Source: Pseudofrankia saprophytica
Lineage (GTDB): Bacteria; Actinomycetota; Actinomycetes; Frankiales; Frankiaceae
DNA: 64,000 nt
Reading direction: 5' to 3'
NCBI RefSeq assembly: GCF_000235425.2
Contig: NZ_KI912266.1
Span: 3,229,671-3,293,670 of the forward strand
Shown: positions 1 to 64,000 of the stretch, one piece after another
Numbering within the stretch: position 1 is the stretch's first letter
Layout of the letters: each line of letters opens with the position of its first letter
The notes under the pieces: model-generated
Databases searched by the model: none
The model's input: only the letters and a program-made list of their open reading frames with translations
What the model was told of the DNA's origin: nothing
Position numbers and translations under genes: made by a program

Positions 1-462
1 GCCGCCGGGCTGATGCTGTGCTGGCCGTGCGACCTGATCGTCGCCGCGGACAACGCCGAGTTCTCCGACCCGGTGCTCTACATGGGCATCTGCGGCGTCG
101 AGTACCACGCTCATGCCTGGGAGTTCGGCGCCCGCAAGGCCAAGGAACTGCTGTTCACGGGTGGGTCAATCACCGCTGAGGAGGCGCGCCAGATTGGCAT
201 GGTCAACAAGGTGGTGCCCACCGACGACCTCCTTCCCGCCACCCTTGAGCTCGCCCGCCGTATCGCCGCGCAGGACAGCTTCGCGCTACGGATGGCCAAG
301 CGGGCGATCAATCGCACCCTCGACATCCAGGGCTTCGCGAGCGCGCTTGAGGCCTGCTTCGACATGCACCACTTCGGCCACACACGAGCCAACGTCGTCA
401 CCGGCGGTACTCCCTCATTGGCAGCCCTCACCGCGATGAAGGAGCGAAGCACCGCCCGGTGA
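1..462 (+). CDS. Enoyl-CoA hydratase/isomerase, C-terminal part (5' end outside window)
   Basis: The reading frame is open from the first base and stops at 460-462, giving about 153 residues of a crotonase-fold protein. The family signature is visible early (CDLIVAADNAEFSDP), followed by a helix with FGARKAKELLFTGGSITAEEA and GMVNKVVP, the usual C-terminal half of enoyl-CoA hydratases that act in CoA-thioester beta-oxidation or ring degradation. In many hydratases the AxF-x-x-P motif is followed by a catalytic Glu; here the residues are D-P-V, so hydratase activity is not assured and an isomerase or other crotonase reaction is possible. The N-terminal half with the oxyanion-hole motif lies outside the window. 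The following genes are also metabolic, which fits a catabolic cluster. Confidence 0.9.
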   Translation, partial: AAGLMLCWPCDLIVAADNAEFSDPVLYMGICGVEYHAHAWEFGARKAKELLFTGGSITAEEARQIGMVNKVVPTDDLLPATLELARRIAAQDSFALRMAKRAINRTLDIQGFASALEACFDMHHFGHTRANVVTGGTPSLAALTAMKERSTAR

Positions 463-640
463 GACCAGCGCTGGCGGCGTAGGAGCAGGGATGGTGGCGC
501 CGGCCGCAGCCGGTTCGGCCGTTGTCCTGACATCGTCGGCGTGCCCGTACCGGTGGTCATTCGGCCGGTCGCCGCATCCCTGCACCGGCCGCCCTGCCGG
601 GACTCGACTGGCCACTGTCCTGAGGAGAGGTGATCAGAAG

Positions 641-1402
641 ATGGCCGTCGAACTTGCGCTGACTCCGGACAGCCGGTGGGACATCGACACGGACGGGCTG
701 GTGCGGGCGGCCCGCGACGCGGGATTCTCGGCGCTTGGTATCCCCGCCGGCCGGGTGAACACCGAGGCCGCCGCGTCCTTCGCGTCCGCGGGGTTGCACT
801 GCCATGAACTGCTGGCACTCGTCATCGCCGAGGACGAGACGGCGACGGTGTTCTCGGCGCAGCGGCTGGCCGAGGCGGCCGCCGTCATCGGCGCGCGCTG
901 GGTCAACGCCGTTTTCCGGGTCGGCCTCACAGACGAGACCGCCAAGGTCATCGAACGATGCGCCGCGATCCTCGCCGAGGCGGGGGCAGGCATGGCCGTC
1001 GAGTTCAGCCCGCTCGGTCCGGTGACGTCGATCAGGACCGGCCTGGAGGTCGTGGCGGCCGCGGGAACCGACCGGGCGGGCCTGCTGATCGACACCTGGC
1101 ACTTCTTCCTCGGCGACAGCACCTGGGAGGACCTGGCCCACGTCCCGTTGGAGCAGATCGCTTACATCCAGTTCGATGACGCGCCAGTGCCGGAGTCGGA
1201 CAACCTGATGCGCGAGACGATGCACCGCCGGGTGATGCCAGGCGATGGGGTCTTCGAACTCGACCGGTTCGCGTCCACGCTGCTGGACCGAGGCTTCGAC
1301 GGCGTGGTGAGCGTCGAGGTGCTCAACCGGGAGCTGCGCGCCCTGCCGGTACCCGAGTTCGCTCGCCGGGCCTACGCGTCGTCTGCTCGGTACTGGTCCT
1401 GA
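641..1402 (+). CDS. Sugar phosphate isomerase/epimerase-like TIM-barrel protein
   Basis: A 253-aa protein with features of the xylose-isomerase-like TIM barrel (AP endonuclease 2 superfamily): the strands around AVEFSPLG, LLIDTWHFFLG, YIQFDDAP and VVSVEVLN carry the Glu, Asp/His, Asp and Glu positions that bind a divalent metal in this fold. The frame is open further upstream, but ATG 641 is preceded by a GAGGAGAGG Shine-Dalgarno stretch (622-630), and the upstream codons look non-coding. The stop at 1400-1402 overlaps the ATG (1402) of the LarA-like N-terminal fragment, so translation is probably coupled. The substrate cannot be read from sequence; the neighbours suggest a hydroxy-acid or ring-cleavage product. 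Assignment to the superfamily is firm, exact reaction unknown. Confidence 0.85.
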   Translation: MAVELALTPDSRWDIDTDGLVRAARDAGFSALGIPAGRVNTEAAASFASAGLHCHELLALVIAEDETATVFSAQRLAEAAAVIGARWVNAVFRVGLTDETAKVIERCAAILAEAGAGMAVEFSPLGPVTSIRTGLEVVAAAGTDRAGLLIDTWHFFLGDSTWEDLAHVPLEQIAYIQFDDAPVPESDNLMRETMHRRVMPGDGVFELDRFASTLLDRGFDGVVSVEVLNRELRALPVPEFARRAYASSARYWS

Positions 1403-1518
1403 TGCGGGTCGAGCTGGCCTACGGGCCGGGAACGGTCCCGGTCGACGTGCCCGACAACGCCCACGTGTTGCGCCGACCGACCGGCCCGGTCTTCCCGACC
1501 CGGCGGCGGCGCTCGTGA
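1402..1518 (+). pseudogene. N-terminal segment of the LarA-like protein, out of frame with the main part
   Basis: The ATG at 1402 opens MRVELAYGPGTVPVDVPDN, the normal N-terminal beta segment of LarA/DUF2088 proteins, but this frame stops at 1516-1518. The main domain continues in the -1 frame, where the bases just before 1515 already encode LPDPAAALVTALRRPL, matching the family. One missing base between about 1465 and 1490 would join the two. It is either a sequencing error or a real inactivating deletion; I see no convincing slippery heptamer for programmed frameshifting. Confidence 0.6.
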
Positions 1519-2675
1519 CGGCGCTGCGCCGGCCGCTGGTCGGTCGGCCACTGCCCGATCTGGTGGCACCGGGCACGACGGTCGTGATCGTGTTCCCGGA
1601 CATCACCCGACCCATGCCCAACCGGGTCGTGCTGCCCCCGCTGCTGGCCGAGCTGGAGCGGCTGGGCGCGGGGCCGCACGAGGTCACCCTGCTGTGCTCC
1701 ACCGGAACACACCGGCCGGCCACGGCCGAGGAACTTGCGGCGCTGGTCGGCCCCGACATCCTGGCCCGCTATGCGGTGCACCAGCACGTCGCCACGGACG
1801 GCGACCACGTCGAGGTGGGGACGGTCGACGGGACGCCGGTGCTGCTCGACCGCCGCTACGTCGCGGCCGACGTGCGCATCGTCACCGGCTTCGTCGAGCC
1901 CCACTTCTTCGCCGGTTTCAGCGGCGGGCCCAAGGCGGTCTGCCCCGGCGTCGCCGCCCTCGAGACGATCCTCGCGGCCCACAGCCCCGCGCGCATCCTT
2001 CATCCGCGTTCCACCTGGACCGAGCTGGACGCGAACCCCGTGCACCGCTTCATCGCGCGGGCGGCGGCGCTCCTGCCGCCGGACCTCTCGGTCGACGTGG
2101 CGATCAACAGCGCCCGTGAGGTCACGGCGGCGTTCGTGGGCACACTTCCGGGCGCGCATCGCGAGGCGTGCGCGTTCGTGCGGCGGACCGCGGTGCACAC
2201 CCTGCCGGCGGCCTGCGACATCGTGATCAGCAGCAACGCCGGCCTGCCCCTGGACCGCAACCTGTACCAGACGGTCAAGGGCATGGCGGCCGCCGAACGG
2301 GTGGTCCGGCCTGGCGGTGACATCGTGATACTGGCCAGCTGCGTGGACGGGTATCCCGACGAGGGGGCCTTCGCGCGGATCATCAGGTCGGCGACATCCG
2401 CCGCGGCGCTCACCGACCCGGACGTCGCCGCCTCCCAGGACACGTGGCAGACACAGGTGTTCGGCCGGGTGCTCTCGACGGCGACGGTCCACCTGTACAC
2501 CGAGGGCTTGTCGGCCGACCAGGTGCGGGCCGCGCACCTGCGGCCCGTCGAGGACCCGTCCGCCACCGTCGCCGAACTGCTCGGCCGAAGGGGCACGGAC
2601 GCCACCGTCTGCCTTCTTCCCGAAGGACCTCTCACCGTGGCGACAGTCGCGGGCGCGATCGAGAGCCATCCGTGA
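1515..2675 (+). CDS. LarA-like (DUF2088) nickel-pincer racemase/epimerase, main part
   Basis: A 386-aa open frame related to lactate racemase LarA. Visible family motifs are FPDITRPMPN near the start, STGTHRPAT (the His of the conserved tHR), EPHFFAGFSGGPKAVCPG (His and the Lys that carries the pyridinium-thioester nickel pincer in LarA) and ILAAHSP (the second catalytic His). LarA-family enzymes racemise or epimerise alpha-hydroxy acids after installation of the cofactor by LarB, LarC and LarE, none of which is in the window. The annotated GTG start is only the first start codon in this frame; homologous sequence extends upstream in frame 1402. If the frameshift is real, the N-terminal strand is lost and the product may be inactive. 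It lies in the same operon-like row as the isomerase-like gene and the oxidoreductase. Confidence 0.85.
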   Translation: MTALRRPLVGRPLPDLVAPGTTVVIVFPDITRPMPNRVVLPPLLAELERLGAGPHEVTLLCSTGTHRPATAEELAALVGPDILARYAVHQHVATDGDHVEVGTVDGTPVLLDRRYVAADVRIVTGFVEPHFFAGFSGGPKAVCPGVAALETILAAHSPARILHPRSTWTELDANPVHRFIARAAALLPPDLSVDVAINSAREVTAAFVGTLPGAHREACAFVRRTAVHTLPAACDIVISSNAGLPLDRNLYQTVKGMAAAERVVRPGGDIVILASCVDGYPDEGAFARIIRSATSAAALTDPDVAASQDTWQTQVFGRVLSTATVHLYTEGLSADQVRAAHLRPVEDPSATVAELLGRRGTDATVCLLPEGPLTVATVAGAIESHP

Positions 2676-2759
2676 GATCGGTACGGCACCGCCAAGTTCG
2701 ACGAGCACCTCGAGATCAGGTTCCTGACCTGGCAGGTGGCCTGAATGACTAGGAGCGAC

Positions 2760-3725
2760 ATGGGCGTGAGACCGATCCGGTTCGGGACGGGACCCGGGCG
2801 GGTTTCCGACCGCGCGGCGCTCCTCGAGGCCGGGCGGACCATCGAGAAGCTCGGCTACGCGACCTTCGCCATGGCCGACCACTTCATGCTGCCGTTCGCC
2901 CCGCTGCTCGCGCTGCAGGCGGTCGCCGACGCGACGAGCACGGTGCGGCTCACCCAGACCGTGCTCAACCAGGACTTCCGCCATCCCGCGGTGCTCGCCA
3001 AGGAACTCGCCACCCTCGACGTGCTGTCGGGCGGCAGGCTCGAGGTGGGCATCGGCGCCGGGTGGATGCGGGCCGAGTACGCCGAGGCCGGCCTCCGCTT
3101 CGACGACGCGCCGACCCGCATCGACCGTCTCGAGGAGGTGGTCGTCATCCTCAAGGGCCTGTTCGCCGACGGCCCCTTCACCTTCTCCAGACGTCACTTC
3201 GGGATCACCGACCTGGAGGGAACGCCGACACCGACGCAGCGCCCCCGCCCGCCGATCATGATCGGCGGCGGCGGTCGCCGGCTGCTGTCGGTCGCCGGCC
3301 GCCAGGCCGACATCGTCCAGATCATGCCGCGCATCTCGGGCGGGTCGCCCTCGCCCGAGTCCCGCCCCTTCGCCGCCGAGACGTACGAGGAGAAGGTCGG
3401 GTGGGTCCGCGCGGCCGCCGGCGATCGTTTCGACGAGCTCGAGCTCGGCGCCCAGCTGCTGAACGTCACGATCACCGACGACCCGGCCGGCGGGTTCGAC
3501 GCGTTCTTCGAACGCTTCACCCGGCAGCTGAGGTCGCGGGAGGGCGCCGTCCCCTCGAAAGAGGAGCTTCGCGCGTCGCCGATGGTCGCCGTCGGCCCGC
3601 TCGACGAGGTCTGCGCGAAGCTCCGCGACACCCGGGACCGCTTCGGGATCAGCTACTTCTCCGCGCCGCTCGGGGCGACCCCCGAGTCCCTGGCCCCCGT
3701 CGTCGAGCGGCTGTCGGGACGGTAA
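2760..3725 (+). CDS. LLM-class F420-dependent oxidoreductase
   Basis: About 321 residues of a luciferase-like monooxygenase fold. Typical segments are TIEKLGYATFAMADHF, the TQTVLNQDFRHPAVLAKE strand-helix, LSGGRLEVGIGAGWMRAEY and the PRPPIMIGGGGRRLL loop, most like the actinobacterial F420-dependent branch rather than flavin luciferases. Such enzymes use coenzyme F420 for hydride transfer to ketones, alcohols or unsaturated rings in the cytosol. ATG 2760 is preferred because AGGAG (2751-2755) lies four bases upstream; an in-frame ATG at 2745 would add five residues. A short open stretch just upstream (about 2684-2744), readable as FDEHLEIRFLTWQVA, may be a remnant of another gene. Substrate unknown. 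Confidence 0.88.
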   Translation: MGVRPIRFGTGPGRVSDRAALLEAGRTIEKLGYATFAMADHFMLPFAPLLALQAVADATSTVRLTQTVLNQDFRHPAVLAKELATLDVLSGGRLEVGIGAGWMRAEYAEAGLRFDDAPTRIDRLEEVVVILKGLFADGPFTFSRRHFGITDLEGTPTPTQRPRPPIMIGGGGRRLLSVAGRQADIVQIMPRISGGSPSPESRPFAAETYEEKVGWVRAAAGDRFDELELGAQLLNVTITDDPAGGFDAFFERFTRQLRSREGAVPSKEELRASPMVAVGPLDEVCAKLRDTRDRFGISYFSAPLGATPESLAPVVERLSGR

Positions 3726-3758
3726 CGGCATGGGACCAGAGCGGCTTTGGAGAGATCG

Positions 3759-5450
3759 ATGACTCGAATGCTGACCATGGAGAACGTCGAGCGTTCCTTA
3801 CCGCTGCTCGACGAGGAAAGCCGACCGTTCTGGGAGGCCGGCCGCGACGGTCTGCTCTCCTTCGTGTGCTGCGATGGCTGTGGCGCACTGCTGCATCCGC
3901 CGCAGCCCGTCTGCCGTTACTGCCGATCCACTGATCTGGGGCGTAGGGAGGTCCCGGGGAGTGGTGTCGTCGCCGGGGTCACGGTGAACCACCAGCCGTG
4001 GGACCCCCGGATGCCACCGCCCTACGCGGTCGCGACCGTCGTTCTCGACGCGGATCCCCGGGTCCGGCTGACGACCAACCTCGTCGACGTCGACGCCGAC
4101 GAGCTCAGGGTCGGCATGCGCGTCGTTCCCAGGTTCGAGCACCGTGGCGATGTCTGGATTCCGCTCTACGTTCCCAGCGGTGAGCCCGACGCCGACCTGC
4201 CAGCGGACGAGATCGCCCCCGAGGACCACCGGCTGCGCGTTCGGCCGATGGCGCGCTCGGACCGGTTCGAGGATCGGGTGGCCATCACCGGCATCGGCAC
4301 CTCGCCGATCGGCCGACGGCTGATGCGACCGCCCCTGTCGCTCACGGTGGAGGCGGTGACGGCCGCGGTGGCCGACGCCGGGCTGGACCTGGACGACATC
4401 GACGGCCTGTCCACCTACCCGGGAACGCCGGCGACCGGCGGGATAGGCGAGGGTGGAGTCAGCGCGCTCGAGGACGCCCTCGGCCTACGGCCGACCTGGT
4501 ACAACGGCGGCGGCGAGACGTTCGGCCCCGCCGGGTCGGTGATCGCCGCGATGCTCGCCGTGGCGGCCGGCCTGGCGCGTCACGTCGTCTGTTTCCGCAC
4601 CGTCTGGCAGGCCACCTTCGCCGCCCGGCAACGGGCCGCGGGCCCGGGCGGCGCCAGCCCCTACGGGATGGGGAAACACGAGGGCCGGGTCCCCGGGTAC
4701 AGCGGGCCCTACGGGGTGGGGTCGGCGGCGATCACGCTGGCACTGCGCGCGTCGCATCACTTCGCCCGGTACGGCACCACCCGTGCCGCCCTCGGCCAGA
4801 TCGCCGTCACGCAGCGGGCGAACGCCGCGCTGAACCCCTCGGCGGTCTACCGGGATCCGCTCACGATGGACGACTACCTGTCGGCCCGCACCATCAGCAC
4901 CCCGTTCGGGCTCTACGACTGTGACGTGCCCGCCGACGGGTGTGTGGCGGTCGTCGTGTCCGCGATCGAGGCCGCCCGCGACCTGCCGCGGCCTCCGGTG
5001 CTGGTGGAGGCGGTGGGCACGCAGATGACCGAACGGATCGCCTGGGACCAGGCGACGGTCACTCACGAGCCGCATACCCTCGGCCCGGCTGCCCATCTCT
5101 GGACGCGTACGTCGATGGGCCCCGACGATGTGGACGTCGCGTTGCTCTACGACGGGTTCACCTTCAACTGCCTGTCGTGGATCGAGGCTCTGGGGTTCTG
5201 CAAGATCGGCGAGGCGGGGGACTTCCTGGCCGAGGGGCGCAACATCGCCCGGGAAGGCGGCGCGATCGCGCTCAACCCGCACGGTGGTCAGCTGTCGGCC
5301 GGACGCACCCACGGCATGGGGTTCGTCCATGAGGCGGTCGTGCAGCTGCGGGGCGACGGGGGAGAACGCCAGGTGCCGGGGGCGCGGGTCGCCGTCGCCA
5401 CCAGCGGGGGACTCACACCCGCGGGGGTGATCCTGCTCCGGCGGGACTGA
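3759..5450 (+). CDS. OB-fold (DUF35) and thiolase-fold fusion protein
   Basis: A 563-aa fusion. Residues about 25-60 hold a zinc-ribbon with four cysteines (VCCDGCGALL and VCRYCRSTDL), followed by an OB-fold typical of acyl-CoA-associated DUF35 proteins. From about residue 170 (VAITGIGTSPIGRRL) to the end is a sterol-carrier-protein-like thiolase fold with a C-terminal NPHGGQLSAGRTHGMG motif. In this group the nucleophilic Cys of classical thiolases is often absent and I do not see a canonical one. Homologous pairs act as acyl-CoA aldolases/retro-aldolases in actinobacterial steroid side-chain and isoprenoid catabolism. ATG 3759 follows GGAGA at 3749; an in-frame TTG at 3747 is less likely. 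Its 3' end overlaps the convergent regulator gene by 38 bases. Confidence 0.88.
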   Translation: MTRMLTMENVERSLPLLDEESRPFWEAGRDGLLSFVCCDGCGALLHPPQPVCRYCRSTDLGRREVPGSGVVAGVTVNHQPWDPRMPPPYAVATVVLDADPRVRLTTNLVDVDADELRVGMRVVPRFEHRGDVWIPLYVPSGEPDADLPADEIAPEDHRLRVRPMARSDRFEDRVAITGIGTSPIGRRLMRPPLSLTVEAVTAAVADAGLDLDDIDGLSTYPGTPATGGIGEGGVSALEDALGLRPTWYNGGGETFGPAGSVIAAMLAVAAGLARHVVCFRTVWQATFAARQRAAGPGGASPYGMGKHEGRVPGYSGPYGVGSAAITLALRASHHFARYGTTRAALGQIAVTQRANAALNPSAVYRDPLTMDDYLSARTISTPFGLYDCDVPADGCVAVVVSAIEAARDLPRPPVLVEAVGTQMTERIAWDQATVTHEPHTLGPAAHLWTRTSMGPDDVDVALLYDGFTFNCLSWIEALGFCKIGEAGDFLAEGRNIAREGGAIALNPHGGQLSAGRTHGMGFVHEAVVQLRGDGGERQVPGARVAVATSGGLTPAGVILLRRD

Positions 5451-6132
5451 CCCCGGCGCCGTCTCGTGGGGAGCCTTCAGCCAGGACGCCGCGGCGGGCG
5501 AGGTCCTGGACGACTGCCTTTCCCGCGGCTCGGAAGTCCTCGACCCGGTGGTGGGACGCCTGCTCCGGCTCACCGGCAGCGATCGCTTCCACGACCCGGC
5601 CGTGCGCGAGGGCGCTGGTGCCCGGCGGCTGGCCGCTGTGCACCCGGAACACCCAGGACAGATACCCGGCGAAGGCGCGCAGCTGCGCCAGCAGACGCCG
5701 GGAACCGCCGGCGCGGTGTTCCGCCCGCAGGATCTCCTGGACGAGCTCACGCATCCGGTCCGGCGATCCGGCCGCCTCGAGTTCGCGCACCAGCCGGCGA
5801 AGCTCGGCGATGACCTCCGGGTCCGGCCTGGTCGCCAGCCGGGCGACCGCCACGCCGCTCAACAGACCCATCACCTCGAAGTCGTCCAGGATCGAGTCGG
5901 CGTCGAATGGCTCGACGAAAACTCCCCGATGCGGCCGGCTGGACACGATCCCGTCACGTTCCAACATGACGACCGCTTCGCGGACAGGACTCCGGCTGAT
6001 CTCGAGGATCTTGCTCACGTTGATGATGTCGATGCGCTGGCCCGACCGCAGCCGTCCCTCGAAGATCTCCTCCAGGAGATAGTCGACGACCTGGCTACTG
6101 GCCTTCTCTAGCTTGATGGGATGCGAAACCAC
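5413..6132 (-). CDS. GntR-family regulator, FCD-type
   Basis: About 239 residues with an N-terminal GntR winged helix (SSQVVDYLLEEIFEGRLRSG, then ISRSPVREAVVMLERDGIV and RGVFVEP) and a C-terminal all-helical FCD ligand domain. GntR/FCD proteins usually repress nearby catabolic operons and release DNA on binding an organic acid. GTG 6132 was chosen because the codons upstream read as arginine-rich non-coding sequence; the frame itself is open to 6252. It lies between the two metabolic gene groups of this island and is the obvious candidate for controlling them. The 282 bases between it and the next gene hold no other gene I recognise. Confidence 0.88.
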   Translation of the reverse strand: MVSHPIKLEKASSQVVDYLLEEIFEGRLRSGQRIDIINVSKILEISRSPVREAVVMLERDGIVSSRPHRGVFVEPFDADSILDDFEVMGLLSGVAVARLATRPDPEVIAELRRLVRELEAAGSPDRMRELVQEILRAEHRAGGSRRLLAQLRAFAGYLSWVFRVHSGQPPGTSALAHGRVVEAIAAGEPEQASHHRVEDFRAAGKAVVQDLARRGVLAEGSPRDGAGVSPAGAGSPPRV

Positions 6133-6414
6133 GATCAGCCGCCACCGACACCGTCGAGGAGCCCCCCGACCTCGACGCAGATCTTCGGCATCTGGGTGAT
6201 CGTCCCCTTCTCCCTTTCGCCTCGCCGTCGGGTCACGACGGCGGGCGCGCACATACGCCCGAATTTTAGTGGTGCGTCGACAGCACCCCGCAGGTCAGCC
6301 GCCCTGACGCGCCGACCGCCGGAACACGGCACCAGACATGACCTCCTGAGACTGGCGCCGAGGCGGTCGAAGCCACCGCCGACGCCGTGACCGGAGCCGG
6401 CGGCGGTTCGGCGA

Positions 6415-7281
6415 TCAGGCGGTGGTGCCCAGGACGTCGTCCGCCCAGGCCGTGAGCTGTGGGGCCAGGAGCGGCCAGCGCACGAAGATTCCCTTGTCAC
6501 GCTCGGCCTGGCGTTCGTGCCACTCGCGGTCACCCCACGGCGGGTCGACCAGGCGCGCGTTCGGCAGCAGTTTCGCGATGCGTTCCGACACCCAGCGCGG
6601 ATGGTTGCCGTCGCTCACGCCGCTGTTGAAGACCATCGCCGGTGGCGCGATGGTGGCCAGCTGGTCGTCGGGCAGGCCGGGAATGACCTCGTCGTCCCGC
6701 GGGATGAAGGCGCGCAGCCACCGGTCCATGGTCTCCAGGAACACGGCCGGGTCCTGGTCGAGGATCCGCTGCCGGTTCTCGGGGTTCTTCGTGATCTGTT
6801 CGGCCCAGTCCGGCAGCGCCGCGACCCCGGCCATGCCGGTCCGCCAGCATTCGCGCATGGACGGTGTGCAGTAGACGTTGCCAAGGACGAACAACTCGAA
6901 CGCGCCTCCGCTGGGCCACCAGAGCGCGAGTGCCTTCGCGGTCGCGGGATGGCGGCTCTCGGCCAGGAGGGAGACCCGGGCTCCGGCCGACCCGGCGGCG
7001 AGGACGGCCGGAGCCATGTCCAGGTGCTCGAGCAGCGCGGCCAGGGTGTCGGCGTGCAGGTTCGATTCATTGGAGCCCTCGAAGCAGACGTCCGACTCGC
7101 CGCAGTTCGGGCGGTCCCAGATCAGCACTCGGCCGTCATGCCTGGCCAGTTGTTCGGCCAACTGCGCCAGCCCGGGGGTTTCCCGGGAGTACCGGCCGCC
7201 CGGGGCCAGCGCCCAGGAGCGCCGCCCGTCGCCGATGATGTCAAAGCCGATGGTCAACCCGTTCACCTTGGCTCGTGCCAT
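6415..7281 (-). CDS. Alpha/beta-fold hydrolase
   Basis: A 288-aa alpha/beta hydrolase. The N-terminal strand pattern (VNGLTIGFDIIGDG), the WDRPNCGESD strand and the nucleophile-elbow region AAGSAGARVSL are present; the elbow reads G-S-A-G-A, with Ser before Ala rather than the textbook G-x-S-x-G. A late motif with WHERQAERD may supply the catalytic His. It is likely cytosolic and may hydrolyse an ester or ring-cleavage product. ATG 7281 has AGGGG about seven bases upstream. The stop of the dioxygenase upstream lies 29 bases away, so the two are probably co-transcribed. Confidence 0.85.
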   Translation of the reverse strand: MARAKVNGLTIGFDIIGDGRRSWALAPGGRYSRETPGLAQLAEQLARHDGRVLIWDRPNCGESDVCFEGSNESNLHADTLAALLEHLDMAPAVLAAGSAGARVSLLAESRHPATAKALALWWPSGGAFELFVLGNVYCTPSMRECWRTGMAGVAALPDWAEQITKNPENRQRILDQDPAVFLETMDRWLRAFIPRDDEVIPGLPDDQLATIAPPAMVFNSGVSDGNHPRWVSERIAKLLPNARLVDPPWGDREWHERQAERDKGIFVRWPLLAPQLTAWADDVLGTTA

Positions 7282-7310
7282 ATCGATTCCCCTGAAATCG
7301 CGTGTGCTGG

Positions 7311-8261
7311 TCAGTTGCCGGCGCCGCTGGCGGCGGCCTCGACGAGGCGTCCGACGCCGAAGGCGCCGGCGAGCGTCGTGCGCAGGCCACGACGGCGGTC
7401 GCCGATCCTGCTGCCGACCGCCGCGTGCAGGAACCGCCGGTTGTCCCATCCGACGACGTCGTCGACGGCCCAGCGATGCTTGTAGACGTACCGGCCCTGG
7501 AGCATGTGGTCGCACAGGTACGCGAACAGCTCGTCGCTGTCCACCGGCTCCATCCCGAGGAAGAAGTCGAACTCCTTCGGGCTCAGGAACAGGCAGGTAC
7601 GGCCCGACTCCGGATGCACGACCACCGCCGGATGCACGACCGACGGCGGACTCGCGCCGCGCCGCCCACCATCGGCCGCGCGCCCCGACAGCCCTGCCTT
7701 CGCCCACTCCTCGTCGGTGAGTGGACGCACCGTCCGCCAGATCGCCCCAGGTCCGGTCTGCTCCATCGGCGAGCGCCGCAGGGTGGCCCGGTACTCCAGT
7801 CCGGCCAGGCGGGCCTTCACGTCGTCCGGCAGGTCGTCGTATGCCCGCGCCGTGTCGGCGAACATCGTCTCGCCGTCGACGTCCGGCGTGACGAGGATCC
7901 GCAGCAGCGCACCCGTCGAGATGTTCGGGGTGTAGGCCGTGTCCCGGTGCCAGGGAATCGTGCCGACCTTGATCTCCGCGTCGTCATAGACGTAAGGCCG
8001 TGAGATCTCGTCGCCGACGACCATGAACAGGTCGTTCTCCGGGGCACGGACACTGGGGAGCGGATGGATCTCCAGCTCGCCGAAACAGCGGCTCAGCGCG
8101 ATGTGCCGCTCGATCGAGTCGACATCCCGGAACAGCAGGAGCCCGTACTCGAGCCACGCCGCGAACAGGTCATCCCGCACCGCGGGGTCGCCGGGGTCGC
8201 TGGTGAGGTCGACGATCTCAGCGCCGACGGTCAGCGGGCGAATCGAGAAATGCTCGGCCAC
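7311..8261 (-). CDS. TauD/TfdA-family Fe(II)/2-oxoglutarate dioxygenase
   Basis: A 316-aa protein of the TauD/TfdA family, which hydroxylates substrates such as taurine or aryloxyacetates using Fe(II), O2 and 2-oxoglutarate. The metal triad is visible: IPWHRDTAYTP gives His-x-Asp and NRRFLHAAVG gives the distal His. RRGLRTTL supplies the Arg that normally binds 2-oxoglutarate. The N-terminus (MAEHFSIRPLTVGAEIVDL) is the usual family start. It is the first gene of a minus-strand unit with the downstream hydrolase. The region upstream has an AT-rich stretch and a TGGAT-N5-ATCCA inverted repeat that could be the regulator site. Substrate not predictable. Confidence 0.9.
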   Translation of the reverse strand: MAEHFSIRPLTVGAEIVDLTSDPGDPAVRDDLFAAWLEYGLLLFRDVDSIERHIALSRCFGELEIHPLPSVRAPENDLFMVVGDEISRPYVYDDAEIKVGTIPWHRDTAYTPNISTGALLRILVTPDVDGETMFADTARAYDDLPDDVKARLAGLEYRATLRRSPMEQTGPGAIWRTVRPLTDEEWAKAGLSGRAADGGRRGASPPSVVHPAVVVHPESGRTCLFLSPKEFDFFLGMEPVDSDELFAYLCDHMLQGRYVYKHRWAVDDVVGWDNRRFLHAAVGSRIGDRRRGLRTTLAGAFGVGRLVEAAASGAGN

Positions 8262-8403
8262 GTGCGGCCTCCTCCCGGATCGGAACGCCCCGCGGGACGT
8301 CTCCTGGTTCCAGGACCGGGTCCTGGGCGGGCCGGCATGCAGACCGGGGCGGTCCTGTCCGCCGAATCACCCGCGCTCTCCGTAGGTACCTCCCGATGCA
8401 TGA

Positions 8404-8418
8404 TGGATTATGGATCCA
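8404..8418. promoter_or_regulatory. Possible operator upstream of the dioxygenase
   Basis: Perfect inverted repeat TGGAT-N5-ATCCA in the only AT-rich patch upstream of the dioxygenase gene. The size and spacing suit a dimeric GntR/FCD or LuxR-type regulator, and genes for both kinds lie nearby. No promoter hexamers can be assigned with confidence. Confidence 0.35.
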
Positions 8419-8543
8419 CATGAGCTAGCCGTCGAGCGTTCGTGGTACGGGAGGCCGGGTGGGAGCTCGCCATCGAGGGCTGGAGCGGATCGATCACCTC
8501 CGCCGTCGCGCGGCGCTGTCCCGTGGCGTCGGGGGCGTCGGGC

Positions 8544-9050
8544 CTACGGCACCAGGCCGGCCCTGCGTGCCGTGTTCACGGCGGCGATGCGATTGTGTAC
8601 ACCGAGCTGCTGCATGATGCTTCGCAGGTGCGACTTGATGGTTTCCGGCCTTACCGCGAGGAGTTTCGCGGCCTCCGCGTTGGAGTGGCCTTCGGCGATA
8701 GACCGGATCACCTCCAGCTCGCGTGGCGTCAGGCTGGAGACGGAGTCATGGTCGGCTACCTGATCCGTGTATCCATAGCAGATATACAACAGTTGGCGGA
8801 TGGACTCGACCCGAGTCCGCACGGCCTGGTCGTCGTCGGACCGATCAGTCAGTCCTTCGAGTTCGGCCTCGATTCGGAGAAGAGTTTTAAGGCCCGGGGC
8901 GGGTGGTCGTGCGTCCGGAACGATCCCGGTGTTTCCCTTGAGGCCGCCGCCGTGGTACGCGAGGAATCGCTCGAATGCGCGAGCAATGTCGACGAAGGTG
9001 TCGCTCACGTTTGATCCGATCTGCTCCCTTGACCTTGTGGCGGCGTACAT
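8544..9050 (-). CDS. LuxR-type transcriptional regulator, probably N-terminally truncated
   Basis: The C-terminal 65 residues are a clear LuxR/GerE helix-turn-helix (SSLTPRELEVIRSIAEGHSN, then TIKSHLRSIMQQLGVHNR). Before it lies about 100 residues of helical linker and, reading upstream of the first ATG (9050), a stretch DDLAVAAVPIRRAGG that looks like the end of a GAF sensor domain. Further upstream the open frame (to 9455) becomes low-complexity and overlaps the small gene on the other strand, so the sensor domain has probably been lost. It may control the adjacent dioxygenase/hydrolase unit. The start is uncertain; the gene may be a decayed regulator. Confidence 0.7.
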   Translation of the reverse strand: MYAATRSREQIGSNVSDTFVDIARAFERFLAYHGGGLKGNTGIVPDARPPAPGLKTLLRIEAELEGLTDRSDDDQAVRTRVESIRQLLYICYGYTDQVADHDSVSSLTPRELEVIRSIAEGHSNAEAAKLLAVRPETIKSHLRSIMQQLGVHNRIAAVNTARRAGLVP

Positions 9051-9280
9051 CACCGCCCAGGTCCCCCCGGCCCTGCGGATCGGGACGGCGGCGACAGCCA
9101 AATCGTCGGTGGAGGCGGGCCGGCGCTTCGACGGGCGTGGTGGGTCTGACCGGTCCGCCCCCGCCGCCGCGTTCTTGTTGATCTTTTTGGTGGCGGCGCT
9201 GGTAGTCTCGTGCGTGCGGGTCTGGCCGTGAGGTGGCTGTGCACCGTGGAGGGCTCGTATTGTAGTCCGGTGCCGTTCAC

Positions 9281-9541
9281 ATGGGAGGTTCGGCGGCGAG
9301 CCTGGATGATCCTTTTGATCCGCCGGAGGATCCTGCCGAGCGGGCTGTCTACCTGCGTGGGCGGGCGGAGCAGGCGCGTGCCCAGGCTCTGTTCGGGACG
9401 GTGACGAGGGAGACCTGGCAGTCCGACCCTTCGCTGCTGGTCCAGGTGAAGGCAATTCTCTCGGTGCCGCCGGAGCAGCGGCTGCGGATGCTGATGGCGG
9501 AGCACGCGGTGTTCGCGAGCGCCCGGCTGGTCGTCGAGTGA
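9281..9541 (+). CDS. Small conserved hypothetical protein, paralogue of the gene at 20847-21098
   Basis: An 86-aa acidic helical protein. From residue 8 it aligns along its full length, with a two-residue gap, with the 83-aa product of 20847-21098: both begin DDP-x-DPP-x-DPA, share YLR-x-RAE-x-AR, QSDP, QVKAIL, then PP-x-x-RL-x-MLM-x-E-x-AVF and ARL. No known domain is recognised. The paralogue sits directly before a nucleotidyltransferase remnant, suggesting a toxin-antitoxin-like origin; here no partner follows. The position of the paralogue's ATG is GCG here, seven bases after GGGAGG, so the ATG at 9281 is a replacement start or the gene is dying. Confidence 0.55.
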   Translation: MGGSAASLDDPFDPPEDPAERAVYLRGRAEQARAQALFGTVTRETWQSDPSLLVQVKAILSVPPEQRLRMLMAEHAVFASARLVVE

Positions 9542-9885
9542 TCGATATTTAGGTGCGCGCACGCTGATGCGTGATGCAACACGAGGACCTGCGTCTAGCC
9601 CGCCCCATGGAGGCACGTCCGCCGGTGGTCCCGCGCGCCTGATCAGGATGAAGAACCGAATCCCTGTCACGACGCTCGCGATTCGAGAAACCTGAAGAGA
9701 TGTTCGAAGAGTGCCGCCGTTGCCGCATCGGAACCATCGCCGACCATTCTTTGCCAGGCGCCTTCAGGCTCGTCCGGAAGGCGGCCATGGAGATCAGGAT
9801 CGGCCACGCGAGGTTGGCTCCATGTCCTAGCTGGTCCGCTAGCCATTCTCGAAAACCCGCGAGCAGCGCGCAACCCTGCCAACGC
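9542..9885. other. Region without a recognisable gene
   Basis: Lies between the small plus-strand gene and the 3' end of the DinB-like gene. A 71-codon minus-strand frame (9667-9882, product ending LFEHLFRFLESRAS) is open but has no recognisable family and no clear ribosome site. Nothing else is supported. Confidence 0.5.
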
Positions 9886-10374
9886 CTATCGTGCGGCGGT
9901 GATTTGTTCTCGGAGAATGTCACCATGGCCGGCGTGACGGGCGAAATCCTCGATCAGGAGCAGGTAGACAAACCGCAGACTGACATCGCCAGCGCGGGGG
10001 TGCGGCTTGGTGTCGTCGAGCTCGAAGTCAGCGGCGATCACGCGGGAACGCTCGCTGGCACGCTCAAACTCGGCGATCACGTCGGCCAGCGTTTCGCCGC
10101 CGGCGACAACGAAACTGCCGTCGTCACCGGTGGCGTAGCCGTCGCATGCGGACTCGTCCAGGCCGAGCAGGGTGCGTTGGAACCAGATGCGCTCGGCGGT
10201 GGCGGCGTGTTTGATCAGCCCGATCGGTGTGGTCAGTGAGACGACCAGGCGCCGCCGTGCGTCGGTCTCGGATAGCCCTCGCGTGGTGTCGATGAGCGCT
10301 TGCCGGTTGCGGTCAAGCAAGCTCTCCAACATGAGACGTTCGGGTCCAGCGGTCATTCGGGGCCATATGAACAT
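9886..10374 (-). CDS. DinB/DUF664-family protein
   Basis: A 162-aa four-helix-bundle protein of the DinB/DUF664 superfamily. The N-terminal helix MLESLLDRNRQALIDTTRGL, the second helix region PIGLIKHAATAERIWFQRTL and the C-terminal EDFARHAGHGDILREQ carry the three histidines that bind a metal ion in this fold. Members include metal-dependent thiol transferases such as mycothiol- and bacillithiol-linked enzymes, but many have no known reaction. ATG 10374 and ATG 10356 are both possible starts. About 250 bases of non-coding sequence separate it from the IS6 element. Confidence 0.85.
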   Translation of the reverse strand: MFIWPRMTAGPERLMLESLLDRNRQALIDTTRGLSETDARRRLVVSLTTPIGLIKHAATAERIWFQRTLLGLDESACDGYATGDDGSFVVAGGETLADVIAEFERASERSRVIAADFELDDTKPHPRAGDVSLRFVYLLLIEDFARHAGHGDILREQITAAR

Positions 10375-10678
10375 TAATTGTTCAGCTTTCTGGGTTGAAA
10401 GGACATCGACGGATCAGGCCATGGGCGCGTACTCGAGCAGGATGAGGGTCGATCGGACAGGGCTCGTCTCGATCGCCGAGGAGAACACCGATGACATCGG
10501 TGCCGGAGGCCCGCCGGGGATGTAGGCGCTGCAAACGCTTCTCGGCCCTTGTCAGAGGGTCCTCGGGGAATGCCGTGTCCAGAGCCGAGGACGAGCCGGA
10601 GCGATCATAAGGATAACATCCAAGGGCGCTGTTGCGCCGGCGGGGCCGTGGTCTCTGCGGCGACTGCGGCATGATCGG

Positions 10679-11392
10679 ATGATGGCTCGCTGCCGTCCTC
10701 GCCCGCCGGTCCCGGTGTCGGAGTTGGTCGGGTTCCGGTTCCCGTCCGAGGTGATCGTTCTGGCGGTGCGGTGGTATCTGCGGTTCGCGTTGTCGTATCG
10801 GGACGTCGAGGAGCTACTCGCCGAACGTGGCATCGATGTTGATCACGTGACTGTGTACCGGTGGGTGCGCCGGTTCACGCCGTTGCTGGTCGAGGCGGCC
10901 CGGCCGTGCCGGCACCGGCCGGCCAGTGGATGGTTCGTCGACGAGACCTACATCAAGATCGCAGGCAGGTGGACCTATCTCTACCGGGCCGTCGACCAGC
11001 ACGGCCAGGTCATCGACGTGCTCGCCAGCGAACGGCGCGACCAGCTCGCCGCCCGCCGATTCCTCCAGCAGGCACTGACCCATGGCTGCCGGCCGGTCGA
11101 GGTCACTACGGACAAGGCACTGGTCTACCCGCGGGTCCTCGACGAGATGCTGCCCGAGGCCTGGCACATCGACGCCGCTCGGGAGAACAACAGGATCGAG
11201 TCTGACCACGGCCGACTCAAGGCCAGGCTGCGGCCGATGCGCGGGCTGAAACGCCTGCGCTCCGCTCAGACGATCAGCACCGGACACGCCTTGATCCAGA
11301 ACATCCGCCGCGGCCACTACGAACTCGCCACCGACGTCGATCCGCGGCTGCGGCTATCGGCCGCGTTCTCCGAGCTCGCCGCCGTGGTCTGA
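10679..11392 (+). CDS. IS6-family transposase
   Basis: A 237-aa DDE transposase. The N-terminal helix-turn-helix ELLAERGIDVDHVTVYRWV is followed by the catalytic core: Asp in WFVDETYIKI, Asp in VEVTTDKALVYPR and Glu in NNRIESDHGRLKARL, followed by the family-typical C-terminus HALIQNIRRGHYELATD. Length and all three acidic residues match intact IS6 transposases, so this copy is probably functional. Either of the tandem start codons at 10679 and 10682 may be used. It is oriented away from the DinB-like gene. Confidence 0.93.
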   Translation: MMARCRPRPPVPVSELVGFRFPSEVIVLAVRWYLRFALSYRDVEELLAERGIDVDHVTVYRWVRRFTPLLVEAARPCRHRPASGWFVDETYIKIAGRWTYLYRAVDQHGQVIDVLASERRDQLAARRFLQQALTHGCRPVEVTTDKALVYPRVLDEMLPEAWHIDAARENNRIESDHGRLKARLRPMRGLKRLRSAQTISTGHALIQNIRRGHYELATDVDPRLRLSAAFSELAAVV

Positions 11393-11418
11393 TCTTCGAG
11401 CTTGCCATCGCTTCGGCG

Positions 11419-11453
11419 GGCACTGTTGCATCGAGGCTCGATGCAACAGTGCC
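11419..11453. repeat. Perfect 17-bp palindrome made of two opposed IS terminal repeats
   Basis: The arm GGCACTGTTGCATCGAG (11419-11435) is followed, after one base, by its exact reverse complement (11437-11453). Each arm is an IS6-like terminal repeat, so the right end of the element carries a head-to-head duplicate. In RNA it would form a strong hairpin and may also stop transcription leaving the transposase gene. Confidence 0.75.
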
Positions 11454-11592
11454 GCCCAAGCTCCACCCCCGGACCAGCTCAATGCATGCGCCCCCGGATT
11501 CCGGCGGGGACTGCCAGCGCGGTCGCAGCTCGGGCAGAGGTGCTCAGGGCGAAGTTCAGAACCGGTCGTGGGCGAGATGCGTCCGAGTTGCC

Positions 11593-12075
11593 ATGAGGGG
11601 CATCCTGCGAGCACAGGCGTTGATCGTCTTGGTAGTGGGCCACATTGTTCTGGCCGTGGGGGCGGTGCTGTTGCCCTGGGCGGACAACGACATTACCGGG
11701 GCCGAGACCGCGCTCGACGTCCTCACAGATGCCGACCCTGTCATCGCCGCTGTCTTGGGGCTGGGCATCGGGGTGGCGGTCGCGCTGGAGATGGTCTTGG
11801 CCAGGGCGGCATCTTCCGGGCGGCCTGCTCACGGATGGTGGGTGGCCGGCCTCGCCGCCGCCCTGTGTGCTGTGCTCGCGGCTGTCCATTGCATCGTCAC
11901 CGTCAGGTCCGAGACTGCCCGTGCCTACATGACGGATCCGGCAGGCAACCTGTTCGAACCGGTCGCCAACAGCCGCCCGGGTCTGGGCCTGCTGTCGGCG
12001 ACCGGTCTCGGCCTGCTACTGCTGGCCATTCATGTCGCGTCACTCATAGGAAGCATACGAGCGCACCGCGTGTGA
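11593..12075 (+). CDS. Small integral membrane protein of unknown function
   Basis: About 160 residues with four hydrophobic segments: ALIVLVVGHIVLAVGAVLLP, VIAAVLGLGIGVAVALEMVL, WWVAGLAAALCAVLAAVHCI and LLSATGLGLLLLAIHVASLI. A polar loop (SETARAYMTDPAGNLFEP) sits between the last two. No family is recognised. ATG 11593 is chosen because the hydrophobic sequence starts there; the frame is open upstream into IS6-derived repeats. No partner gene is adjacent, and the hairpin at 12261-12288 lies downstream. Confidence 0.6.
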   Translation: MRGILRAQALIVLVVGHIVLAVGAVLLPWADNDITGAETALDVLTDADPVIAAVLGLGIGVAVALEMVLARAASSGRPAHGWWVAGLAAALCAVLAAVHCIVTVRSETARAYMTDPAGNLFEPVANSRPGLGLLSATGLGLLLLAIHVASLIGSIRAHRV

Positions 12076-12260
12076 GCCCGGACACCGCGCCGGGTCAGAT
12101 GCGGGTCAGCACCAGCCCATCTGTGGGCTCCGTGGCGGCGCGGCGATCCGGCTGCATGGCGATGGTCGGGCCTAGCCTGGTCGATCACCGAACTCGACCG
12201 CTGGGGACGGCTGAGTCCGTTTGCTGAAGCCCGTCCGGGGCTGTTGCATTCGGAGGGCCG

Positions 12261-12288
12261 GGGCGTCCTCGCCGCGGCGAGGACGCCC
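12261..12288. terminator. GC-rich hairpin, possible terminator
   Basis: Perfect 13-bp inverted repeat (GGGCGTCCTCGCC, two-base loop, reverse complement) between the plus-strand membrane protein gene and a decayed minus-strand gene. There is no U-tract, as is common for actinobacterial terminators. Confidence 0.5.
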
Positions 12289-12295
12289 TCGCTTG

Positions 12296-12530
12296 CCATC
12301 GCCTCGGTCTCGTCGTGGTGAATCGGTCGATCATCCGGCGGGCCTCTGGGCGGTCCTCCGGGACGACACCGGTGAGCCGGGAGATGACGATGGAAGGCAG
12401 CCGGGCGCCGAAGTCCCGGACATAGTCGAAACCGGGCCTGCGACGTGGGGATCGAGCAGCTCCGCGCAGGTCTCGGCCTACCTGCGGGGGCCTGTCCCGG
12501 CGCGCTGCGGGCCGCGCAGAACGCCTACCC
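12296..12530 (-). pseudogene. Cytochrome P450 fragment, frameshifted
   Basis: On the minus strand, codons for CAELLDPHVAGP and then, after a one-base shift, GFDYVRDFGARLPSIVISRL and TGVVPEDR match the helix C/D region of bacterial cytochromes P450. An in-frame stop precedes CAELL. The haem-binding Cys region and the rest of the gene are absent. It ends in an IS-like GGCTGTTGCATTCGG sequence at about 12240, suggesting loss by IS-mediated deletion. Confidence 0.65.
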
Positions 12531-12548
12531 TGTCCGGCTCCCCGGGGT

Positions 12549-13511
12549 TCAGCATCCGTGGATGGTGGGTCCGGTCTGGGTGGTGTCGAGGGAGAGGTGG
12601 TCGGCCACCGCGGTGATCTCTATGCCGTCGGGGGTGGTTCGGGCCGCGGTCAGCTGAAGGTTCATGGGTAGGCCGGTCAGCGGCACAGTGGTAGTGAGGG
12701 TGTCGACCGCGCCGGTCGGGAGCTGGAAGGAGCCCAGGCCCTTGACGCCGAGGCCGGTGGGAGCGAGGGTCAGCCGGTTGTCTGTGACGCTGGCCTGCAG
12801 GTCACCGAACGCGGTGACCGACCCGAGCATCGGCACGTCGACCGGCGCTGAGAGCCGGAGGGCGCGGCCGGCGGGGGTGACCCGCAGGTGTCCGGGTTCG
12901 GTGGAGAGGAAGGTGTTGAGATCGGGGTAGGTGATCCGGACGGTGCCGACGGCGCGGTCGATCGAGATGGTTGTCAGTTTGTCGGCCATCGCCTTGCGCA
13001 GGGGGACATGGACGCCCTGCAGGTGCACTTTGATGTCATCGACGCAGAGGGTCGGCACCGCGATCCGGCGGACGCCGAGCTCGATGTCGCGGTAGCGGCC
13101 GGTCGCCACCTGGGTGAGGAATGGGACGCCACCGATGGACACCGTCGGCGGGTTCGGCAGGTGCTGGCTCTTCTGGATCTGGCTGACCATCTGGCCGGCC
13201 GCCGCGTGGGCCGCGACCCGGTCCCCGACTCCGAGCAGCACCAGCTGGCCGACCAGGAGCACGAGCAGAACGCGTCGCCACCGGCGGCGCCGTCGGTGGC
13301 GACCGGGCGGTCCGTCGGCCGGCTCGGTCGTCGCGGGCTGCCTCGGGCGCCCTCGGGGATCAGTTTGATCGGCGGTCCTCGGCCCGACGTTGGCCGGCCC
13401 AACCATCTCGGCCGGGGTCGTGTCGGGGCCCTCGGACCACCGTGACGGGGCGGAACCGGTCGAGGGCCGTCTGGGCCGAGTTTCATGGGGACTGTTTCGC
13501 CCGCTATTCAC
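12549..13511 (-). CDS. DUF2993 (LmeA-like) membrane-anchored protein
   Basis: A 320-aa protein. The first 75 residues are Pro/Arg-rich and end in RRRRRWRR, followed by one hydrophobic segment VLLVLLVGQLVLLGVGDRVA that should anchor it in the membrane, and a DUF2993 domain outside the cell (GGVPFLTQVATGRYRDIELG, then DGIEITAVADHLSL). The related mycobacterial LmeA takes part in lipomannan elongation in the periplasm; the same role is not shown here. The cytosolic tail may be shorter than annotated because an in-frame ATG at 13406 is an alternative start. It stands alone. Confidence 0.8.
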   Translation of the reverse strand: MNSGRNSPHETRPRRPSTGSAPSRWSEGPDTTPAEMVGPANVGPRTADQTDPRGRPRQPATTEPADGPPGRHRRRRRWRRVLLVLLVGQLVLLGVGDRVAAHAAAGQMVSQIQKSQHLPNPPTVSIGGVPFLTQVATGRYRDIELGVRRIAVPTLCVDDIKVHLQGVHVPLRKAMADKLTTISIDRAVGTVRITYPDLNTFLSTEPGHLRVTPAGRALRLSAPVDVPMLGSVTAFGDLQASVTDNRLTLAPTGLGVKGLGSFQLPTGAVDTLTTTVPLTGLPMNLQLTAARTTPDGIEITAVADHLSLDTTQTGPTIHGC

Positions 13512-13932
13512 GTTCTCAACGCTCCTGTCCGTGCTTGAAGCGGTCCGACGAGGCTCGGAATTCCGGCAACATGGTTGTCATGTGCCAGCGTCGCTTTCGC
13601 TTTCTCGTCGAGCCTGTCCGGAGCCCGCTGGCACGTCGTCGTCCCCGCGCCGACATTTCCTGCTACGTCTTTCGTCGTACGTCGCGTGCCGTCATGGTGT
13701 GGCGGCTGGGCGGGAGGTGGGTTCTGCGGGTCCAGCCGGTGGATCGGGTGGGTCGCGCACGCTGCGCCGGGGTGCGAGGCGGATCGTGAGCCGGCGAGGC
13801 TCCTGCTGGCGGCGCTGCCAGGCGGTACGTACTGCACTCGTGGTACGGGGAACTGTCGGCGTAGGGATGACGACCGGGTGGGGGTCTGCAGGGCAGCCTG
13901 GAACGGAACCCGAGAAGAGGCGGAGACCTTTC
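13512..13932. other. Region without a recognisable gene
   Basis: Upstream of the DUF2993 gene. Several short open frames on both strands lack family similarity and ribosome sites. The promoter of the DUF2993 gene is expected near 13512-13600. No repeat structure was noticed. Confidence 0.45.
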
Positions 13933-14121
13933 GTGGCGAGTTTCCCGTATCGGCTGGGCCGGCTCGTCTATCGGCGATGGCGAGATGTCGTGGCGCTGTG
14001 GACGGTGGTGCCGGCGACTATTACCTTCGCCACAGCGAAGACACCGCCGGCTACCGGCGAGGCGTTCTCCCTTCCCGGTACCACTAGTTCCGCGTGCGCC
14101 GAGTCCGCCGCGGTCCGATGA
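13933..14121 (+). pseudogene. MMPL-family transporter, N-terminal remnant
   Basis: From GTG 13933 the frame reads VASFPYRLGRLVYRRWRDVV, then ALWTVVPATI and GEAFSLPGTTS, the conserved start of actinobacterial MMPL/RND lipid exporters (cytosolic head, first membrane segment, then the FS-x-PGT motif). It stops at 14121 after about 62 codons, where the full protein would have 700 or more. The remnant sits directly before the histidine kinase gene, so the two-component pair may once have controlled this exporter. Confidence 0.7.
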
Positions 14122-14225
14122 GAATTCCCCGCCCCGAGGGCCGTCCCGACGACGCTGTGCCGCACCGGCCGGCGGACACGTACCGTAGGCGCCACAGTTA
14201 CGGCACCCGACCGAAACTCGTGATC

Positions 14226-15569
14226 ATGGCGATGGGCTGGCGACGGTTCGCGAGCGACCACCACGGGCTGGCCACAGCGGTGGTCGCACTGCTGATGTTC
14301 GTCGCGGCCGGGCCCGGTAGCCGCCTCGCTCCCGGCAAGGACACCCGCCCGGACTCCGCCTGGCCGGCGGTGATACTCGCCGCGATCTCCTGCCTGGCGC
14401 TGCTATGGCACGAACGGCGGCCACGCACGGTCGTGACGGTTGTTGCCGTCTGCACTGCAGGCATGGCGTTGCACGGCTACCTCCTGAGCATGCTGCTGAT
14501 CGCCCCGGCTATGGCAGCTCTCTATTGGCTGGCCGACCACACCGACCGCAGGACCGCGATCGTGTTCACCGGCGCCACCGCCACTGTCGTCGTGACGGCG
14601 GCGCTGATCGGTGACCCAGCCAGCTACCCGCTGGTGCTGAAGACCATCGGTCCGATCGCGTGGCTGATACTCCCCGCCGCACTCGGTAACACCGCGCGGC
14701 TACGCCGTGGCTACCTGGCCGCCGAGCGGGCCCGCGCCGAGCACGCCGAGCACACCCGGGAGCAGGAGGCCCACCGGCGTGTGATCGACGAGCGCACCCG
14801 GATCGCCCGCGAACTGCACGACGTCGTCGCCCACCACATCACCCTGGCCAACGCCCAGGCCAGCACCGCCGCCCACCTCTCCACGACCCGCCCCGAGCAG
14901 ACCAGGGAGATCCTGACCGGCCTCACCGCGACCACCTCGGCCGCGCTTCGGGACCTCAAGGCCACCGTCGGCCTGCTCCGCGCCGACGACAGCCCACACG
15001 CGCCGTTGGAACCCGCCCCCGGACTTGGCCGGCTACCCGACCTGACCGCCGCGCTCGCCGCGGCCGGGCTCACGGTCACCGTCGACGTGGCCGGGAATCC
15101 GAGGCCGCTGTCCCCCGGAGTCGATCTGACCGCGTTCCGCGTCATCCAAGAGGCACTGACCAATGTGGCCAAACACGCGGCCACCAACACCGCACACGTA
15201 CAGATCACCTACTACCGCGACATGCTCACCATGAGCGTCATCAACGACGGCGCCGCGACCAGGCGGCCGCACCCCACGACAGCCGCCACCCAGGAGGAGC
15301 CGGATGCGACCGGCGGCGGGCAGGCGACCGGCGGATTCGGCCTCATCGGCATGCGCGAACGTGCCCGCTCGGTCGGCGGCGAGTTGACCGCCGGCCCTCG
15401 ACCCGAGGGCGGCTTCCAGGTGGCCATGTGTCTTCCACTGCAGCCCACCCCCGTGACGAAGACAGGGACCGATGACGATCCGCATACTGCTCGCCGACGA
15501 CCAGGCCCTGCTGCGGGCGACATTCCGGATGCTGATCGACTCCCAGGCGGACATGACGGTCGTCGCTGA
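14226..15569 (+). CDS. NarL-type sensor histidine kinase
   Basis: About 447 residues. The N-terminal half has four to five hydrophobic segments (for example LATAVVALLMFVAAG and LLIAPAMAALYWLA). The HisKA_3 dimerisation box is ERTRIARELHDVVAHHITLA with the phospho-accepting His, followed by a HATPase domain with N-box FRVIQEALTNVAKHA and G-box GGFGLIGMRERARSVGGEL. It should autophosphorylate and pass phosphate to the regulator encoded next, whose start codon lies inside the 3' end of this gene. The start is uncertain (ATG 14226 or 14118). The signal is unknown. Confidence 0.9.
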   Translation: MAMGWRRFASDHHGLATAVVALLMFVAAGPGSRLAPGKDTRPDSAWPAVILAAISCLALLWHERRPRTVVTVVAVCTAGMALHGYLLSMLLIAPAMAALYWLADHTDRRTAIVFTGATATVVVTAALIGDPASYPLVLKTIGPIAWLILPAALGNTARLRRGYLAAERARAEHAEHTREQEAHRRVIDERTRIARELHDVVAHHITLANAQASTAAHLSTTRPEQTREILTGLTATTSAALRDLKATVGLLRADDSPHAPLEPAPGLGRLPDLTAALAAAGLTVTVDVAGNPRPLSPGVDLTAFRVIQEALTNVAKHAATNTAHVQITYYRDMLTMSVINDGAATRRPHPTTAATQEEPDATGGGQATGGFGLIGMRERARSVGGELTAGPRPEGGFQVAMCLPLQPTPVTKTGTDDDPHTARRRPGPAAGDIPDADRLPGGHDGRR

Positions 15570-16185
15570 GGCCGCCGACGGCGCAGAGGCAGTCACCCGC
15601 ACCCGTCAGCACAGCCCGGACGTCGTCCTCATGGACATCCGGATGCCCGGCACCGACGGCCTGACCGCGACCGCCACCATCGGCGCCGACCCGGACCTGG
15701 CCGCCACCAGGATCCTCATCCTGACCACCTTTGAACTCGACGAGTACGTCGCCCAGGCACTGCGCGCCGGTGCCAGTGGATTCCTCGGCAAGGACGTCGG
15801 CGCTGACGAACTGCTGTCCGCGATCCGGCTGGTGGCCGCTGGCGACGCGCTGCTCTCGCCCGCCGCAACCCGCGCGCTGATCACCCGCTTTCTCGCCGTG
15901 CCCGAACCCAGCACCGCCCGCGCGACCTCCGACACGCTGAACGTCCTGACCACCCGCGAACGAGAGGTAGTAGCGCTCGTCGCCGAGGGCTACTCCAACG
16001 ACGAGATCGCGGCCCGCCTCGTCATCAGCCCACTCACCGCCCGCACCCACGTCCATCGGGCTATGACCAAACTCCACGCCCGCGACCGCGCCCAACTCGT
16101 CGTCATCGCCTACCAGACGGGCCTGGCCATTCAGCCTCGCCGACCCGAGGCGGAACGGAACCGGCCTTGTCAGGGGCGGCACTAG
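15472..16185 (+). CDS. NarL/LuxR-type response regulator
   Basis: A 237-aa two-domain regulator. The receiver domain has the acidic pair in ILLADDQALLR, the phospho-accepting Asp in VVLMDIRMPG, the Thr of ILTTFELDEYV and Lys in GFLGKDV. The LuxR/GerE DNA-binding domain is LTTREREVVALVAEGYSNDE to AMTKLHARDRAQLV. It overlaps the kinase gene by 98 bases, so the two are one transcription and translation unit. The C-terminal tail beyond the HTH is longer than usual. Targets are not evident; the decayed MMPL gene upstream is one former candidate. Confidence 0.93.
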   Translation: MTIRILLADDQALLRATFRMLIDSQADMTVVAEAADGAEAVTRTRQHSPDVVLMDIRMPGTDGLTATATIGADPDLAATRILILTTFELDEYVAQALRAGASGFLGKDVGADELLSAIRLVAAGDALLSPAATRALITRFLAVPEPSTARATSDTLNVLTTREREVVALVAEGYSNDEIAARLVISPLTARTHVHRAMTKLHARDRAQLVVIAYQTGLAIQPRRPEAERNRPCQGRH

Positions 16186-16187
16186 CG

Positions 16188-16649
16188 TTACAGGCGCAGC
16201 GGTCGGGCGGTCGGGGCGCTCCAGTGCGCGGGGTCTTCCCAGTCGACGCCGGGTACGTCGATGAACAGTTCGATCTCGTTGCCGTCGGGGTCTGAGAGGT
16301 ACAGGCTGTGGGTGAGCCCGTGGTCAGTGGCCCCGTGGATGGGAACGTCGTTGGCCACCAAGGTCGCGAGAACCTCCCGCAGCTCGTCATCGCTTGTGCC
16401 GACCCTCAGCCCGAAGTGGTAGAGGCCGACGTGACGTCCGCGCTGCAGGGGGGCCGCGGACTGGCCGACTTCGAGGAGCAACAGCTCGTGGTGGGTACGG
16501 CCGCCAGCGTTGAAAGCCATCCCGCGGTAGGGCAGGGGCCCGTCGCCCGAGTAGGCCGGGCGCCAGCCGAGGATGTCACGGTAGAAGTGGGCCGACCGGT
16601 CCAGGTCGCGCACATACAGGACGAGGTGTCCGAGCTCTTTGATCTCCAC
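16188..16649 (-). CDS. VOC-family (glyoxalase/extradiol dioxygenase fold) protein
   Basis: A 153-aa single-repeat vicinal-oxygen-chelate protein. The N-terminal strand IKELGHLVLYVRDLDRSAHF holds the first metal His, GLYHFGLRVG the second, and LSDPDGNEIELFID gives the metal-binding Glu. The family includes extradiol ring-cleavage dioxygenases, glyoxalases and antibiotic-binding proteins; nothing nearby narrows the choice. GTG 16649 is preferred because GGGAGACC lies just upstream and the protein start then matches family alignments. Its 3' end is two bases from the convergent response-regulator gene. Confidence 0.87.
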   Translation of the reverse strand: MEIKELGHLVLYVRDLDRSAHFYRDILGWRPAYSGDGPLPYRGMAFNAGGRTHHELLLLEVGQSAAPLQRGRHVGLYHFGLRVGTSDDELREVLATLVANDVPIHGATDHGLTHSLYLSDPDGNEIELFIDVPGVDWEDPAHWSAPTARPLRL

Positions 16650-16969
16650 GTCAGGTCTCCCGATAGGCCGAGGGGCGAATTGATCTGTTTGCCAGCGGAT
16701 TGAAGGGACGTGGTCGCGCCGCGAGCTGACGTCCGTGGCTACCGGGATCCGTACTGCGAAGCCGTCGCGAGCGTCTCCGACCTGGCGGCGGACGCCGAGA
16801 GGACCGGCGATCCAAGGCAGCCCCGCTGCCCGGGCTGGAGATGTCTGCGGCCCTGTTCGGAGGACCCCGGCTGGTGCCACGCCGTTTCGTGGTGGGCAGG
16901 TACCAGCCGGGGTCACCGGCCGTACGGGTGTGCCTCCGGTTCTGGGCTGACGGAGCGGGGCGCGTCCTG
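16650..16969. other. Region without a recognisable gene
   Basis: Between the VOC gene start and the oxidoreductase gene end. Open frames here are arginine-rich antisense or shadow frames. It should hold the promoter of the VOC gene. Confidence 0.45.
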
Positions 16970-17917
16970 TCAGTCGTCGATCTCGACGACGATCTTTCCA
17001 CGGGCGGTGCCGCTGGCGAGGGTGGCGAGCCCGTCGGTGGCCTGCTCGAGGGGCAGGACGGTGGTGACGTCGACCTTCAACCTGCCGGCGGCGGCCTGCT
17101 CGGCGAGCTCCGCGACGACCTCACGGACGGGAGCGGCCATGACGCCGGTGCCGGTCAGACCGACGGCGGCGAGGGCCTGTTCGTCGGCGGCGCCCAGGGT
17201 GCTGGCGACCTTGCCACCCTTGCGGACCGCGCCGAGGGGTGCACTGTCGGCGGTGTAGGCGACGAGGTCGATCAGGGCGTCGACACCGTCGGGATACGCG
17301 GCGTGCACCTGCTCGATGACTGAGCCGGCGGTGTAGTCGATGACGATGGTCGCACCCAGCGCGGTCAGTCGATCGGCGTCCACCGCGGTGCTGGTGGCCA
17401 CGACCGTGACGCCGTGGGCCGCGAGCAGTTGGACGACGTAGGAACCCACGCCACCGCTGGCGCCGACGACGAGGACAGTCTGGCCTTGCTCGGGCTCGAC
17501 GGCGTCGACGGCGGCCTTGGCGGCGGCCGCGGCGAGGGGAAGCGCCGCGGCCGTGGTGAAGCTGAGACCGGCTGGCTTGCGGGTGACCGCGGCGGCGGGC
17601 AGCAGTGCGTACTCGGCGAGGGTGCCGGCCTGGATCGGCGGAGCTAGCAGCATGTGGCCGATCACCTCGTCGCCGACGGCGACGTGGGTGACGCCGGCTC
17701 CGACCGCCTCGACGACGCCCGCGGCGTCACGGCCGAGGACCAGCGGGTACATGTGCGGCAGCATCTCGGCCATCATCCCGGCGGCCAGGGCGTTGTCGAG
17801 GGCGTTGAGACCGGCCGCCTTCACCCGGACCAGGACCGTGTCCTCGATCGGTCCCGGGATGGGCAGGTCGGACAGACGAGGCTGCTCGCCCGCGGCCGGG
17901 ACATTCAATGCGCGCAT
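16970..17917 (-). CDS. Quinone-oxidoreductase-type NADP-dependent oxidoreductase (zinc-free MDR)
   Basis: A 315-aa medium-chain dehydrogenase/reductase. The GroES-like N-terminal domain reads VRVKAAGLNALDNALAAGMM, then LVLGRDAAGVVEAVGAGVT. The Rossmann domain has VLVVGASGGVGSYVVQLLAA, the nucleotide-binding Gly motif. The zinc-binding Cys set of alcohol dehydrogenases is absent, as in quinone oxidoreductases. ATG 17917 begins the family-typical MRALNVPAAGE. It is transcribed divergently from a MarR-type gene, and the intergenic region holds two palindromes, a layout typical of a repressor controlling an electrophile- or quinone-detoxifying enzyme. Confidence 0.92.
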   Translation of the reverse strand: MRALNVPAAGEQPRLSDLPIPGPIEDTVLVRVKAAGLNALDNALAAGMMAEMLPHMYPLVLGRDAAGVVEAVGAGVTHVAVGDEVIGHMLLAPPIQAGTLAEYALLPAAAVTRKPAGLSFTTAAALPLAAAAAKAAVDAVEPEQGQTVLVVGASGGVGSYVVQLLAAHGVTVVATSTAVDADRLTALGATIVIDYTAGSVIEQVHAAYPDGVDALIDLVAYTADSAPLGAVRKGGKVASTLGAADEQALAAVGLTGTGVMAAPVREVVAELAEQAAAGRLKVDVTTVLPLEQATDGLATLASGTARGKIVVEIDD

Positions 17918-18008
17918 GTGTGCTCCGTAGCAGATCGGGATCGATGACGACCCAGGCGGGTGGGTGAGTGTCGCGGCTCGGCTCTTCGCCGCGGCCGGCC
18001 AGTGCTCA

Positions 18009-18058
18009 AGTTGAAGCTTCAACTCAAACCTAGAGAGCATCACTTGAAGTGTCAAGTG
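18009..18058. promoter_or_regulatory. Paired palindromic operators between oxidoreductase and MarR genes
   Basis: Two palindromes lie in the divergent intergenic region: AGTTGAAGCTTCAACT (18009-18024, perfect) and CACTTGA-N4-TCAAGTG (18041-18058, perfect arms). Both contain TTGAA/TTCAA-type half sites of the kind bound by MarR dimers. Position suggests autoregulation and repression of the oxidoreductase. Confidence 0.7.
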
Positions 18059-18102
18059 ACCAACGGGTTGGTTTGGTTGATGGTTCAAGCTAGGCTGATG
18101 GC

Positions 18103-18594
18103 GTGGACGCGCAGCAGCCGCGCTGGCTGACCGACGAGGAGATGCAGATCTGGCTGACCCTGGCCAGGGTGCTGATCAGGCTTCCGGCCGCACTCGACGA
18201 CCAGCTCCAGCGGGACGCTGGGATCAGCCACTTCGAGTACCAGGTGCTGGCCGGGCTGTCCGGAGCCCCCGGGTGCACCCTGCGGATGAGCGTCCTGGCC
18301 GTCTTCGCCAACGGATCACTCTCCCGGCTTTCTCACGTGATCGGGCGGCTGGAGAAGGCGGGCTGGGTACGCCGCGCACCGGACCCCGGCGACGGTCGCT
18401 ACACCCTGGCGATCCTCACGGACGCGGGCCGGGAGAAAGTCGTCGCGACCGCCCCCGGGCACGTCGAAGCAGTCCGCGCCCTGGTCTTCGATCCCCTCAC
18501 TCGCACGCAGCAGCGGCAGTTGGGCGACATCGGGCGCCGCATCGCTCACACCGTCGACCCCGCCGGAAGCGACCTCGACAAGCTCACCAGCTGA
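18103..18594 (+). CDS. MarR-family transcriptional regulator
   Basis: A 163-aa winged-helix regulator. The DNA-binding part reads ISHFEYQVLAGLSGAPGC, then SLSRLSHVIGRLEKAGWVRR with the wing DPGDGRYTLAILTDAGRE, all typical of MarR. It starts at GTG 18103, 45 bases after the second palindrome. MarR proteins repress divergent genes until a small aromatic or oxidising ligand binds; the oxidoreductase across the intergenic region is the likely target. A MITE begins two bases after the stop codon. Confidence 0.92.
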   Translation: MDAQQPRWLTDEEMQIWLTLARVLIRLPAALDDQLQRDAGISHFEYQVLAGLSGAPGCTLRMSVLAVFANGSLSRLSHVIGRLEKAGWVRRAPDPGDGRYTLAILTDAGREKVVATAPGHVEAVRALVFDPLTRTQQRQLGDIGRRIAHTVDPAGSDLDKLTS

Positions 18595-18596
18595 CA

Positions 18597-18770
18597 GGGC
18601 ACTGTTGCATCCGGCGAAGCCAGGCGATCTTGACAGGAAATTTTGTCGCGCGAAGCCCGCGGGGACCACCGATCGGACTCGCGGGGGCGGTCGGTCGAGC
18701 CGTCAGAACGCCTGGTCGCGAGAAGATTTACGGCCAAGATCTCCCGGCTTGCCTGGATGCAACAGTGCCC
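18597..18770. mobile_element. 174-bp MITE-like element
   Basis: The two ends are imperfect inverted repeats of 36 bases with 31 matches, the outer 16 (GGGCACTGTTGCATCC) being identical. The interior has no gene. The terminal sequence resembles the ends of the IS6 copies here, so an IS of this group may mobilise it. It sits between the MarR stop codon and an RHS-repeat fragment. Confidence 0.75.
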
Positions 18771-19002
18771 CTCCATCGACTACCACGGCGGCACCGGCGC
18801 GATCCGGGCCTTCGACTACGACCAGCTCGGCCGGATCACCTCCGACACGGCCAGCGGCCCCGGCGGGACGCTGCGCGCCCAGACCTACGGATACGACGAC
18901 AACGACAACCTGACCTCGACCACAATCACCGGGTCCGGCGTCGCCGGCGCTGGTACCCAGAGTTACGGCTACAACAGATCAGCGACTACGCCAAATCGTT
19001 GA
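18771..19002 (+). pseudogene. RHS/YD-repeat protein fragment
   Basis: The frame reads FDYDQLGRITSDTASG, TYGYDDNDNLTSTT and TQSYGYN, which are YD repeats of RHS-type proteins, large secreted or surface shells that often carry C-terminal toxins. Only about 75 residues remain, without start or toxin domain. After about 18975 another frame reads SDYAKSLTGQRCLKW and ends GYTFVPP at 19064, apparently the tail of an unrelated gene. The MITE at the left junction suggests how the rest was lost. Confidence 0.65.
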
Positions 19003-19154
19003 CCGGGCAACGTTGCCTGAAGTGGCACTGGAAGAGCCGGGGCTACACGTTCGTCCCACCCTAAGGCTCTGCACGGCCCGCTCCACCGCGGCCACGTGCG
19101 CGCCCGCCGGCGGCCAAGGCCACGATCTGGCCGCCGGCGGTGCGGGAGGACGCT

Positions 19155-20360
19155 TCAGGCCCGATGCCACCAGGCGTGCGCGAAGGCGTCAGGGAGGTTG
19201 GCCCGGTATTCGAACACCATCGCAGGGTGGCCGTTGATCGTCGAGGCCGCCGGGGCGTGGCCGCCCAGGGGACCCTCGCCGAGGATGTGGGCGCGGGCCT
19301 CGCCCCAGGTCTGAGCCGACGGCACGGCCCCGGAGCCCCAGTCGCCGGCCCAGGCGGGCACCGCTCGCCCGCCGATCGCCGCGTCGGCCGCCGGGCGCAC
19401 GGCCGGCCGCATCGCGGCGAGGATCCGCGCCGGCGGCGTCTTGGGCAGGACCTCCCACATGGTCTTGGCCGCCAGGAGGTTCAGCGCCCGGGGGTGCTTG
19501 GTCCAGACCTGGGCCAGCCTCAGGACCGCGGACATCACGAGCGCGTAGCCGACCTTCTCGCGCTCGTCCAGCGTGCCCAGGCCGGGGTCACCGGTGAACC
19601 TCTCCACGTACCACGGCAGGGTCAGGTACTGGTGGACCTGGAACTTGGCGCGGTCGGCCGCCGTGACCCCGGTGCCGATCTCCAGTGCGGGGACGCCGAC
19701 CGTGGCATGCTTCGACGTTCCCTGGACGGACCCGCCGCCGTCGATCCGGTGCACGACCTGTCCTGGGTTGAAGATAGTGATCTGATAGGCGCCGACCTCC
19801 TGGGTCACCAACGCGCGCCCGACCGACTGCTCGATCGTCGAGATCACGGCCCGCAGAGCGCGCACGCGCCTGTCCCAGCCGTCGTCGTCGGCCCGTTCGG
19901 TCGGCGTCGTCCGGAGCTCGATCGTGAAGACGCCCGGGCTCACCTGGAGATCCTTCGTGATCTGGACGAGCACCCCCTGGTCGCCGAGCCGGGTCACGGT
20001 CCCGAACAGGTTCCAGTCGCTCGCCGACATGCGGACGAACGCTGGCAACTCCTCCTCCGTGCCGAGCGACACGCCGGTGAACGCGGTGCGATAGTCATGC
20101 CGCGCGAAGTCCTGCTCTGCGACCGCCGAGCGGGCCATCACGTTCTGATAGATGTCGGCAAACATGGCCGAAGTCTTTGTCTTCAACTCGGTGATCTTGG
20201 CGAGCGTCTCCGCGTTCGCCTGTGCTGCCTGCGCCGCCCGCGCCATCTCCTCGAGTTCCTGCAGGTTGGCGAGAAGATTGGCAATCTCGTTCCTCTGGGT
20301 CTGGTTCGCGTAGTCGTCGAAGCCGAACGGCACTCGCTGCGCCGCCGTGCGTTCTGCCAT
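19155..20360 (-). CDS. Hypothetical protein, 401 aa
   Basis: The frame has strong actinobacterial codon bias and a GGAGG nine bases before ATG 20360, so it is a real gene. I do not recognise a family. Residues about 10-75 are predicted helical and rich in Ala/Glu (NLLANLQELEEMARAAQ), possibly a coiled coil. The rest is mixed, with a hydrophilic centre (TIELRTTPTERADDDGWDRR) and a C-terminal part ending NLPDAFAHAWWHRA. No signal peptide or membrane segment is seen. Nearby remnants belong to defence- or toxin-like genes (RHS, nucleotidyltransferase), so it may be an accessory gene of the same class. No partner can be named. Confidence 0.7.
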   Translation of the reverse strand: MAERTAAQRVPFGFDDYANQTQRNEIANLLANLQELEEMARAAQAAQANAETLAKITELKTKTSAMFADIYQNVMARSAVAEQDFARHDYRTAFTGVSLGTEEELPAFVRMSASDWNLFGTVTRLGDQGVLVQITKDLQVSPGVFTIELRTTPTERADDDGWDRRVRALRAVISTIEQSVGRALVTQEVGAYQITIFNPGQVVHRIDGGGSVQGTSKHATVGVPALEIGTGVTAADRAKFQVHQYLTLPWYVERFTGDPGLGTLDEREKVGYALVMSAVLRLAQVWTKHPRALNLLAAKTMWEVLPKTPPARILAAMRPAVRPAADAAIGGRAVPAWAGDWGSGAVPSAQTWGEARAHILGEGPLGGHAPAASTINGHPAMVFEYRANLPDAFAHAWWHRA

Positions 20361-20567
20361 CGCCCGCATCCTCCACCTGGTGCGCCATTGGGTCATCGTG
20401 GCGCACGCCAGTGACAATGCGCCGGGATGGTGGGTAAGGGCGCCCGCCGCCCAGCGCATAATGCCCGCCCACCCGGTGGCTCCGGGAGCCGAACGAAGAA
20501 AGTCGGAATATCCGCCCGCAATCTCCGGTATGTCACTACCGCAGCGTGCCGCCCGGCGCCCGGCTCG

Positions 20568-20807
20568 TCCCAGGAAGTCAGCCGGATCGGGCGGCTGCGG
20601 GAGGCACCCGCCGGTGAGGCCAGCCACCATCACGACACGGCGGTCCCGGAACAGTCCCTCCCGCTGCCCGGCGAGAGCGCCAGGGGGAGTGTCCGGGTCC
20701 GGCCCGATGTCCAGGCCGCCGGTGAGCTGAGGAGTGTCCTGGAGGCGTGTGCAGGCTCCTCCGACGATGGCGTACGGGACCTGGTGTTCGGCGACCATGC
20801 CGTGCAT
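20568..20807 (-). pseudogene. Nucleotidyltransferase-like fragment (MNT/AbiEii type), degenerate
   Basis: The frame begins MVAEHQVPYAIVGGACTRLQ, then LTGGLDIGPDPD, which matches the start of small nucleotidyltransferases (vVGG-x-A ... T-x-D-x-D). The first catalytic Asp of the T-x-D-x-D motif is Gly here. After about 40 residues the similarity is lost. It starts 39 bases after the small gene at 20847-21098, so the two look like a former two-gene module, as in nucleotidyltransferase toxin-antitoxin pairs. Confidence 0.5.
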
Positions 20808-20846
20808 CCCGGAGAGCTGGAGGCGGGGGCGGGCGGGTTTTGTCCG

Positions 20847-21098
20847 TCACTCGGTGATCAGGCGGGCGTCGGTGAAGACGGCGGGCTCGTCCATGAGCAT
20901 CTCGAGGCGTTCGGTGGGTGGCGGTGCGAGGATCGCCTTGACCTGGCTGCGGATTGCCGGGTCCGACTGGTAGGTGGTCCGGCTGATCGTCGTCGTCAGT
21001 CTTTGCGTGCGTTGACGTGCGAGCTCGGCTCGCTGCCGGAGGTAGGCGGAGCGTGCGGCGGGATCCGTCGGTGGGTCGAGGGGATCGTCGATGTTCAT
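20847..21098 (-). CDS. Small conserved hypothetical protein, paralogue of the gene at 9281-9541
   Basis: An 83-aa acidic protein beginning MNIDDPLDPPTDPAARSAYL. ATG 21098 is six bases after GGGAGG, a strong ribosome site. Similarity to the 9281 gene extends over its whole length. Predicted mostly helical, with a QSDP turn in the middle. Known domain: none recognised. It lies just upstream of a nucleotidyltransferase remnant on the same strand, so an antitoxin or regulatory-partner role is plausible but inferred only from position. Confidence 0.7.
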   Translation of the reverse strand: MNIDDPLDPPTDPAARSAYLRQRAELARQRTQRLTTTISRTTYQSDPAIRSQVKAILAPPPTERLEMLMDEPAVFTDARLITE

Positions 21099-21186
21099 GG
21101 CAGGCCTCCCTGAGTAGCCCTGAACAGCTGAGCACCTGAAGACCGACGTGGCACGGCGGTGGTAGGCCTGGATCCGCAACTCGCAG

Positions 21187-21689
21187 GTGATGCCTGACAG
21201 GTCTGACCAGGCCAGCCGCATTGACGCGAGGTGGCGGCAAAACTTGCCGAGCCGCGGGTTCGCAAGGTCATCGGCCCGCTTCTCGCGGGCGATCCGCTCG
21301 TCCTCGATGCCTACGACGACGACCTCAGCTACGTCCGGGACCTCGGCCTCATCGCGCCCACCGCTCCGGTACGGCCGGCGAACCCGATCTACCGTGAGGT
21401 CATAGCCCGGGTTCTGTCGTCGAGTATCCAGGAAAGCGTGACGGCGAACCCGCACTCGTTTATCCGCCCCGACAGAACATTCGATCTTCCCAAGATGCTT
21501 GACGAGTTCGCGGACTGGTGGGTCGAGAACGGGGAGTTCCTTACCAGCAGCGGCTACTACAGCGAGGCCGCCCCGCAGCTCATCCTGATGGGCTATCTGC
21601 AGCGTGTCGTGAACGGCGGCGGCCAGGTCGAGCCAGCCCGAGGCGGGCGGCCCGCCCGGCAGGGGAGCGGATCCCGAGCGCGGGCCTGA
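21187..21689 (+). pseudogene. ATP-binding (AAA-like) protein, C-terminal fragment
   Basis: From about 21243 the frame reads AEPRVRKVIGPLLAGDPL, VRDLGLIAP, ANPIYREVIARVL and LDEFADWWVENGEFL, the region after the ATPase core in bacterial AAA-like proteins that end in a PD-(D/E)XK-type nuclease domain. The Walker motifs and the nuclease end are missing. The preceding codons (RSDQASRIDA) continue the family in another frame, so there is a frameshift near 21225. The fragment is not functional. Confidence 0.55.
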
Positions 21690-21831
21690 ACCTCGGCTGG
21701 AAGCGGAGACTCCTGTCGCGCCGAAGACGGAGGTAGATGCCCATTGACGCCGTGGATAGGGCGTGGCTACGTACGAGTCCCTCCGCCACCAGTGGCGCAT
21801 CGACGCAGGTCAAGCGGCATGTCGATCTCTA

Positions 21832-21912
21832 AAGGGCAAGTTCATGCAAATATTCGAGGGGACGAATCAGATCCAGCGCCTGGTGATCAGTCGGCACTTG
21901 GCAAGGGCTTGA
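21832..21912 (+). pseudogene. Acyl-CoA dehydrogenase, last 26 codons
   Basis: The codons KFMQIFEGTNQIQRLVISRH and LARA end at a stop at 21910-21912. This is the near-invariant C-terminal segment of acyl-CoA dehydrogenases (QIFEGTNQIQR). Nothing upstream continues it. It marks a deletion or insertion boundary. Confidence 0.8.
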
Positions 21913-22198
21913 TCAGAGGCTGTTCCCGCAGGTCAGAGGCTCCAGCCGGGGTCGGGAATGTCTCGTGATCGGCTCTGGCGCACATTCGGTGGTGACGTGC
22001 AGTGATTGTGTTGCGCAACGTCGCCCGCGTCGGCTTCGTCGCGTTTTGTAGCTTTCCAAGGCAGTGTGGCGGCAACTGTCCGAGCGTTCCGTGGCCGAGG
22101 AGTCACGCGCCTGCTGCCGGGTATGGGGCAGGTGGATATGGCATTCATCGGTCCGGCTTTGTCCCGCTCGGGCCCCGCCGTGGAGTGGGGAGAAGCAG

Positions 22199-22885
22199 AT
22201 GAGCAATGGCATCGATGGCTCCGATCCTTCCGCGGCCGGCGGACGCTCCGAACCTGATCGTTCCGGCTACCGGGTGCCGCCGCGGTCCGACGACCCATCC
22301 ATGACGTCCTATGACGCGGACTGGTGGGCTGACGCCGGCCCGGCGCGGAGCAGACGGCCGGAGAGGTCGTCGGGTGCCGCGCGGGATGTGGCGGACAGGT
22401 CGCAGACCGTCCAGCCGGCGGGACGGCGGGACAGTGGTGACTGGTATGAGGTGCGCCAGGGGTACGCCACGGTCGTGGGCCAGGCGCGCGGAATCACGCA
22501 ACGCCAGGAAAGCTACGGGGACAACCAGTCGTCCACCGTCCTGACCTTCCGGCTGGAGCGCTACGACACCGACGGCAACCGGCTTCGCCCGGTTCCCGTT
22601 CAGATGCGGACGATCGGTTTTGACGGAGCCCTCGGTGACGGTGATGAGATCCTGGTGTCCGGCCAGTGGAAGGACGGCACGCTACACAGCCAGCGGATGG
22701 AGAACCTGACGACGGGCGGGGCCGTCAAGGGCCGGTCGATAAAGAAGATGCTGCTGATCTGCCTGGCCGCCCTGGTGGCCATGGCGGTGGTGATCGGTGG
22801 TTTCGCGATCTACTCGGAGCATTCTCAGACGCAGAATTTCTGCGAACAGGCCGCGCATGAGGGAATCAGACCGCCGATGTGCTGA
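22199..22885 (+). CDS. Membrane-anchored protein with OB-like domain, first gene of the HerA operon
   Basis: A 228-aa protein. Residues 1-80 are polar and disordered. Residues about 85-180 form a beta-rich domain (GYATVVGQARGITQRQES, TVLTFRLERYDTDGNRL, LGDGDEILVSGQWKDGTL) resembling an OB fold. A single membrane segment (MLLICLAALVAMAVVIGGFA) follows near residue 185, and a short tail with two cysteines ends the protein. The topology puts the OB-like domain in the cytosol if the tail is outside. ATG 22199 has GGGGAG seven bases upstream. The ATPase gene starts 56 bases after its stop. It may recruit nucleic acid or the ATPase to the membrane; no family name is recognised. Confidence 0.75.
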   Translation: MSNGIDGSDPSAAGGRSEPDRSGYRVPPRSDDPSMTSYDADWWADAGPARSRRPERSSGAARDVADRSQTVQPAGRRDSGDWYEVRQGYATVVGQARGITQRQESYGDNQSSTVLTFRLERYDTDGNRLRPVPVQMRTIGFDGALGDGDEILVSGQWKDGTLHSQRMENLTTGGAVKGRSIKKMLLICLAALVAMAVVIGGFAIYSEHSQTQNFCEQAAHEGIRPPMC

Positions 22886-22941
22886 AAGCGTCCTGACGAA
22901 CCCGGCTCGCTGGTCGGGCGGGTGAGGAGTGCGAGGCGTTC

Positions 22942-25900
22942 ATGACGATGCCCACCGGCGTCACCACCGACAGCGTCGACTATCTGCAGCGGATGTCCGT
23001 GGCACCCAGCCTGGAGGTGCCGTTCACCGTCGGCGATCCCGACGCGCGGCGGATCCTGCGGATACGCGGGGTGGGCCGCTCGGACCGTGACCCGCGACGG
23101 CCCCAGCCTCGGGAGCTGGAGGAGCCCTGGCGGGCTCGTACCGCAGATCTGATCACCGGTCTGTACGGGCACCGGGTCCCGCTGGCGTTCGAGATCGACG
23201 GCACCCCGGCCGGGGTGCGGGTACGGCTGGGCACGTGGTCGTCGACAGCACCACCGACGGAGACCCAGGACCGTCGACGGGACGTGCTGGCGGCGGTGCT
23301 GGCTGGTCTCTACAGCTCGACAAGCGCCGAGGAAGAGCCGGCGACAGTCAGCAGCCCACTTCCCGCCGGACCGATGCACGGCGGCGCCCCGCTCGGCGGG
23401 TTCGCGCTCGGTGTGCCCGACCCCACCGGTATCCAGGAGCAGGACGGTTCCGCGCCGATCGACCGGATCATCGCCGCCCTCAGCGGCACGACCTGGTCGA
23501 TGCTGGTGCTCGCGCACCCCCTGTCCGAACACGGCGTCGCGCGGGTGCGCCAGCAGGTCCTCAACGAGCTGCGGGCCATCGCGACCGAGGCCGAGGCGGA
23601 GGGCGCTCCCAGCCCGCTGGCCGAGCACTACGTCGATCTGCTGAAGGCGACCCTCACGCACCTCGGGGACGGACTGGCCACCGGTGCCTGGCGTACCGGT
23701 GTGTACCTGCTCGGCGACGATCAGAGCTACCCGAGGCTCGCGGCGGCCTGGCGCAGTGTCTTCTCCGGAGTGCGGTCTCTGCCGGAACCGGTACGGGTGC
23801 ACGACCTGCCCGAAGCGGTCGACCTCGCCCAGGACTGGGCACTGCCGGACCAGCCCGGCGAGCCCGGCCCCGGCCTGTACCGGCGGCCCTTCGAGCTGCA
23901 GTCGCTGCTGACCACGACGCAGCTGGCCGCCTACGCCCACCTGCCGGAACTGGAGACGCCCGGTTTCATGGTCGAGACCGTGGCCCGGTTCGACACGGCC
24001 CCGGCCGACGGGCGCGCGGACGGGCTGCCGGTCGGGCGGATCGTGCAGCGGGGAAGGGAACTGGCGAGCGAGTACCGGGTCAGTCTCGCCTCGCTCACCC
24101 GGCACGCGTTCGTCGCCGGTGTCACGGGCTCCGGAAAGTCGAACACCGTGCTGTCGCTGCTGGCCGCCGCGGACCGCGCGCAGGTGCCGTTCCTCGTGGT
24201 CGAACCCACGAAGACCGAATACCGGGCGCTCCTCGCGCACCCCACCATCGGGCCGCGCCTGCGGGTGTTCACCGCCGGGAAGCTCGCCTCACCACTGCTA
24301 CTCAACCCGTTCGAGGTCCCCACCGGCACCGCCGTCAGCGAGCACCTTGACCTCGTCCGGGCCGCCTTCACCGCTGCCTTCGGGATGTGGACACCGCTGC
24401 CGCAGATCCTCGAGCGCTGCCTGCACGAGGTCTACACCGACCGCGGCTGGGACCTGCGCACCAACGAGAACTCCAGGCTGCGGCCGGGCGACGAGACCGC
24501 GCTCGCGTACCCGACCCTGGCCGACCTCACCGCCAAGGTGAAGGACGTGATCCCGACACTCGGCTACGAGGACCGGATCGCTGGCGACATGCGGGCCGCC
24601 CTGGTCACCCGTCTGGAGGGGCTGCGCGCCGGCGGCAAGGGCGCGATGCTCGACGTCGTCCGCTCCCTGCCCTGCGAGGAACTGTTCGGGCAGCCGACTG
24701 TGCTGGAACTGGAGGCACTGGGCGACGACGGCGACAAGGCCTTCCTCGCGGCGCTGATCCTCATCCGGCTGGCGGAGTACCGGCGGGCGCAGGGGCAGCG
24801 GCCGAGCCTGGCCCACCTGTTGGTGATCGAGGAGGCGCACCGGCTGCTCGCCAACGTCCAGCCGACCACCTCGGAGGAGTCCGCGGACCCACGCGGCAAG
24901 GCCGTCGAGACGTTCTCCAACCTGCTGTCCGAGATCCGCGCCTACGGGCAGGGCGTGATCGCTGCCGACCAGATCCCGGTCCAGCTCGCCGCCGGCGTCA
25001 TGAAGAACACCGACCTCAAGATCGCCCATCGGATCGTCTCCGCGGACGACCGGGAGGCGATGGGCCGCGCCATGGTGATGGACGACGACCAGATCCGCGC
25101 CCTGGCCACCCTCGGCGTGGGCGAGGCGGCCGTGTTCAGCACCGGCGAGGACGCCCCCATGCTGGTGCGGATTCCTTTGGTCAAGGACCGGCTGACGACC
25201 ACCTGGCCCGCGGACGGCGACGTCGCCCGGCACATGGCCGGCTGGCGCCAGGACGCGGCGATGGCAACACTCTTCCTGCCGAGATCGTTCTGCGCGGACA
25301 CCTGCGCGGACGCGCCGGAGGCGTGCGCCGCCGCCCGGCGCATGACCGGTGACGACTATGTCCAACGCACCATCGCCCGCGTCGTCCTCGCCACCATCGA
25401 GGAGAGTGGCGCGCTCGACCGGCTGTGGGGGGACCTGGCGGCCGTCGTCAGCGCCCGCCGGCCACCGGAGATGGGCGAGCACGAGCTGCTGCGCGCGGTG
25501 GCCGGGCACGGCGCCGACTGGTATGCCGAGCGGCGCGGAGCGCAGGGGGCGTGGACCTACGCCGACACGGCGCAGGTGGAGGAGCTGTTGCGCGAGATGC
25601 TCCTCGACAAGGTCGACGGCGGCGCCGGCGCGGCGACAGCGCGCCGGCGAGCGGCGTTTCAGGCCGCCGCCCGCCGCCTGCACCAACGAACGTTCGCGCC
25701 CTACCCGGTCTGCGAGATGGTCTGCGCCCAGGACCCGCCGCTGTGCCTGTACCGCTCGGCCGTCGCCGACGTCGTGGCCAGCGGGCGGTACCAGCAGTCG
25801 TGGCTGGGCGCGGACACCGCGGACAGCGCGGACGCCGGACCATGCGGGCCCCGGCGGAAGCAGACCTGGGACGTCTGCCAGGACGCCGCCTACGAGATCA

Positions 25901-26070
25901 CGGAGTTTCCCGAGGAGAACCTGCCGGCGCAGCTCGCCGACGACATCGTCGCGAGTGCGAAGAGGGTGTGCCTCTGCTTCGAGCAGCAGATGCTCGCCGC
26001 GGACCCGCGTAAGTCCCCCAGAACCGCGCGGCGGATCCTCGCCCGCGTGCTCACGGAGTCGAGCATATGA
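22942..26070 (+). CDS. HerA/FtsK-superfamily ATPase with Cys-rich C-terminal region
   Basis: A 1042-aa protein. Residues 1-375 are an N-terminal region of unknown fold. The HerA-type ATPase core follows, with Walker A GVTGSGKSNT at about 393-402, VVEPTKTEYRALL after it, Walker B LLVIEEAHRLL at about 626-636 and a sensor region GVIAADQIPVQLAAGVMKNT. HerA proteins form hexameric rings that move DNA or, in relatives, substrates through membranes. The C-terminal region has two clusters with the same spacing C-x3-C-x6-C (C784/788/795 and C924/928/935) plus C968, C979, C1010 and C1012, suggesting zinc or an iron-sulphur cluster. The stop overlaps the next gene's ATG. No NurA nuclease lies beside it, unlike archaeal HerA. 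Confidence 0.85.
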   Translation: MTMPTGVTTDSVDYLQRMSVAPSLEVPFTVGDPDARRILRIRGVGRSDRDPRRPQPRELEEPWRARTADLITGLYGHRVPLAFEIDGTPAGVRVRLGTWSSTAPPTETQDRRRDVLAAVLAGLYSSTSAEEEPATVSSPLPAGPMHGGAPLGGFALGVPDPTGIQEQDGSAPIDRIIAALSGTTWSMLVLAHPLSEHGVARVRQQVLNELRAIATEAEAEGAPSPLAEHYVDLLKATLTHLGDGLATGAWRTGVYLLGDDQSYPRLAAAWRSVFSGVRSLPEPVRVHDLPEAVDLAQDWALPDQPGEPGPGLYRRPFELQSLLTTTQLAAYAHLPELETPGFMVETVARFDTAPADGRADGLPVGRIVQRGRELASEYRVSLASLTRHAFVAGVTGSGKSNTVLSLLAAADRAQVPFLVVEPTKTEYRALLAHPTIGPRLRVFTAGKLASPLLLNPFEVPTGTAVSEHLDLVRAAFTAAFGMWTPLPQILERCLHEVYTDRGWDLRTNENSRLRPGDETALAYPTLADLTAKVKDVIPTLGYEDRIAGDMRAALVTRLEGLRAGGKGAMLDVVRSLPCEELFGQPTVLELEALGDDGDKAFLAALILIRLAEYRRAQGQRPSLAHLLVIEEAHRLLANVQPTTSEESADPRGKAVETFSNLLSEIRAYGQGVIAADQIPVQLAAGVMKNTDLKIAHRIVSADDREAMGRAMVMDDDQIRALATLGVGEAAVFSTGEDAPMLVRIPLVKDRLTTTWPADGDVARHMAGWRQDAAMATLFLPRSFCADTCADAPEACAAARRMTGDDYVQRTIARVVLATIEESGALDRLWGDLAAVVSARRPPEMGEHELLRAVAGHGADWYAERRGAQGAWTYADTAQVEELLREMLLDKVDGGAGAATARRRAAFQAAARRLHQRTFAPYPVCEMVCAQDPPLCLYRSAVADVVASGRYQQSWLGADTADSADAGPCGPRRKQTWDVCQDAAYEITEFPEENLPAQLADDIVASAKRVCLCFEQQMLAADPRKSPRTARRILARVLTESSI

Positions 26071-26312
26071 GCACCGACAACCCGGGCGGCGGCACCTCCG
26101 ACGACGACAGTGATCGGCCTCGTACGGAGGACTATTCGGCGATCCTGAATTTTGGTTCGGGTGAGGGAGGCGGCACGCAGCCAGGTCCCCAGGATGATCA
26201 CAGCGGAGATTCATCCAAGAAAGAAGATGAGGAACTTGAGAAGAAGAGGCGAGAGAACAACGAGCAGCTGGAACGAGAGCTGAGGACGATGCTCAGGAGA
26301 CGGATCGGCTGA
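26067..26312 (+). CDS. Small charged protein, predicted coiled coil
   Basis: An 81-aa protein whose ATG overlaps the stop codon of the ATPase gene (ATGA), so translation is coupled. The first half is Gly/Asp/Ser-rich and disordered. The second half is a highly charged helix (KKEDEELEKKRRENNEQLER) likely to form a coiled coil. No family is recognised. Position between the ATPase and the toxin-like gene suggests an adaptor, chaperone or possible immunity protein, but nothing in the sequence proves any of these. Confidence 0.7.
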   Translation: MSTDNPGGGTSDDDSDRPRTEDYSAILNFGSGEGGGTQPGPQDDHSGDSSKKEDEELEKKRRENNEQLERELRTMLRRRIG

Positions 26313-26324
26313 GGCGAGGGCGCA

Positions 26325-28295
26325 GTGAGCGAGAGTCGGAGCGAGCAGGCCAGCTCATCGAGGACCGACACCGGGCAGAGCTCGGACTCGGCCTCTCGGT
26401 CCGAGCGCGGCGACCTCGGTTCTGCCGGCTTCTCCGCGGCGCAGGACGGCCCTCACGAGGGCGAGTCTCATGACGAGACGTACCGTGACGGGGCTGGAAC
26501 CGACACGGATTCCGGACCCGAACATGGGGCCCGGGATAGGTCCGACGGCGTCGCGGCCAACCGGGATACGGCCGCTGGGCAGCCGGCGTACGGCGGAGTC
26601 CCCGGCGGGGATGCCGCGAGCCGGTCCGAGCGCGGCGATCTGACCGGCGGCCCCGACGCGGCCAGCCACAGCGACGTCCAACCGGCCGGCGAGTCGAGTC
26701 AGCCAACGGACAGCAGCGGGCGGCCCGCGGCTCGTGATGCCGGGCAGTCGGCGTACGGCGCAGCTGCCGGTAGGGATGCCGCGAGCCGGTCCGAGCGCGG
26801 CGATCTGAACCGTACTTCCAACGCCGCCGACGCGTCCAACAAAGCCGCCCACGACAACCTGGGCCGCGGCCCCGCACCGTATAGCCAGAATGCGGCCGAC
26901 AAGACCGCCAAGCCGCACGGCACGAAGGATTTCCGGACGCGGCCAGCCAGCCCGAGCGAGCGGAAGCTGGAGGACGACCTGCGCAATGGCAGGGGGTCCC
27001 CCGAGGTGGCCGGCGCCTACTTCCGTTCGCACGGCTTCCCGCACCTCAAAGGCACGCCGACCTGGAACGAGTCGATCAAGAAGTGGATGTTCCCCGAACA
27101 GAAGATCGAGACGGCCCCTGGCAAGGGTGGCGGCCAACTGGCGGGTGGCGGTGCTGGTGGTGGCAGGTCTGCGGATGGTGGCGGTGCGAAGTCGTCGGAG
27201 AAGGCGCCCAGCGGGGCGAAGCCGTCCGATGGCAGTGCTGGTGGGGCGAAGTCGGGCGGCGGTGCGGGCGGGGTCGACCAGTCCGACGCCGACCGCGCGG
27301 CGGCCCGGCAGCGGGAAGCCGACGACCAGAAGCTGGCCGAGATGGGCACCTCCCGCGAGCAGATCAGGGACAAGGTGAACATGACGAACGGCGCGTTCAT
27401 GGAGAAGTACGGCCTTGGCGGCTGGTGGAAGTACCCGGCGACTGCCGTGCGCGACCTTCCGCCGGCCATGCTGCGCCGCATCCTGTCCGAGTCTGAGCAG
27501 GACAACACCCTGTACCTCCAGCCGAGCGGCCGTATCTCCACGAACGCCGTCGAGACGGCGAACAAGGTCGCGGAATACCAGCCGCCCGACAGCGCGCTCG
27601 GCGGCGTCGTGCGCGGCACGGCCCTCCTGGCTGGCGCCTCGGCCGAGGACGCCGAGAGGCTGGGCCGGTTGGCGGACGGCGTGTCCGTGCTCGTGGAGCT
27701 TGGGATGGCGTACGCCGCCCGGAAGGTCCGCGCCGGCCAGGCCGAGGGCGGCTCCGGGGGTCCTGGCGGCCGAGGCGTGGGCGACGACTTCAATGCCTCG
27801 CCGCGCTCCGACGGGACCGGCTCGGCGGGCAAGGACAGCGGCCCGCGCGCCCGCGTGGAGCGGGACTTCCGCGCCGATTTCGTCAACTACCGCGTCGCCG
27901 GCGCCAGGCAGGACTTCGAACGGATCGACTCCGAGACACCGCAGCGTTATCAGGTCTACGAGATCCGCGACGCCCAGGGCGGGAGCGTCTACGTGGGCAT
28001 CGTCGGTGGAAGAACGGCGCCCCGGGACGCCGTCGACCGCCTCCAGGAGCACCTGCAGACCAAGCCTGGCGAGTTCATCGGCACCGCCGCCACCATCCAC
28101 GTCCTGGGTACCAACCTGGACGAACGCCTGGCCCGCGCCCTCGAATACGATCTCATTAAAGAGAAGGCGCCGGCCTGGAACTCCCCCCAAGACCCGATGT
28201 CGTATGAGCGGAAATATGGCGATAAACCCGAGCCAGCCGAGGTCCGCGCCGCGAACAACACCCACCTTAATTTCACCATCACCATCACCCGGTAG
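26325..28295 (+). CDS. Large disordered protein with C-terminal GIY-YIG-like nuclease domain
   Basis: A 656-aa protein starting at GTG 26325, 12 bases after the upstream stop. Residues 1-200 are low-complexity with three copies of ASRSERGDL (about 23, 98 and 153). A middle part holds GTPTWNESIKKWMFPEQ and a Gly/Ser/Lys-rich linker. Residues 345-470 contain ordered helices (DLPPAMLRRILSESEQDNTL). The last 115 residues (QVYEIRDAQGGSVYVGIVGG, LQEHLQTKPGEF, ARALEYDLIKEKAPAWNSP) resemble a GIY-YIG nuclease with the Glu in EYDLI. Modular N-terminal linker plus C-terminal nuclease is the plan of polymorphic toxins. No secretion signal is seen. No immunity gene follows; IS debris begins 59 bases downstream. 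Confidence 0.75.
   Translation: MSESRSEQASSSRTDTGQSSDSASRSERGDLGSAGFSAAQDGPHEGESHDETYRDGAGTDTDSGPEHGARDRSDGVAANRDTAAGQPAYGGVPGGDAASRSERGDLTGGPDAASHSDVQPAGESSQPTDSSGRPAARDAGQSAYGAAAGRDAASRSERGDLNRTSNAADASNKAAHDNLGRGPAPYSQNAADKTAKPHGTKDFRTRPASPSERKLEDDLRNGRGSPEVAGAYFRSHGFPHLKGTPTWNESIKKWMFPEQKIETAPGKGGGQLAGGGAGGGRSADGGGAKSSEKAPSGAKPSDGSAGGAKSGGGAGGVDQSDADRAAARQREADDQKLAEMGTSREQIRDKVNMTNGAFMEKYGLGGWWKYPATAVRDLPPAMLRRILSESEQDNTLYLQPSGRISTNAVETANKVAEYQPPDSALGGVVRGTALLAGASAEDAERLGRLADGVSVLVELGMAYAARKVRAGQAEGGSGGPGGRGVGDDFNASPRSDGTGSAGKDSGPRARVERDFRADFVNYRVAGARQDFERIDSETPQRYQVYEIRDAQGGSVYVGIVGGRTAPRDAVDRLQEHLQTKPGEFIGTAATIHVLGTNLDERLARALEYDLIKEKAPAWNSPQDPMSYERKYGDKPEPAEVRAANNTHLNFTITITR
26608..26808 (+). 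repeat. Two identical 36-bp direct repeats in the toxin-like gene
   Basis: The bases at 26608-26643 are repeated exactly at 26773-26808 and encode GDAASRSERGDL- and RDAASRSERGDL-type segments. A third, diverged copy lies near 26393. Such in-frame repeats allow length change by recombination in the disordered region. Confidence 0.8.
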
Positions 28296-28353
28296 GAGTC
28301 TGCTGCGGCCGGCTTTCAGCTTCCGCCTTGGTCGGGCCTGTAGGAACAACAGC

Positions 28354-28543
28354 GGGCGCTGTTGCATGGGCCGATGTCGTGGTCCATCTCGGTGGTCGAG
28401 GCATGATCGAGTGGTGTCTCGTTGCCGCTCGCCCGCCGATGCCGGTGTCGGAGTTCGCCGGGTTCCGGTTCCCGCTCGAGGTGATCGTGCTCTGCGTGCG
28501 CTGGTATCTGCGGTTCGCGCTGTCATACCGGGATGTCGAGAAG
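28354..28543 (+). pseudogene. IS6-family transposase, N-terminal fragment
   Basis: A terminal repeat GGGCGCTGTTGCATGG at 28354 is followed by codons from about 28403 for PVSEFAGFRFPLEVIVLCV and RWYLRFALSYRDVE, the start of the IS6 transposase seen complete at 10679. The frame breaks at 28543, where another IS end begins. The catalytic core is missing. Confidence 0.85.
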
Positions 28544-28544
28544 C

Positions 28545-29195
28545 GGCGCTGTTGCAGCGAGCTGGTCCTGTACCTGCCGAAAAGTACGTCCGGGCAGGTC
28601 GGGCGGCGTGTTCGTACTCGTGCAGGATGCCGCCGAGGCGGTCGCGTCGGCGGATGTCGAGGTGGGCGAGCCGGTCCGGGTCGGTGACCGGTTCGGGCAG
28701 CGGTTGGAGTGGCCTGGCATCGGCGATGCCCTGATGTGACCGATGATCGTTGTAGAACGCCTCGTATGCGCGGAGAGCATGCAGGAGGTAGTGCTGGTTC
28801 CAGATCAAGGTTCGGTCGAGGAGCTCCCGGCGGCAGGTTCCTACCCACCTTTCCATGATCGCGTTCATGTGTGAGGCTCGGACGCCGCTGCGCACGACCG
28901 TGATCCCGGTGTCGGCGAGGATCGCGTCGAACAACGCCGGGTATTTGCCGTCCCGGTCGCGGATGAAGTAGCGGGCGGCGGAGCCGGCGTCGTGGAGGTC
29001 CATGGCGAGGTTACGGGCGGCCTGGGTCACCCACGCCCCGGTGAGGCGCGCGGTGGCGCCGAGGATCCGGATGCCTCGGGTGGCGTGTTCGATCACGGCG
29101 AGGAGGTAGAGACGCGTCCCGGTCAGGGTCACGGTCTCGAGGAAGTCGGCGGCGAGCGGGCCGTGGGCCTGGGAGCGTAGGAAGCCACGGAGGTC
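28545..29195 (-). pseudogene. Integrase-core transposase, truncated at both ends
   Basis: The minus-strand frame carries a complete rve-type DDE core: Asp in AADFLETVTLTG, Asp in YFIRDRDGKYPALFDAI and Glu in HMNAIMERWV (D-35-E spacing), then DRTLIWNQHYLLHALRAYE and the C-terminal HEYEHAA. The N-terminal helix-turn-helix part is missing; the frame is cut at about 29195, directly before the P450 gene. At the usual stop position after HEYEHAA there is CGA instead of TGA, so the frame reads on. An IS-type terminal repeat GGCGCTGTTGCAGCGAGC lies at 28545. It is not functional. Confidence 0.8.
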
Positions 29196-29203
29196 GTTCT
29201 ACG

Positions 29204-30424
29204 GTGGGCTCCCACCGTGGCGGGCGTGGAGGGGGACCACGATTGGAGATTGACTTCGCCGATCCGGGGTTTCTGCGGGATCCGTACCCGACGCTCGCCC
29301 GGCTGCGGGAGCGCGCCCCGGTGAGCTGGCACGCCGGCACGGGCCGGTGGCTGGCGGCGAGCCACGCCGCGGTCGGCGCGGTGCTGCGCGACCGCCGCCT
29401 GGGCCGGCTCTGGCAGGACAAGGAGCCTGCGGCTTTCTTCGCGCCCTTCAACCTGCTGCACCGCAACCAGATGATGGAGAACGAGCCGCCGGCGCATACC
29501 CGGCTGCGGTCGCTGGTCGCGCAGGCGTTCAGCCGCGGCCACGTCGAACGCCTGCGCCCGGCGGTGGCGGCCGAGGCCACGGCGCTGCTGGCCGCGGCCG
29601 GTCCCGACTTCGACCTGCTCGCCGACGTCGCCGAGCCGCTCGCCGTCACGGTCATCGCCGAACTGCTCGGCGTACCCCGCGCCGACCGGCACCGGCTGCG
29701 GCCGTGGTCGGCCGCGATCGTGCGGATGTATGAGGTGGCGCCGTCACCCGCTGCCGAGGCCGCGGCGGTCACGGCCGCGGGCGAGTTCGCCGGCTACCTG
29801 CGCCGGCTCGCCGCGCGCCGTCGCGACGACCCGCGCGACGACCTGATCAGCCACCTGGTGGCCGCGCGCGACGGCACCGACCGTCTGTCCGCCGACGAGC
29901 TGGTCGCCTCGGCGATCCTGCTGCTCAACGCCGGCCATGAGGCCTCGGTGAACGCACTCGGCGGCGGAGTGGTGGCCCTGCTGCGGCATCCAGACCAGCT
30001 GGCCAGGCTGCGCGCCGACCGTACGCTCATCCCGGCCGCGGTCGAGGAGATGATCCGCTACGACCCGCCGCTGCACCTGTTCATCCGCACCGCCACCGCG
30101 GACGTCACGGTCGCCGGCGTCACGATCCCGGCCGGGGCCGAGGTGGCCGCGCTGCTCGGTGCCGCCAACCGCGACCCGGCGGTCTTCGCCGACCCGGACT
30201 CCTTCGACGCGGGCCGCGACCCCAACCCCCACGTGGGCTTCGGTGCCGGCCTGCACTTCTGCCTCGGCGCACCGCTGGCCCGCATCGAGTTGCAGACAGC
30301 CCTGGCCGCGCTCCTCGACCACGCCCCGACCTGGACGCTGGCCGCCGAACCGGTCCAACGCCCCACCTTCGTCCTGCGCGGCTACACCGCCGTCCTGTTG
30401 ACTCAGCCACCACCACATACCTGA
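29204..30424 (+). CDS. Cytochrome P450
   Basis: A soluble bacterial cytochrome P450 of about 393-406 residues. The I-helix ILLLNAGHEASVNALGGG, the ExxR motif in VEEMIRYDPPLH and the haem-binding loop FGAGLHFCLGAPLARIE with its Cys are all present, so it should be catalytically competent with a ferredoxin partner that is not encoded nearby. The I-helix has GHEAS instead of the more usual G-x-[DE]-T, which often goes with altered oxygen activation. A GTG at 29204 opens the frame, but TTG 29243 with GGAGGGGG before it gives the family-typical start LEIDFADPGFLRDPYPTLA. A truncated transposase abuts its 5' end and may have removed the native promoter. Confidence 0.93.
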   Translation: MGSHRGGRGGGPRLEIDFADPGFLRDPYPTLARLRERAPVSWHAGTGRWLAASHAAVGAVLRDRRLGRLWQDKEPAAFFAPFNLLHRNQMMENEPPAHTRLRSLVAQAFSRGHVERLRPAVAAEATALLAAAGPDFDLLADVAEPLAVTVIAELLGVPRADRHRLRPWSAAIVRMYEVAPSPAAEAAAVTAAGEFAGYLRRLAARRRDDPRDDLISHLVAARDGTDRLSADELVASAILLLNAGHEASVNALGGGVVALLRHPDQLARLRADRTLIPAAVEEMIRYDPPLHLFIRTATADVTVAGVTIPAGAEVAALLGAANRDPAVFADPDSFDAGRDPNPHVGFGAGLHFCLGAPLARIELQTALAALLDHAPTWTLAAEPVQRPTFVLRGYTAVLLTQPPPHT

Positions 30425-30466
30425 ACCACCTGGCTGTCCCGGTCAGGCATCCCGGAGACCTTCCTT

Positions 30467-30508
30467 GTGGCGTTCCCCGCCAGCGGGTCCTCTTCAGGGG
30501 AACGCCAC
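30467..30508. terminator. Inverted repeat downstream of the P450 gene
   Basis: Perfect 12-bp arms GTGGCGTTCCCC and GGGGAACGCCAC separated by 18 bases, 42 bases after the P450 stop. Likely a terminator hairpin, or an end of the ISL3 remnant that follows. Confidence 0.5.
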
Positions 30509-30639
30509 GACCCGCGCGAATTCTCACGAGATGGTGATCGGCTCCGCCGAGTCGGACGGCCGCCGCCGCATGATGCCTGGCTCGGCACCGTGGCTCGCTT
30601 GCGTCGACCCACACCGGCCACCCGACCAGCCGCTCACAG

Positions 30640-30885
30640 ATCGGCAACGCCCTGACCAGGTTCTTCAGCCACTGCGCCACCGTCGGCGAGAACGTTCCCG
30701 AGATCGTCGCACTCGCCGAGACCGTCTCCACCTGGCGCGAGGAGATCGCCAACACCGTCCTGCGCGGCCTGCCAAACGCCACCACCGAGGGCGTCGACCG
30801 GCTGATCAAACTGGTCTACCGCCAAGCGTTCGGCCTCACGTACGTCACCAACCAGCAATGCCGCGCCCGCTACATCGCCTCCCGG
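30640..30885 (+). pseudogene. ISL3-family transposase, C-terminal fragment
   Basis: The frame reads ETVSTWREEIANTVLRGLPN, TTEGVDRLIKLVYRQAFGLT and QQCRARYIAS, the conserved end of ISL3 (IS204/IS1001/IS1165) transposases (N-x-x-x-EG-x-N-x-x-IK). The upstream catalytic part and the element ends are missing. Confidence 0.7.
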
Positions 30886-30989
30886 AGTAGTCGCCCACTC
30901 TGGCTACACACCGTTACAACCGTCGGGCACGTCGAGTGACCACCTGATAGCGACTTCTACCGAACTGCGAAGAGCCACACACCCCCTTG

Positions 30990-31019
30990 CCCAATGGTCA
31001 AGAAACGTTGACCATTGGG
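30990..31019. promoter_or_regulatory. Operator abutting the ArsR-type gene start
   Basis: Perfect 12-bp inverted repeat CCCAATGGTCAA - 6 bases - TTGACCATTGGG, ending two bases before the ATG at 31022. The arms contain TTGACC, which could be the -35 element. Such placement suggests autorepression and possibly a leaderless or very short-leader transcript. Confidence 0.75.
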
Positions 31020-31021
31020 GT

Positions 31022-31561
31022 ATGCCTACCGATGATCCTTCCGAGACGTTCCACGTCACCACTGACGAGCAGCTACGCGCCGTTTCCAACCTCACGCGTC
31101 ACCGGATCATGGCCGTGCTCCGCTTCGAGCCCGCGACGATCACACAGATCGCCGAGCGAGTGGGCCTCGCGAAGGGGAGTTCCAGCTACCACGTACGGCT
31201 GCTCGAACGGGCCGGCCTGGTGAAGGTGGTACGAACGCGGAAGGTCCGAGGGGTCACCGAGCGGTACTACGCGATGGCCGCGCGGGCGATCGTGCTGCCG
31301 GATCCGGGCGAGGGAGGGCCGGATGTGCTGATGCGGCATGCGGTGGCGGACCTCGAGGCAGCGCCGGTGGACGGCGCGCGGCACGTACGGATGGCGCATC
31401 TGCGCCTCACCGACGAGCAGTTCGCGCAGCTGGGGGCGCGGCTGGAGGCACTGGCGGACGAGTACCGGGAGCTGTCCGATCCGTCGCTGCCGGACGCGTC
31501 GCTCGTCTTCGCGCTGTTCCACCCGGCACCGCGCGCGCAGGCCGAAGGGGACGCCAAGTGA
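31022..31561 (+). CDS. ArsR-type winged-helix transcriptional regulator
   Basis: A 179-aa regulator with an ArsR-like helix-turn-helix (VSNLTRHRIMAVLRFEPATI, then RVGLAKGSSSYHVRLLERAG and the wing VRTRKVRGVTERYYAM). The C-terminal 90 residues form a helical effector or dimerisation part without the Cys motifs of metal sensors, so a drug-like or lipid ligand is more likely. It overlaps the MFS gene by four bases (GTGA), so both are expressed together. The inverted repeat just before its ATG is the probable binding site. No clear Shine-Dalgarno sequence is seen. Confidence 0.88.
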   Translation: MPTDDPSETFHVTTDEQLRAVSNLTRHRIMAVLRFEPATITQIAERVGLAKGSSSYHVRLLERAGLVKVVRTRKVRGVTERYYAMAARAIVLPDPGEGGPDVLMRHAVADLEAAPVDGARHVRMAHLRLTDEQFAQLGARLEALADEYRELSDPSLPDASLVFALFHPAPRAQAEGDAK

Positions 31562-32844
31562 CCTCAGACAGTCGGAAGTTGCCGACGGGGTTCGGACGGC
31601 TGTGGTCTGCGCAGACGGTGTCCTCGCTCGGTGACGGGGTGTCGCATGCCGCGCTGCCGCTGCTCGCGTTGATGCTGACGCGGGATCCGATGGCGCTCGC
31701 CGTCGTCACGGCCGCCGGAACGCTGCCGTGGCTGCTCTTCGGGGTGCTCGGCGGTGCGCTGGTGGACCGCTGGGACCGTCGGCGCACGATGTGGGGCATG
31801 GACGCGGCGCGCGCTGTGCTGCTCGCGATACCGGCGGCAGCGGCCGCGCTCGACGTGCTGAGCATTCCGCTGCTCGCGGCCGTCGCCTTCCTGCTCGGTC
31901 TCGGCGGACTCTTCTTTGACACGGCCGCCACGGCCTATCTGCCGGATCTGCTCGGCCGCGACCCCACGCTCCTGCAGCGCGCCAACTCTCGCCTGCGCGG
32001 CACCCAGACCGCCGCGTCCGGCTTCGCGGGGCCACCTGCGGGCAGTGCCCTGCTCGCGCTCGGGCAGGCGGTTCCGCTGCTCGCCGACGCGGTGTCGTTC
32101 GCCGTCTCCGCGCTGCTCGTACGGTCGCTGCCTGCCGCGCCCCGGCCCGTACCGCAGGCTCGTGAGTCGCTGCTGCGGCAGGCGCGGGCTGGCGCCTCGT
32201 ACGTATTCCGGGACAAGTTGCTGCTCGGGCTCGCGCTGCGTCCGGCGGTCGGCAACATCGCCTTCCTCGCCGTGGAGACCGTACTCGCCCTCTTCGCGCA
32301 CGATCGTCTCGGCATCGACACCTTCGGCTTCGGCCTGCTCCTCACGGCAGAGGCCACCGGCGGTCTGTTCGGCGCGGGCATCGCCTCCTTCCTCGGCCGA
32401 CGGCTCGGCACCGGCGCCGCGCTTACCTGCACGGCGGCAGCCGAGGGACTCGCCATCCTGGGCCTTGCCGCCGCCCCGAACCCGTACATCGCCGGCCTCG
32501 CCCTTGCCGTCTGTGGAGCGGGCATGGGCGCCACGATGGTGCTCGGCCCCTCCCTCCGACAGGCGATCGTCCCCGCCCACCTGATGGGCCGGGTCGCCTC
32601 CACCTCCCGCATGCTCGCCCTGTGCGCGGCCCCGTTCGGCGCCTTCCTCGGCGGCTGGCTGGCCACCACCTACGACGTACGCACCCCGCTCTACACCGCC
32701 GCCGGCCTCCTCCTCGCCATGACCGCCGTCACGTCGACCATGACCAACAACCGCCGGGTTGAGGCGGCGCTGGGTGCCGCCGCCCCGGCCGATGATCCAG
32801 ATCACCCGGAATCCTTGGATCCCGTTCTGGAGGGTGCCATCTAG
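31558..32844 (+). CDS. MFS transporter, probable drug exporter
   Basis: A 428-aa major facilitator protein with about 11-12 membrane segments. Typical motifs are ALPLLALMLTRDPMALAVVT near the start and the loop GGALVDRWDRRRTMWGMD, which is the conserved motif A between helices 2 and 3. It resembles MFS exporters of the enterobactin/macrolide type. Co-expression with the upstream ArsR-type regulator suggests ligand-induced efflux. The C-terminal tail after the last helix (AALGAAAPADDPDHPES) may have been altered because an IS6 remnant begins about 20 bases downstream. Confidence 0.9.
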   Translation: MTSDSRKLPTGFGRLWSAQTVSSLGDGVSHAALPLLALMLTRDPMALAVVTAAGTLPWLLFGVLGGALVDRWDRRRTMWGMDAARAVLLAIPAAAAALDVLSIPLLAAVAFLLGLGGLFFDTAATAYLPDLLGRDPTLLQRANSRLRGTQTAASGFAGPPAGSALLALGQAVPLLADAVSFAVSALLVRSLPAAPRPVPQARESLLRQARAGASYVFRDKLLLGLALRPAVGNIAFLAVETVLALFAHDRLGIDTFGFGLLLTAEATGGLFGAGIASFLGRRLGTGAALTCTAAAEGLAILGLAAAPNPYIAGLALAVCGAGMGATMVLGPSLRQAIVPAHLMGRVASTSRMLALCAAPFGAFLGGWLATTYDVRTPLYTAAGLLLAMTAVTSTMTNNRRVEAALGAAAPADDPDHPESLDPVLEGAI

Positions 32845-32863
32845 GGCTCCGCGAGGTCGTTGA

Positions 32864-33432
32864 GGGCGCTGTCGCGTTCGGCCGTCGACGTGGTGGGCGG
32901 CGGGGAGCTGTTCATCGAGGGCCCGTGGGTGGGCCGCGGCCCGGTCGGTGGTCACCTCGACCGGTCGGCGGCCGTGAGACAGCGCCCGGGTGAAGAACCG
33001 CGGCGCCGCTGCCAGGTCCCGCTTCTCGGAGGCGAGCACGTCGATGACCTGGCCGAACTGGTCGATGGCCCTGTGGAGGTATGTCCACCGTCCGGCGACC
33101 TTCACGTTGGTCTCATCGCAGAACCACCTGTCACCAGGGCTGTGGCGGCAGGGCCGGGCCGCGTCGATCAGCAGCGGAGTGAACCGCTGCACCCAGCGGA
33201 AGATCGTGACGTGGTCGACCTCGAGGCCACGCTCGGCCAGCAACTCCTCGAGATCCCGGTCCGACAGCGCGTACCGCAGATACCACCGGACGCCCAGCAC
33301 GATCACCTCAGGAGAGAAGCGGAACCCCGCGAACTCCGAGACCGCGACCGGTGGACGAGGGCGGCGAAGCATCACTCGATCATGCCTCGACTACCGATCC
33401 GAGCCGCGGCCCCAACCGTGCAACAGTGCCAC
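32864..33432 (-). pseudogene. IS6-family element with internally deleted transposase
   Basis: The minus-strand frame from 33375 matches the IS6 transposase (ELLAERGLEVDHVTIFRWV, CDETNVKVAGRWTYLHRAI, VEVTTDRAAAHPRALDEQL) up to HHVD near 32880. There it jumps to a terminal-repeat-like sequence (GGCGCTGTCGCGTTCGG at 32864). The catalytic Glu region is missing. The other terminal repeat (GCAACAGTGCC) is at about 33420-33430. This is a non-autonomous deletion derivative. Confidence 0.85.
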
Positions 33433-33649
33433 CCGGGCGGGGTGGACGGCGGAGGCGACGGCTGATGATCGCGACGGTGTGGGTGTTGCGGGTGACGCCC
33501 AGGCCGGGGTCCGCTGCGGCTACGCATCACACGGTCACACCGGACGGGGGCCGGCCCGGCTCCTGCGCTTGGCCGACGCAACGGTGCTCGCGGTGGGTGC
33601 GACGGCTGGTCCCGCCCGAAACGCCGTACCAGCCGTTGCGTCTTCTATA

Positions 33650-33679
33650 CCTAGCAGTATTATGCATCGTACTTCTAGG
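33650..33679. promoter_or_regulatory. Inverted repeat upstream of the PadR-type gene
   Basis: CCTAGCAGTA - 10 bases - TACTTCTAGG, nine of ten arm positions complementary, in an AT-rich stretch 22 bases before the PadR-type start codon. Size and place fit an autoregulatory PadR operator overlapping the promoter. Confidence 0.6.
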
Positions 33680-33701
33680 GTGTCGAACGGGGTGAGGCCT
33701 G

Positions 33702-34076
33702 GTGAAGGTCGGCAAGGATCTGGTGGCCGCCTCGGCGACGCCGATGGTGCTCGGCATCCTGGCCGAGGAGGAGAGCTATGGCTACGCGATCCTCAAGCGG
33801 ATCAACGAGTTGTCGGGTGGCGAACTGGACTGGACGGAGGGCCTGCTCTACCCGTTGCTGCACCGACTGGAGCGCCTCGGATGTGTGGAGTCCAGCTGGC
33901 GGTCGGTGACCGGCGAGCGGCGGCGTAAGTACTACCGCCTCACCGAGGCGGGTCTGGCCGAGCTGGCCGAGCAGCGCCGTCAGTGGGCCACGGTCATGGA
34001 CGCGCTCAAGGGAATCTGGCTGGGTCTTGGTGACCGCGGGACGCTGACGGCGATCCCGCTGGAGGGCCGGGCATGA
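33702..34076 (+). CDS. PadR-family transcriptional regulator
   Basis: A 124-aa winged-helix protein. MVLGILAEEESYGYAILKRI and GLLYPLLHRLERLGCVESSW with the wing GERRRKYYRLTEAG are diagnostic for PadR. Start GTG 33702 follows GGGGTGAGG. The stop overlaps the start of the membrane protein gene (ATGA), so the two form one unit, a common PadR plus permease-prefix-domain pair. The inverted repeat upstream is its likely operator. The signal is unknown; related pairs respond to envelope-active compounds. Confidence 0.92.
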   Translation: MKVGKDLVAASATPMVLGILAEEESYGYAILKRINELSGGELDWTEGLLYPLLHRLERLGCVESSWRSVTGERRRKYYRLTEAGLAELAEQRRQWATVMDALKGIWLGLGDRGTLTAIPLEGRA

Positions 34077-35443
34077 CGGCGCGGGAGGGGCAGGAGGAGC
34101 TGGAGGCGCAGCTCGCGCAGTGGCGCCAGTACGTGGGGCGTCGCCGGGAGATGCGGCTGACCGACGCCGACGAGCTCGAAGACCATCTCCGTGGTTCCGT
34201 GGACGAGCTCGTCGAGGCCGGCCTCAACACGGATGAGGCGTTCCTGGTCGCGGTCAAACGGATGGGTAGCCTCGACGACCTGTCCCGTGAGTTTGCCCGG
34301 GAGCACTCCGAACGGCTGTGGAAGCAGTTGGTCCTGACCGCAAACCCGGCCGCGGACGCGCGGTCGCGGCGGGAGCTGCGGGTGATGGCCTTCTGCGCGG
34401 CGGGTGCCGCGCTGTCCATCAAGGCGCCAGAGCTGTTCGGGGTGAGGCTGGGCGACGACGCGTCGGCCTCGTTCTACGGGCCGAACGTCAGCCTGCTCGT
34501 GCTGCCCTGGCTCGCGGGTTTCCTCGCCTGGCGCCGGCAGGCCCGACGCTCACTGGTCGGGATACTGGTGGCGCTGTTCGCGCTCGGCGCCGTCGCGGCC
34601 AACGCCTACCCCCTGGCGGACAGCTCGCAGTCGCTGGTCATCACCAGCATCCACCTGCCCATCGCCCTGTGGCTCGTGGTGGGCCTGGCCTACCTGGCCG
34701 ACGACTGGCGGTCGTCCCGTCGACGCATGGACTTCATCCGCTTCACCGGTGAATGGTTCATCTACTTCGTCCTCATGGCCCTCGGCGGCGGCGTACTCAC
34801 CGCATTCACGACCGGCGCCTTCAAAGCCATCGGGATCGTTCCGCAGGAGTTCATCGCGGGGTGGCTCCTTCCGTGTGGCGCGGCGGCCGGGGTCGTCGTG
34901 GCCGGATGGCTCGTCGAGGCCAAGCAGAGCGTCGTCGAGAACATCGCTCCGGTGCTCACCCGGCTGTTCACCCCGCTGTTCACAGCGGTCCTGCTCGCCT
35001 TCCTCGTCGCCATCGGCTGGACCAGCAACGGCATCGACGTCGAGCGCCAAGCGCTGATCCTGTTCGACCTGCTCCTGGTCATCGTGCTGGGGTTGCTCCT
35101 CTACTCGATCTCAGCCCGCGACCCGCTGGCCCCACCCGATCTGTTCGACAAACTGCAGCTCGCCCTCGTGGTAAGCGCGTTGGCCATCGACGTGCTGGTA
35201 CTCCTGGCCATCACCGGGCGCATCACCGAATACGGCACCACACCGAACAAGGCCGCGGCCCTCGGCGAGAACGTCATCCTGCTCGCCAACCTCGCCTGGT
35301 CAGCGTGGCTACTGCTGGGGCTCGTCCGTCGACGCACCCCGTTCGCGACGCTCGAACGCTGGCAGACCGGCTACCTGCCCGTCTACGCCGCCTGGGCCTG
35401 GATCGCGGCCCTCGTCTTCCCTCCGCTGTTCAACTACGCCTGA
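34073..35443 (+). CDS. Membrane protein with permease-prefix domain
   Basis: A 456-aa protein. Residues 1-80 are a charged helical permease-prefix domain (LTDADELEDHLRGSVDELVE, AVKRMGSLDDLSREFARE) that is often found fused to or next to ABC-type permeases under PadR control. The rest has about ten hydrophobic segments, for example FIYFVLMALGGGVLTAFTTG and LLLVIVLGLLLYSIS. No transporter signature is recognised, so it may be a sensor or structural membrane protein. Coupled to the PadR-type regulator by a four-base overlap. It is unlike FtsX/MacB permeases because the large external domain is missing. Confidence 0.82.
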   Translation: MTAREGQEELEAQLAQWRQYVGRRREMRLTDADELEDHLRGSVDELVEAGLNTDEAFLVAVKRMGSLDDLSREFAREHSERLWKQLVLTANPAADARSRRELRVMAFCAAGAALSIKAPELFGVRLGDDASASFYGPNVSLLVLPWLAGFLAWRRQARRSLVGILVALFALGAVAANAYPLADSSQSLVITSIHLPIALWLVVGLAYLADDWRSSRRRMDFIRFTGEWFIYFVLMALGGGVLTAFTTGAFKAIGIVPQEFIAGWLLPCGAAAGVVVAGWLVEAKQSVVENIAPVLTRLFTPLFTAVLLAFLVAIGWTSNGIDVERQALILFDLLLVIVLGLLLYSISARDPLAPPDLFDKLQLALVVSALAIDVLVLLAITGRITEYGTTPNKAAALGENVILLANLAWSAWLLLGLVRRRTPFATLERWQTGYLPVYAAWAWIAALVFPPLFNYA

Positions 35444-35629
35444 CCCGCCCGCGCCCAGATGGCGCCGCCTTGCGAGTTCGACGTCCGTGGCGCCAGGTCG
35501 TCTCCCGGTGCCCCAGCCCGGCCGACGCCGTTGCCGGCTGCGACCACGCCGGCAGTCTGATCTCGGCGGGTTCGCGATCTCGTCGTTCGGGTCATGGGGT
35601 CGAGTAGATCTCGGTCTCGTTTGGCCGGG

Positions 35630-36307
35630 CTATCCGGAGCTGGGGGTGAGGGCGGTGAGGGTGTAGTCGACGTGGGTCTGGAAGTCGCCGGCGTTGCCGT
35701 CGATCGACAGGCGGTGGTTGCCGGCCGGGATGGTGTTCATCGCGATCCACAGGCCGCACGCGAACGACTGTGTTCCGTCCTCGATCAGGAGGGTCGGTTC
35801 GATGGCGGCCGGGCTGAGGGGTTGTTGGTCGAAGGTCGCGTTGCCGTGTGCGGCCGCGAGGAGGTCCTGGCAGTCCGCTTCGGTGTCGGCGCGGAAGTTC
35901 ACCAGGGGGACGATGAAGACCCGGTCTGCGGGGACCGTGCATGCCCGGGCGGCGTCGCCGCCGTAGGTGCCGGCGAGGAACCACACTCTGGCCGGCTGCC
36001 GGTCGGCGCAGGCCCGGCCGTCCGGATCGTCCACCGGGCTGACCTGGCCGGTGGCCGGCGTCGTCGCCCACGTCCACCAGGCCTGCTGCACCTGCTCGGG
36101 GCGCAGCCGGTCCTGCGCGTCGAGCAGGTCGGTCGCGTTGTCTCGCGCGGCGGGCGTCGTTGGCGTTGCCGAGGCGGCCATCGGTGTCGGCTGCTGGCTC
36201 GCCGCGGTGGTGCCGCCTGGGTTGGAGGAGTTGGCGCACCCTGCGGTGAGCGTTACGACCGCCACCGCGGCGGCTGTCGCGGCTACCCGTCGAGCCCTGC
36301 CCCGCAT
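35630..36307 (-). CDS. Secreted lipoprotein of unknown function
   Basis: A 225-aa protein with a type II signal peptide: positively charged start MRGRARRVAA, hydrophobic core and lipobox LTAGC at about residues 20-24. A Thr/Ser/Pro-rich linker follows and then a domain with four cysteines (RACADRQPARVWFL, ARACTVPADRVFIVP, ADCQDLLAA, FACGLWIAMNT), probably disulphide-bonded outside the cell. It resembles the actinobacterial septum-formation-type lipoprotein group, but I cannot name the family with certainty. It stands alone. Confidence 0.8.
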   Translation of the reverse strand: MRGRARRVAATAAAVAVVTLTAGCANSSNPGGTTAASQQPTPMAASATPTTPAARDNATDLLDAQDRLRPEQVQQAWWTWATTPATGQVSPVDDPDGRACADRQPARVWFLAGTYGGDAARACTVPADRVFIVPLVNFRADTEADCQDLLAAAHGNATFDQQPLSPAAIEPTLLIEDGTQSFACGLWIAMNTIPAGNHRLSIDGNAGDFQTHVDYTLTALTPSSG

Positions 36308-36648
36308 CGCGAAATTCTCCTGCCTGTCCTGTCCCAGATCGCCGCAAACCGGCCGCCACTATCTCAGCTCTGCCGACCGACGCGATCAGCGGCTGACTGA
36401 AGTCGGGGTGGCGCGAGAACGCCTGGTGCATCGCGAGCGCTCACAGATCGCTGTTCGTGCCGCCCGGGCGGCATCCCTGGCGCTCCGCGCATGTACCCGC
36501 GACATCCGCACCGTCGGCGATCATGCGCCGGCCCTCTCCTCGGCCCAGGACAGGCACAAGGCTCGGGCGTCGGGTCGCCGTCGCGGCGACGGTGGTGTAG
36601 CTGCCTGCTCCTGGCCGGAACCGTGATCTCGACGGGTGCCTGTGGGGA
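36308..36648. other. Region without a recognisable gene
   Basis: Between the divergent lipoprotein and CHAT genes. Should hold both promoters. No convincing open frame or repeat was seen. Confidence 0.5.
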
Positions 36649-39600
36649 ATGTCTGACCTGCAGGACAGTCCCGGCTCGGGCGTATTCTCGGCGGGCGCTT
36701 GGTATGACTGCTACGTCGTGAGAGTGACTGTTCATGCTGTCAGCGCCAGGGGAGCGGTGGCCGTCGCGGCAGTGCGGCCCGACGGGCGTTACGGGGGCCG
36801 GAGGATGCGGGAGCGTCTGCTCGGGCGGGTGCGGTCACGGCTGGAAAGATCTGCGGTCGAGTGGAAGGCTGGCCGCGCTGTCTACCTGCTAGGCAAGACG
36901 ATGCTGACCGGTAGCCAGTCGGCGCTGAACGATGCGATCGACCTGCTCCGGCAGGCTGTGGACGCTACTCCTGTTGATCGCCCTGACCGCGCCGGGCGGT
37001 TGTCCAACCTCGGCGCCGCCTTGAGCATCCGGTATGAGCGCAATGGGAGACCAGCGGACCTGAATGATGCGGTCGCTGCCATGCAGGCCGCGGTGGATGC
37101 CACGCCCGTTGACCATCCCGGGCGCGCCGTGGACCTGTCCAACCTTGGCAACGCCCTGCGCATCCGGTTCGAACAGGTCGGGAGGCTGGCGGACCTCGAG
37201 GCCGCGATTGCGGCGGGACAGGCCGCGGTGGACACCGTTCCCGTCGACCATCCCGGCCGCGCTGGGATGCTGTCCAACCTCGGCAACGCTCTGAACAGAC
37301 GGTTCGGGTGGGGCGGCGAGCTGGCGGACCTGGAGGCTGCGATTGCGGCGGGACAGGCCGCAGTGGATGCCACGCCCGCCAACCATGCCGTCCGTGCCAG
37401 GCGGTTGTCCAACCTCGGTGACGCCCTGCGTGTCCGGTTCGAACGGGTCGGGGAAATGGCGGACCTGGAGGCCGCGATTGTGGCCGGTCAGGCCGCGGTG
37501 GAGGCCACCCCCGTTGGCCACCCTGACCGGGCCGTGTACCTGTCCAACCTCGGTAACGCCCTGTACGTCCGGTTCGAACGGGTCGGGGAAATGGCGGACT
37601 TGGACGCGGCGATTGTGGCCGGTCAGGCCGCGGTGGACGCCACGCCCGTCGATCACCCCACCCGCGCCGCGATGCTGTCCAACCTCGGTGGCGCTCTGCG
37701 CGTCCGGTTCGAACGGGTCGAGGAACTGGCGGACTTGGACGCGGCGATTGTGGCCGGTCAGGCCGCGGTGGACGCCACCCCCGTCGATCACCCCACCCGC
37801 GCCGCGATGCTGTCCAACCTCGGTAACGCCCTGCGCGTCCGGTTCGAACGGGTCGGGGAAATAGCGGACTTGGACGCGGCGATTGTGGCCGGTCAGGCCG
37901 CGGTGGACGCCACGCCCGTCGATCACCCCGACCGCGCCGCGATGCTGTCCAACCTTGGCAACGCCCTGAGTAGCCGATTCGAACGCGACGGTGAGCCGGC
38001 GGACCTGGACGCCGCGATCAGCGACTACCGGGCGGCGGTTGGGATGGGCGGAGCGGCGCCGCGGGTGCGGGCGGGCGCGGCGCATGGCTGGGGGCTGGCC
38101 GCGGCACGCGGAGGGCGGTGGCTAGAAGCCGTGGCGGGGTATGCCGCGGCGATCGAGTTGCTGGGGCAGGTCGCGCCGCGCAGCCTGAAGCGCGGCGATC
38201 AGGAGCATCTGCTGGCCGAGCTCGGGAATCTGGGCGCGGACGCGGCGGCCTGCTGCGTACGGGCGGGGCTGATCGGCCGGGCGGTGGAGTTGTTCGAGCA
38301 GGGTCGGGGGGTGCTGCTGGGTCAGGCGTTGGACACCCGCACCGATGTGACCGCTCTTGCCGAGCAGCATCCCGACCTGGCGGCATCGTTCATCGACCTG
38401 TGTACCGCCTTGGACCAGGCCGACGAGCTGCCCGGGCTGACGCAGTCCCAGGTCGGTGAGGATGCGGCCGCGACCGGCGCCGAACGCCGGGCGGCAGGCG
38501 TGGCGTTCGACGATCTGATCGCCCGGATTCGCGGGCTGGCCGGGTTCGAGGGGTTTCTCCATCCACCGCCGGTCGCGGAACTGTTGGCGACGGCGACTGA
38601 CGGCCCGGTGGTAGTCGTGGCGGTCTCGGAGTTCGGTTCGTATGCGCTGCTGCTGACAGCCGGAGGGGTGGAGGCGGTGCCGCTGGCCGGGCTGACGCCG
38701 CAGGCGGTGCACGACCAGGTGATCGCCCTCCTCGGCACGCTGGATGACACCATCCCGGCGCCGCAGGGGCCGTTGGGTGAGATCGTCGGCTGGTTGTGGG
38801 ATGTCCTCGCCGGCCCAGTGCTCGACCGTCTGGACGTCGTCGGCCCGCCGCGCAATGGCGGCCGGTGGCCGCGGTTGTGGTGGTGCACCTCGGGGCTCCT
38901 GTCGTTTCTGCCGGTGCACGCCGCCGGCCATCACAACACCCGGTTCGACCCGTCCCCGGCGACCGTCCTGGACAGGGCGATCTCCTCGTACACCCCCACC
39001 ATCCGGGCTTTGGCCCACGCCCGCCGCACCAGCCCGCTACCGGGCGGCAGCCGTGTCAGCCTCCAGGACGATGGCCGGCTGGTCGCGGTAGCCATGCCCC
39101 ACACTCCCGACGCCTCCGACCTACCCGGAGCCCAGGTCGAAACCACCAGCCTGCAGGCCCGCTTCTCCGGCCAGGTCGACCTGCTCACCGGTCCGCAGGC
39201 AACCAGGCAAGCGGTGCTCGGCCGGCTACCGACCGCCCGATGGGCGCACTTCGCCTGCCACGGCACCGCCAACACGGCCGACCCGTCCGCCAGCCGGCTG
39301 TTGCTCGCCGACCACCAGACCCGGCCGCTGACCGTCCTCGACGTCGCCCGGCTTCGCCTGCACGACGCGGAACTGGCGTTCCTTTCCGCCTGCGAAACAG
39401 CCCGGCCAGGCGAGCGGCTGACCGACGAGGCAATCCATCTGGCCTCGGCGTTCCAGCTCGCCGGCTACCGGCACGTGATCGCCACGCTCTGGCCGATCAG
39501 CGACCTGCACGCCGCCGACATCGCCGACGACATCTACACCACCCTCGCCACGACCGGGGACGCCGCCGCCGCCGTCCACACCGCCACCCGCCAGCTCCGC

Positions 39601-39657
39601 GGCCTGTGGGCCCGCATGCCGTCGATCTGGGGATCCCACATCCACGTCGGCATCTGA
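36649..39657 (+). CDS. TPR-CHAT domain protein (caspase-like protease)
   Basis: A 1002-aa protein. Residues about 114-475 hold eight 45-residue tetratricopeptide-like repeats with consensus RAAMLSNLGNALRVRFERVG, then ADLDAAIVAGQAAVDATPVD. A helical linker follows. The C-terminal CHAT domain (about 640-1002) has the catalytic His in WAHFACHGTAN (about 869) and the catalytic Cys in LAFLSACETARPGERL (about 917), so it is probably an active clan-CD protease. CHAT proteins act in programmed cell death and anti-phage signalling, activated through their repeat domains. Start uncertain: ATG 36649, GTG 36718 and ATG 36805 all precede the first repeat. A tiny open frame with its own ribosome site follows. 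Confidence 0.9.
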   Translation: MSDLQDSPGSGVFSAGAWYDCYVVRVTVHAVSARGAVAVAAVRPDGRYGGRRMRERLLGRVRSRLERSAVEWKAGRAVYLLGKTMLTGSQSALNDAIDLLRQAVDATPVDRPDRAGRLSNLGAALSIRYERNGRPADLNDAVAAMQAAVDATPVDHPGRAVDLSNLGNALRIRFEQVGRLADLEAAIAAGQAAVDTVPVDHPGRAGMLSNLGNALNRRFGWGGELADLEAAIAAGQAAVDATPANHAVRARRLSNLGDALRVRFERVGEMADLEAAIVAGQAAVEATPVGHPDRAVYLSNLGNALYVRFERVGEMADLDAAIVAGQAAVDATPVDHPTRAAMLSNLGGALRVRFERVEELADLDAAIVAGQAAVDATPVDHPTRAAMLSNLGNALRVRFERVGEIADLDAAIVAGQAAVDATPVDHPDRAAMLSNLGNALSSRFERDGEPADLDAAISDYRAAVGMGGAAPRVRAGAAHGWGLAAARGGRWLEAVAGYAAAIELLGQVAPRSLKRGDQEHLLAELGNLGADAAACCVRAGLIGRAVELFEQGRGVLLGQALDTRTDVTALAEQHPDLAASFIDLCTALDQADELPGLTQSQVGEDAAATGAERRAAGVAFDDLIARIRGLAGFEGFLHPPPVAELLATATDGPVVVVAVSEFGSYALLLTAGGVEAVPLAGLTPQAVHDQVIALLGTLDDTIPAPQGPLGEIVGWLWDVLAGPVLDRLDVVGPPRNGGRWPRLWWCTSGLLSFLPVHAAGHHNTRFDPSPATVLDRAISSYTPTIRALAHARRTSPLPGGSRVSLQDDGRLVAVAMPHTPDASDLPGAQVETTSLQARFSGQVDLLTGPQATRQAVLGRLPTARWAHFACHGTANTADPSASRLLLADHQTRPLTVLDVARLRLHDAELAFLSACETARPGERLTDEAIHLASAFQLAGYRHVIATLWPISDLHAADIADDIYTTLATTGDAAAAVHTATRQLRGLWARMPSIWGSHIHVGI
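36988..38040 (+). repeat. Eight tandem 135-bp repeats within the CHAT gene
   Basis: Units begin at 36988, 37123, 37258, 37393, 37528, 37663, 37798 and 37933. Units four to seven are nearly identical at the DNA level, while the outer units have diverged. Recent duplication or ongoing homogenisation is likely; assembly length should be trusted with care. Confidence 0.85.
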
Positions 39658-39714
39658 CACCCACGCCCCTCGCAAGGCCCGACACCCCGACATATACCTG
39701 GGGGAGCGACACGA

Positions 39715-39801
39715 TGCACACCAACGACACCAGCCCGGTGGCCAGCGACGACGGTGTGCTGGAGGCCGCCCGGGCGCCGAGGCCGTCTCCTATGACATGA
39801 G
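39715..39801 (+). CDS. Putative 28-aa peptide gene downstream of the CHAT gene
   Basis: ATG 39715 is preceded by GGGGGAGCGACACG, a good ribosome site, 57 bases after the CHAT stop. The product MHTNDTSPVASDDGVLEAAR and eight more residues is acidic and has no known similarity. Its stop codon lies inside the first of two 24-bp direct repeats. It may be a real small peptide, a CHAT substrate or leader, or the start of a gene cut by the repeats. Confidence 0.35.
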
Positions 39802-39839
39802 GCGTCATCACGGGAATGACATGAGGCGTTATCACGGGA
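39792..39839. repeat. Two tandem 24-bp repeats with a third partial copy
   Basis: ATGACATGAGGCG-[TC or TT]-ATCACGGGA occurs at 39792-39815 and 39816-39839 with one base different. The end of the unit (CGTTATCACGGGAACAG) recurs at about 39899-39915. Each unit contains TGAC-N7-GTCA or its near match. Possible regulatory binding sites or a recombination scar. Confidence 0.6.
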
Positions 39840-39975
39840 ACGCCAACCAACGATCAGTTGACCTGCGCGGACGCGTGGGTCACGGGGATGGTCTTCTCCG
39901 CGTTATCACGGGAACAGGACAGGGACGGGCCGTGCCGCCGACGGTCACGATTCCCGGCGGCCAACCCTCGCCGCT

Positions 39976-40959
39976 TTAGACGTTGTGTGCGAGGAGTCCG
40001 AGGTCGCGCAGGCTTTCGGCGGTGTCGACGATCGTTGCCTCGACGGGGCGTGGCCGCCAGCCGAGCTCGGTGCGGGCGCGGTCGTTGTGGATGATCGGTC
40101 GGGGCAGGTCGGCGCCGGGCGCCTCTTCTGTGGGCACGCCCACGGCCAGCGGCCCGAGGCGTGCGCGCAGGGTCTGGGCCACCGTCAGGTAGCTGATCGT
40201 CGGGCCGTCGGCGACGGCCAGGAATCGCTGGCCGGCGGCCTTCGGCGCGGCCATCGCGCGGATGTGCAGGTCGGCGACGTCGCGGACGTCGGCGAGGCCG
40301 AACCGGGCGCGGGGCGCGACCGGCATCGTCCCGTCGACCATCGCCTTGATCAGCTGGGTGGATGAGCGGAGGTCCGAGGTGAGGGTCGGGCCGAGGATGA
40401 ACGTCGGGTTGATGGCGACCAGCTCCGTGTCGCCGCCCTCGCGCGCCATGAAGTCCCAGGCGGCCCGTTCGGCGATCGTCTTGGACCGTGGGTAGGGCGC
40501 GAGGCCGGGCGTGTCGGGATCGGTCCAGTCGTCCTCGGTGAACTCGGCGCCGGGCTTGGGCGTGTATCCGACCGCGGCGAACGAGGACGTCAGCACCACG
40601 CGGCGGGCGCCCGCGTCGCGCGCGGCCCGCAGTACCCGCAGCACGCCGTCGCGGGCGGGCACGATCAGATCGTCCGGGTTCTCCGGCTGGACGTAGGGCA
40701 GTGGGCTGGCGACGTGATAGATCTCCGCGCTGCCGGTCATCGCCTTGGCCCACCCGTCGTCCGCGGTCAGGTCCGTGGCGACCAGCTCCAGGCCGCCGTC
40801 GTCCGCGCCGCCGCGGCGCACGGCCGCGCGCAGCCCGTCCGAGCGTTCCAGCGAGCGCACCGTGGCGCGCACGGGAGTTCCGCCGCGCAACAGCGCGGCG
40901 ATCAGCTGCGTGCCCACATATCCGGACCCACCGGTGACCAGGGCCAGATCGGTTGTCAT
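39976..40959 (-). CDS. NAD(P)-dependent epimerase/dehydratase-like SDR
   Basis: A 327-aa extended short-chain dehydrogenase. The nucleotide-binding motif is LALVTGGSGYVGTQLIAALL (GGxGYxG), followed by ELVATDLTADDGW, a Ser in VVLTSSFAAVGY and the YxxxK pair in APYPRSKTIAERAAW. It resembles dihydroflavonol-4-reductase-like NADPH-dependent aldehyde or ketone reductases. It is divergent from an XRE-type regulator, with about 130 bases between start codons, a layout often seen when the regulator controls the reductase. Substrate unknown. Confidence 0.92.
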   Translation of the reverse strand: MTTDLALVTGGSGYVGTQLIAALLRGGTPVRATVRSLERSDGLRAAVRRGGADDGGLELVATDLTADDGWAKAMTGSAEIYHVASPLPYVQPENPDDLIVPARDGVLRVLRAARDAGARRVVLTSSFAAVGYTPKPGAEFTEDDWTDPDTPGLAPYPRSKTIAERAAWDFMAREGGDTELVAINPTFILGPTLTSDLRSSTQLIKAMVDGTMPVAPRARFGLADVRDVADLHIRAMAAPKAAGQRFLAVADGPTISYLTVAQTLRARLGPLAVGVPTEEAPGADLPRPIIHNDRARTELGWRPRPVEATIVDTAESLRDLGLLAHNV

Positions 40960-41086
40960 GGTGTTCCTTCCGTCGTGGTTGCTCCAGCCGAGCCTGCGGG
41001 CGGCGGCGTGGGCGGGGGAGTGCCCGGGCGTTCCTGGGAGTGGCAGGACCCCCCACCGCCGGCGCGGGCCGACCTATGGTCGACGG

Positions 41087-41989
41087 GTGAGCGACGGACC
41101 GAACCCGCTGGGCGAGTACCTGCGTGCCCGGCGCGCGCTGGTCACTCCCGAGCAGGCGGGCATCCCGCAGCTCGGGGCGCGCCGGGTGCCCGGGCTGCGG
41201 CGCGAGGAGGTCGCGATGCTCGCCGGGATCAGCGCCGACTACTACCTGCGGCTGGAGCAGGGGCGCGACCGTAGCCCATCGGCGCAGGTCCTGGAGTCGC
41301 TGGCGCGGGTGCTGCGGCTCGACGCGGCCGGGCTGGAGTACCTGCTCGGCCTCGCGGACGGCCACTCCCGCCGGCCGCGGCGGCGCGAGCGCCGGCGCGA
41401 GGTCGTGTCGGAGAACATCCGCGCCCTGCTGGACGCCGTCACGTTCCCCGCCTTCGTGGAGAGCCGGTACTTCGACATCCTGGCCGCGAACCCGATGGCG
41501 GCGGTCCTCTCGCCGCGATTCGTCGTCGGGCGCAACCGGGTGCGCGACTACTTCCTCGAACCCGCCGAACGGGACTTCTACCCCGACTGGGAGAACTCGG
41601 CGCGGGGGATCATCGCCGGGTTCCGCACCTCGGTGGGCAGCGATCTCGACGACCCGCGGTTCGTCGAGATCGTGGGCGAGCTGTCCCTGGCCAGCGACCT
41701 CTTCCGCACCCTCTGGGCACGTCAAGACGTCGTCCGCCGCGAAGGCACCACCATGACGGTGCACCACCCCGAGGCCGGCGCACTCACGCTCTACCGAGAG
41801 AAGCTGCCGATCCCGGGCGCCGCGGGGCAGGTCCTGGCGCTGTGGCACGCCGCCGCCGGCTCGCCGGCTGAGGAGAAGCTCGCGTTACTGGCCTCCTACG
41901 CGCTGCGGGTTCGCGACCCCGCGAGCGATCCCGACAGCGAGGCCGCCGGGGCGGCCCGTACGTCGCACCGCGGACCGCAGCCGACCTGA
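41087..41989 (+). CDS. XRE-family regulator with MmyB-like ligand-binding domain
   Basis: A 300-aa regulator. The N-terminal HTH reads RRVPGLRREEVAMLAGISAD, then YYLRLEQGRDRSPSAQVLES, typical of the actinobacterial helix-turn-helix/MmyB group. The C-terminal domain (VTFPAFVESRYFDILAANPM, then RNRVRDYFLEPAERDFYPDW) is the MmyB-like fold that binds a hydrophobic, perhaps fatty-acid-like ligand. GTG 41087 gives the family-typical start. It probably controls the divergent reductase gene. A strong hairpin lies 25 bases after its stop. Confidence 0.92.
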   Translation: MSDGPNPLGEYLRARRALVTPEQAGIPQLGARRVPGLRREEVAMLAGISADYYLRLEQGRDRSPSAQVLESLARVLRLDAAGLEYLLGLADGHSRRPRRRERRREVVSENIRALLDAVTFPAFVESRYFDILAANPMAAVLSPRFVVGRNRVRDYFLEPAERDFYPDWENSARGIIAGFRTSVGSDLDDPRFVEIVGELSLASDLFRTLWARQDVVRREGTTMTVHHPEAGALTLYREKLPIPGAAGQVLALWHAAAGSPAEEKLALLASYALRVRDPASDPDSEAAGAARTSHRGPQPT

Positions 41990-42013
41990 CGGCATCCGTA
42001 GCGGGACGCTTCT

Positions 42014-42051
42014 CGATCTTGTCGGTAAACGACCGTTTACCGACAAGATCG
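42014..42051. terminator. Bidirectional terminator hairpin
   Basis: Perfect 18-bp inverted repeat (CGATCTTGTCGGTAAACG, two bases, reverse complement) between the plus-strand regulator gene and the minus-strand WD40 remnant. It should work in both directions despite the lack of a U-tract. Confidence 0.75.
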
Positions 42052-42655
42052 GGCGATCTGCCTGGCTGCGGGGCACTGGTCGGGCAGGTGTTCCGGTACG
42101 GTTCAGCGGCCAGGTAGCGGGTCCATTCCTGTTCGTCGAGGCCCCGGCCGGCGCGTTGGCGGGCCATCTGGACTGCGGCGTTCCGCAGCTCCTGAAGCAC
42201 GCTGGCGTCCCACAGCCGTACGGTGCCATCCTCGCCGCCGGTGGCCAGCAGCCCGTCCGGGCCGAACGCCACCGAGCTGACCGAGCCGGTGAGGGGGTCG
42301 CCTAGCGGACGTGGTGCGGCTCGGTCGGTCACGTCCCACAGCCGCACCGTGCCATCCCCGCTGCCGGCGGCCAGCAGGCTGTCCGGACCGAATGCCACCG
42401 AGTTGACCCAGTTGGTGTGGCCGGCGAGCGCCCTGCCGATGGGGTGGGGTGCGGCCCTGTCGGTCACGTCCCACAGCCGCACCGTGCCATCCCCGCTGCC
42501 GGCGGCCAGCAGACCGTCCGGACCGAACGCCACCGAGCTGACCGTGTCGGTGTAGCCGGCGAGCGGTTTGCCGGTGGGGTGCGGTCCGGTCGGTCACGTC
42601 CCACAGCTGCACCGTGCCGTCCTCGCTGCCGGTGGCCAGCAGACCGTCCGATGGA
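42052..42655 (-). pseudogene. WD40-repeat protein, C-terminal fragment with frameshift
   Basis: The minus strand encodes WD40 blades with repeated FGPDGLLAAGSGDGTVRLWD and the linker VTDRAAPHPIGRALAGHTN. A one-base shift near 42590 separates the first remaining blade (GSEDGTVQLWDVTDR) from the rest. The C-terminal helix region (ARQRAGRGLDEQEWTRYLAA, EPYRNTCP) is the usual end of actinobacterial WD40/AAA or WD40/kinase regulators. The N-terminal effector domain is lost, and the normal stop after NTCP is missing so the frame runs through the terminator. Confidence 0.8.
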
Positions 42656-42675
42656 GGGTGGGCCGCGGCCCCGGC

Positions 42676-43059
42676 TCAGGAGGAGGCAGCGCGGCGGCTC
42701 CTCAGCACCGCGAAGGCAACTAGAACCATGCCGATCGGGATGGCAAGCAGGGCGCACACGCCGGTCGACAAGTGGGTCAGCAGACGCAACGCGACGAACA
42801 TGGCCGGGAAGGCGAACGTTCCGTCGAGCACCGGATGGCGCCGAGCCCAGGCCCGGCTCTGTCCCCAGGGGACGAGCGCCCGGGCGCCGAGGCAACAGAA
42901 TTCGACCGCACCCACAATGCGCACCGCGAGGCCGTGGTCGACGAAGATCATCGAGACCGCGAGGGTGAAATAGAGGACCGCCAGTGCCACCCGGGTTCCG
43001 ACCCGCGGTTCCGGCCACACGATTGACCAGCGCTCCCTTTTCTGGCGGGTCGCCTCCAT
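42676..43059 (-). CDS. Small membrane protein
   Basis: A 127-aa protein beginning MEATRQKRERWSIVWPEPR with three to four hydrophobic segments (VALAVLYFTLAVSMIFVDHG, VRIVGAVEFCCLGARALV, LLTHLSTGVCALLAIPIGMV). No family is recognised. The hydrophobic profile and the clean positive-inside start support a real gene. It ends where the WD40 fragment begins, so it may lie at a rearrangement border. Confidence 0.6.
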   Translation of the reverse strand: MEATRQKRERWSIVWPEPRVGTRVALAVLYFTLAVSMIFVDHGLAVRIVGAVEFCCLGARALVPWGQSRAWARRHPVLDGTFAFPAMFVALRLLTHLSTGVCALLAIPIGMVLVAFAVLRSRRAASS

Positions 43060-43542
43060 GGGGCATCTCCCTCACGTTCGTCGGCGGACATCTTCCGCCG
43101 CAGCCCGCCATTTACTTTGGCCAGTCCGGATCGGTTCAAGGTGTGCCTGTCACGGATGCGACATACCGTTCATTCAGCCCTCACCCCCGGCGCCAGATCG
43201 CCGGCGGAAGGAGATCCGCTGTTCGACGGTGGTGGAACAAGATCTCCACCGGGCCGGGCCGCGGCGGCGGCGACCATTCCGCCCAAGACCGTGTCTCGCC
43301 GAACGCATATTGACACGCCGCCGCCTCGCCGCACATGCCCATCGATATCGATGTCATGTCGGACCACCGACAAAGACTTTGGAGCTTCCTTACCGCCCGG
43401 GGTCTGGCGGAAGAACCCGGCCGATGCATTCGGAGAGCCGAGAAGGAACGAGGACGCACCGTGTAATACCGCCTGACGTGCGTGGATCATGTTCGGGTCC
43501 CGGCATGGAGACAGATCGCGGGCACGCCCGGGTGCGGACCGA
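43060..43542. other. Region without a recognisable gene
   Basis: About 480 bases with lower GC than its surroundings in places (for example around 43310-43380). Short open frames on both strands have no recognisable similarity. It ends at an IS6-type terminal repeat (GGGCGTTGTTGCGTTGAG, 43543). Confidence 0.45.
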
Positions 43543-43598
43543 GGGCGTTGTTGCGTTGAGCGAGCGCGAGGCATGGCAGCGGCGGGTTGGCGGCCTGG

Positions 43599-43721
43599 TC
43601 AGATGGTGAGGGCCAGCTCGGTGAAGGCTGCGGCGAGCCGGCGGTGGGGTTCGGTGTCGGTGGCGAGTTCGTAGTGGCCGCGGCGAACGTTCTGGACGAA
43701 GGCGTGCCCGGAGGCGATGAC
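43599..43721 (-). pseudogene. IS6-family transposase, C-terminal fragment
   Basis: The last 40 codons (VIASGHAFVQNVRRGHYELA, TDTEPHRRLAAAFTELALTI) match the end of the IS6 transposases at 10679 and 55183. The terminal repeat lies at 43543. The rest of the element is missing beyond 43721. Confidence 0.85.
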
Positions 43722-44040
43722 CTGGGGAACCGGGCCCGCGTGCGCGTCCATCGTCGCGAGGCGACGGACCGCAGCTACGACGACGTCGCCAGCATCGATG
43801 GCCGCCTCGGCGAAGGTGAGGCCAAACCGCTGTGCGCGGCAGGACCGGGCACGTCCAAATTCGCTGCGCCTCCAAGACGCTGTGCTTGCGGCGGCGGACC
43901 GGGTGGGGAGCCCGGACGCCGCGAGCGTGATCTTCGGCTGCTCGACGAGTGGGACGCAGACGGGGCCGAGGCGGGCAACACCACAGGTCGGGCCAGGTAG
44001 CCTCCTGGTCTGCCCGGTTGGCGCGGGGAAGCGCCGGCGG
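43722..44040. other. Unassigned sequence between IS6 fragment and lipoprotein gene
   Basis: The minus strand is open here and reads through phrases such as VPLVEQPKITLAASGLPTRS and FGLTFAEAAIDAGDVVVAA, which look protein-like, but no family is recognised and frames change. Probably remnants of one or more genes. The lipoprotein promoter should lie at its right end. Confidence 0.4.
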
Positions 44041-44643
44041 ATGACGGTATCGGGGGAGCACGTGGATAGTCCCGCAGTCAGTCGCGCCCGTCTCGTCGCG
44101 TGCGCGGGTCCCTTGGCGGCTGTGATCATCGGGATCCTCGGGATTTCCGGGTGCGGCGGTTCCGCCGACGGCGGCGCGTCGTCGACGGCAGCGGGGACGA
44201 CACCGCGGACCGCGGCGGCCACACCGGCCACGGCCGGGGCTCCGGCCACCGCATCCCCGGCGTCGGCGCCGGCGGAACCGTCTTTGAATCCCTGCGGTGT
44301 CGTCTCAGCGCGGGAGGCTGAGCGGCTCGCGGGAACCGCGCTACTCAGTCCGGTCGCGGAGGACGAGACCTGCGTCTATGCCGCGACGCCCGACGGACCG
44401 ACGGCTCAGGTCGAGGTCCGCGTCGGTCAGACCGCGGTCGACTACTACACGGCCGATCGCGGGACCGGCCACACGATGCAGCCGCTCACCGGTATCGGCG
44501 ACGAGGCCTACATCTGGGAGTACGCCGTCTTCGTCGCCAAGGGCGACTCCCGTGTGTCGATCAATCTCGTCCGTGGCAACGACCCGGCGGACAACCGGGG
44601 CCCCCTGGAGAACCTGGCTCGCACCGTCGCCGATCGGATTTGA
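44041..44643 (+). CDS. DUF3558-like lipoprotein
   Basis: A 200-aa secreted lipoprotein: signal segment LVACAGPLAAVIIGILGISG with lipobox GISGC, a Thr/Ala/Pro-rich linker, then a globular domain that begins NPCGVVSAREAERLAG and contains DETCVYAATPDGPTAQVEVR, the two-cysteine pattern of DUF3558-type actinobacterial lipoproteins. ATG 44041 and GTG 44062 are both possible; GTG has GGGGGAG just upstream. It should sit on the outer face of the membrane. Function of the family is not established. Flanked by gene remnants on both sides. Confidence 0.82.
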   Translation: MTVSGEHVDSPAVSRARLVACAGPLAAVIIGILGISGCGGSADGGASSTAAGTTPRTAAATPATAGAPATASPASAPAEPSLNPCGVVSAREAERLAGTALLSPVAEDETCVYAATPDGPTAQVEVRVGQTAVDYYTADRGTGHTMQPLTGIGDEAYIWEYAVFVAKGDSRVSINLVRGNDPADNRGPLENLARTVADRI

Positions 44644-44679
44644 CCCGCGCGGGACGGGCCCCCTGGTTCCCGACGCCGA

Positions 44680-45084
44680 GGCTGGACATGAGGGCGGCCG
44701 GGCAGCGGTCGCCGCGCGGCCCCAGCCGATACCGCCTTTTCGATCCTGGCGAGGTCGCCGGCGGTCAGCCGCAGCCGCACCGCGGGCAGCGCCTCGACCA
44801 GACGTTCACGGGCGCGGGCACCGACCAGCGGCACGATGTCATCGCCCACGCGGCGACCCAAGCGATGGCGAGCTGGGGGACTGCGCAGCCTTCGCCTCGG
44901 CGACCGGGCGCAGCGCGTCGACCAGGGCGAGGTTGTGCTCCACGTTGCCGCTAGTGAAACGCGGGCTGACGCCGCGGAGGTCGCCGGATCCGGCGTCACG
45001 GTCCGAGCTCCAATGGCCCGAGATCAGGCCCCGGCCGAGGACTCCGTAGGCGGTCAGTCCGATGCCGAGTTCCCTCAGGGAGCA
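44680..45084 (-). pseudogene. Aldo/keto reductase, C-terminal fragment with frameshifts
   Basis: Minus-strand codons for SLRELGIGLTAYGVLGRGLI, DLRGVSPRFTSGNVEHN and LVDALRPVAEAK, then in other frames PQLAIAWVAA, GDDIVPLVGARARERLVEAL and RLTAGDLARIEKAVS, follow the order of the C-terminal half of aldo/keto reductases. At least two frameshifts are needed to join them. The catalytic Tyr/Lys/His part is absent. Confidence 0.75.
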
Positions 45085-45285
45085 TCGGGCCGCTTCATGC
45101 CCGTGGCCTGGTGCTCGTGGACGGGCTTCGGCAACGACTTGCCGGTGGGCGACGACCGACGCTCCCGGTGCGTCGTCAGCCTTGGCGCCCAGCACGTCAG
45201 GACCCGACCAGCCGGACCTGGTGGGATAGACATTCCCGCACAAAAATTCCGACGTCGGCGCCGGTACCAGACGTAGTCGCCGTGA

Positions 45286-45435
45286 GGTCTGAAACGTCTG
45301 CGCTCCGCACAGGTCGTCGGCGCTGGGCACGCGTTCGTGCAGAACCTCCGCCGCGGCCACTACGAACTGGGCATCGACGTCGAACCACGTCAGCGGCCCG
45401 CGGCCGCCTTCACCGAACTCACCACGGTCATCTGA
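45286..45435 (+). pseudogene. IS6-family transposase, C-terminal fragment
   Basis: Fifty codons (GLKRLRSAQVVGAGHAFVQN, LRRGHYELGIDVEPRQRPAA, AFTELTTVI and stop) match the end of the IS6 transposases here. The rest is missing. Confidence 0.85.
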
Positions 45436-45806
45436 CCGCCACCGCAACCAGAGGCCGTCATGCCTCGCATCGGCCCATGCAGCGCCATCTCGGCAGCAGC
45501 AGGTCAGAACGCAGGACCGACCGTATGGGACCACGCCCTCTCGAAGCGGCAATGCGTCCAAAGGGTGCCAATCGCCACGATCAGTAGCGACGGCATCCGA
45601 CCACGAATAGTGTCAATGACAGGCGTACCCGACCGGGTGCTGGCTTTGAGAGATTTGAGTGGCCCCACCTTCCGCCCGCGGCCAGAACATGGCAACGAGC
45701 GCTGAGGGCGTCGGCCGGCAATGGTTCCTGTCCCAGGTCAAAGGGTCAGTACAGCGTGGCGACAGTCGGCTTGACCTTGCCGCCCTGAAGCGGCGGTGTG
45801 TCTAGT
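45436..45806. other. Region without a recognisable gene
   Basis: Between the IS6 fragment and the IS1380 element. Short open frames only; no family similarity. Confidence 0.45.
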
Positions 45807-46121
45807 AGGGCTTTGTTAGGTGACCATGAGGTTCCGTTTCGTTGCCGCGCTGGTAGTGGTTCGTAGGGTTGGTGGCAGGTGCGGATGACCTTCGAGTCCT
45901 GAGCTGCTGCTCGTCCGGCGCCCTTGGCTTAGCCCGGATCTTTCATCGGTTGGTTGGGTGTGATCGCGGGTTGTCCTCTCACCCTTGTTGATGTTGAGTT
46001 TTGTGGGTCAGGTCGGGTGTGGCCGTGGTCGGGCGCCTCGCTGTCGCGCGAGGTGGGCGCCTGGTCCACGTCCGGGTGGTGTTGCTCCTGGTAGGTAGGG
46101 GTGGGAGGTCGGTGGCCCGGG

Positions 46122-46907
46122 TTATCCGGGGCTGGGTATGGCGTGCAGGGTGCTGATCGCCTGGGTGGTGAGCGCTGCCCAGGGGTGGTGCGTGGCCAGG
46201 TGCAGGACGACGGTGCGGGCGTGGCGGGCGAGCCGGCCGGCGAGCCAGAAGATCCGGTGGCGCAGCCGTTTCGGTTCCCATCGCCGTGCCGGCCCGTCGG
46301 GCAGGGCGAGCATCTGGGTCCAGGCGACGAGGTCGAGGGCGAGGGTGAGGGTGACCAGGGCGCACCAGACCTGGTTCTGGGCGAGGTCGTGCAGAGGCAG
46401 GTTGGTCAGGCCGGTGTCTTTGGCGCCGCGGATCCGGTCCTCGCAGCGGGCGCGGCGGCGGTGGCGCAGCTCGAGGTCGGCGAGCTGGCCGCGGGGCGTG
46501 TTCGTCGCGAACGCGGTGATCCGGTTGCCGTCGACGTCGGTGATCCGCAGCTGCGCGCCGGGATGCGGTCGTTCCTTGCGGACGATGACCTGCATCCCCG
46601 GTGGCCAGCCGGACAGGTCCATCAGGCCGGTCAGCTCGGCGACGAACGCGCCGGGTCTCGGCTGCCGGTCGGCGTCGTAGGCCGGCGTCCACGCTGTCTT
46701 CGGTAGCCGGGCGATCAGGACGGCGGCGTCGTCGGGGAGGGTGAACCCGACCGAGTAGCCCACCCGGCGCTGGGATAGCCAGTCCAGGAAGACGTGGGTG
46801 CCACCGGCTGAGTCCGCGCGGATGAGGACCTTGCGCGATCGGCGCAGATCTCGGGGCAGGTGGGCGAGCGCGTCGGTGGCGACCGTGATGTGGTCGGTCG
46901 CCGTGTT
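46122..46907 (-). CDS. IS1380 transposase, exon 3
   Basis: The third and longest exon, 262 codons with the stop, begins NTATDHITVATDALAHLPRD. It supplies the second catalytic Asp (KVLIRADSAGGTHVFLDWL), the Glu (RARCEDRIRGAKDTGL) and the C-terminal helical region of the IS1380 transposase. The open frame continues upstream to 46985, but those codons belong to intron domains V and VI. The 5' border is set by the intron end ...CTACCCGAC (46908) and by family alignment: GNAGS from exon 2 joins NTATDHITV exactly in phase. Confidence 0.9.
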   Translation of the reverse strand, partial: NTATDHITVATDALAHLPRDLRRSRKVLIRADSAGGTHVFLDWLSQRRVGYSVGFTLPDDAAVLIARLPKTAWTPAYDADRQPRPGAFVAELTGLMDLSGWPPGMQVIVRKERPHPGAQLRITDVDGNRITAFATNTPRGQLADLELRHRRRARCEDRIRGAKDTGLTNLPLHDLAQNQVWCALVTLTLALDLVAWTQMLALPDGPARRWEPKRLRHRIFWLAGRLARHARTVVLHLATHHPWAALTTQAISTLHAIPSPG

Positions 46908-46948
46908 GTCGGGTAGCCGGAGCGCATTGCTGCGCTCCGGCCCCCTCA

Positions 46949-46983
46949 GAACCGTGCGTGCCAGCTTTCCCGGCACACGGCTC
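46949..46983 (-). ncRNA. Group II intron B domain V
   Basis: GAGCCGTGTGCCGGGAAAGC, followed by TGGCACGCACGGTTC, folds into the conserved 34-35-nt domain V hairpin with a GAAA tetraloop and the AGC catalytic triad near its base. It begins at the stop codon of the reverse transcriptase gene. Confidence 0.88.
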
Positions 46984-48838
46984 AAGCAGGCCCGATGGCT
47001 TCGCGGGCCGGAAGTCGTGCCGTCTTGCGCGTCGTGGCGTCACGCCGGCGAGCGCAGAAAGGGTGCATCAGGTAGCGGGTGTTGTCGTCCGCCGGGTGGT
47101 TCGGCGCGGTGATCGCTGTTCGGCGGATCGCCTTTCGTAGCGCGGTGAGCCACTGTTCCCAGTCCTGTGGGCTCTGCGGTTCCTGGCCTGTGTGCAATAT
47201 CAGGTCACCGCAGGCCGGGCAGCGCCCGTTCTGTTTGCGGAGCAGGCGTGTCAGGAATGGTCCCAGCGGTGGTTTGCCGCGTCGCCGCCGGATCGCCCAG
47301 TACTCGGCCAGGGTCGGATCGTCGGGTGACGACCGGCCCCTGACCAGGGTATGGCGGACGATGGGGGTCCAGGAGAACTTGACCAGGTAGCGGCCGCTGT
47401 CGCGGTCACCGAACACCCAGCGATCTCCCCTGGCGGGGTGGAAGGCCCGAAAATATCGGGTTGCCACCCACCGTTTCCCCTTGTTTGGGTGTGTCCGTCG
47501 CGCCCACCGGTAGGTGAGCATCCACACGTAGTGGTCCAAGGCGGAGAAGATCTCCTTGGACACGGCCGTGCGGTAGTAGGCGGCCCAGCCCCGGATCGCG
47601 GGGTTGAGCCTGGTGATGACCGCCTCGGCGTTGGCCCCGTGCAGGGCTTGGACCTCGGCGGCGAGCCTGCGGCGGATGCTGTGCACCGCTACCTTGCTCG
47701 GTTTGGTCAGCAGCTTGCCGTTGCGGTAACGGCGGATGTTGAACCCGAGGAAGTCGAAACCGTCTTCGAGGCGGACGATGTGTGTCTTGTCCTCGTTGAA
47801 GGCCAGACCCCTGGGCGCAAGCCACCGCTGGAGGCTTTCCTTGACCTGCTGCGCCTGTTCGGCGCTGTGGCAAAGAGCCACCAGGTCGTCGGCATACCTC
47901 ACCACGAGCGGACTTCTAGCCGTCACGCCCCCGGCGTGCTTGACATGCCCGGGGTGGTAACGGACACCGGCTGCCGTTTCCAGACCGTGCAGAGCCACAT
48001 TTAGCAACAACGGGCTGATCACGCCGCCTTGGGGAACCCCCTCCCCGGTCGGGGTGAACCTTTCCCGCTCGACCACACCGGCCTTCAGCCACCCGGCGAT
48101 CCTGCCCCTGGCGGGGAAAGTACCCAGCAGCTTCAGGAGATGGCCGTGATCGATGCGGTCGAACGCCGCGGCCAGGTCGGCGTCGAGGATCCACCGGCGG
48201 TGCGGGTTGCGCCCGCTCACAGTGGTGAAGATCGCCTCGATCGCGTCATGGCAGCCGCGGCCCGGACGAAACCCGTAGGACTTCGGCTCGAACCGGGCTT
48301 CCCACTCGGGTTCCAGGGCGTTGGCCGTCAGGGCTTGAAGCGCCCTGTCGGCGATCACCGGAATACCGAGCGGGCGGCGTTTCCCGTTGGCTTTGGGGAT
48401 GAACACCCGCCGGACAGGCAGAGGCGACCACCGGGCCGACCGTCGCTGCACCCAGCCGGCCAGCTCGGCCTTCTGGGACACCGACAGCGCGGCCTTCCCG
48501 TCGACGCCCGCTGTCTGGCGGCCGGCGTTAAGCTCCGCCACCCGGCGCACGCTGACCACAGCGTTCGCCCTGGAGCGGAGCATCAACTTCTGGAGGCTAC
48601 GGACCCGTTTAAGATCCCCAGCCCGCGATGCCGTGAAGATGCGTTGCCGTAGCCGCCGTACGTCGTCCTCGGCCTGCCGCCAGTCGATCGACAGCCAGTC
48701 CGGGCACGCGCCCTCCGGTCCGTTCACCACAGCATCGGCCGCCGGACGGGCCAAGGCCTGTTCCAGCATGTCCAAGGTCATGGCGTCCAACTTGCCCTTC
48801 GGTTCAGGTGCTCCTGGCTTCGGTCTCCACAAGCCCAC
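46982..48838 (-). CDS. ltrA: Group II intron B reverse transcriptase/maturase with HNH-like end
   Basis: A 618-aa intron-encoded protein. Reverse transcriptase blocks are visible in order: FIPKANGKRRPLGIPVIADR, YGFRPGRGCHDAIEAIFTTV, WILDADLAAAFDRIDH, GVPQGGVISPLLLNVALHGL and the active-site YADDL, then DFLGFNIRRY. The maturase X domain follows (LNPAIRGWAAYYRTAVSKEI). The C-terminus has CPACGDLILH and HPFCARRRDA, a Cys/His-rich HNH-type endonuclease region, which would let the intron cut target DNA. GTG 48838 is the longest start; ATG 48781 is an alternative. The protein needs its own intron RNA for splicing and mobility. Confidence 0.93.
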   Translation of the reverse strand: MGLWRPKPGAPEPKGKLDAMTLDMLEQALARPAADAVVNGPEGACPDWLSIDWRQAEDDVRRLRQRIFTASRAGDLKRVRSLQKLMLRSRANAVVSVRRVAELNAGRQTAGVDGKAALSVSQKAELAGWVQRRSARWSPLPVRRVFIPKANGKRRPLGIPVIADRALQALTANALEPEWEARFEPKSYGFRPGRGCHDAIEAIFTTVSGRNPHRRWILDADLAAAFDRIDHGHLLKLLGTFPARGRIAGWLKAGVVERERFTPTGEGVPQGGVISPLLLNVALHGLETAAGVRYHPGHVKHAGGVTARSPLVVRYADDLVALCHSAEQAQQVKESLQRWLAPRGLAFNEDKTHIVRLEDGFDFLGFNIRRYRNGKLLTKPSKVAVHSIRRRLAAEVQALHGANAEAVITRLNPAIRGWAAYYRTAVSKEIFSALDHYVWMLTYRWARRTHPNKGKRWVATRYFRAFHPARGDRWVFGDRDSGRYLVKFSWTPIVRHTLVRGRSSPDDPTLAEYWAIRRRRGKPPLGPFLTRLLRKQNGRCPACGDLILHTGQEPQSPQDWEQWLTALRKAIRRTAITAPNHPADDNTRYLMHPFCARRRDATTRKTARLPAREAIGPA

Positions 48839-49454
48839 CTGGCCACGTCAGCGCCCTTTCGGGCCGGGCACCTGCCCGTATCCGGCCGGTTATCCGGAAC
48901 CGGCGACGGAGGTGGCCGCCACAACGTCCCGGTTTCCCGTCGCCTTTCGGCGCACCGGCATTCGCTTCTTGGCCATCCTGTTCCCGCCAGGGGATCGACC
49001 TTCCTCACGGTCAGCCCACCGCGCAGGAAACCTGCACGGACCCCGTCGGGGTTTCCACGTTCCACACGAGCGAGACACAACCGGGGTGGGCGCCCTCTAA
49101 ACCCCGGGGACGGTGGTGTCCACCCGGCCGACGGTTCAGCTGTCCGACCGGCACCCGCCGTTTCGCAACGGCCAGCCCCTAAACCCCGCTGGAACCTTCC
49201 GCCTGCGGGGCTCAAACGTGACGAGGCATCATCAAGGGTTCACTCACGTTCACCCGTCCGGTTTTCCCCTTGCCTGTGGCCGGCGGACGGAACGCCAACC
49301 CTTGGGCTTCTTCCCCGAGCTTCGCACCCCGCCGTTACCAGCGACGCACGTCAGGGTGGGGACAGGCCTTGGACACTGGCCCGAGCTACACCGTCGACAT
49401 CAGCCGAACCCCCAATCGGTGCAACCACTCAACTCGTGCGACCTCGTGTCGCAC

Positions 49455-49547
49455 CGACCCGGCGTTGCCCGCCCGCAGCAGTACCGCCGCCGGCTCCCCG
49501 GTGCCGTCCTGGCCGTGGTCGACGAACGCCCACAGCGGATGGAACCC
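49455..49547 (-). CDS. IS1380 transposase, exon 2 (31 codons)
   Basis: Exactly 93 nt between the two introns, encoding GFHPLWAFVDHGQDGTGEPA and AVLLRAGNAGS. This is the segment missing between exon 1 (ending FKKGF) and exon 3 (starting NTATDH) when compared with uninterrupted IS1380 transposases. Both borders are in phase 0. No other gene call would find this exon. Confidence 0.88.
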
Positions 49548-49610
49548 GTCGAGTAGGCCGTGGGCGCGGTGCCGGGATTACTCCCGGCCCGTTTCCCACG
49601 GCCTCTCTCC

Positions 49611-49647
49611 GCACCCGGCGTGCGCCTTTCGACGCACCGGGCGCTCC
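49611..49647 (-). ncRNA. Group II intron A domain V
   Basis: GGAGCGCCCGGTGCGTCGAA, followed by AGGCGCACGCCGGGTGC, folds as a domain V hairpin with a CGAAAG loop and an AGC near the base. It lies 14 bases after the reverse transcriptase stop codon. Confidence 0.8.
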
Positions 49648-49660
49648 ATGGTCCCTGCCG

Positions 49661-51130
49661 TTATGCGGGTTGTGGGGCCCAGGGGGTGGGGATCCGAGTG
49701 CCGCGGTAGCGGTACCGGGTGACCGGTATCTTGGCGGTCCGCTTCCACTCGGTGGTACCGGCCCAGTAGTTCAACCACCTCCCGGTGGGGGTGGTATATC
49801 GGGCGCGGAACTCCTTCCATCTCCAGCGGTGCCGGGTCATCAGCAGCCGAGCGAGACGCCACCAGACGAAGCTGTCGATGGCACTGAACACGTGCTTCGC
49901 CACGGCGTGCTTGAAGTAGCCGGCCCACCCGTGCGTGACCCTGTTGATCCAGGTCAGCAGGTCCTCCAGGCCCTGATGTGATTCCCTGGGAGTCATGGCC
50001 CTGATCTTCGCCTTCACCGCCCGGATCGCCCGGTCGGCTACGAAGGTGTAGACGTACCACTTGTCTGTCCCCCTCTTGCGGCGCCGCTGGATGCGGAACC
50101 CGAGGAAGTCGAAACCCCGATCCAGATGCGTGACCTGAGTCTTCGCCTCGGACAGGCGCAGCCCCATCGTGGTCAACACCCGGACTACTTCTTCGCGCAG
50201 CGTCTGGGCGTCGTGCTCATTCCCGTTGACCAGGACGACGAAGTCGTCCGCGTAGCGGACGAGCCGCCACCTCGGGAGCCCTTTCTTGCGCCGGCCCGCG
50301 CGTTTTACCTGGGTCGACTGCGCCCCACCCGGCTGCCACGGCCCGTGCAGATGCTCGTCGAGCACCGACAGGGCAATGTTCGCGAGCAGCGGTGAAAGAA
50401 TACCGCCTTGGGGAACGCCGGTCCGGGTGTTCTGGGGCTCGCCGAGTTCGGTGAGGATCCCGGCTTTCAGGAACGCCTTGACCAGCGCCAGCACACGCTT
50501 GTCCTTGATCCGTTTCCTTACCCGGTCCATCAGCACGCCATGGTTGATCTCGTCGAAACACGCGTGGATGTCCGCGTCCAGCACCCAGCGGTAGCCCTTG
50601 GTGCCGAACATGTGGATCTCGGCTATCGCGTCCTGCGCCCGCCGACCCGGCCTGAAGCCATACGATACCGGCAGAAAGTCGGTGTCGAAGATCGGTTCCA
50701 GGACCAGTTTCAGCGCGGCCTGGACGACCCTGTCAGCGACTGTGGGAATCCCGAGTCGCCGTATTTTCCCCGCCCCTCCCGGTTTGGGAATCACGCGCTC
50801 TCTGACCGGCAGCGGGCGGAAGGTGCCCGCCTTCAGCTGGGAACGCAGGTCGTCCAGGAACCCGGAGACGCCCAGCTGCCGGTCGACGTCGGCGACCGTG
50901 AGGCCGTCGACACCAGCAGTCCGGGCGCCCCGGTTACCAGCGACCCGCCGATACGCCACGAGCAGCGTCGCCGGGTCACACACGAAGTTGTACAGGTCAT
51001 CGAACCGGCGGCCAGGATCAGCCGCCGCCCAACGGTGAAGTTTGGCCTGCATCCCCGATACCCGCGCAGCCGCCACCGTGAGGTCGTGTCCGCGTGGAGC
51101 GCCGCCATCCAACGACGCGTCTTCCGGCAT
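49661..51130 (-). CDS. ltrA: Group II intron A reverse transcriptase/maturase
   Basis: A 489-aa intron-encoded protein from ATG 51130 (the frame is open to 51478, but that part is ribozyme sequence; GGAAGGA lies before the ATG). Blocks: VIPKPGGAGKIRRLGIPTVA, YGFRPGRRAQDAIAEIHMFG, WVLDADIHACFDEINHGVLM, GVPQGGILSPLLANIALSVL, active-site YADDF and DFLGFRIQRRRKRG. The maturase X/group II maturase domain ends in RWKEFRARYTTPTGRWLN. There is no HNH endonuclease, so its mobility should use nicked or replicating DNA. It belongs to a different subgroup from the intron B protein. Confidence 0.93.
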   Translation of the reverse strand: MPEDASLDGGAPRGHDLTVAAARVSGMQAKLHRWAAADPGRRFDDLYNFVCDPATLLVAYRRVAGNRGARTAGVDGLTVADVDRQLGVSGFLDDLRSQLKAGTFRPLPVRERVIPKPGGAGKIRRLGIPTVADRVVQAALKLVLEPIFDTDFLPVSYGFRPGRRAQDAIAEIHMFGTKGYRWVLDADIHACFDEINHGVLMDRVRKRIKDKRVLALVKAFLKAGILTELGEPQNTRTGVPQGGILSPLLANIALSVLDEHLHGPWQPGGAQSTQVKRAGRRKKGLPRWRLVRYADDFVVLVNGNEHDAQTLREEVVRVLTTMGLRLSEAKTQVTHLDRGFDFLGFRIQRRRKRGTDKWYVYTFVADRAIRAVKAKIRAMTPRESHQGLEDLLTWINRVTHGWAGYFKHAVAKHVFSAIDSFVWWRLARLLMTRHRWRWKEFRARYTTPTGRWLNYWAGTTEWKRTAKIPVTRYRYRGTRIPTPWAPQPA

Positions 51131-51722
51131 TGCAGCATCCTTCCCTTCTCGAAACCACTGCCGCCCTTCCCCATGTGCCGGGCTTTCCCCGGCTCGGAGT
51201 ACTACGGCGGCTCCGCCCCACCTCGCCGGTTCGACGGTCGGTGCGCCTATCCCGACAGCCCGCTGGCTGCGAGCTTGCCCGGGAACCCGGACGAGGCGGT
51301 TCCCACGTTCACCATGTTTCGTTTGTCGGAGGAGGAGCCCGACTGTGTCCCAGCGGCATCGCCATGGGTACGCCGCAGACTTTCCCCGTGGCCTCCGGTT
51401 CGGCGGTTTCAGACCTCCCCGAAGTTCCCTCACACCCGGGTGGATGCTCGGTGCGCACCGCGACCGGCCCTTATCCACCAGATTTGAGCCGGCTCATTGT
51501 TTTAAAGGACGTAGACGTCGGTTCCTCGCGTACTCCTCTCCAACTCGCTCGCCAGGCCCGCACCATCTGGCAGTGCTGACACGTCCTGGCTTTGTCAGGG
51601 CTGCTCCCGCCCTTCCCGGCACCACCCGGATCAGGCTGCCCTCAGCTACAATCAACCTGCTGCGACAGGCTAAAAGCGAAGGTCTTCCACCCCCACTCGA
51701 AACACAGCGCCTCGTGGCGCAC

Positions 51723-52238
51723 GAAGCCCTTCTTGAAGGTCGGCGCCGCGGCCTCCTTTTCCGAATGCGCGGTGACCAGCGTCGCGTCGAGGTCCACGAC
51801 CAGCGGATCCTGCGCGGAGACCTGACGGTCGGGAGCGTGTTCACCAGCCATCGACCACACCCGGCCCCGCGCCACGGCGCGCGCCCTACCGACCGCGACG
51901 AGCACCCGGTCGACGTCACCGGCCAGCCGGTCGACCGTCCGTGACACCGTCGGGTCCGACGCCACCCGGCCGAAGATCTCCGGCTCGGCGCGCAGCAGGG
52001 CGATGTCCGCGAGGCAGTCCCCGCCCAGCGCCAACATCACGGCCAGATCCAGCAACACCTTCGCCGGATCATGGACCGCCAGCGGCGAACGCCACGGCCC
52101 GAGCGCTACTGACAACAGCCGACCCAGCCCGCTGACACGGACCGTCTCGGTCAACAACACCGCCCCAGCCACCGACACGACGCCGCGACCAGCCACATCG
52201 ACACGGACGGATGGATAGACACCGGTACTCTGCACCAT
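51723..52238 (-). CDS. IS1380 transposase, exon 1
   Basis: 172 codons from the start MVQSTGVYPSVRVDVAGRGV to the splice border after PTFKKGF. It holds the N-terminal helical region (VHDPAKVLLDLAVMLALGGD, DPTVSRTVDRLAGDVD) and the first catalytic Asp (LVVDLDATLVTAHSEKE). The open frame continues into intron A, which would give a false C-terminus. Joined to exons 2 and 3, it makes a 464-aa protein, a usual IS1380 length. Confidence 0.9.
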
Positions 52239-52358
52239 GAAGGTGCTCCTTGGTTCGGACAGGATTCAGGCCCTCAGCAAGCCCGATCCTCCCAGCTCAG
52301 GAGCACTTTCCTTTTCCCGACACACCCACCACCCGATCACCACCATGAAAGCCCTGGG

Positions 52359-53027
52359 TTAGGCGTCGAGGGTGCGCAGCCGGCCGAGGACCCGTTGCAG
52401 GATGGCCAGGTTGGTGCGGTCCGGAGGGGGCTGGTCGGGGTCTGATGGGGCTGACGGGGTGCGGCGCGGGAGGTGTGCCTCGTCGGCGGGGGTGTCGCCG
52501 GCAGCAGCCTGACGGCTTGGCTGGGGCTGGGGCAGGCTGGCCCAGACGACCTTGCCGTTCGGGTCGCCGTGTGCGTAGACGGGGTAGCTGCCCCAGCCGG
52601 CGGCGAGGGCGTTGACGAGGCGCAGACCCCCGCTGGTGCCGGCGGCCGGGTCGCCACGGCGGAATTCTGGCCGGCCCGCTGCCCGGTCCCAGACCTCGAC
52701 GACGAGGCGATGACGGTCGTACGTCAGCTGGAGAGCGACGGACGGTTGCCCGTTCCCACCGGCGCTTCGTCTCGGCAGCAGCTCGGACGCACGGATGGCG
52801 TTCGTGACCAGCTCCGACGCGAGGAGGGTCGCTTCGTTCTGCAACTCGTCGAGGCCCCAGCCGCGCAGCTGGGCTCGCACGTGGTCGCGGGCGACGCTGG
52901 CCGAACGCCCATCCAGCGGATAGCGAAAGACACTGTGCACCGGGCCGCGCGCGCCACCCGGCCCGGCCGGGGGATTCGGGTCGGACCGGGATGGTGATGT
53001 GACGACGCGGCGGATGGTCACCAGCAT
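52359..53027 (-). CDS. RsbW-like ATP-binding regulator (HATPase fold)
   Basis: About 222 residues with a single GHKL ATPase domain: the N-box LLASELVTNAIRASELLP, then VEVWDRAAGRPE and the G-box GTSGGLRLVNALAAGWGSY. Such proteins are serine kinase/anti-sigma or anti-anti-sigma partners widespread in actinobacteria. The C-terminal 60 residues are Pro/Ala-rich. ATG 53027 or GTG 53021 (GGAGAG six bases before it) are likelier starts than the longest one at 53087. The stop lies four bases from the IS1380 end, so the original downstream neighbour is unknown. An ECF sigma factor gene is 1.2 kb away. Confidence 0.87.
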   Translation of the reverse strand: MLVTIRRVVTSPSRSDPNPPAGPGGARGPVHSVFRYPLDGRSASVARDHVRAQLRGWGLDELQNEATLLASELVTNAIRASELLPRRSAGGNGQPSVALQLTYDRHRLVVEVWDRAAGRPEFRRGDPAAGTSGGLRLVNALAAGWGSYPVYAHGDPNGKVVWASLPQPQPSRQAAAGDTPADEAHLPRRTPSAPSDPDQPPPDRTNLAILQRVLGRLRTLDA

Positions 53028-53220
53028 CTCTCCGATCAGGTAGGCGCCGGGCGCGGACCGCGTCCTTCCCACACCCGGCGCTACCACCAGGGAGGGTGAC
53101 GCTGGCCGCTGCTCCTCTGTGCGGCGAGGCGGCTGGAAAATCAGGTCGCGTGCCGTCGTGGCGGGACGGTCACGGACTTCGCCGAGGTCCCCGACCGGTG
53201 CCCGGCGACGGTGTCACCGC

Positions 53221-53271
53221 GGAGGTCTGGTAGATCACGTCGGCGCGGCCGGCGTGATCTACCAGACCTCC
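53221..53271. terminator. Strong terminator-like hairpin
   Basis: Perfect 19-bp inverted repeat (GGAGGTCTGGTAGATCACG at 53221-53239 and its complement at 53253-53271) with a 13-base GC-rich loop, 12 bases after the stop codon of the 53284-54171 gene. Confidence 0.75.
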
Positions 53272-53283
53272 TGGAAGGCCTGC

Positions 53284-54171
53284 TCAGCGGCCGACCGACG
53301 CGTCCGCGCCGGCGCCGCCGACACCCGCACCGACGCCCAGGCCGCCAGGGCCCGTGCTCGCACTCGCGCTGGTAGCCGCGCCGGGAACCTGCGCGCCGAC
53401 ACCTGCGTCGGTCGCGCCGACGTTCACGCCCGCGCTCGTGCCAGGACCCGCGGTGACCTCGGCCCCGGTACCGCCGCCGCCCACCCCGGCCTCGGCCCCG
53501 GCGCCGCCCACGGCAACGTCGGCCCCGGCACCGCCCGGAGCCACACTTACGCCCGCGGCGCCCGGCGCCACGGTGGCGTTGGCCTGTGCCCGCAGTGCCG
53601 TCGCGCAGTAGGCGTCGACCTCGGCGCGGCCGCCTGCGGCGGTCACCAGCGCCTGCATGGTCGGAGAATCAAGGACAGTGTCGGGGTTGGTCTCTGCGGC
53701 GGCCTGGTAGCTGTGGCACAACGCGAGCAGTGAGGCGGAGGCGGAGGCATCGGCGCTCGGCACGCCGCTCGCCGAGACGTCCGCGCTGGCGGTGGCGCCA
53801 GCCGTCGGGGACACCTCGGTGCCGGCACCTCCGCCGACGCCAGGCAGGACTCCTGTGCCCGCGGCGACGGCGACGCCGCTGATGACCGTGGCCCCGGCCG
53901 CGATCGCGGCGATCTTCATGGTCAGCAGTCGGGCGAGCAGCGTCTTGTTCATGGGTTCTCTCCGTGGCTGGGTGACGTGGGCGAGACGCGCCTCCCGGAA
54001 AGCGGCGACTGCCGCTTCCTCGCCGTCGAGCTCACCTACGCGGGCCGGAGCGGCCGCCGCGGTGAGCAGATCGGCGAGAGGATCCACACCAGCCCCACCG
54101 TCGACCGGACCGCCGCGCAGCATCCGCTCAGCGGCGCCTCGGCCGATCCGACGGGGTCGGAGTGTGCTCAT
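53284..54171 (-). CDS. Putative membrane-anchored partner of the ECF sigma factor
   Basis: A 295-aa protein. Residues 1-72 are cytosolic and helical (VDPLADLLTAAAAPARVGEL, DGEEAAVAAFREARLAHV), as in the N-terminal anti-sigma region of small actinobacterial sigma partners. One membrane segment follows (MKIAAIAAGATVISGVAVAA). The outer part contains a short domain with two cysteines (LLALCHSYQAAAETNPDTVL, EVDAYCATALRA) and a long Gly/Ala/Val-rich tail (GGAGADVAVGGAGAEAGVGG). It lies 95 bases after the sigma gene on the same strand, which supports an anti-sigma role. No zinc-binding HxxxCxxC motif is seen. Confidence 0.72.
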   Translation of the reverse strand: MSTLRPRRIGRGAAERMLRGGPVDGGAGVDPLADLLTAAAAPARVGELDGEEAAVAAFREARLAHVTQPRREPMNKTLLARLLTMKIAAIAAGATVISGVAVAAGTGVLPGVGGGAGTEVSPTAGATASADVSASGVPSADASASASLLALCHSYQAAAETNPDTVLDSPTMQALVTAAGGRAEVDAYCATALRAQANATVAPGAAGVSVAPGGAGADVAVGGAGAEAGVGGGGTGAEVTAGPGTSAGVNVGATDAGVGAQVPGAATSASASTGPGGLGVGAGVGGAGADASVGR

Positions 54172-54266
54172 CTCACGTCCTTCAGCGTTGAAGCCCTCAT
54201 CGGTGTTACACCCGGCCGATGTTCCTGGTCCTCGCCTTGCGCCGTCACCCCGATCATGATCATCGC

Positions 54267-55001
54267 CTACAGCCCGCCGGATCCGGTGATGCCCTGCTCG
54301 CCGAGCTGCTCGGCGAGTCTGCGTAACCCCCGGTGCGACGCGACGCGGACCGCGCCAGCGCGCTTGCCCAACACCCGCCCCGCGGCCTTCGCGTCCAGCC
54401 CCATGACCACCCGCAGGAGCACCGCCTCCGCCTGGTCCAACGGCAGACCCGCGATCAACCGCAGAGCCGCTGCGGTGGACACCGCCTCCAACGCGCTTCT
54501 GGAGGTGTCATCGGGCGCGGCCAATTCGGTCATCAGCATCTCAACAGGTATGTCGTCCCCCGGGCGGCGACTTCGTCGGCGCAGATGATCCAACGCGCGG
54601 TGACGCGCGATAGTCGCTGCCCAGCCGCGAAAGTCGGCGAAGTCCCCGCGGAACGACGCCAGGTCCCGAGCGATCTGAAGCCACGTCTCGGAGGCCACGT
54701 CCTCGGCATCGTTGCCGACGAGTAGCCGTAGGTACCGCAGCAGACCCGGCCCAGTCGTCCGGTAGATCAGCCGGAAGGCACCCTCGTCACCGCGCTGCGC
54801 CTCCGACAGCGCTGACGAGAGATCCGTCGTGTCGCCCTCGGCCCTGTCCTCATCGGCGATCGCGGACACAAGGGGCGGCACCGACGCCAGCGAGGCCGCC
54901 GGCCCGCCAGATCCGGGTCCCGGCCCCAGCAAAAACGATGATCGTCGCGAGGCGCCACCAGCGACTGGCGCGTCGCCGCCTATCTCCGCGCTCTCGGTCA
55001 C
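54267..55001 (-). CDS. ECF-type RNA polymerase sigma factor
   Basis: A 244-aa sigma-70 family protein. Region 2 reads AFRLIYRTTGPGLLRYLRLL, then VGNDAEDVASETWLQIARDL and FRGWAATIARHRALDHLRRR. Region 4 reads LIAGLPLDQAEAVLLRVVMG, then AGRVLGKRAGAVRVASHRGL. GTG 55001 is preferred because further upstream lies IS6-linked sequence; the N-terminal 60 residues are then Gly/Ala-rich. Together with the downstream gene it forms a sigma/regulator unit. An IS6 element inserted about 130 bases upstream may have changed its promoter. Confidence 0.9.
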   Translation of the reverse strand: MTESAEIGGDAPVAGGASRRSSFLLGPGPGSGGPAASLASVPPLVSAIADEDRAEGDTTDLSSALSEAQRGDEGAFRLIYRTTGPGLLRYLRLLVGNDAEDVASETWLQIARDLASFRGDFADFRGWAATIARHRALDHLRRRSRRPGDDIPVEMLMTELAAPDDTSRSALEAVSTAAALRLIAGLPLDQAEAVLLRVVMGLDAKAAGRVLGKRAGAVRVASHRGLRRLAEQLGEQGITGSGGL

Positions 55002-55127
55002 CGCGCAGATGATGGGACCCCGCCTCGAACGCGGCGACAAGGGGGCCCTGACGGTAGCGGAATGGCATTGTGCCGGTACGTTCGGCTGTACACAGATGAT
55101 CTTCCGGTCTCGCGACACGCCTCGACC

Positions 55128-55956
55128 GGGGCTGTTGCGTTGAGCCGGCCCGAGGCACGGCAGGGCCAAGTTGGCGACCTGATCAGATAGCCTGCGCGAG
55201 CTCGGCGAACGCTGTCGCGAGCCGGAGATGGGGCTCGGCGTCGATGCCGAGTTCGTAGTGTCCGCGGCGAAGGTTCTGGACGAAGGCGTGCCTGGAGCCA
55301 ATCACCTGGGCCGAGTGCAGTCGTTTCAGTCCTCGCATCGGCCGCGGCCGGGCTTTCAACCGGCCGTGGTCGGCCTCGATCGGGTTGTTCGCGTAGCGGG
55401 CGTCCACGTGGTGAGCAGCAGGCAGTTGCTCGTCGAGGACGCGTGGGTAGGCCGGGGCCCGGTCGGTGGTCACCTCCACCGGGCGACGACCATGCGACAA
55501 CGTGGCGGTGAAGAACCGACGCGCCGCGGCCAGGTCCCGATTCTCGGAGGCGAGTACGTCGATGACCTGCCCGTACTGGTCGATCGCTCGGTACAGGTAG
55601 CGCCACCGGCCCGCGATCTTGACATATGTCTCGTCCGTGAACCACCTGTCGCCCGGGCTGTGGCGACAGGGCCGGGCGGCGTCGATCAGCAGCGGGGTGA
55701 ACCGGCGGACCCACCTGTACACGGTCACGTGATCAACGTCGACGCCGCGTTCGGCGAGCAACTCCTCGATGTCCCGGTACGACAACGCGAACCGCAGATA
55801 CCAGCGAACTCCCAGAACGATCACCTCCGGTGGGAACCGGAAGCCGGCGAACTCCGAGGCCGAGACCGGGACCGGCGGATGAGGACGGCGGTGCGCCATC
55901 ATCCGATCATGCCTGGCCGCCGGGACGGACCACAGCGTCCACCGACGCAACAGTGC
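55128..55956 (-). mobile_element. IS6-family insertion sequence, complete copy
   Basis: Bounded by GGGGCTGTTGCGTTGAGCC at 55128 and ACGCAACAGTGC near 55945-55956. It holds one full transposase gene. On its right flank lies a cut-off sigma-factor-like N-terminus, on its left the promoter region of an intact sigma gene, so the insertion or a later deletion joined unrelated sequences. Confidence 0.85.
55183..55902 (-). CDS. IS6-family transposase
   Basis: About 239 residues from the tandem ATGs at 55902 and 55899 (the frame is open to 55950). The helix-turn-helix ELLAERGVDVDHVTVYRWV and DDE residues in FTDETYVKIAGRW, VEVTTDRAPAYPRVLDE and NNPIEADHGRLKARPRPMR are complete, with C-terminus HAFVQNLRRGHYELGIDAE. 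It differs from the 10679 copy at many positions, so the two are different members of the family. Confidence 0.93.
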   Translation of the reverse strand: MMAHRRPHPPVPVSASEFAGFRFPPEVIVLGVRWYLRFALSYRDIEELLAERGVDVDHVTVYRWVRRFTPLLIDAARPCRHSPGDRWFTDETYVKIAGRWRYLYRAIDQYGQVIDVLASENRDLAAARRFFTATLSHGRRPVEVTTDRAPAYPRVLDEQLPAAHHVDARYANNPIEADHGRLKARPRPMRGLKRLHSAQVIGSRHAFVQNLRRGHYELGIDAEPHLRLATAFAELAQAI

Positions 55957-56100
55957 GCGGTCAGTAGTAACCGGTCGGCAGCGTCTCCCATGAACGCCTC
56001 AAATGATCGTTTCTCATCCGCGCGCACCCTCGGCTCCGATCGGCTGGGGTCCTCGTCCACCTCGCCGGGCAACGGCCATTCCGCTGGCCGGCCTCGTTCA
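55957..56100 (-). pseudogene. Sigma-factor-like N-terminal remnant
   Basis: Minus-strand codons RVRADEKRSFEAFMGDAADR and LLLTAH resemble the first helix of SigE-type ECF sigma factors (F-x-x-F-V-x-x-x-x-x-RLLRTAYLL). The frame is cut by the IS6 end at 55957. Evidence is short, so the call is tentative. Confidence 0.4.
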
Positions 56101-56237
56101 CGGTTCCAAACGCGCCTGGCCCGCCCCGCTATGCGCCGACATCCGCCTGTCCGGCTCCTGGCGACCAAACGAGATCGACGGACCGGCTTCAGTGAGACGC
56201 CTAGGGATGCGGCCCCAGGGCTGCCCTGGTCAGAGCC

Positions 56238-56441
56238 TTGATCACGGGCCAGGTCTGCTTAGACGGGGCAGTCGAACGGATCCGACGCACCCATACGGCC
56301 TTGCACGACCTGCTCGCCGCTGGCCACACCGAGCGGGCGATCGCCCGCCAACTGCGGATGGGACGCCGCACCGTCCGCAAGTTCGCCCAGGCCGCCCGAT
56401 CCGATTCAGCGCCGCCTACCGAATCTCCGACGGGACGCTGA
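56238..56441 (+). pseudogene. ISL3-family transposase, helix-turn-helix fragment
   Basis: The frame reads ERIRRTHTALHDLLAAGHTE, then RAIARQLRMGRRTVRKFAQA, the HTH region of ISL3 transposases. Zinc-finger and DDE parts are absent. Upstream and downstream frames do not continue it. Confidence 0.6.
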
Positions 56442-56895
56442 TCAGCGCCGACGCGCTGGCTGACCCCTCTACCTGATCTTCGTTCGGGTGTGTGGCTGGC
56501 TGACGCTGCTCGGTCGTTCATCGGCGTCCAAAGGACATCGAGTTGCTCGTCCTTCGGCACGTGGTCGCAGTGCCGCGACGCGCCCAGCCCAAGCCGCGGT
56601 GGAACTGGGCGGACCAGACCATGATCAACGCGCCGACGGAGCGCGTTGTCCATCTTCGACAAATGACCAGCCCGGGTTGCCCTAACCCGGACAGTCTATT
56701 GGTGTGTTGAAATTGACAACACGACCATCCCGCTAATCAAGCGGCATTGGGTTCGAGTCCCTCGTCGGCTTGATCAATATGACCTGACCGAAGAACGGAT
56801 GGAGCAGACGCACGGCCACAGCCGCAACGGTGACCTGATGGCTCGTCCCCAGGGCCGGCGGTCCAGCCCCGGGGACGATGGTCAGCGGCTGTCGA
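56442..56895. other. Non-coding region with hairpin and tRNA-like sequence
   Basis: No supported gene. It holds CCGGGTT-N5-AACCCGG (56672-56690), a possible terminator or IS end, and a tRNA-like fragment (56727-56773). The bases near 56700-56780 are much lower in GC than the rest of the window. Confidence 0.5.
56727..56773 (+). other. tRNA-like 3'-half fragment
   Basis: CCGC-TAATCAA-GCGG forms an anticodon-arm-like stem-loop with a seven-base loop, followed after a short spacer by GGGTTCGAGTCCC, a textbook T-arm sequence with TTCGAGT loop. The loop lacks U33, the T-stem has only three good pairs, and no D-arm or matching acceptor strand is found. It is a decayed tRNA or an attachment-site remnant, not a working tRNA. 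Confidence 0.4.
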
Positions 56896-58299
56896 CTACT
56901 TGAAGTCGGTGAACGTGGGCTCGGACCAGGTTGGTTTTGCGGTGACCGGCCAGCAGATGAAGGGCTTGGACCTGCTACCGGCGACGGGTTCGAACGCGCC
57001 GTTGTGGACCTTGACGGCGGAGATGCACTTCTGCTTGTAGCCGTGGGTCACCGGGTCGCCCTCGGTCGGGGATTCGTGTTGGCGGGTCCAGTCGATCGGG
57101 TTGATGATCCCGTCAGCGCTGTAGGCGGTCATCTTGTTGGTGGCGGCGATGACGGAGGCACGGGAGAACGATGAGCCCGCGGCCTTGATGCCCTGGTAGG
57201 CGAGGTCGGCGTCGATCCAGCCGATCATGGCGTTCTCGGTCACGTCGGCCTCGGTCTTGCCCATCCAGGTGATGAAGTCCTTCAGCCCGGAGGTACCCGG
57301 GTCGGCCTCGAACGGCCGGAAGGTGGACAGGACGTAGTCGCCCTCGAACAGGCTGCCGGCGTCCGCGACGAACTTCTGGTCGTAGGTGTTCTGGTGGGCC
57401 ATCGGAACCGCGCCCATGCCCTGGCGTTCCATTTCCTGGGCGAAGGTCTTCATGCTGTTGAGGTCGACGCAGCCGATGACGAGCTGGACTCCGGCCCTTT
57501 TCATGGCGGTGACCTCGGGGCCGACGCCGTTCGGTAGGCCGAACGGGAGGCTGTCGTTGAGATAGACGACCTTCTGCCCGAACTGGCCGCCGTACTGGTC
57601 GATGGACTTGACCACTCCGTTCGCGCAGTTCTTGGAGACCGCGGAGACCCCCAGCCCGAGCGCCGCGATCTTGGTGGCACCGGCGAGCTTGGCCAGATAG
57701 GTCCAGTACACCTGGGTGCACTCGATGCAGAAGGCGCCGGAGCTGGCGAAGATCGAGTCGTTGCCGGCCATCTCGGTGCTGTTGGCGGGGAGTGCGTAGA
57801 GGGGGATCTTGGCGGCGGCGAGGGTCTTGAACCCGCTGCCGACGACCGGTGCCGCGAACGTGGCGAAAGTGTCGTTCGAGGAGGTGATCTGCAGCGCGCC
57901 CTGCTGGTTGCTACCCAGCTGATCGTCGATCGTCCTCGAGACCACCAGTTTGCGGCCGTCGAGGCCACCTTCGCTGTTGCGGTAGGCGAAGTAGGCGTTG
58001 ACCCCGGACAGGAAACAGTCCAGGAGGCAGGTTCCCAGCGGGTTGTTGGACTTGGTCCCGAGCATCGCGAAGCGGATCTCGTCGTCGGTGACGCCGGGTC
58101 CGGTGGGTTTGCCCTGCGCCGCGGCGGAGTCGTTCGCGGCCGACGTGCCCGAGTTTCCGCCCGCCGAGTTCGAACAGGCCGTCACGGCGAGTGCGAGTGC
58201 GACCAGGAGAACCGTCAGCCGGCCCAGCCTACGGCCAGTATGGCCTCCACGCGGACCGCCTCCAGCCGCGTCGCGCTGCCTGATGCCAGATTTTCTCAC
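56896..58299 (-). CDS. Branched-chain-amino-acid-type ABC transporter substrate-binding lipoprotein
   Basis: A 467-aa periplasmic-binding-protein fold (type I). It starts at GTG 58299, nine bases after a perfect AGGAGG; the frame is open 15 codons further. A lipoprotein signal (RLTVLLVALALAVTACSNS) anchors it outside the membrane. The mature part has DDEIRFAMLGTKSNNPLGTC, LGSNQQGALQITSSNDTFAT and a long ligand-binding body with several cysteines. With the LivF-, LivG- and LivHM-like genes upstream on the same strand it forms a HAAT-type importer. In actinobacteria such systems near P450 genes often import aromatic or steroid-like acids, but the ligand here is unknown. Confidence 0.9.
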   Translation of the reverse strand: MRKSGIRQRDAAGGGPRGGHTGRRLGRLTVLLVALALAVTACSNSAGGNSGTSAANDSAAAQGKPTGPGVTDDEIRFAMLGTKSNNPLGTCLLDCFLSGVNAYFAYRNSEGGLDGRKLVVSRTIDDQLGSNQQGALQITSSNDTFATFAAPVVGSGFKTLAAAKIPLYALPANSTEMAGNDSIFASSGAFCIECTQVYWTYLAKLAGATKIAALGLGVSAVSKNCANGVVKSIDQYGGQFGQKVVYLNDSLPFGLPNGVGPEVTAMKRAGVQLVIGCVDLNSMKTFAQEMERQGMGAVPMAHQNTYDQKFVADAGSLFEGDYVLSTFRPFEADPGTSGLKDFITWMGKTEADVTENAMIGWIDADLAYQGIKAAGSSFSRASVIAATNKMTAYSADGIINPIDWTRQHESPTEGDPVTHGYKQKCISAVKVHNGAFEPVAGSRSKPFICWPVTAKPTWSEPTFTDFK

Positions 58300-58473
58300 G
58301 TATTTCTTCCTCCTCAGAAGTGCGAATTCTTCCCTGTTCGGCATCGCGAACGCCGATCCCGCTCCCGCCCCGACGGGTCCTGCCGAGTGGAGACGCTCGG
58401 AGCCGACCAGGCACAGCCCGCGGACGGACAGGCGTGGGGCCTGCGCGTTGGTCAGCGATGCCGGCTCGGCGCC

Positions 58474-59292
58474 CTAGGCACCGACGGCGAACGCCTGGGC
58501 CACGCGCTGGGTGGCGTCGTCGCTGTTGCCGGCCCAGACGACGTGTCCGTGGTCGAGCACGGCGACCCGGTCGGCAAGCCGCAGCGCGTGGCTGACGTGC
58601 TGCTCGACGAGGAGCAGCGCGACCCCGTCGGCCCGGAGGCGGGTGAGGCTGTCGTAGAGCTCGCCCACGATCTTCGGCGCCAGGCCGAGGGAGAGCTCGT
58701 CGGCGACGAGGACCTTGGGTTTCTCGACCAGGACGCGTGCCATCGAGAGCATGCGCTGCTCGCCGCCGGAGAGGCTGCCGGCGAGCTGCTTGCGGCGCTG
58801 GCCGAGGACGGGAAAGAGCTCATAGGAATGCTCGAGGCCGCCGCGGACCCCGCCTCGGCCGAGGACCCGCCGGAAGGACAGCGTGAGGTTCTCCTGGACG
58901 CTGAGCGTGCCGAAGACGGAGCGCCCCTCGGGCGCGTGCGCGATTCCCGCTCGCGCGAACCGGAAAGTCGGTTTGCCGGTCAGGTCGGCGCCGTCGACGC
59001 GGACCGTGCCGTGGCCGGGTGGGAGCAGGCCGGATGCCACTCGGGCGATGGTGGTCTTGCCCGCGCCGTTGGAGCCGACGAGGGCCAGCGCCTCGCCCTT
59101 CGCCAGGCTGAGGGAGACGCCGAACAGGGCGCGGAACGGTCCGTAGGCGGCGTGGACGTTGTCGAGTTCGAGAACGGGCGCCGAGCCGCCGTTCCTGCCG
59201 CCGCCGACCGCGTCGCCGCTGGCCGTCTCGCCGGCGGTGACCGCGTACTCGTCCGCGGTCCGTCTTTCGTCGGGGGTCGCCGGGGTGGACAT
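58474..59292 (-). CDS. livF: ABC transporter ATP-binding protein, LivF type
   Basis: A 272-aa ATPase. Walker A VGSNGAGKTTIARVASGLLP, signature LAGSLSGGEQRMLSMARVLV, Walker B KVLVADELSLGLAPK and switch His in LLLVEQHVSHALRLADRVAV are all present. The Walker B has DE-L-S where LivF proteins usually have DEPS. It has an extra 38-residue polar N-terminus (GGGRNGGSAP) before the domain. ATG 59292 follows GGAAAAGACACC. It starts 32 bases after the LivG stop and should pair with LivG to power the fused permease. Confidence 0.92.
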   Translation of the reverse strand: MSTPATPDERRTADEYAVTAGETASGDAVGGGRNGGSAPVLELDNVHAAYGPFRALFGVSLSLAKGEALALVGSNGAGKTTIARVASGLLPPGHGTVRVDGADLTGKPTFRFARAGIAHAPEGRSVFGTLSVQENLTLSFRRVLGRGGVRGGLEHSYELFPVLGQRRKQLAGSLSGGEQRMLSMARVLVEKPKVLVADELSLGLAPKIVGELYDSLTRLRADGVALLLVEQHVSHALRLADRVAVLDHGHVVWAGNSDDATQRVAQAFAVGA

Positions 59293-59324
59293 GGTGTCTT
59301 TTCCTGGTTCGGTCGTGGGACCGG

Positions 59325-60095
59325 TCATCGCGCCACCTCGAGGTCGCCGAGGTAGGCGGCGCGTACCCGGTCGCTGGTCATGATCTCGCGGGTGGGCCCT
59401 TCGGCGATGAGCCGGCCGAAGTCGAGGACGTAGGAGCGGGTGGTGAAGTCGGTGACCAGCTCCACGTCGTGTTCGACGAGCAGGATGGCGAAGCCCTGCT
59501 CGGCCTGGACGTCGCGCAGCGTGGAGGCCAGTGCGGCGACCTCGGGCCGGTCGAGGCCCGAGGAGGGCTCGTCCAGGAGCAGGAGCTTGGGCTCTGTCAT
59601 GAGTGCCCTGCCGACCTCGACCAGGCGGCCCTGGCCCAGGGAGAGCCGTTCGATCGGCTCGTCGGCGAGGTCGGTGAGCCCGAGTAGCGCGAGAACCTCG
59701 TCGCAACGAGCAATCTCGTCCTTCGTGGGTCCGCCGAGGCCGAGGAGGTCTTTCCAGAGCCGTCCGTGGCCTTGCCGGACGCGTTCGGCGATGAACAGGT
59801 GGTCGCGCACCGTGCAGTCCCCGAACAGCTCGATGCGTTGGAAGGTCCGGCCCAGGCCCAGCCTCGCCCGTCGGAAGGCGGGCAGTCGGCTGACATCGCG
59901 CCCGGCGATCTCCACCGTGCCGCCGCCCGTCGGGATGACGCCCAGCAGGCAGTTGAAGAACGTCGTCTTCCCAGCGCCGTTCGGGCCGATGAGGCCGACC
60001 CGTTCCCCCGCCTCGATCTGCATGCTGACGTCGTGCAGCGCGGTGATGCCGGCGAACTTCTTCGTGATGCCGCGGGCGCACATGACGGGTGTCAT
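59325..60095 (-). CDS. livG: ABC transporter ATP-binding protein, LivG type
   Basis: A 256-aa ATPase. Walker A GLIGPNGAGKTTFFNCLLGV, the LivG-specific GLGRTFQRIELF, signature ERLSLGQGRLVEVGRALM (LSLGQ in place of LSGGQ), Walker B KLLLLDEPSSGLDRPEV and switch ILLVEHDVELVTDF are complete. The ATG at 60095 overlaps the stop of the permease gene by four bases, so translation is coupled. Works with LivF and LivHM. Confidence 0.93.
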   Translation of the reverse strand: MTPVMCARGITKKFAGITALHDVSMQIEAGERVGLIGPNGAGKTTFFNCLLGVIPTGGGTVEIAGRDVSRLPAFRRARLGLGRTFQRIELFGDCTVRDHLFIAERVRQGHGRLWKDLLGLGGPTKDEIARCDEVLALLGLTDLADEPIERLSLGQGRLVEVGRALMTEPKLLLLDEPSSGLDRPEVAALASTLRDVQAEQGFAILLVEHDVELVTDFTTRSYVLDFGRLIAEGPTREIMTSDRVRAAYLGDLEVAR

Positions 60096-62308
60096 CGAAC
60101 CGGGTCCTCCTCTCGCGCCGACGCGGCGGCGGGCCCGGTCGGCGCGCCGACCGCCGTGGTCGCCCCGGCGGAGCGGTTCGCGGTGCCGTCCCGAGTCCCG
60201 TCCGCGGCGTCCTGGTTCGCCACGCCGGGGACGGCCGGCCGCGGCGAGGGTGGCAGGTCGTCGGCCGGAGCGCCTCGGAGGCGGGGGAACAGCCTGTCCG
60301 CGAACGACGGCCGGGCGTAGCCGCGTTCGACGAGGCCCTCGGGGTGACGGGCGAACTGGACGGCCGCCAGCCCGAACAGGACGAACACCCATTTGCCGGT
60401 GATCGGGAAAAGGCCCGGAAGCTTGTCCGAGCCGCCGATGATCCAGCCGAACAGGTCGCCCTTGAGGATGAGCTGGTCGAACAGCGAGAACGCGACGGCG
60501 GCGTTCAACGCGCCGGGAACGGTCCGCGCGCCGAGGGTCACGACGATCACCAGCCAGAACATGGCCGCGAACGGCGAGAAGTTGGTGTCGTAGTTCACCG
60601 ACTCCTGCGACATCGCCAACAGCGCGCCACCCAGACCCGCGATGAACGCCGAGACCGCGAACGCGACCAGCCGGGCCCGGGGTGCCGAGATCCCGATGGC
60701 CCCGGCCGCGAGCTCGCTGCCCCGCAGTGCCGCGAGTGTCCGGCCGAAGGTGCCCGCGCGCAGCGCCGTCACGGCGAGCGCGACCACGACCAGCACGAGC
60801 GCCGCGAACACCAGGTAGCTCTTGTCGTTCGCCAGGTCCCAGGTGCCGATCAGCGGCCGTGGGACCGCGGTGCCGGTCATGATGGCGGCGTCGCCGCCGC
60901 CGATCCAGGACAGTTTCACGCCCACGGCGTCGAACGCGTAGGCGAACGCCATCGTCGCGATCGCCACCCAGATCCCGCCGAGCCGGCGGATCGGTAGCGC
61001 CAGCACCGCGGCGACCGCCGCCGCGACCGCCGCGCCCACCAACGAGGCCACGAGCACTGGCATGTTGTAGTGGGCCACCAGCTGGTACACGGTGAACGCG
61101 CCGATCGCGGCGAACGCGCCCTGGCACAGCGAGATCTGCCCCGCCATTCCGGTGATGACCGTGATCGACAGGAAGATCACCGACATGGCCACCGCCTGGG
61201 TCACCAGATAGACCCACAGCTGGTTGCCGACCGTCAGCACGACGACCGCGACCACCAGCAGCAACACGGCCGCGACGAGCCTGGTGACGAGCGTCGCCCT
61301 CGGGTCGCGGACCCGTCCGTGCACCGACGGCGGGGGTGGTTCGACTCCGGCCAGCGGGTCGGTGGACTCCCGCGCGCGGGCGATGCTCGGGACGAGCACG
61401 ACCACGGCGAACAGCACGACGAACGGCACCGACGGCGTCAGGTTGTCCTGCACCGTCTTCAGCCAGGCATGATCGTCCGCCCAGCGTGGCAGGAACGTGT
61501 TCAGCAGCGCGATCCCGATGCCGAGGATGAAGGCGCCGGCCACCGTGCGCGGCAGGCTCACGAGCCTGCCCACGGCCGCCGCCGCGATCGCGACGACCAT
61601 CAGGCTGAAGAAGTCGCCCGCGGCCAGGGTGTTGAACCGCGGCGCGATCAGCACCCCGGCCACGCCCGCGAACAGCGACGACAACGCCCACGCGAACGCT
61701 GAGATCCGGTCGGCCGCGATCCCGTTGAGCTCGGTCATCCGCGGGCTCTCGACGACCGCCCGCATCCGCAGCCCGAGGTCACCCCAGCGGAACAGCGTGC
61801 CGAGAGCGACCAGGGCCGCGAGCGCGACGCCCATGTCGACGAGCTCGTTGCGGCTGAACGCGTAGCTGCCGAACGGGTCGTAGAACACCCCGGCCCCGTC
61901 GGGCACGACGCCGACCGGCGTCGCCCCCGAACGCGGCGAGAACCCGAAGAGGATGTCGAACAGGTTCGGGATCGCCACCGCGAGCCCCACCGCGACGACG
62001 AGCTTCGCCACCGCCGGCGCCGTCCGCAGCGGGCGGAAGATGAGCCGCTCCAGCAGCAGCCCCAGCGCCGGCGCCAGGACGAACACCGACACGACGACCG
62101 CCGGGACCGTCGGCCAGCCCCAGTCGAGCCTGGCCTTGAAGTACATCGCGGCGGACACGTACGCCTGAGCACCGAACGCGAAGTTGAAGACCCCCGACGT
62201 CTTGTACGTCAGCACGAAGCCGAGAGCGACCAGGGCGTAGACGGCGCCCGGCGGTGTGCCCTGGAGGATCGCCTTGAAAAGATCTCCGCCTAGTGAGGAG
62301 CCAGCCAT
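60092..62308 (-). CDS. Fused LivH-LivM ABC transporter permease
   Basis: A 738-aa protein with about 18 membrane segments. The first half (1-310) is a LivH permease: FKAILQGTPPGAVYALVALG, then SGVFNFAFGAQAYVSAAMYF and the ATPase-coupling region MRAVVESPRMTELNGI. A linker with SIARARESTDPLAG leads to a LivM half (about 345-680): ITVITGMAGQISLCQGAFAA and ALRGSELAAGAIGISAPRAR. The C-terminal 60 residues are polar and disordered. The fusion provides both transmembrane halves in one chain. ATG 62308 has GGGAAGG six bases upstream. First structural gene of the transporter unit. Confidence 0.93.
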   Translation of the reverse strand: MAGSSLGGDLFKAILQGTPPGAVYALVALGFVLTYKTSGVFNFAFGAQAYVSAAMYFKARLDWGWPTVPAVVVSVFVLAPALGLLLERLIFRPLRTAPAVAKLVVAVGLAVAIPNLFDILFGFSPRSGATPVGVVPDGAGVFYDPFGSYAFSRNELVDMGVALAALVALGTLFRWGDLGLRMRAVVESPRMTELNGIAADRISAFAWALSSLFAGVAGVLIAPRFNTLAAGDFFSLMVVAIAAAAVGRLVSLPRTVAGAFILGIGIALLNTFLPRWADDHAWLKTVQDNLTPSVPFVVLFAVVVLVPSIARARESTDPLAGVEPPPPSVHGRVRDPRATLVTRLVAAVLLLVVAVVVLTVGNQLWVYLVTQAVAMSVIFLSITVITGMAGQISLCQGAFAAIGAFTVYQLVAHYNMPVLVASLVGAAVAAAVAAVLALPIRRLGGIWVAIATMAFAYAFDAVGVKLSWIGGGDAAIMTGTAVPRPLIGTWDLANDKSYLVFAALVLVVVALAVTALRAGTFGRTLAALRGSELAAGAIGISAPRARLVAFAVSAFIAGLGGALLAMSQESVNYDTNFSPFAAMFWLVIVVTLGARTVPGALNAAVAFSLFDQLILKGDLFGWIIGGSDKLPGLFPITGKWVFVLFGLAAVQFARHPEGLVERGYARPSFADRLFPRLRGAPADDLPPSPRPAVPGVANQDAADGTRDGTANRSAGATTAVGAPTGPAAASAREEDPVR

Positions 62309-62323
62309 GCCGTGCCTTCCCGG

Positions 62324-62404
62324 TCAGCCGGCCGAGGTCTGGGAGCCAGACCACCCGTGGTGCGTGGTCGATGCGATGCCGGGCGGGAGCTCGCGCTGCT
62401 TCAT
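62324..62404 (-). CDS. Putative 26-aa peptide gene upstream of the permease
   Basis: ATG 62404 opens MKQRELPPGIASTTHHGWSG with six more residues and stops 15 bases before the permease start. AAGGA lies ten bases before the ATG. It could be a leader peptide that couples translation, or chance. No similarity known to me. Confidence 0.25.
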   Translation of the reverse strand: MKQRELPPGIASTTHHGWSGSQTSAG

Positions 62405-62596
62405 GGAGGGGCATTCCTTATCGTCGGTGCGTGATTGATGACATCGGGTGACAGATGCCGAGCGGACCGATCCCGAGAGGCCGATTTCCGGCGCGCGGGC
62501 CGTGGGTGGAACGTCGCCGTCGCCGCTGCCTGCCTCGCATCGTGGCGACGGGCGGGGGTGATACACCACGCGGGATGTACCGCTCGAACGAACCGC

Positions 62597-63289
62597 CTAG
62601 CCCGTCGGAGTGGTGCGACTCCGGTTACGGCTGCTTCCTATGCCGCGCAGGCAGAAATCCCAGAGATGCTCGGTGATGGTCTCCACCGACTCCTCGTGTT
62701 CCGTGAACGCGTACTCGTGATAGGTGGCCATGACGATCCTGGCGACGAGGGCGGCATCCTGATCGATGTCGGTCGTCGCTATCAGTCCGGCATCGCGCGC
62801 CGCCCGCAGTTCGCGCGCGATGAGACTGGCGAAGGGCTGCGTCGCTCGCCTCAGGTCACCCGGATACTGGCGATGAAGGCGGGAGCGCTCGCTCGCGATG
62901 AACCGCGAGGCGGACGCCACCTCTCCGCCGGCGTCTATCAGGGATACCGTGTCCGTGACGTGCCGACGTAGTCGCTCCATGGGATCCGCGACGTCACGAG
63001 TGGCGTCCTCGAGGCGTCGGACCTGCTCGGTTATCAGGTCCTCGATGACGGCGATGAGCAGCTGGTCCTTGCCCGAGAAGTACCGGTAGAACGTCTGCAG
63101 CGCCATGCCTGCTTCTTTCGCGACCTCCTGCGTCGTGAACCGGCTGTCCTTGTCGACCACCAGCCGCTTCGCCGCCTCGACGAGAATCTTCATCTGTCGC
63201 AACGTGCGTGACCGCGAGCGCTGGACGAGTGGCGACTGATCGGCGGCGTGCTCGGTCCAGGACACGCCGGACACGCTATCGGTCGTCAC
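62597..63289 (-). CDS. TetR-family transcriptional regulator
   Basis: About 230 residues. The HTH part reads RQMKILVEAAKRLVVDKDSR, then FTTQEVAKEAGMALQTFYRY and FSGKDQLLIAVIEDLI, clear TetR helices 1-4. The C-terminal ligand domain is about 150 residues of helices, with a second segment DIDQDAALVARIVMATYHEY. GTG 63289 is chosen because upstream codons read as frame shadow of the P450 gene. It lies between a P450 gene and the transporter unit, all on one strand, and probably controls them in response to the transported or oxidised compound. Confidence 0.9.
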   Translation of the reverse strand: MTTDSVSGVSWTEHAADQSPLVQRSRSRTLRQMKILVEAAKRLVVDKDSRFTTQEVAKEAGMALQTFYRYFSGKDQLLIAVIEDLITEQVRRLEDATRDVADPMERLRRHVTDTVSLIDAGGEVASASRFIASERSRLHRQYPGDLRRATQPFASLIARELRAARDAGLIATTDIDQDAALVARIVMATYHEYAFTEHEESVETITEHLWDFCLRGIGSSRNRSRTTPTG

Positions 63290-63426
63290 GACGGTGACGG
63301 GATGGCGAGGGGGCCGTCCGCGCGGTCTCGGCCCGGCGGGTGCCGTAGATGGGCCGGGCGTCGAGATCGGAAGCGATGCAGCCGGGCTTCGGTACGATCC
63401 GGACCTCCAGGTGATCGGTAGTGGCG

Positions 63427-64000
63427 TCAGTCGAATACGACGGGAATCTCGGTGGCGCCACGCTCGTACATGCCGATGAAACGTGGGGGCTCGGCGTCCG
63501 GGTCGACTCTGAGGTTGGGTAACCGGTCGAGAAGGGCACCGATGGCGACGCGCATCTCGGCCCGGGCGACATGCATGCCGAGACAGACATGCTGCCCCCC
63601 GCCGAACGCGAACGACGGCCGCAGGGCGCGACCAACGTCGAACTCGTCCGGCCTGTCCCATCGGGCGGGGTCCCGGTTCGCCGCGCCCAGGCACAGATGG
63701 AGCACCGCACCTGCGGGCAGGTGCGTTCCGTAGAAGTCGACGTCCTGGGTGACGTGCCGGGAGAACATCGGGTCGGTAGGCATCCACCGCAGCGACTCCT
63801 CGATGGCCGGGCGTAGCAGCGTGCGGTCCGCCCTGACCGCGGCGAGCACCTCCGGTCGCTGCAGGAGCGCCGTGAGGGCGATACCCATCTGCTTCCACGT
63901 GGTGCCCGATCCGGCTGTGAGCAACAGCACCACGAAGGAGTGGATCTCCGCGTCGGTGAGTCGGTGGGCGATGCCATCCTCGTCCGTTAGCTCGGCCTGG
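63427..64000 (-). CDS. Cytochrome P450, C-terminal part (5' end outside window)
   Basis: About 190 residues to the stop at 63427. The I-helix LLLTAGSGTTWKQMGIALTA (AGSGTT with the conserved acid replaced by Gly), the ExxR helix AIEESLRWMPTDP and the haem loop FAFGGGQHVCLGMHVARAEM with its Cys are present. The frame is open to the window edge. It resembles steroid- or acid-hydroxylating actinobacterial P450s. It is followed by the TetR gene after 137 bases on the same strand, and by the transporter unit, suggesting one uptake-and-oxidation locus. Confidence 0.92.
   Translation of the reverse strand, partial: QAELTDEDGIAHRLTDAEIHSFVVLLLTAGSGTTWKQMGIALTALLQRPEVLAAVRADRTLLRPAIEESLRWMPTDPMFSRHVTQDVDFYGTHLPAGAVLHLCLGAANRDPARWDRPDEFDVGRALRPSFAFGGGQHVCLGMHVARAEMRVAIGALLDRLPNLRVDPDAEPPRFIGMYERGATEIPVVFD

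What the first reader, a model, noticed from the sequence alone, without database searches (positions are those of the whole stretch)
49455..49547. A 31-codon micro-exon between two group II introns
The bases encode GFHPLWAFVDHGQDGTGEPA and eleven more residues, exactly the part missing from the two flanking exons. A bacterial exon of 93 nt bounded by two group II introns is rare, and gene finders will not call it. Order of insertion could be worked out, because intron A's target site may have lain next to intron B's or the reverse.
Basis: partly seen in the sequence, partly recalled or inferred. Interest (0 to 1): 0.6.

Follow-up and report, generated by a model that had tools for sequence, protein, structure and literature searches.

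The report
Transposase gene split by two introns
A bacterial jumping-gene enzyme is cut into three pieces by two other jumping elements (self-splicing group II introns), leaving a 93-base middle piece; the reading is sound, and it is an uncommon example of a known kind rather than something new.

Summary
On the minus strand, window 52238..46122 is one IS1380-family transposase gene in three exons (172, 31, 261 codons), separated by two full-length group II introns of 2175 nt (B) and 2547 nt (A), each with its own reverse transcriptase/maturase. Exon 2 is exactly 49547..49455. Uninterrupted relatives align straight across both junctions (12 of 12 spanning rows). The host IS is complete. EBS1/IBS1 and EBS2/IBS2 pairings exist for both introns, with one EBS1 mismatch each; covariation with relatives locates the loops, while plain complementarity does not discriminate. 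Order of insertion cannot be read from adjacent targets: the sites are 93 nt apart and both intact in relatives. Other evidence suggests an order. Intron A's lineage occupies this same IS1380 site in other families, once with exons 1 and 2 uninterrupted. Intron B has a near-identical copy in this genome (4 differences in 2175 nt) at a site in another gene that is also occupied in two congeneric genomes. Likeliest history: resident A, then recent ectopic arrival of B. Splicing itself is inferred. New member of a known kind; moderate interest.

The parts
45933..52358 (-). Complete IS1380-type insertion sequence, 6426 bp with both introns, 1704 bp without them; ends CCCAGGGCTTTCA and TGAAAGATCCGGG
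   Evidence: Ends fixed by alignment with the flanks of five other copies; lengths
45929..45932 (.). 4-bp target duplication, one side (TTAG on +, CTAA in the sense of the gene)
52359..52362 (.). 4-bp target duplication, other side
51723..52238 (-). Exon 1 of the transposase, 172 codons, ends ...AAGAAGGGCTTC
49548..51722 (-). Intron B, 2175 nt, GTGCGCC...CTACTCGAC
   Evidence: Domain V-VI RF00029 49646-49548; second copy in the genome with 3 substitutions and one 1-nt deletion
49661..51478 (-). Intron B-encoded reverse transcriptase/maturase, longest frame 605 aa, YADD motif; no endonuclease domain scored in Pfam
   Evidence: closest solved structure GsI-IIC RT
51405..51410 (-). EBS1 of intron B (intron nt 313-318, GAAACC), pairs 5 of 6 with IBS1 51728..51723
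51493..51496 (-). EBS2 core of intron B (nt 227-230, UGAG), pairs 4 of 4 (one G-U) with exon 1 positions -15 to -12
   Evidence: helix register; pairing
49548..49646 (-). Domains V-VI of intron B
49455..49547 (-). Exon 2, the 93-nt micro-exon, 31 codons
46908..49454 (-). Intron A, 2547 nt, GTGCGAC...CTACCCGAC
   Evidence: RF00029 46985-46908 and RF02012 49383-49296; single full copy in the genome
46982..48838 (-). Intron A-encoded reverse transcriptase/maturase, longest frame 618 aa, YADD motif; C-terminal cysteine/histidine cluster looks by eye like an endonuclease domain but no Pfam model scored it; stop codon lies in domain V
   Evidence: closest solved structure 6me0
49132..49138 (-). EBS1 of intron A (nt 317-323, UGAACCG), pairs 6 of 7 with IBS1 49461..49455
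   Evidence: region located; exact register in this sequence assigned by hand, pairing
49215..49218 (-). EBS2 core of intron A (nt 237-240, CGUU), pairs 4 of 4 with exon 2 positions -12 to -9
46908..46985 (-). Domains V-VI of intron A
46122..46907 (-). Exon 3, 261 codons and stop

Best explanation
A complete IS1380-type element carries a transposase gene interrupted by two different mobile group II introns in sense orientation and phase 0. Shown by sequence: exact boundaries, open spliced frame, open intron-encoded proteins, domain V-VI, EBS/IBS pairings, complete IS ends. Inferred: each intron, helped by its own maturase, splices from the transcript, joining codons 172/173 and 203/204, so that active transposase needs both splicing events. 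The two outer exons hold the catalytic residues (assignment recalled) and exon 2 links them. Intron A belongs to a lineage that homes to the conserved GNAGS|NTA.DH codons of IS1380 transposases. Intron B most likely arrived later by retrotransposition from a copy whose usual home is the ...FLFGF site of a DUF2637-like gene, landing in the transposase because the sequence just upstream (..GGCTTC against ..GGGTTC) resembles that home.
For: Junctions: 12 of 12 spanning homolog rows continuous, 18 exon-2-only matches. Family: NF033539 and PF13701. Introns: Rfam, RT and maturase domains. Pairing: in a first set the best EBS1 column is nt 315 for group A, 0.77 of 6-nt pairs formed in 8 sequences (0 of 200 flank shuffles reach it), and nt 313 for group B, 0.717, 20 of 22 rows scored at that column (0 of 200); the enlarged sets, which overlap the first, keep the same columns: A 17 rows (16 scored) 0.708, B 38 rows (34 scored) 0.760, 0 of 100 shuffles each. 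Complete IS with duplication. A at the same site in a Streptomyces plasmid (77% over 2577 nt) and in G545 (77% over 2576 nt), where exons 1 and 2 are uninterrupted; these three form one clade over the first 480 nt, support 98/99. B: copy at G000:C1:3016964-3019137; its closest relatives over the first 250 nt (95% and 94%) follow the same FLFGF codons in two genomes of the genus.
Against: No transcript data; splicing is not shown. One EBS1 mismatch (position -4) in each intron, and EBS2 pairings of only 4 bp. In group A the window row itself scores 0 of 6 at the best alignment column; its pairing appears two nucleotides further on and was assigned by hand. Single-sequence folds do not leave EBS1 free (1 of 7 nt unpaired in A, 3 of 6 in B; EBS2 4 of 4 and 3 of 4). 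EBS2 columns were not tested by shuffling. The shuffles do not correct for relatedness. The interrupted IS is single-copy, so nothing shows that it has moved since. The order A then B is circumstantial: intron A could have homed in later, and among the loci fetched from the window's own family no copy with A alone at this site was seen.
Confidence: 0.82

Rival explanations
1. The same anatomy, but intron B came first and intron A homed in afterwards.
For: The targets are independent, so either order is physically possible. A homes to this site in several lineages and could enter a copy that already held B. The closest IS relatives in the family hold no A.
Against: B has a donor-like copy in the genome that differs by 4 changes in 2175 nt, so it is young; A has no close copy in the genome, its same-site relatives are at 77%, and an A-only copy exists while no B-only copy at this site was found in 393 genomes (only two candidates were scored per genome) or 72,556 plasmid records.
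Confidence: 0.22
2. The gene is a dead hulk: the introns no longer splice and the transposase is not made.
For: Most bacterial group II intron copies are truncated or inactivated (review PMC4424553, passages read). Pairing at -4 is lost in both introns. The IS is single-copy.
Against: Both introns are full length with open reverse transcriptase frames and domain V-VI above the Rfam cut-off, all three exons are open, and the IS ends and duplication are intact. In group B the -4 position is paired in only 22 of 34 rows, the lowest of positions -1 to -6, so a mismatch there is common.
Confidence: 0.12
3. The two introns also splice in a hybrid way, 5' site of B to 3' site of A, removing exon 2 in frame and giving a shorter transposase.
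For: Both introns are in phase 0, exon 2 is 93 nt (divisible by 3), and intron ends are alike. Alternative splicing of a bacterial group II intron is reported in Clostridium tetani (PMC3919590, search listing with abstract start only).
Against: No direct evidence. The two intron-encoded proteins fall closest to different solved structures, and EBS1 and domain V would have to act across introns. Exon 2 lies inside the DDE domain hit, so the product would probably be inactive.
Confidence: 0.05

Closest known systems
Trichodesmium erythraeum genes with several group II introns (ribonucleotide reductase gene, Liu, Yang and Meng 2003)
   Same: [quoted passage not shown] the 2003 paper itself not read).
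   Different: There a housekeeping gene of a cyanobacterium; here an insertion-sequence transposase, by its nearest relatives of an actinomycete. Exon sizes there were not looked up.
Thermosynechococcus elongatus group II introns (Mohr et al. 2010, PMC2882425, passages read)
   Same: [quoted passage not shown] intron A's protein is closest to 6me0, which I recall as the T. elongatus 4h maturase.
   Different: The passages describe insertion into an insertion sequence or into another intron (twintron); here two introns sit side by side in one gene with a 93-nt exon between.
Group II twintrons (Trichodesmium Tery_4732, PMC4649490, passages read)
   Same: Two group II introns must both leave one transcript before the protein can be read.
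   Different: Nested there, tandem here; no order of splicing is forced by the anatomy here.
Intron B relative in an IS1380 transposase on Rhodococcus jostii RHA1 plasmid pRHL2
   Same: Same intron lineage (72.5% over 2209 nt) in the same transposase family, protein alignment continuous across the junction.
   Different: Different site (query residues 317/318) and only one intron.

Membership tests
Group II intron (both A and B) | Domain V-VI catalytic hairpins at the 3' end | tested here: met
   RF00029 59.4 bits (A) and 49.1 bits (B), cut-off 40
Group II intron (both A and B) | 5' GUGYG-type start and 3' AY end at precise exon junctions | tested here: met
   GTGCG start and ...AC end in both; junctions confirmed by uninterrupted homologs. 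The consensus is recalled.
Group II intron (both A and B) | Intron-encoded reverse transcriptase with maturase domain | tested here: met
   RVT_1 and GIIM in both; TIGR04416 327.4 and 375.3 bits, cut-off 300
Group II intron (both A and B) | EBS1/IBS1 and EBS2/IBS2 pairing with the 5' exon | tested here: met
   Covariation over relatives; one EBS1 mismatch at -4 in each window intron; EBS2 not shuffle-tested
Group II intron (both A and B) | Self-splicing or maturase-assisted splicing | not testable with these tools
   Needs RNA
IS1380 family transposase/insertion sequence | Transposase over the family's curated cut-off | tested here: met
   NF033539 320 bits, cut-off 180, for the joined exons
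IS1380 family transposase/insertion sequence | Terminal inverted repeats and short target duplication | tested here: met
   Ends and CTAA/CTAA duplication
Twintron (nested introns) | One intron inside the other | tested here: not met
   The introns are separated by 93 nt of coding exon
Bacterial class C intron (inserts after terminators) | Insertion downstream of a transcription terminator hairpin | tested here: not met
   Both introns sit inside coding sequence in phase 0; no terminator scan was run. Intron B's protein is nonetheless closest to GsI-IIC RT among solved structures; class was not determined by a tree

The most novel reading that the evidence does not exclude
The pair works as a two-step splicing switch on an insertion sequence: transposase is made only when both maturases have acted, and hybrid splicing from intron B's 5' site to intron A's 3' site can skip the 93-nt exon in frame, giving a bacterial case of exon skipping.
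Probability: 0.05. Interest if true: 0.75.

Novelty: new member of a known kind. Interest (0 to 1): 0.4.

Why it matters
It is a clean snapshot of how a gene gains a second intron: an intron faithful to one site in a mobile element, then, most likely, a second intron arriving from elsewhere in the genome with an almost identical copy still present. It offers a short natural exon for testing whether neighbouring group II introns splice independently, interfere, or skip the exon between them, which bears on how multi-intron genes could have begun. It also warns annotators: an ORF caller would show the transposase as two broken pieces plus two reverse transcriptases.

Tried and rejected
Twintron reading: rejected, the exon between is coding and aligns with uninterrupted homologs. 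Order from adjacent target sites: rejected, sites are independent. Plain complementarity as a test of EBS/IBS: rejected as uninformative, since 6-nt matches lie at three other places in each intron's first 600 nt. Single-sequence RNA folds of domain I: z-scores about -2, and they do not leave EBS1 free; not used as support.

Other close pairs of domain V-VI hits in the family: in G023:C14 the first intron is followed by about 1 kb of other transposase frames, the start of the second intron was not located and the stretch holds masked bases; G027:C222, G032:C8, G033:C148 and G026:C139 were fetched and only mapped by similarity. None was followed to a micro-exon, so further cases in the family are not excluded.

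Plasmid hits that cover both introns in one stretch (H1-H4) are not the same arrangement: an A-type intron lies inside a B-type intron in L126 and L131 and probably L129, and a B-type start lies inside an A-type intron in L132. Of 1619 plasmid records I read the 7 regions H1-H7, and six more regions from the hits. The phage collection gave one record, matching transposase only. Genome-contig scan: 8 stretches, 0 with any Rfam hit at E 0.01 or less; the collection may leave out the window's own genome, so the pattern was checked only on the window. In some searches only two candidates were scored per genome, eight, so absence there is weak. For G303 the A-type intron end at the same exon 3 start sits at a contig end (24 nt of exon), weak support. 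In the Streptomyces plasmid the sequence upstream of the exon 2 tail is rearranged, so absence of B cannot be judged there.

Literature: no listed title or abstract start describes two group II introns in an IS1380 transposase or a bacterial micro-exon between group II introns; three of these lists were capped (15 of 73, 12 of 39, 10 of 56), and the library holds open-licence papers only. Passages of PMC8919778, PMC4853749 and PMC12702839 gave nothing on this arrangement.

Full report
What was checked. The finding says that 49455-49547 is a 31-codon exon between two group II introns. On the minus strand the order is exon 1 (52238..51723), intron B (51722..49548, 2175 nt), exon 2 (49547..49455), intron A (49454..46908, 2547 nt), exon 3 (46907..46122). 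All joins are in phase 0 and the joined frame is 464 codons. It is an IS1380-family transposase: NF033539 320 bits against a cut-off of 180, PF13701 E 3.8e-77.

Junctions. Homologs were sought in the 35 genomes held for the family; 24 of 35, the window's included, have a match at E 1e-20 or better. Of 27 nucleotide alignments of the coding sequence to the loci fetched from there, 12 span both sites, and all 12 run on without a gap at either junction; two of the 12 rows are overlapping loci of one copy, so 11 copies. Some rows have small gaps inside exon 2 or upstream, none at a junction. A query of exon 2 with 40 nt of each intron (173 nt) found 22 places: the window, 18 in other genomes whose alignment stays within 39-133 (exon 2 is 41-133), and 3 that match almost only intron.

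The host element is complete. Flanks of five other copies and the window show common ends; in the sense of the gene the element begins with CCCAGGGCTTTCA at 52358 and ends with TGAAAGATCCGGG at 45933, with CTAA outside on both sides. The IS is 6426 bp with introns and 1704 bp without. In the genome the transposase occurs once, in the three pieces described, plus one short 68%-identical fragment.

The introns. Rfam finds domain V-VI in both. Both encode a reverse transcriptase with maturase domain over the NCBIfam cut-off and a YADD motif. Intron A's protein is closest to 6me0 (E 6.6e-106), intron B's to the GsI-IIC reverse transcriptase (E 9.9e-61). Pfam scored no endonuclease domain in either. 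The class of each intron was not settled by a tree.

EBS and IBS. Complementarity alone is a weak test: in the first 600 nt of each intron three 6-nt stretches match the flank perfectly with G-U pairs allowed. I therefore aligned relatives with known 5' flanks and asked which column pairs best with each sequence's own flank. With 8 A-type and 22 B-type sequences the best columns are intron nt 315 (0.77 paired) and 313 (0.717, 20 of 22 rows scored there), and 0 of 200 shuffles of flanks among sequences reach either value. With enlarged sets of 17 and 38 sequences, which overlap the first (23 hits dropped as duplicates, short or with N; hits that miss the intron start not counted), the same columns win, 0.708 (16 scored) and 0.760 (34 scored), 0 of 100 shuffles each. 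EBS2 appears at about nt 237 (A) and 225 (B), not shuffle-tested. In the window, intron B's EBS1 GAAACC pairs 5 of 6 with GGCTTC, mismatch at -4, and equally 5 of 6 with the GGGTTC of its other copy. Intron A's EBS1 UGAACCG pairs 6 of 7 with CGGGTCG, again a mismatch at -4; in the alignment this row is displaced by two nucleotides and scores 0 of 6 at the best column, so its register was assigned by hand. EBS2 cores pair 4 of 4 in both. The two A-type introns at the same site elsewhere share GAACCG and CGTTT in these places. In group B position -4 is paired in 22 of 34 rows, the lowest of -1 to -6, so a mismatch there is ordinary. Against this, single-sequence folds leave 1 of 7 EBS1 nucleotides unpaired in A and 3 of 6 in B.

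Where intron B came from. A second copy lies at G000:C1:3016964-3019137, with 3 substitutions and one 1-nt deletion. It follows ...FLFGF in a frame that, read by hand across the empty site, continues downstream and resembles DUF2637 weakly (PF10935 E 0.012, 16 bits, cut-off 22.8). Over the first 250 nt the nearest relatives of intron B after this copy are in two genomes of the same genus (95% and 94%), and both follow the same FLFGF codons of what looks like the same gene; they match only for the first 345 and 259 nt. So that gene is the likely home and the transposase the ectopic site. No other B intron was found at the transposase site: among the matches of the exon 1-intron B query in 393 genomes (two candidates scored per genome) only the window's own covers both parts; one other hit reaches 33 nt upstream but has no transposase homology; of 92 plasmid records with a match none covers 80% of the junction query.

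Where intron A belongs. The same site is used by A-type introns in Streptomyces sp. NBC_01562 plasmid unnamed5 (77% over 2577 nt; the only one of 1439 matching plasmid records that covers 80% of the junction query) and in G545, a genome of another family with a distant IS1380-like transposase (34.5% and 38.2% identical pieces), where exon 1 and exon 2 are continuous and only intron A is present. G303 shows the same 3' junction at a contig end. Window, plasmid and G545 introns form one clade (98/99) among 17 A-type introns over the first 480 nt. This fits a lineage specialised for one conserved site in an insertion sequence, a habit described for Thermosynechococcus introns (PMC2882425, passages read).

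Order. The two target regions are separate and intact in uninterrupted copies, so adjacency says nothing. A as a site-faithful resident and B as a newcomer with a near-identical copy favours A first; I put this at roughly three to one.

Function. Inferred: both introns splice and the transposase depends on both. The acidic residues usual for this fold (assignment recalled: VVDLDATLV in exon 1, IRADSAGG and CEDR in exon 3; positions) lie on both sides, so no exon alone could give an active enzyme. In-frame skipping of exon 2 is possible on paper and untested.

Novelty. Bacterial genes with several group II introns are known in Trichodesmium (PMC4649490, passages and a reference title). A genome-contig scan for this type of intron end, 41-101 nt, and this type of intron start gave 8 stretches, none with an Rfam match, so the arrangement is at least uncommon for these introns. 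I file it as a new member of a known kind.

Noticed in passing
L037 (1412-2070) and L111 (3892-4550), G032:C152; also L040, G032:C81: Three intron 5' ends head to tail: a B-type start (87 nt), an A-type start (405 nt), then another B-type start; a second contig repeats the A/B join at the same A position. Looks like introns nested in introns.
   Followed up: partly
L079, L081, L086, L087, L099 (IS1380 homologs in the family): Five of 27 transposase alignments begin or end between coding nt 510 and 516, next to the intron B site (516/517), beside sequence not recognised as a group II intron (L086 at a contig end). Possible insertion hot spot for other elements.
   Followed up: no
L146 3502-5674 (Rhodococcus jostii RHA1 plasmid pRHL2): B-type intron in an IS1380 transposase at query residues 317/318 with a continuous protein alignment; the gene table names only the 5' part as IS1380 transposase.
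   Followed up: partly
L047 (G006:C515): Another B-type intron sits in what looks like the same DUF2637-like gene, at a different position (...LLLIGWAEVG).
   Followed up: no
L126, L129, L131, L132 (Streptosporangium and Streptomyces plasmids): A-type introns inside B-type introns (L126, L131, probably L129), a B-type start inside an A-type intron (L132), and a B-type start 42 nt into another B-type start (L131): probably further nested introns.
   Followed up: partly
window 43599-44249 (-), about 45315-45436 (+), 55183-55950 (-): Three places share a similar transposase-like C-terminus (..HAFVQN..RRGHYEL..), apparently degraded or intact copies of another IS around the element; read by eye.
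   Followed up: no
G000:C1:2998995-2999108 (L004, L008): Short fragment (68% protein identity, residues 130-168) of an IS1380 transposase that ends close to the intron B site.
   Followed up: no
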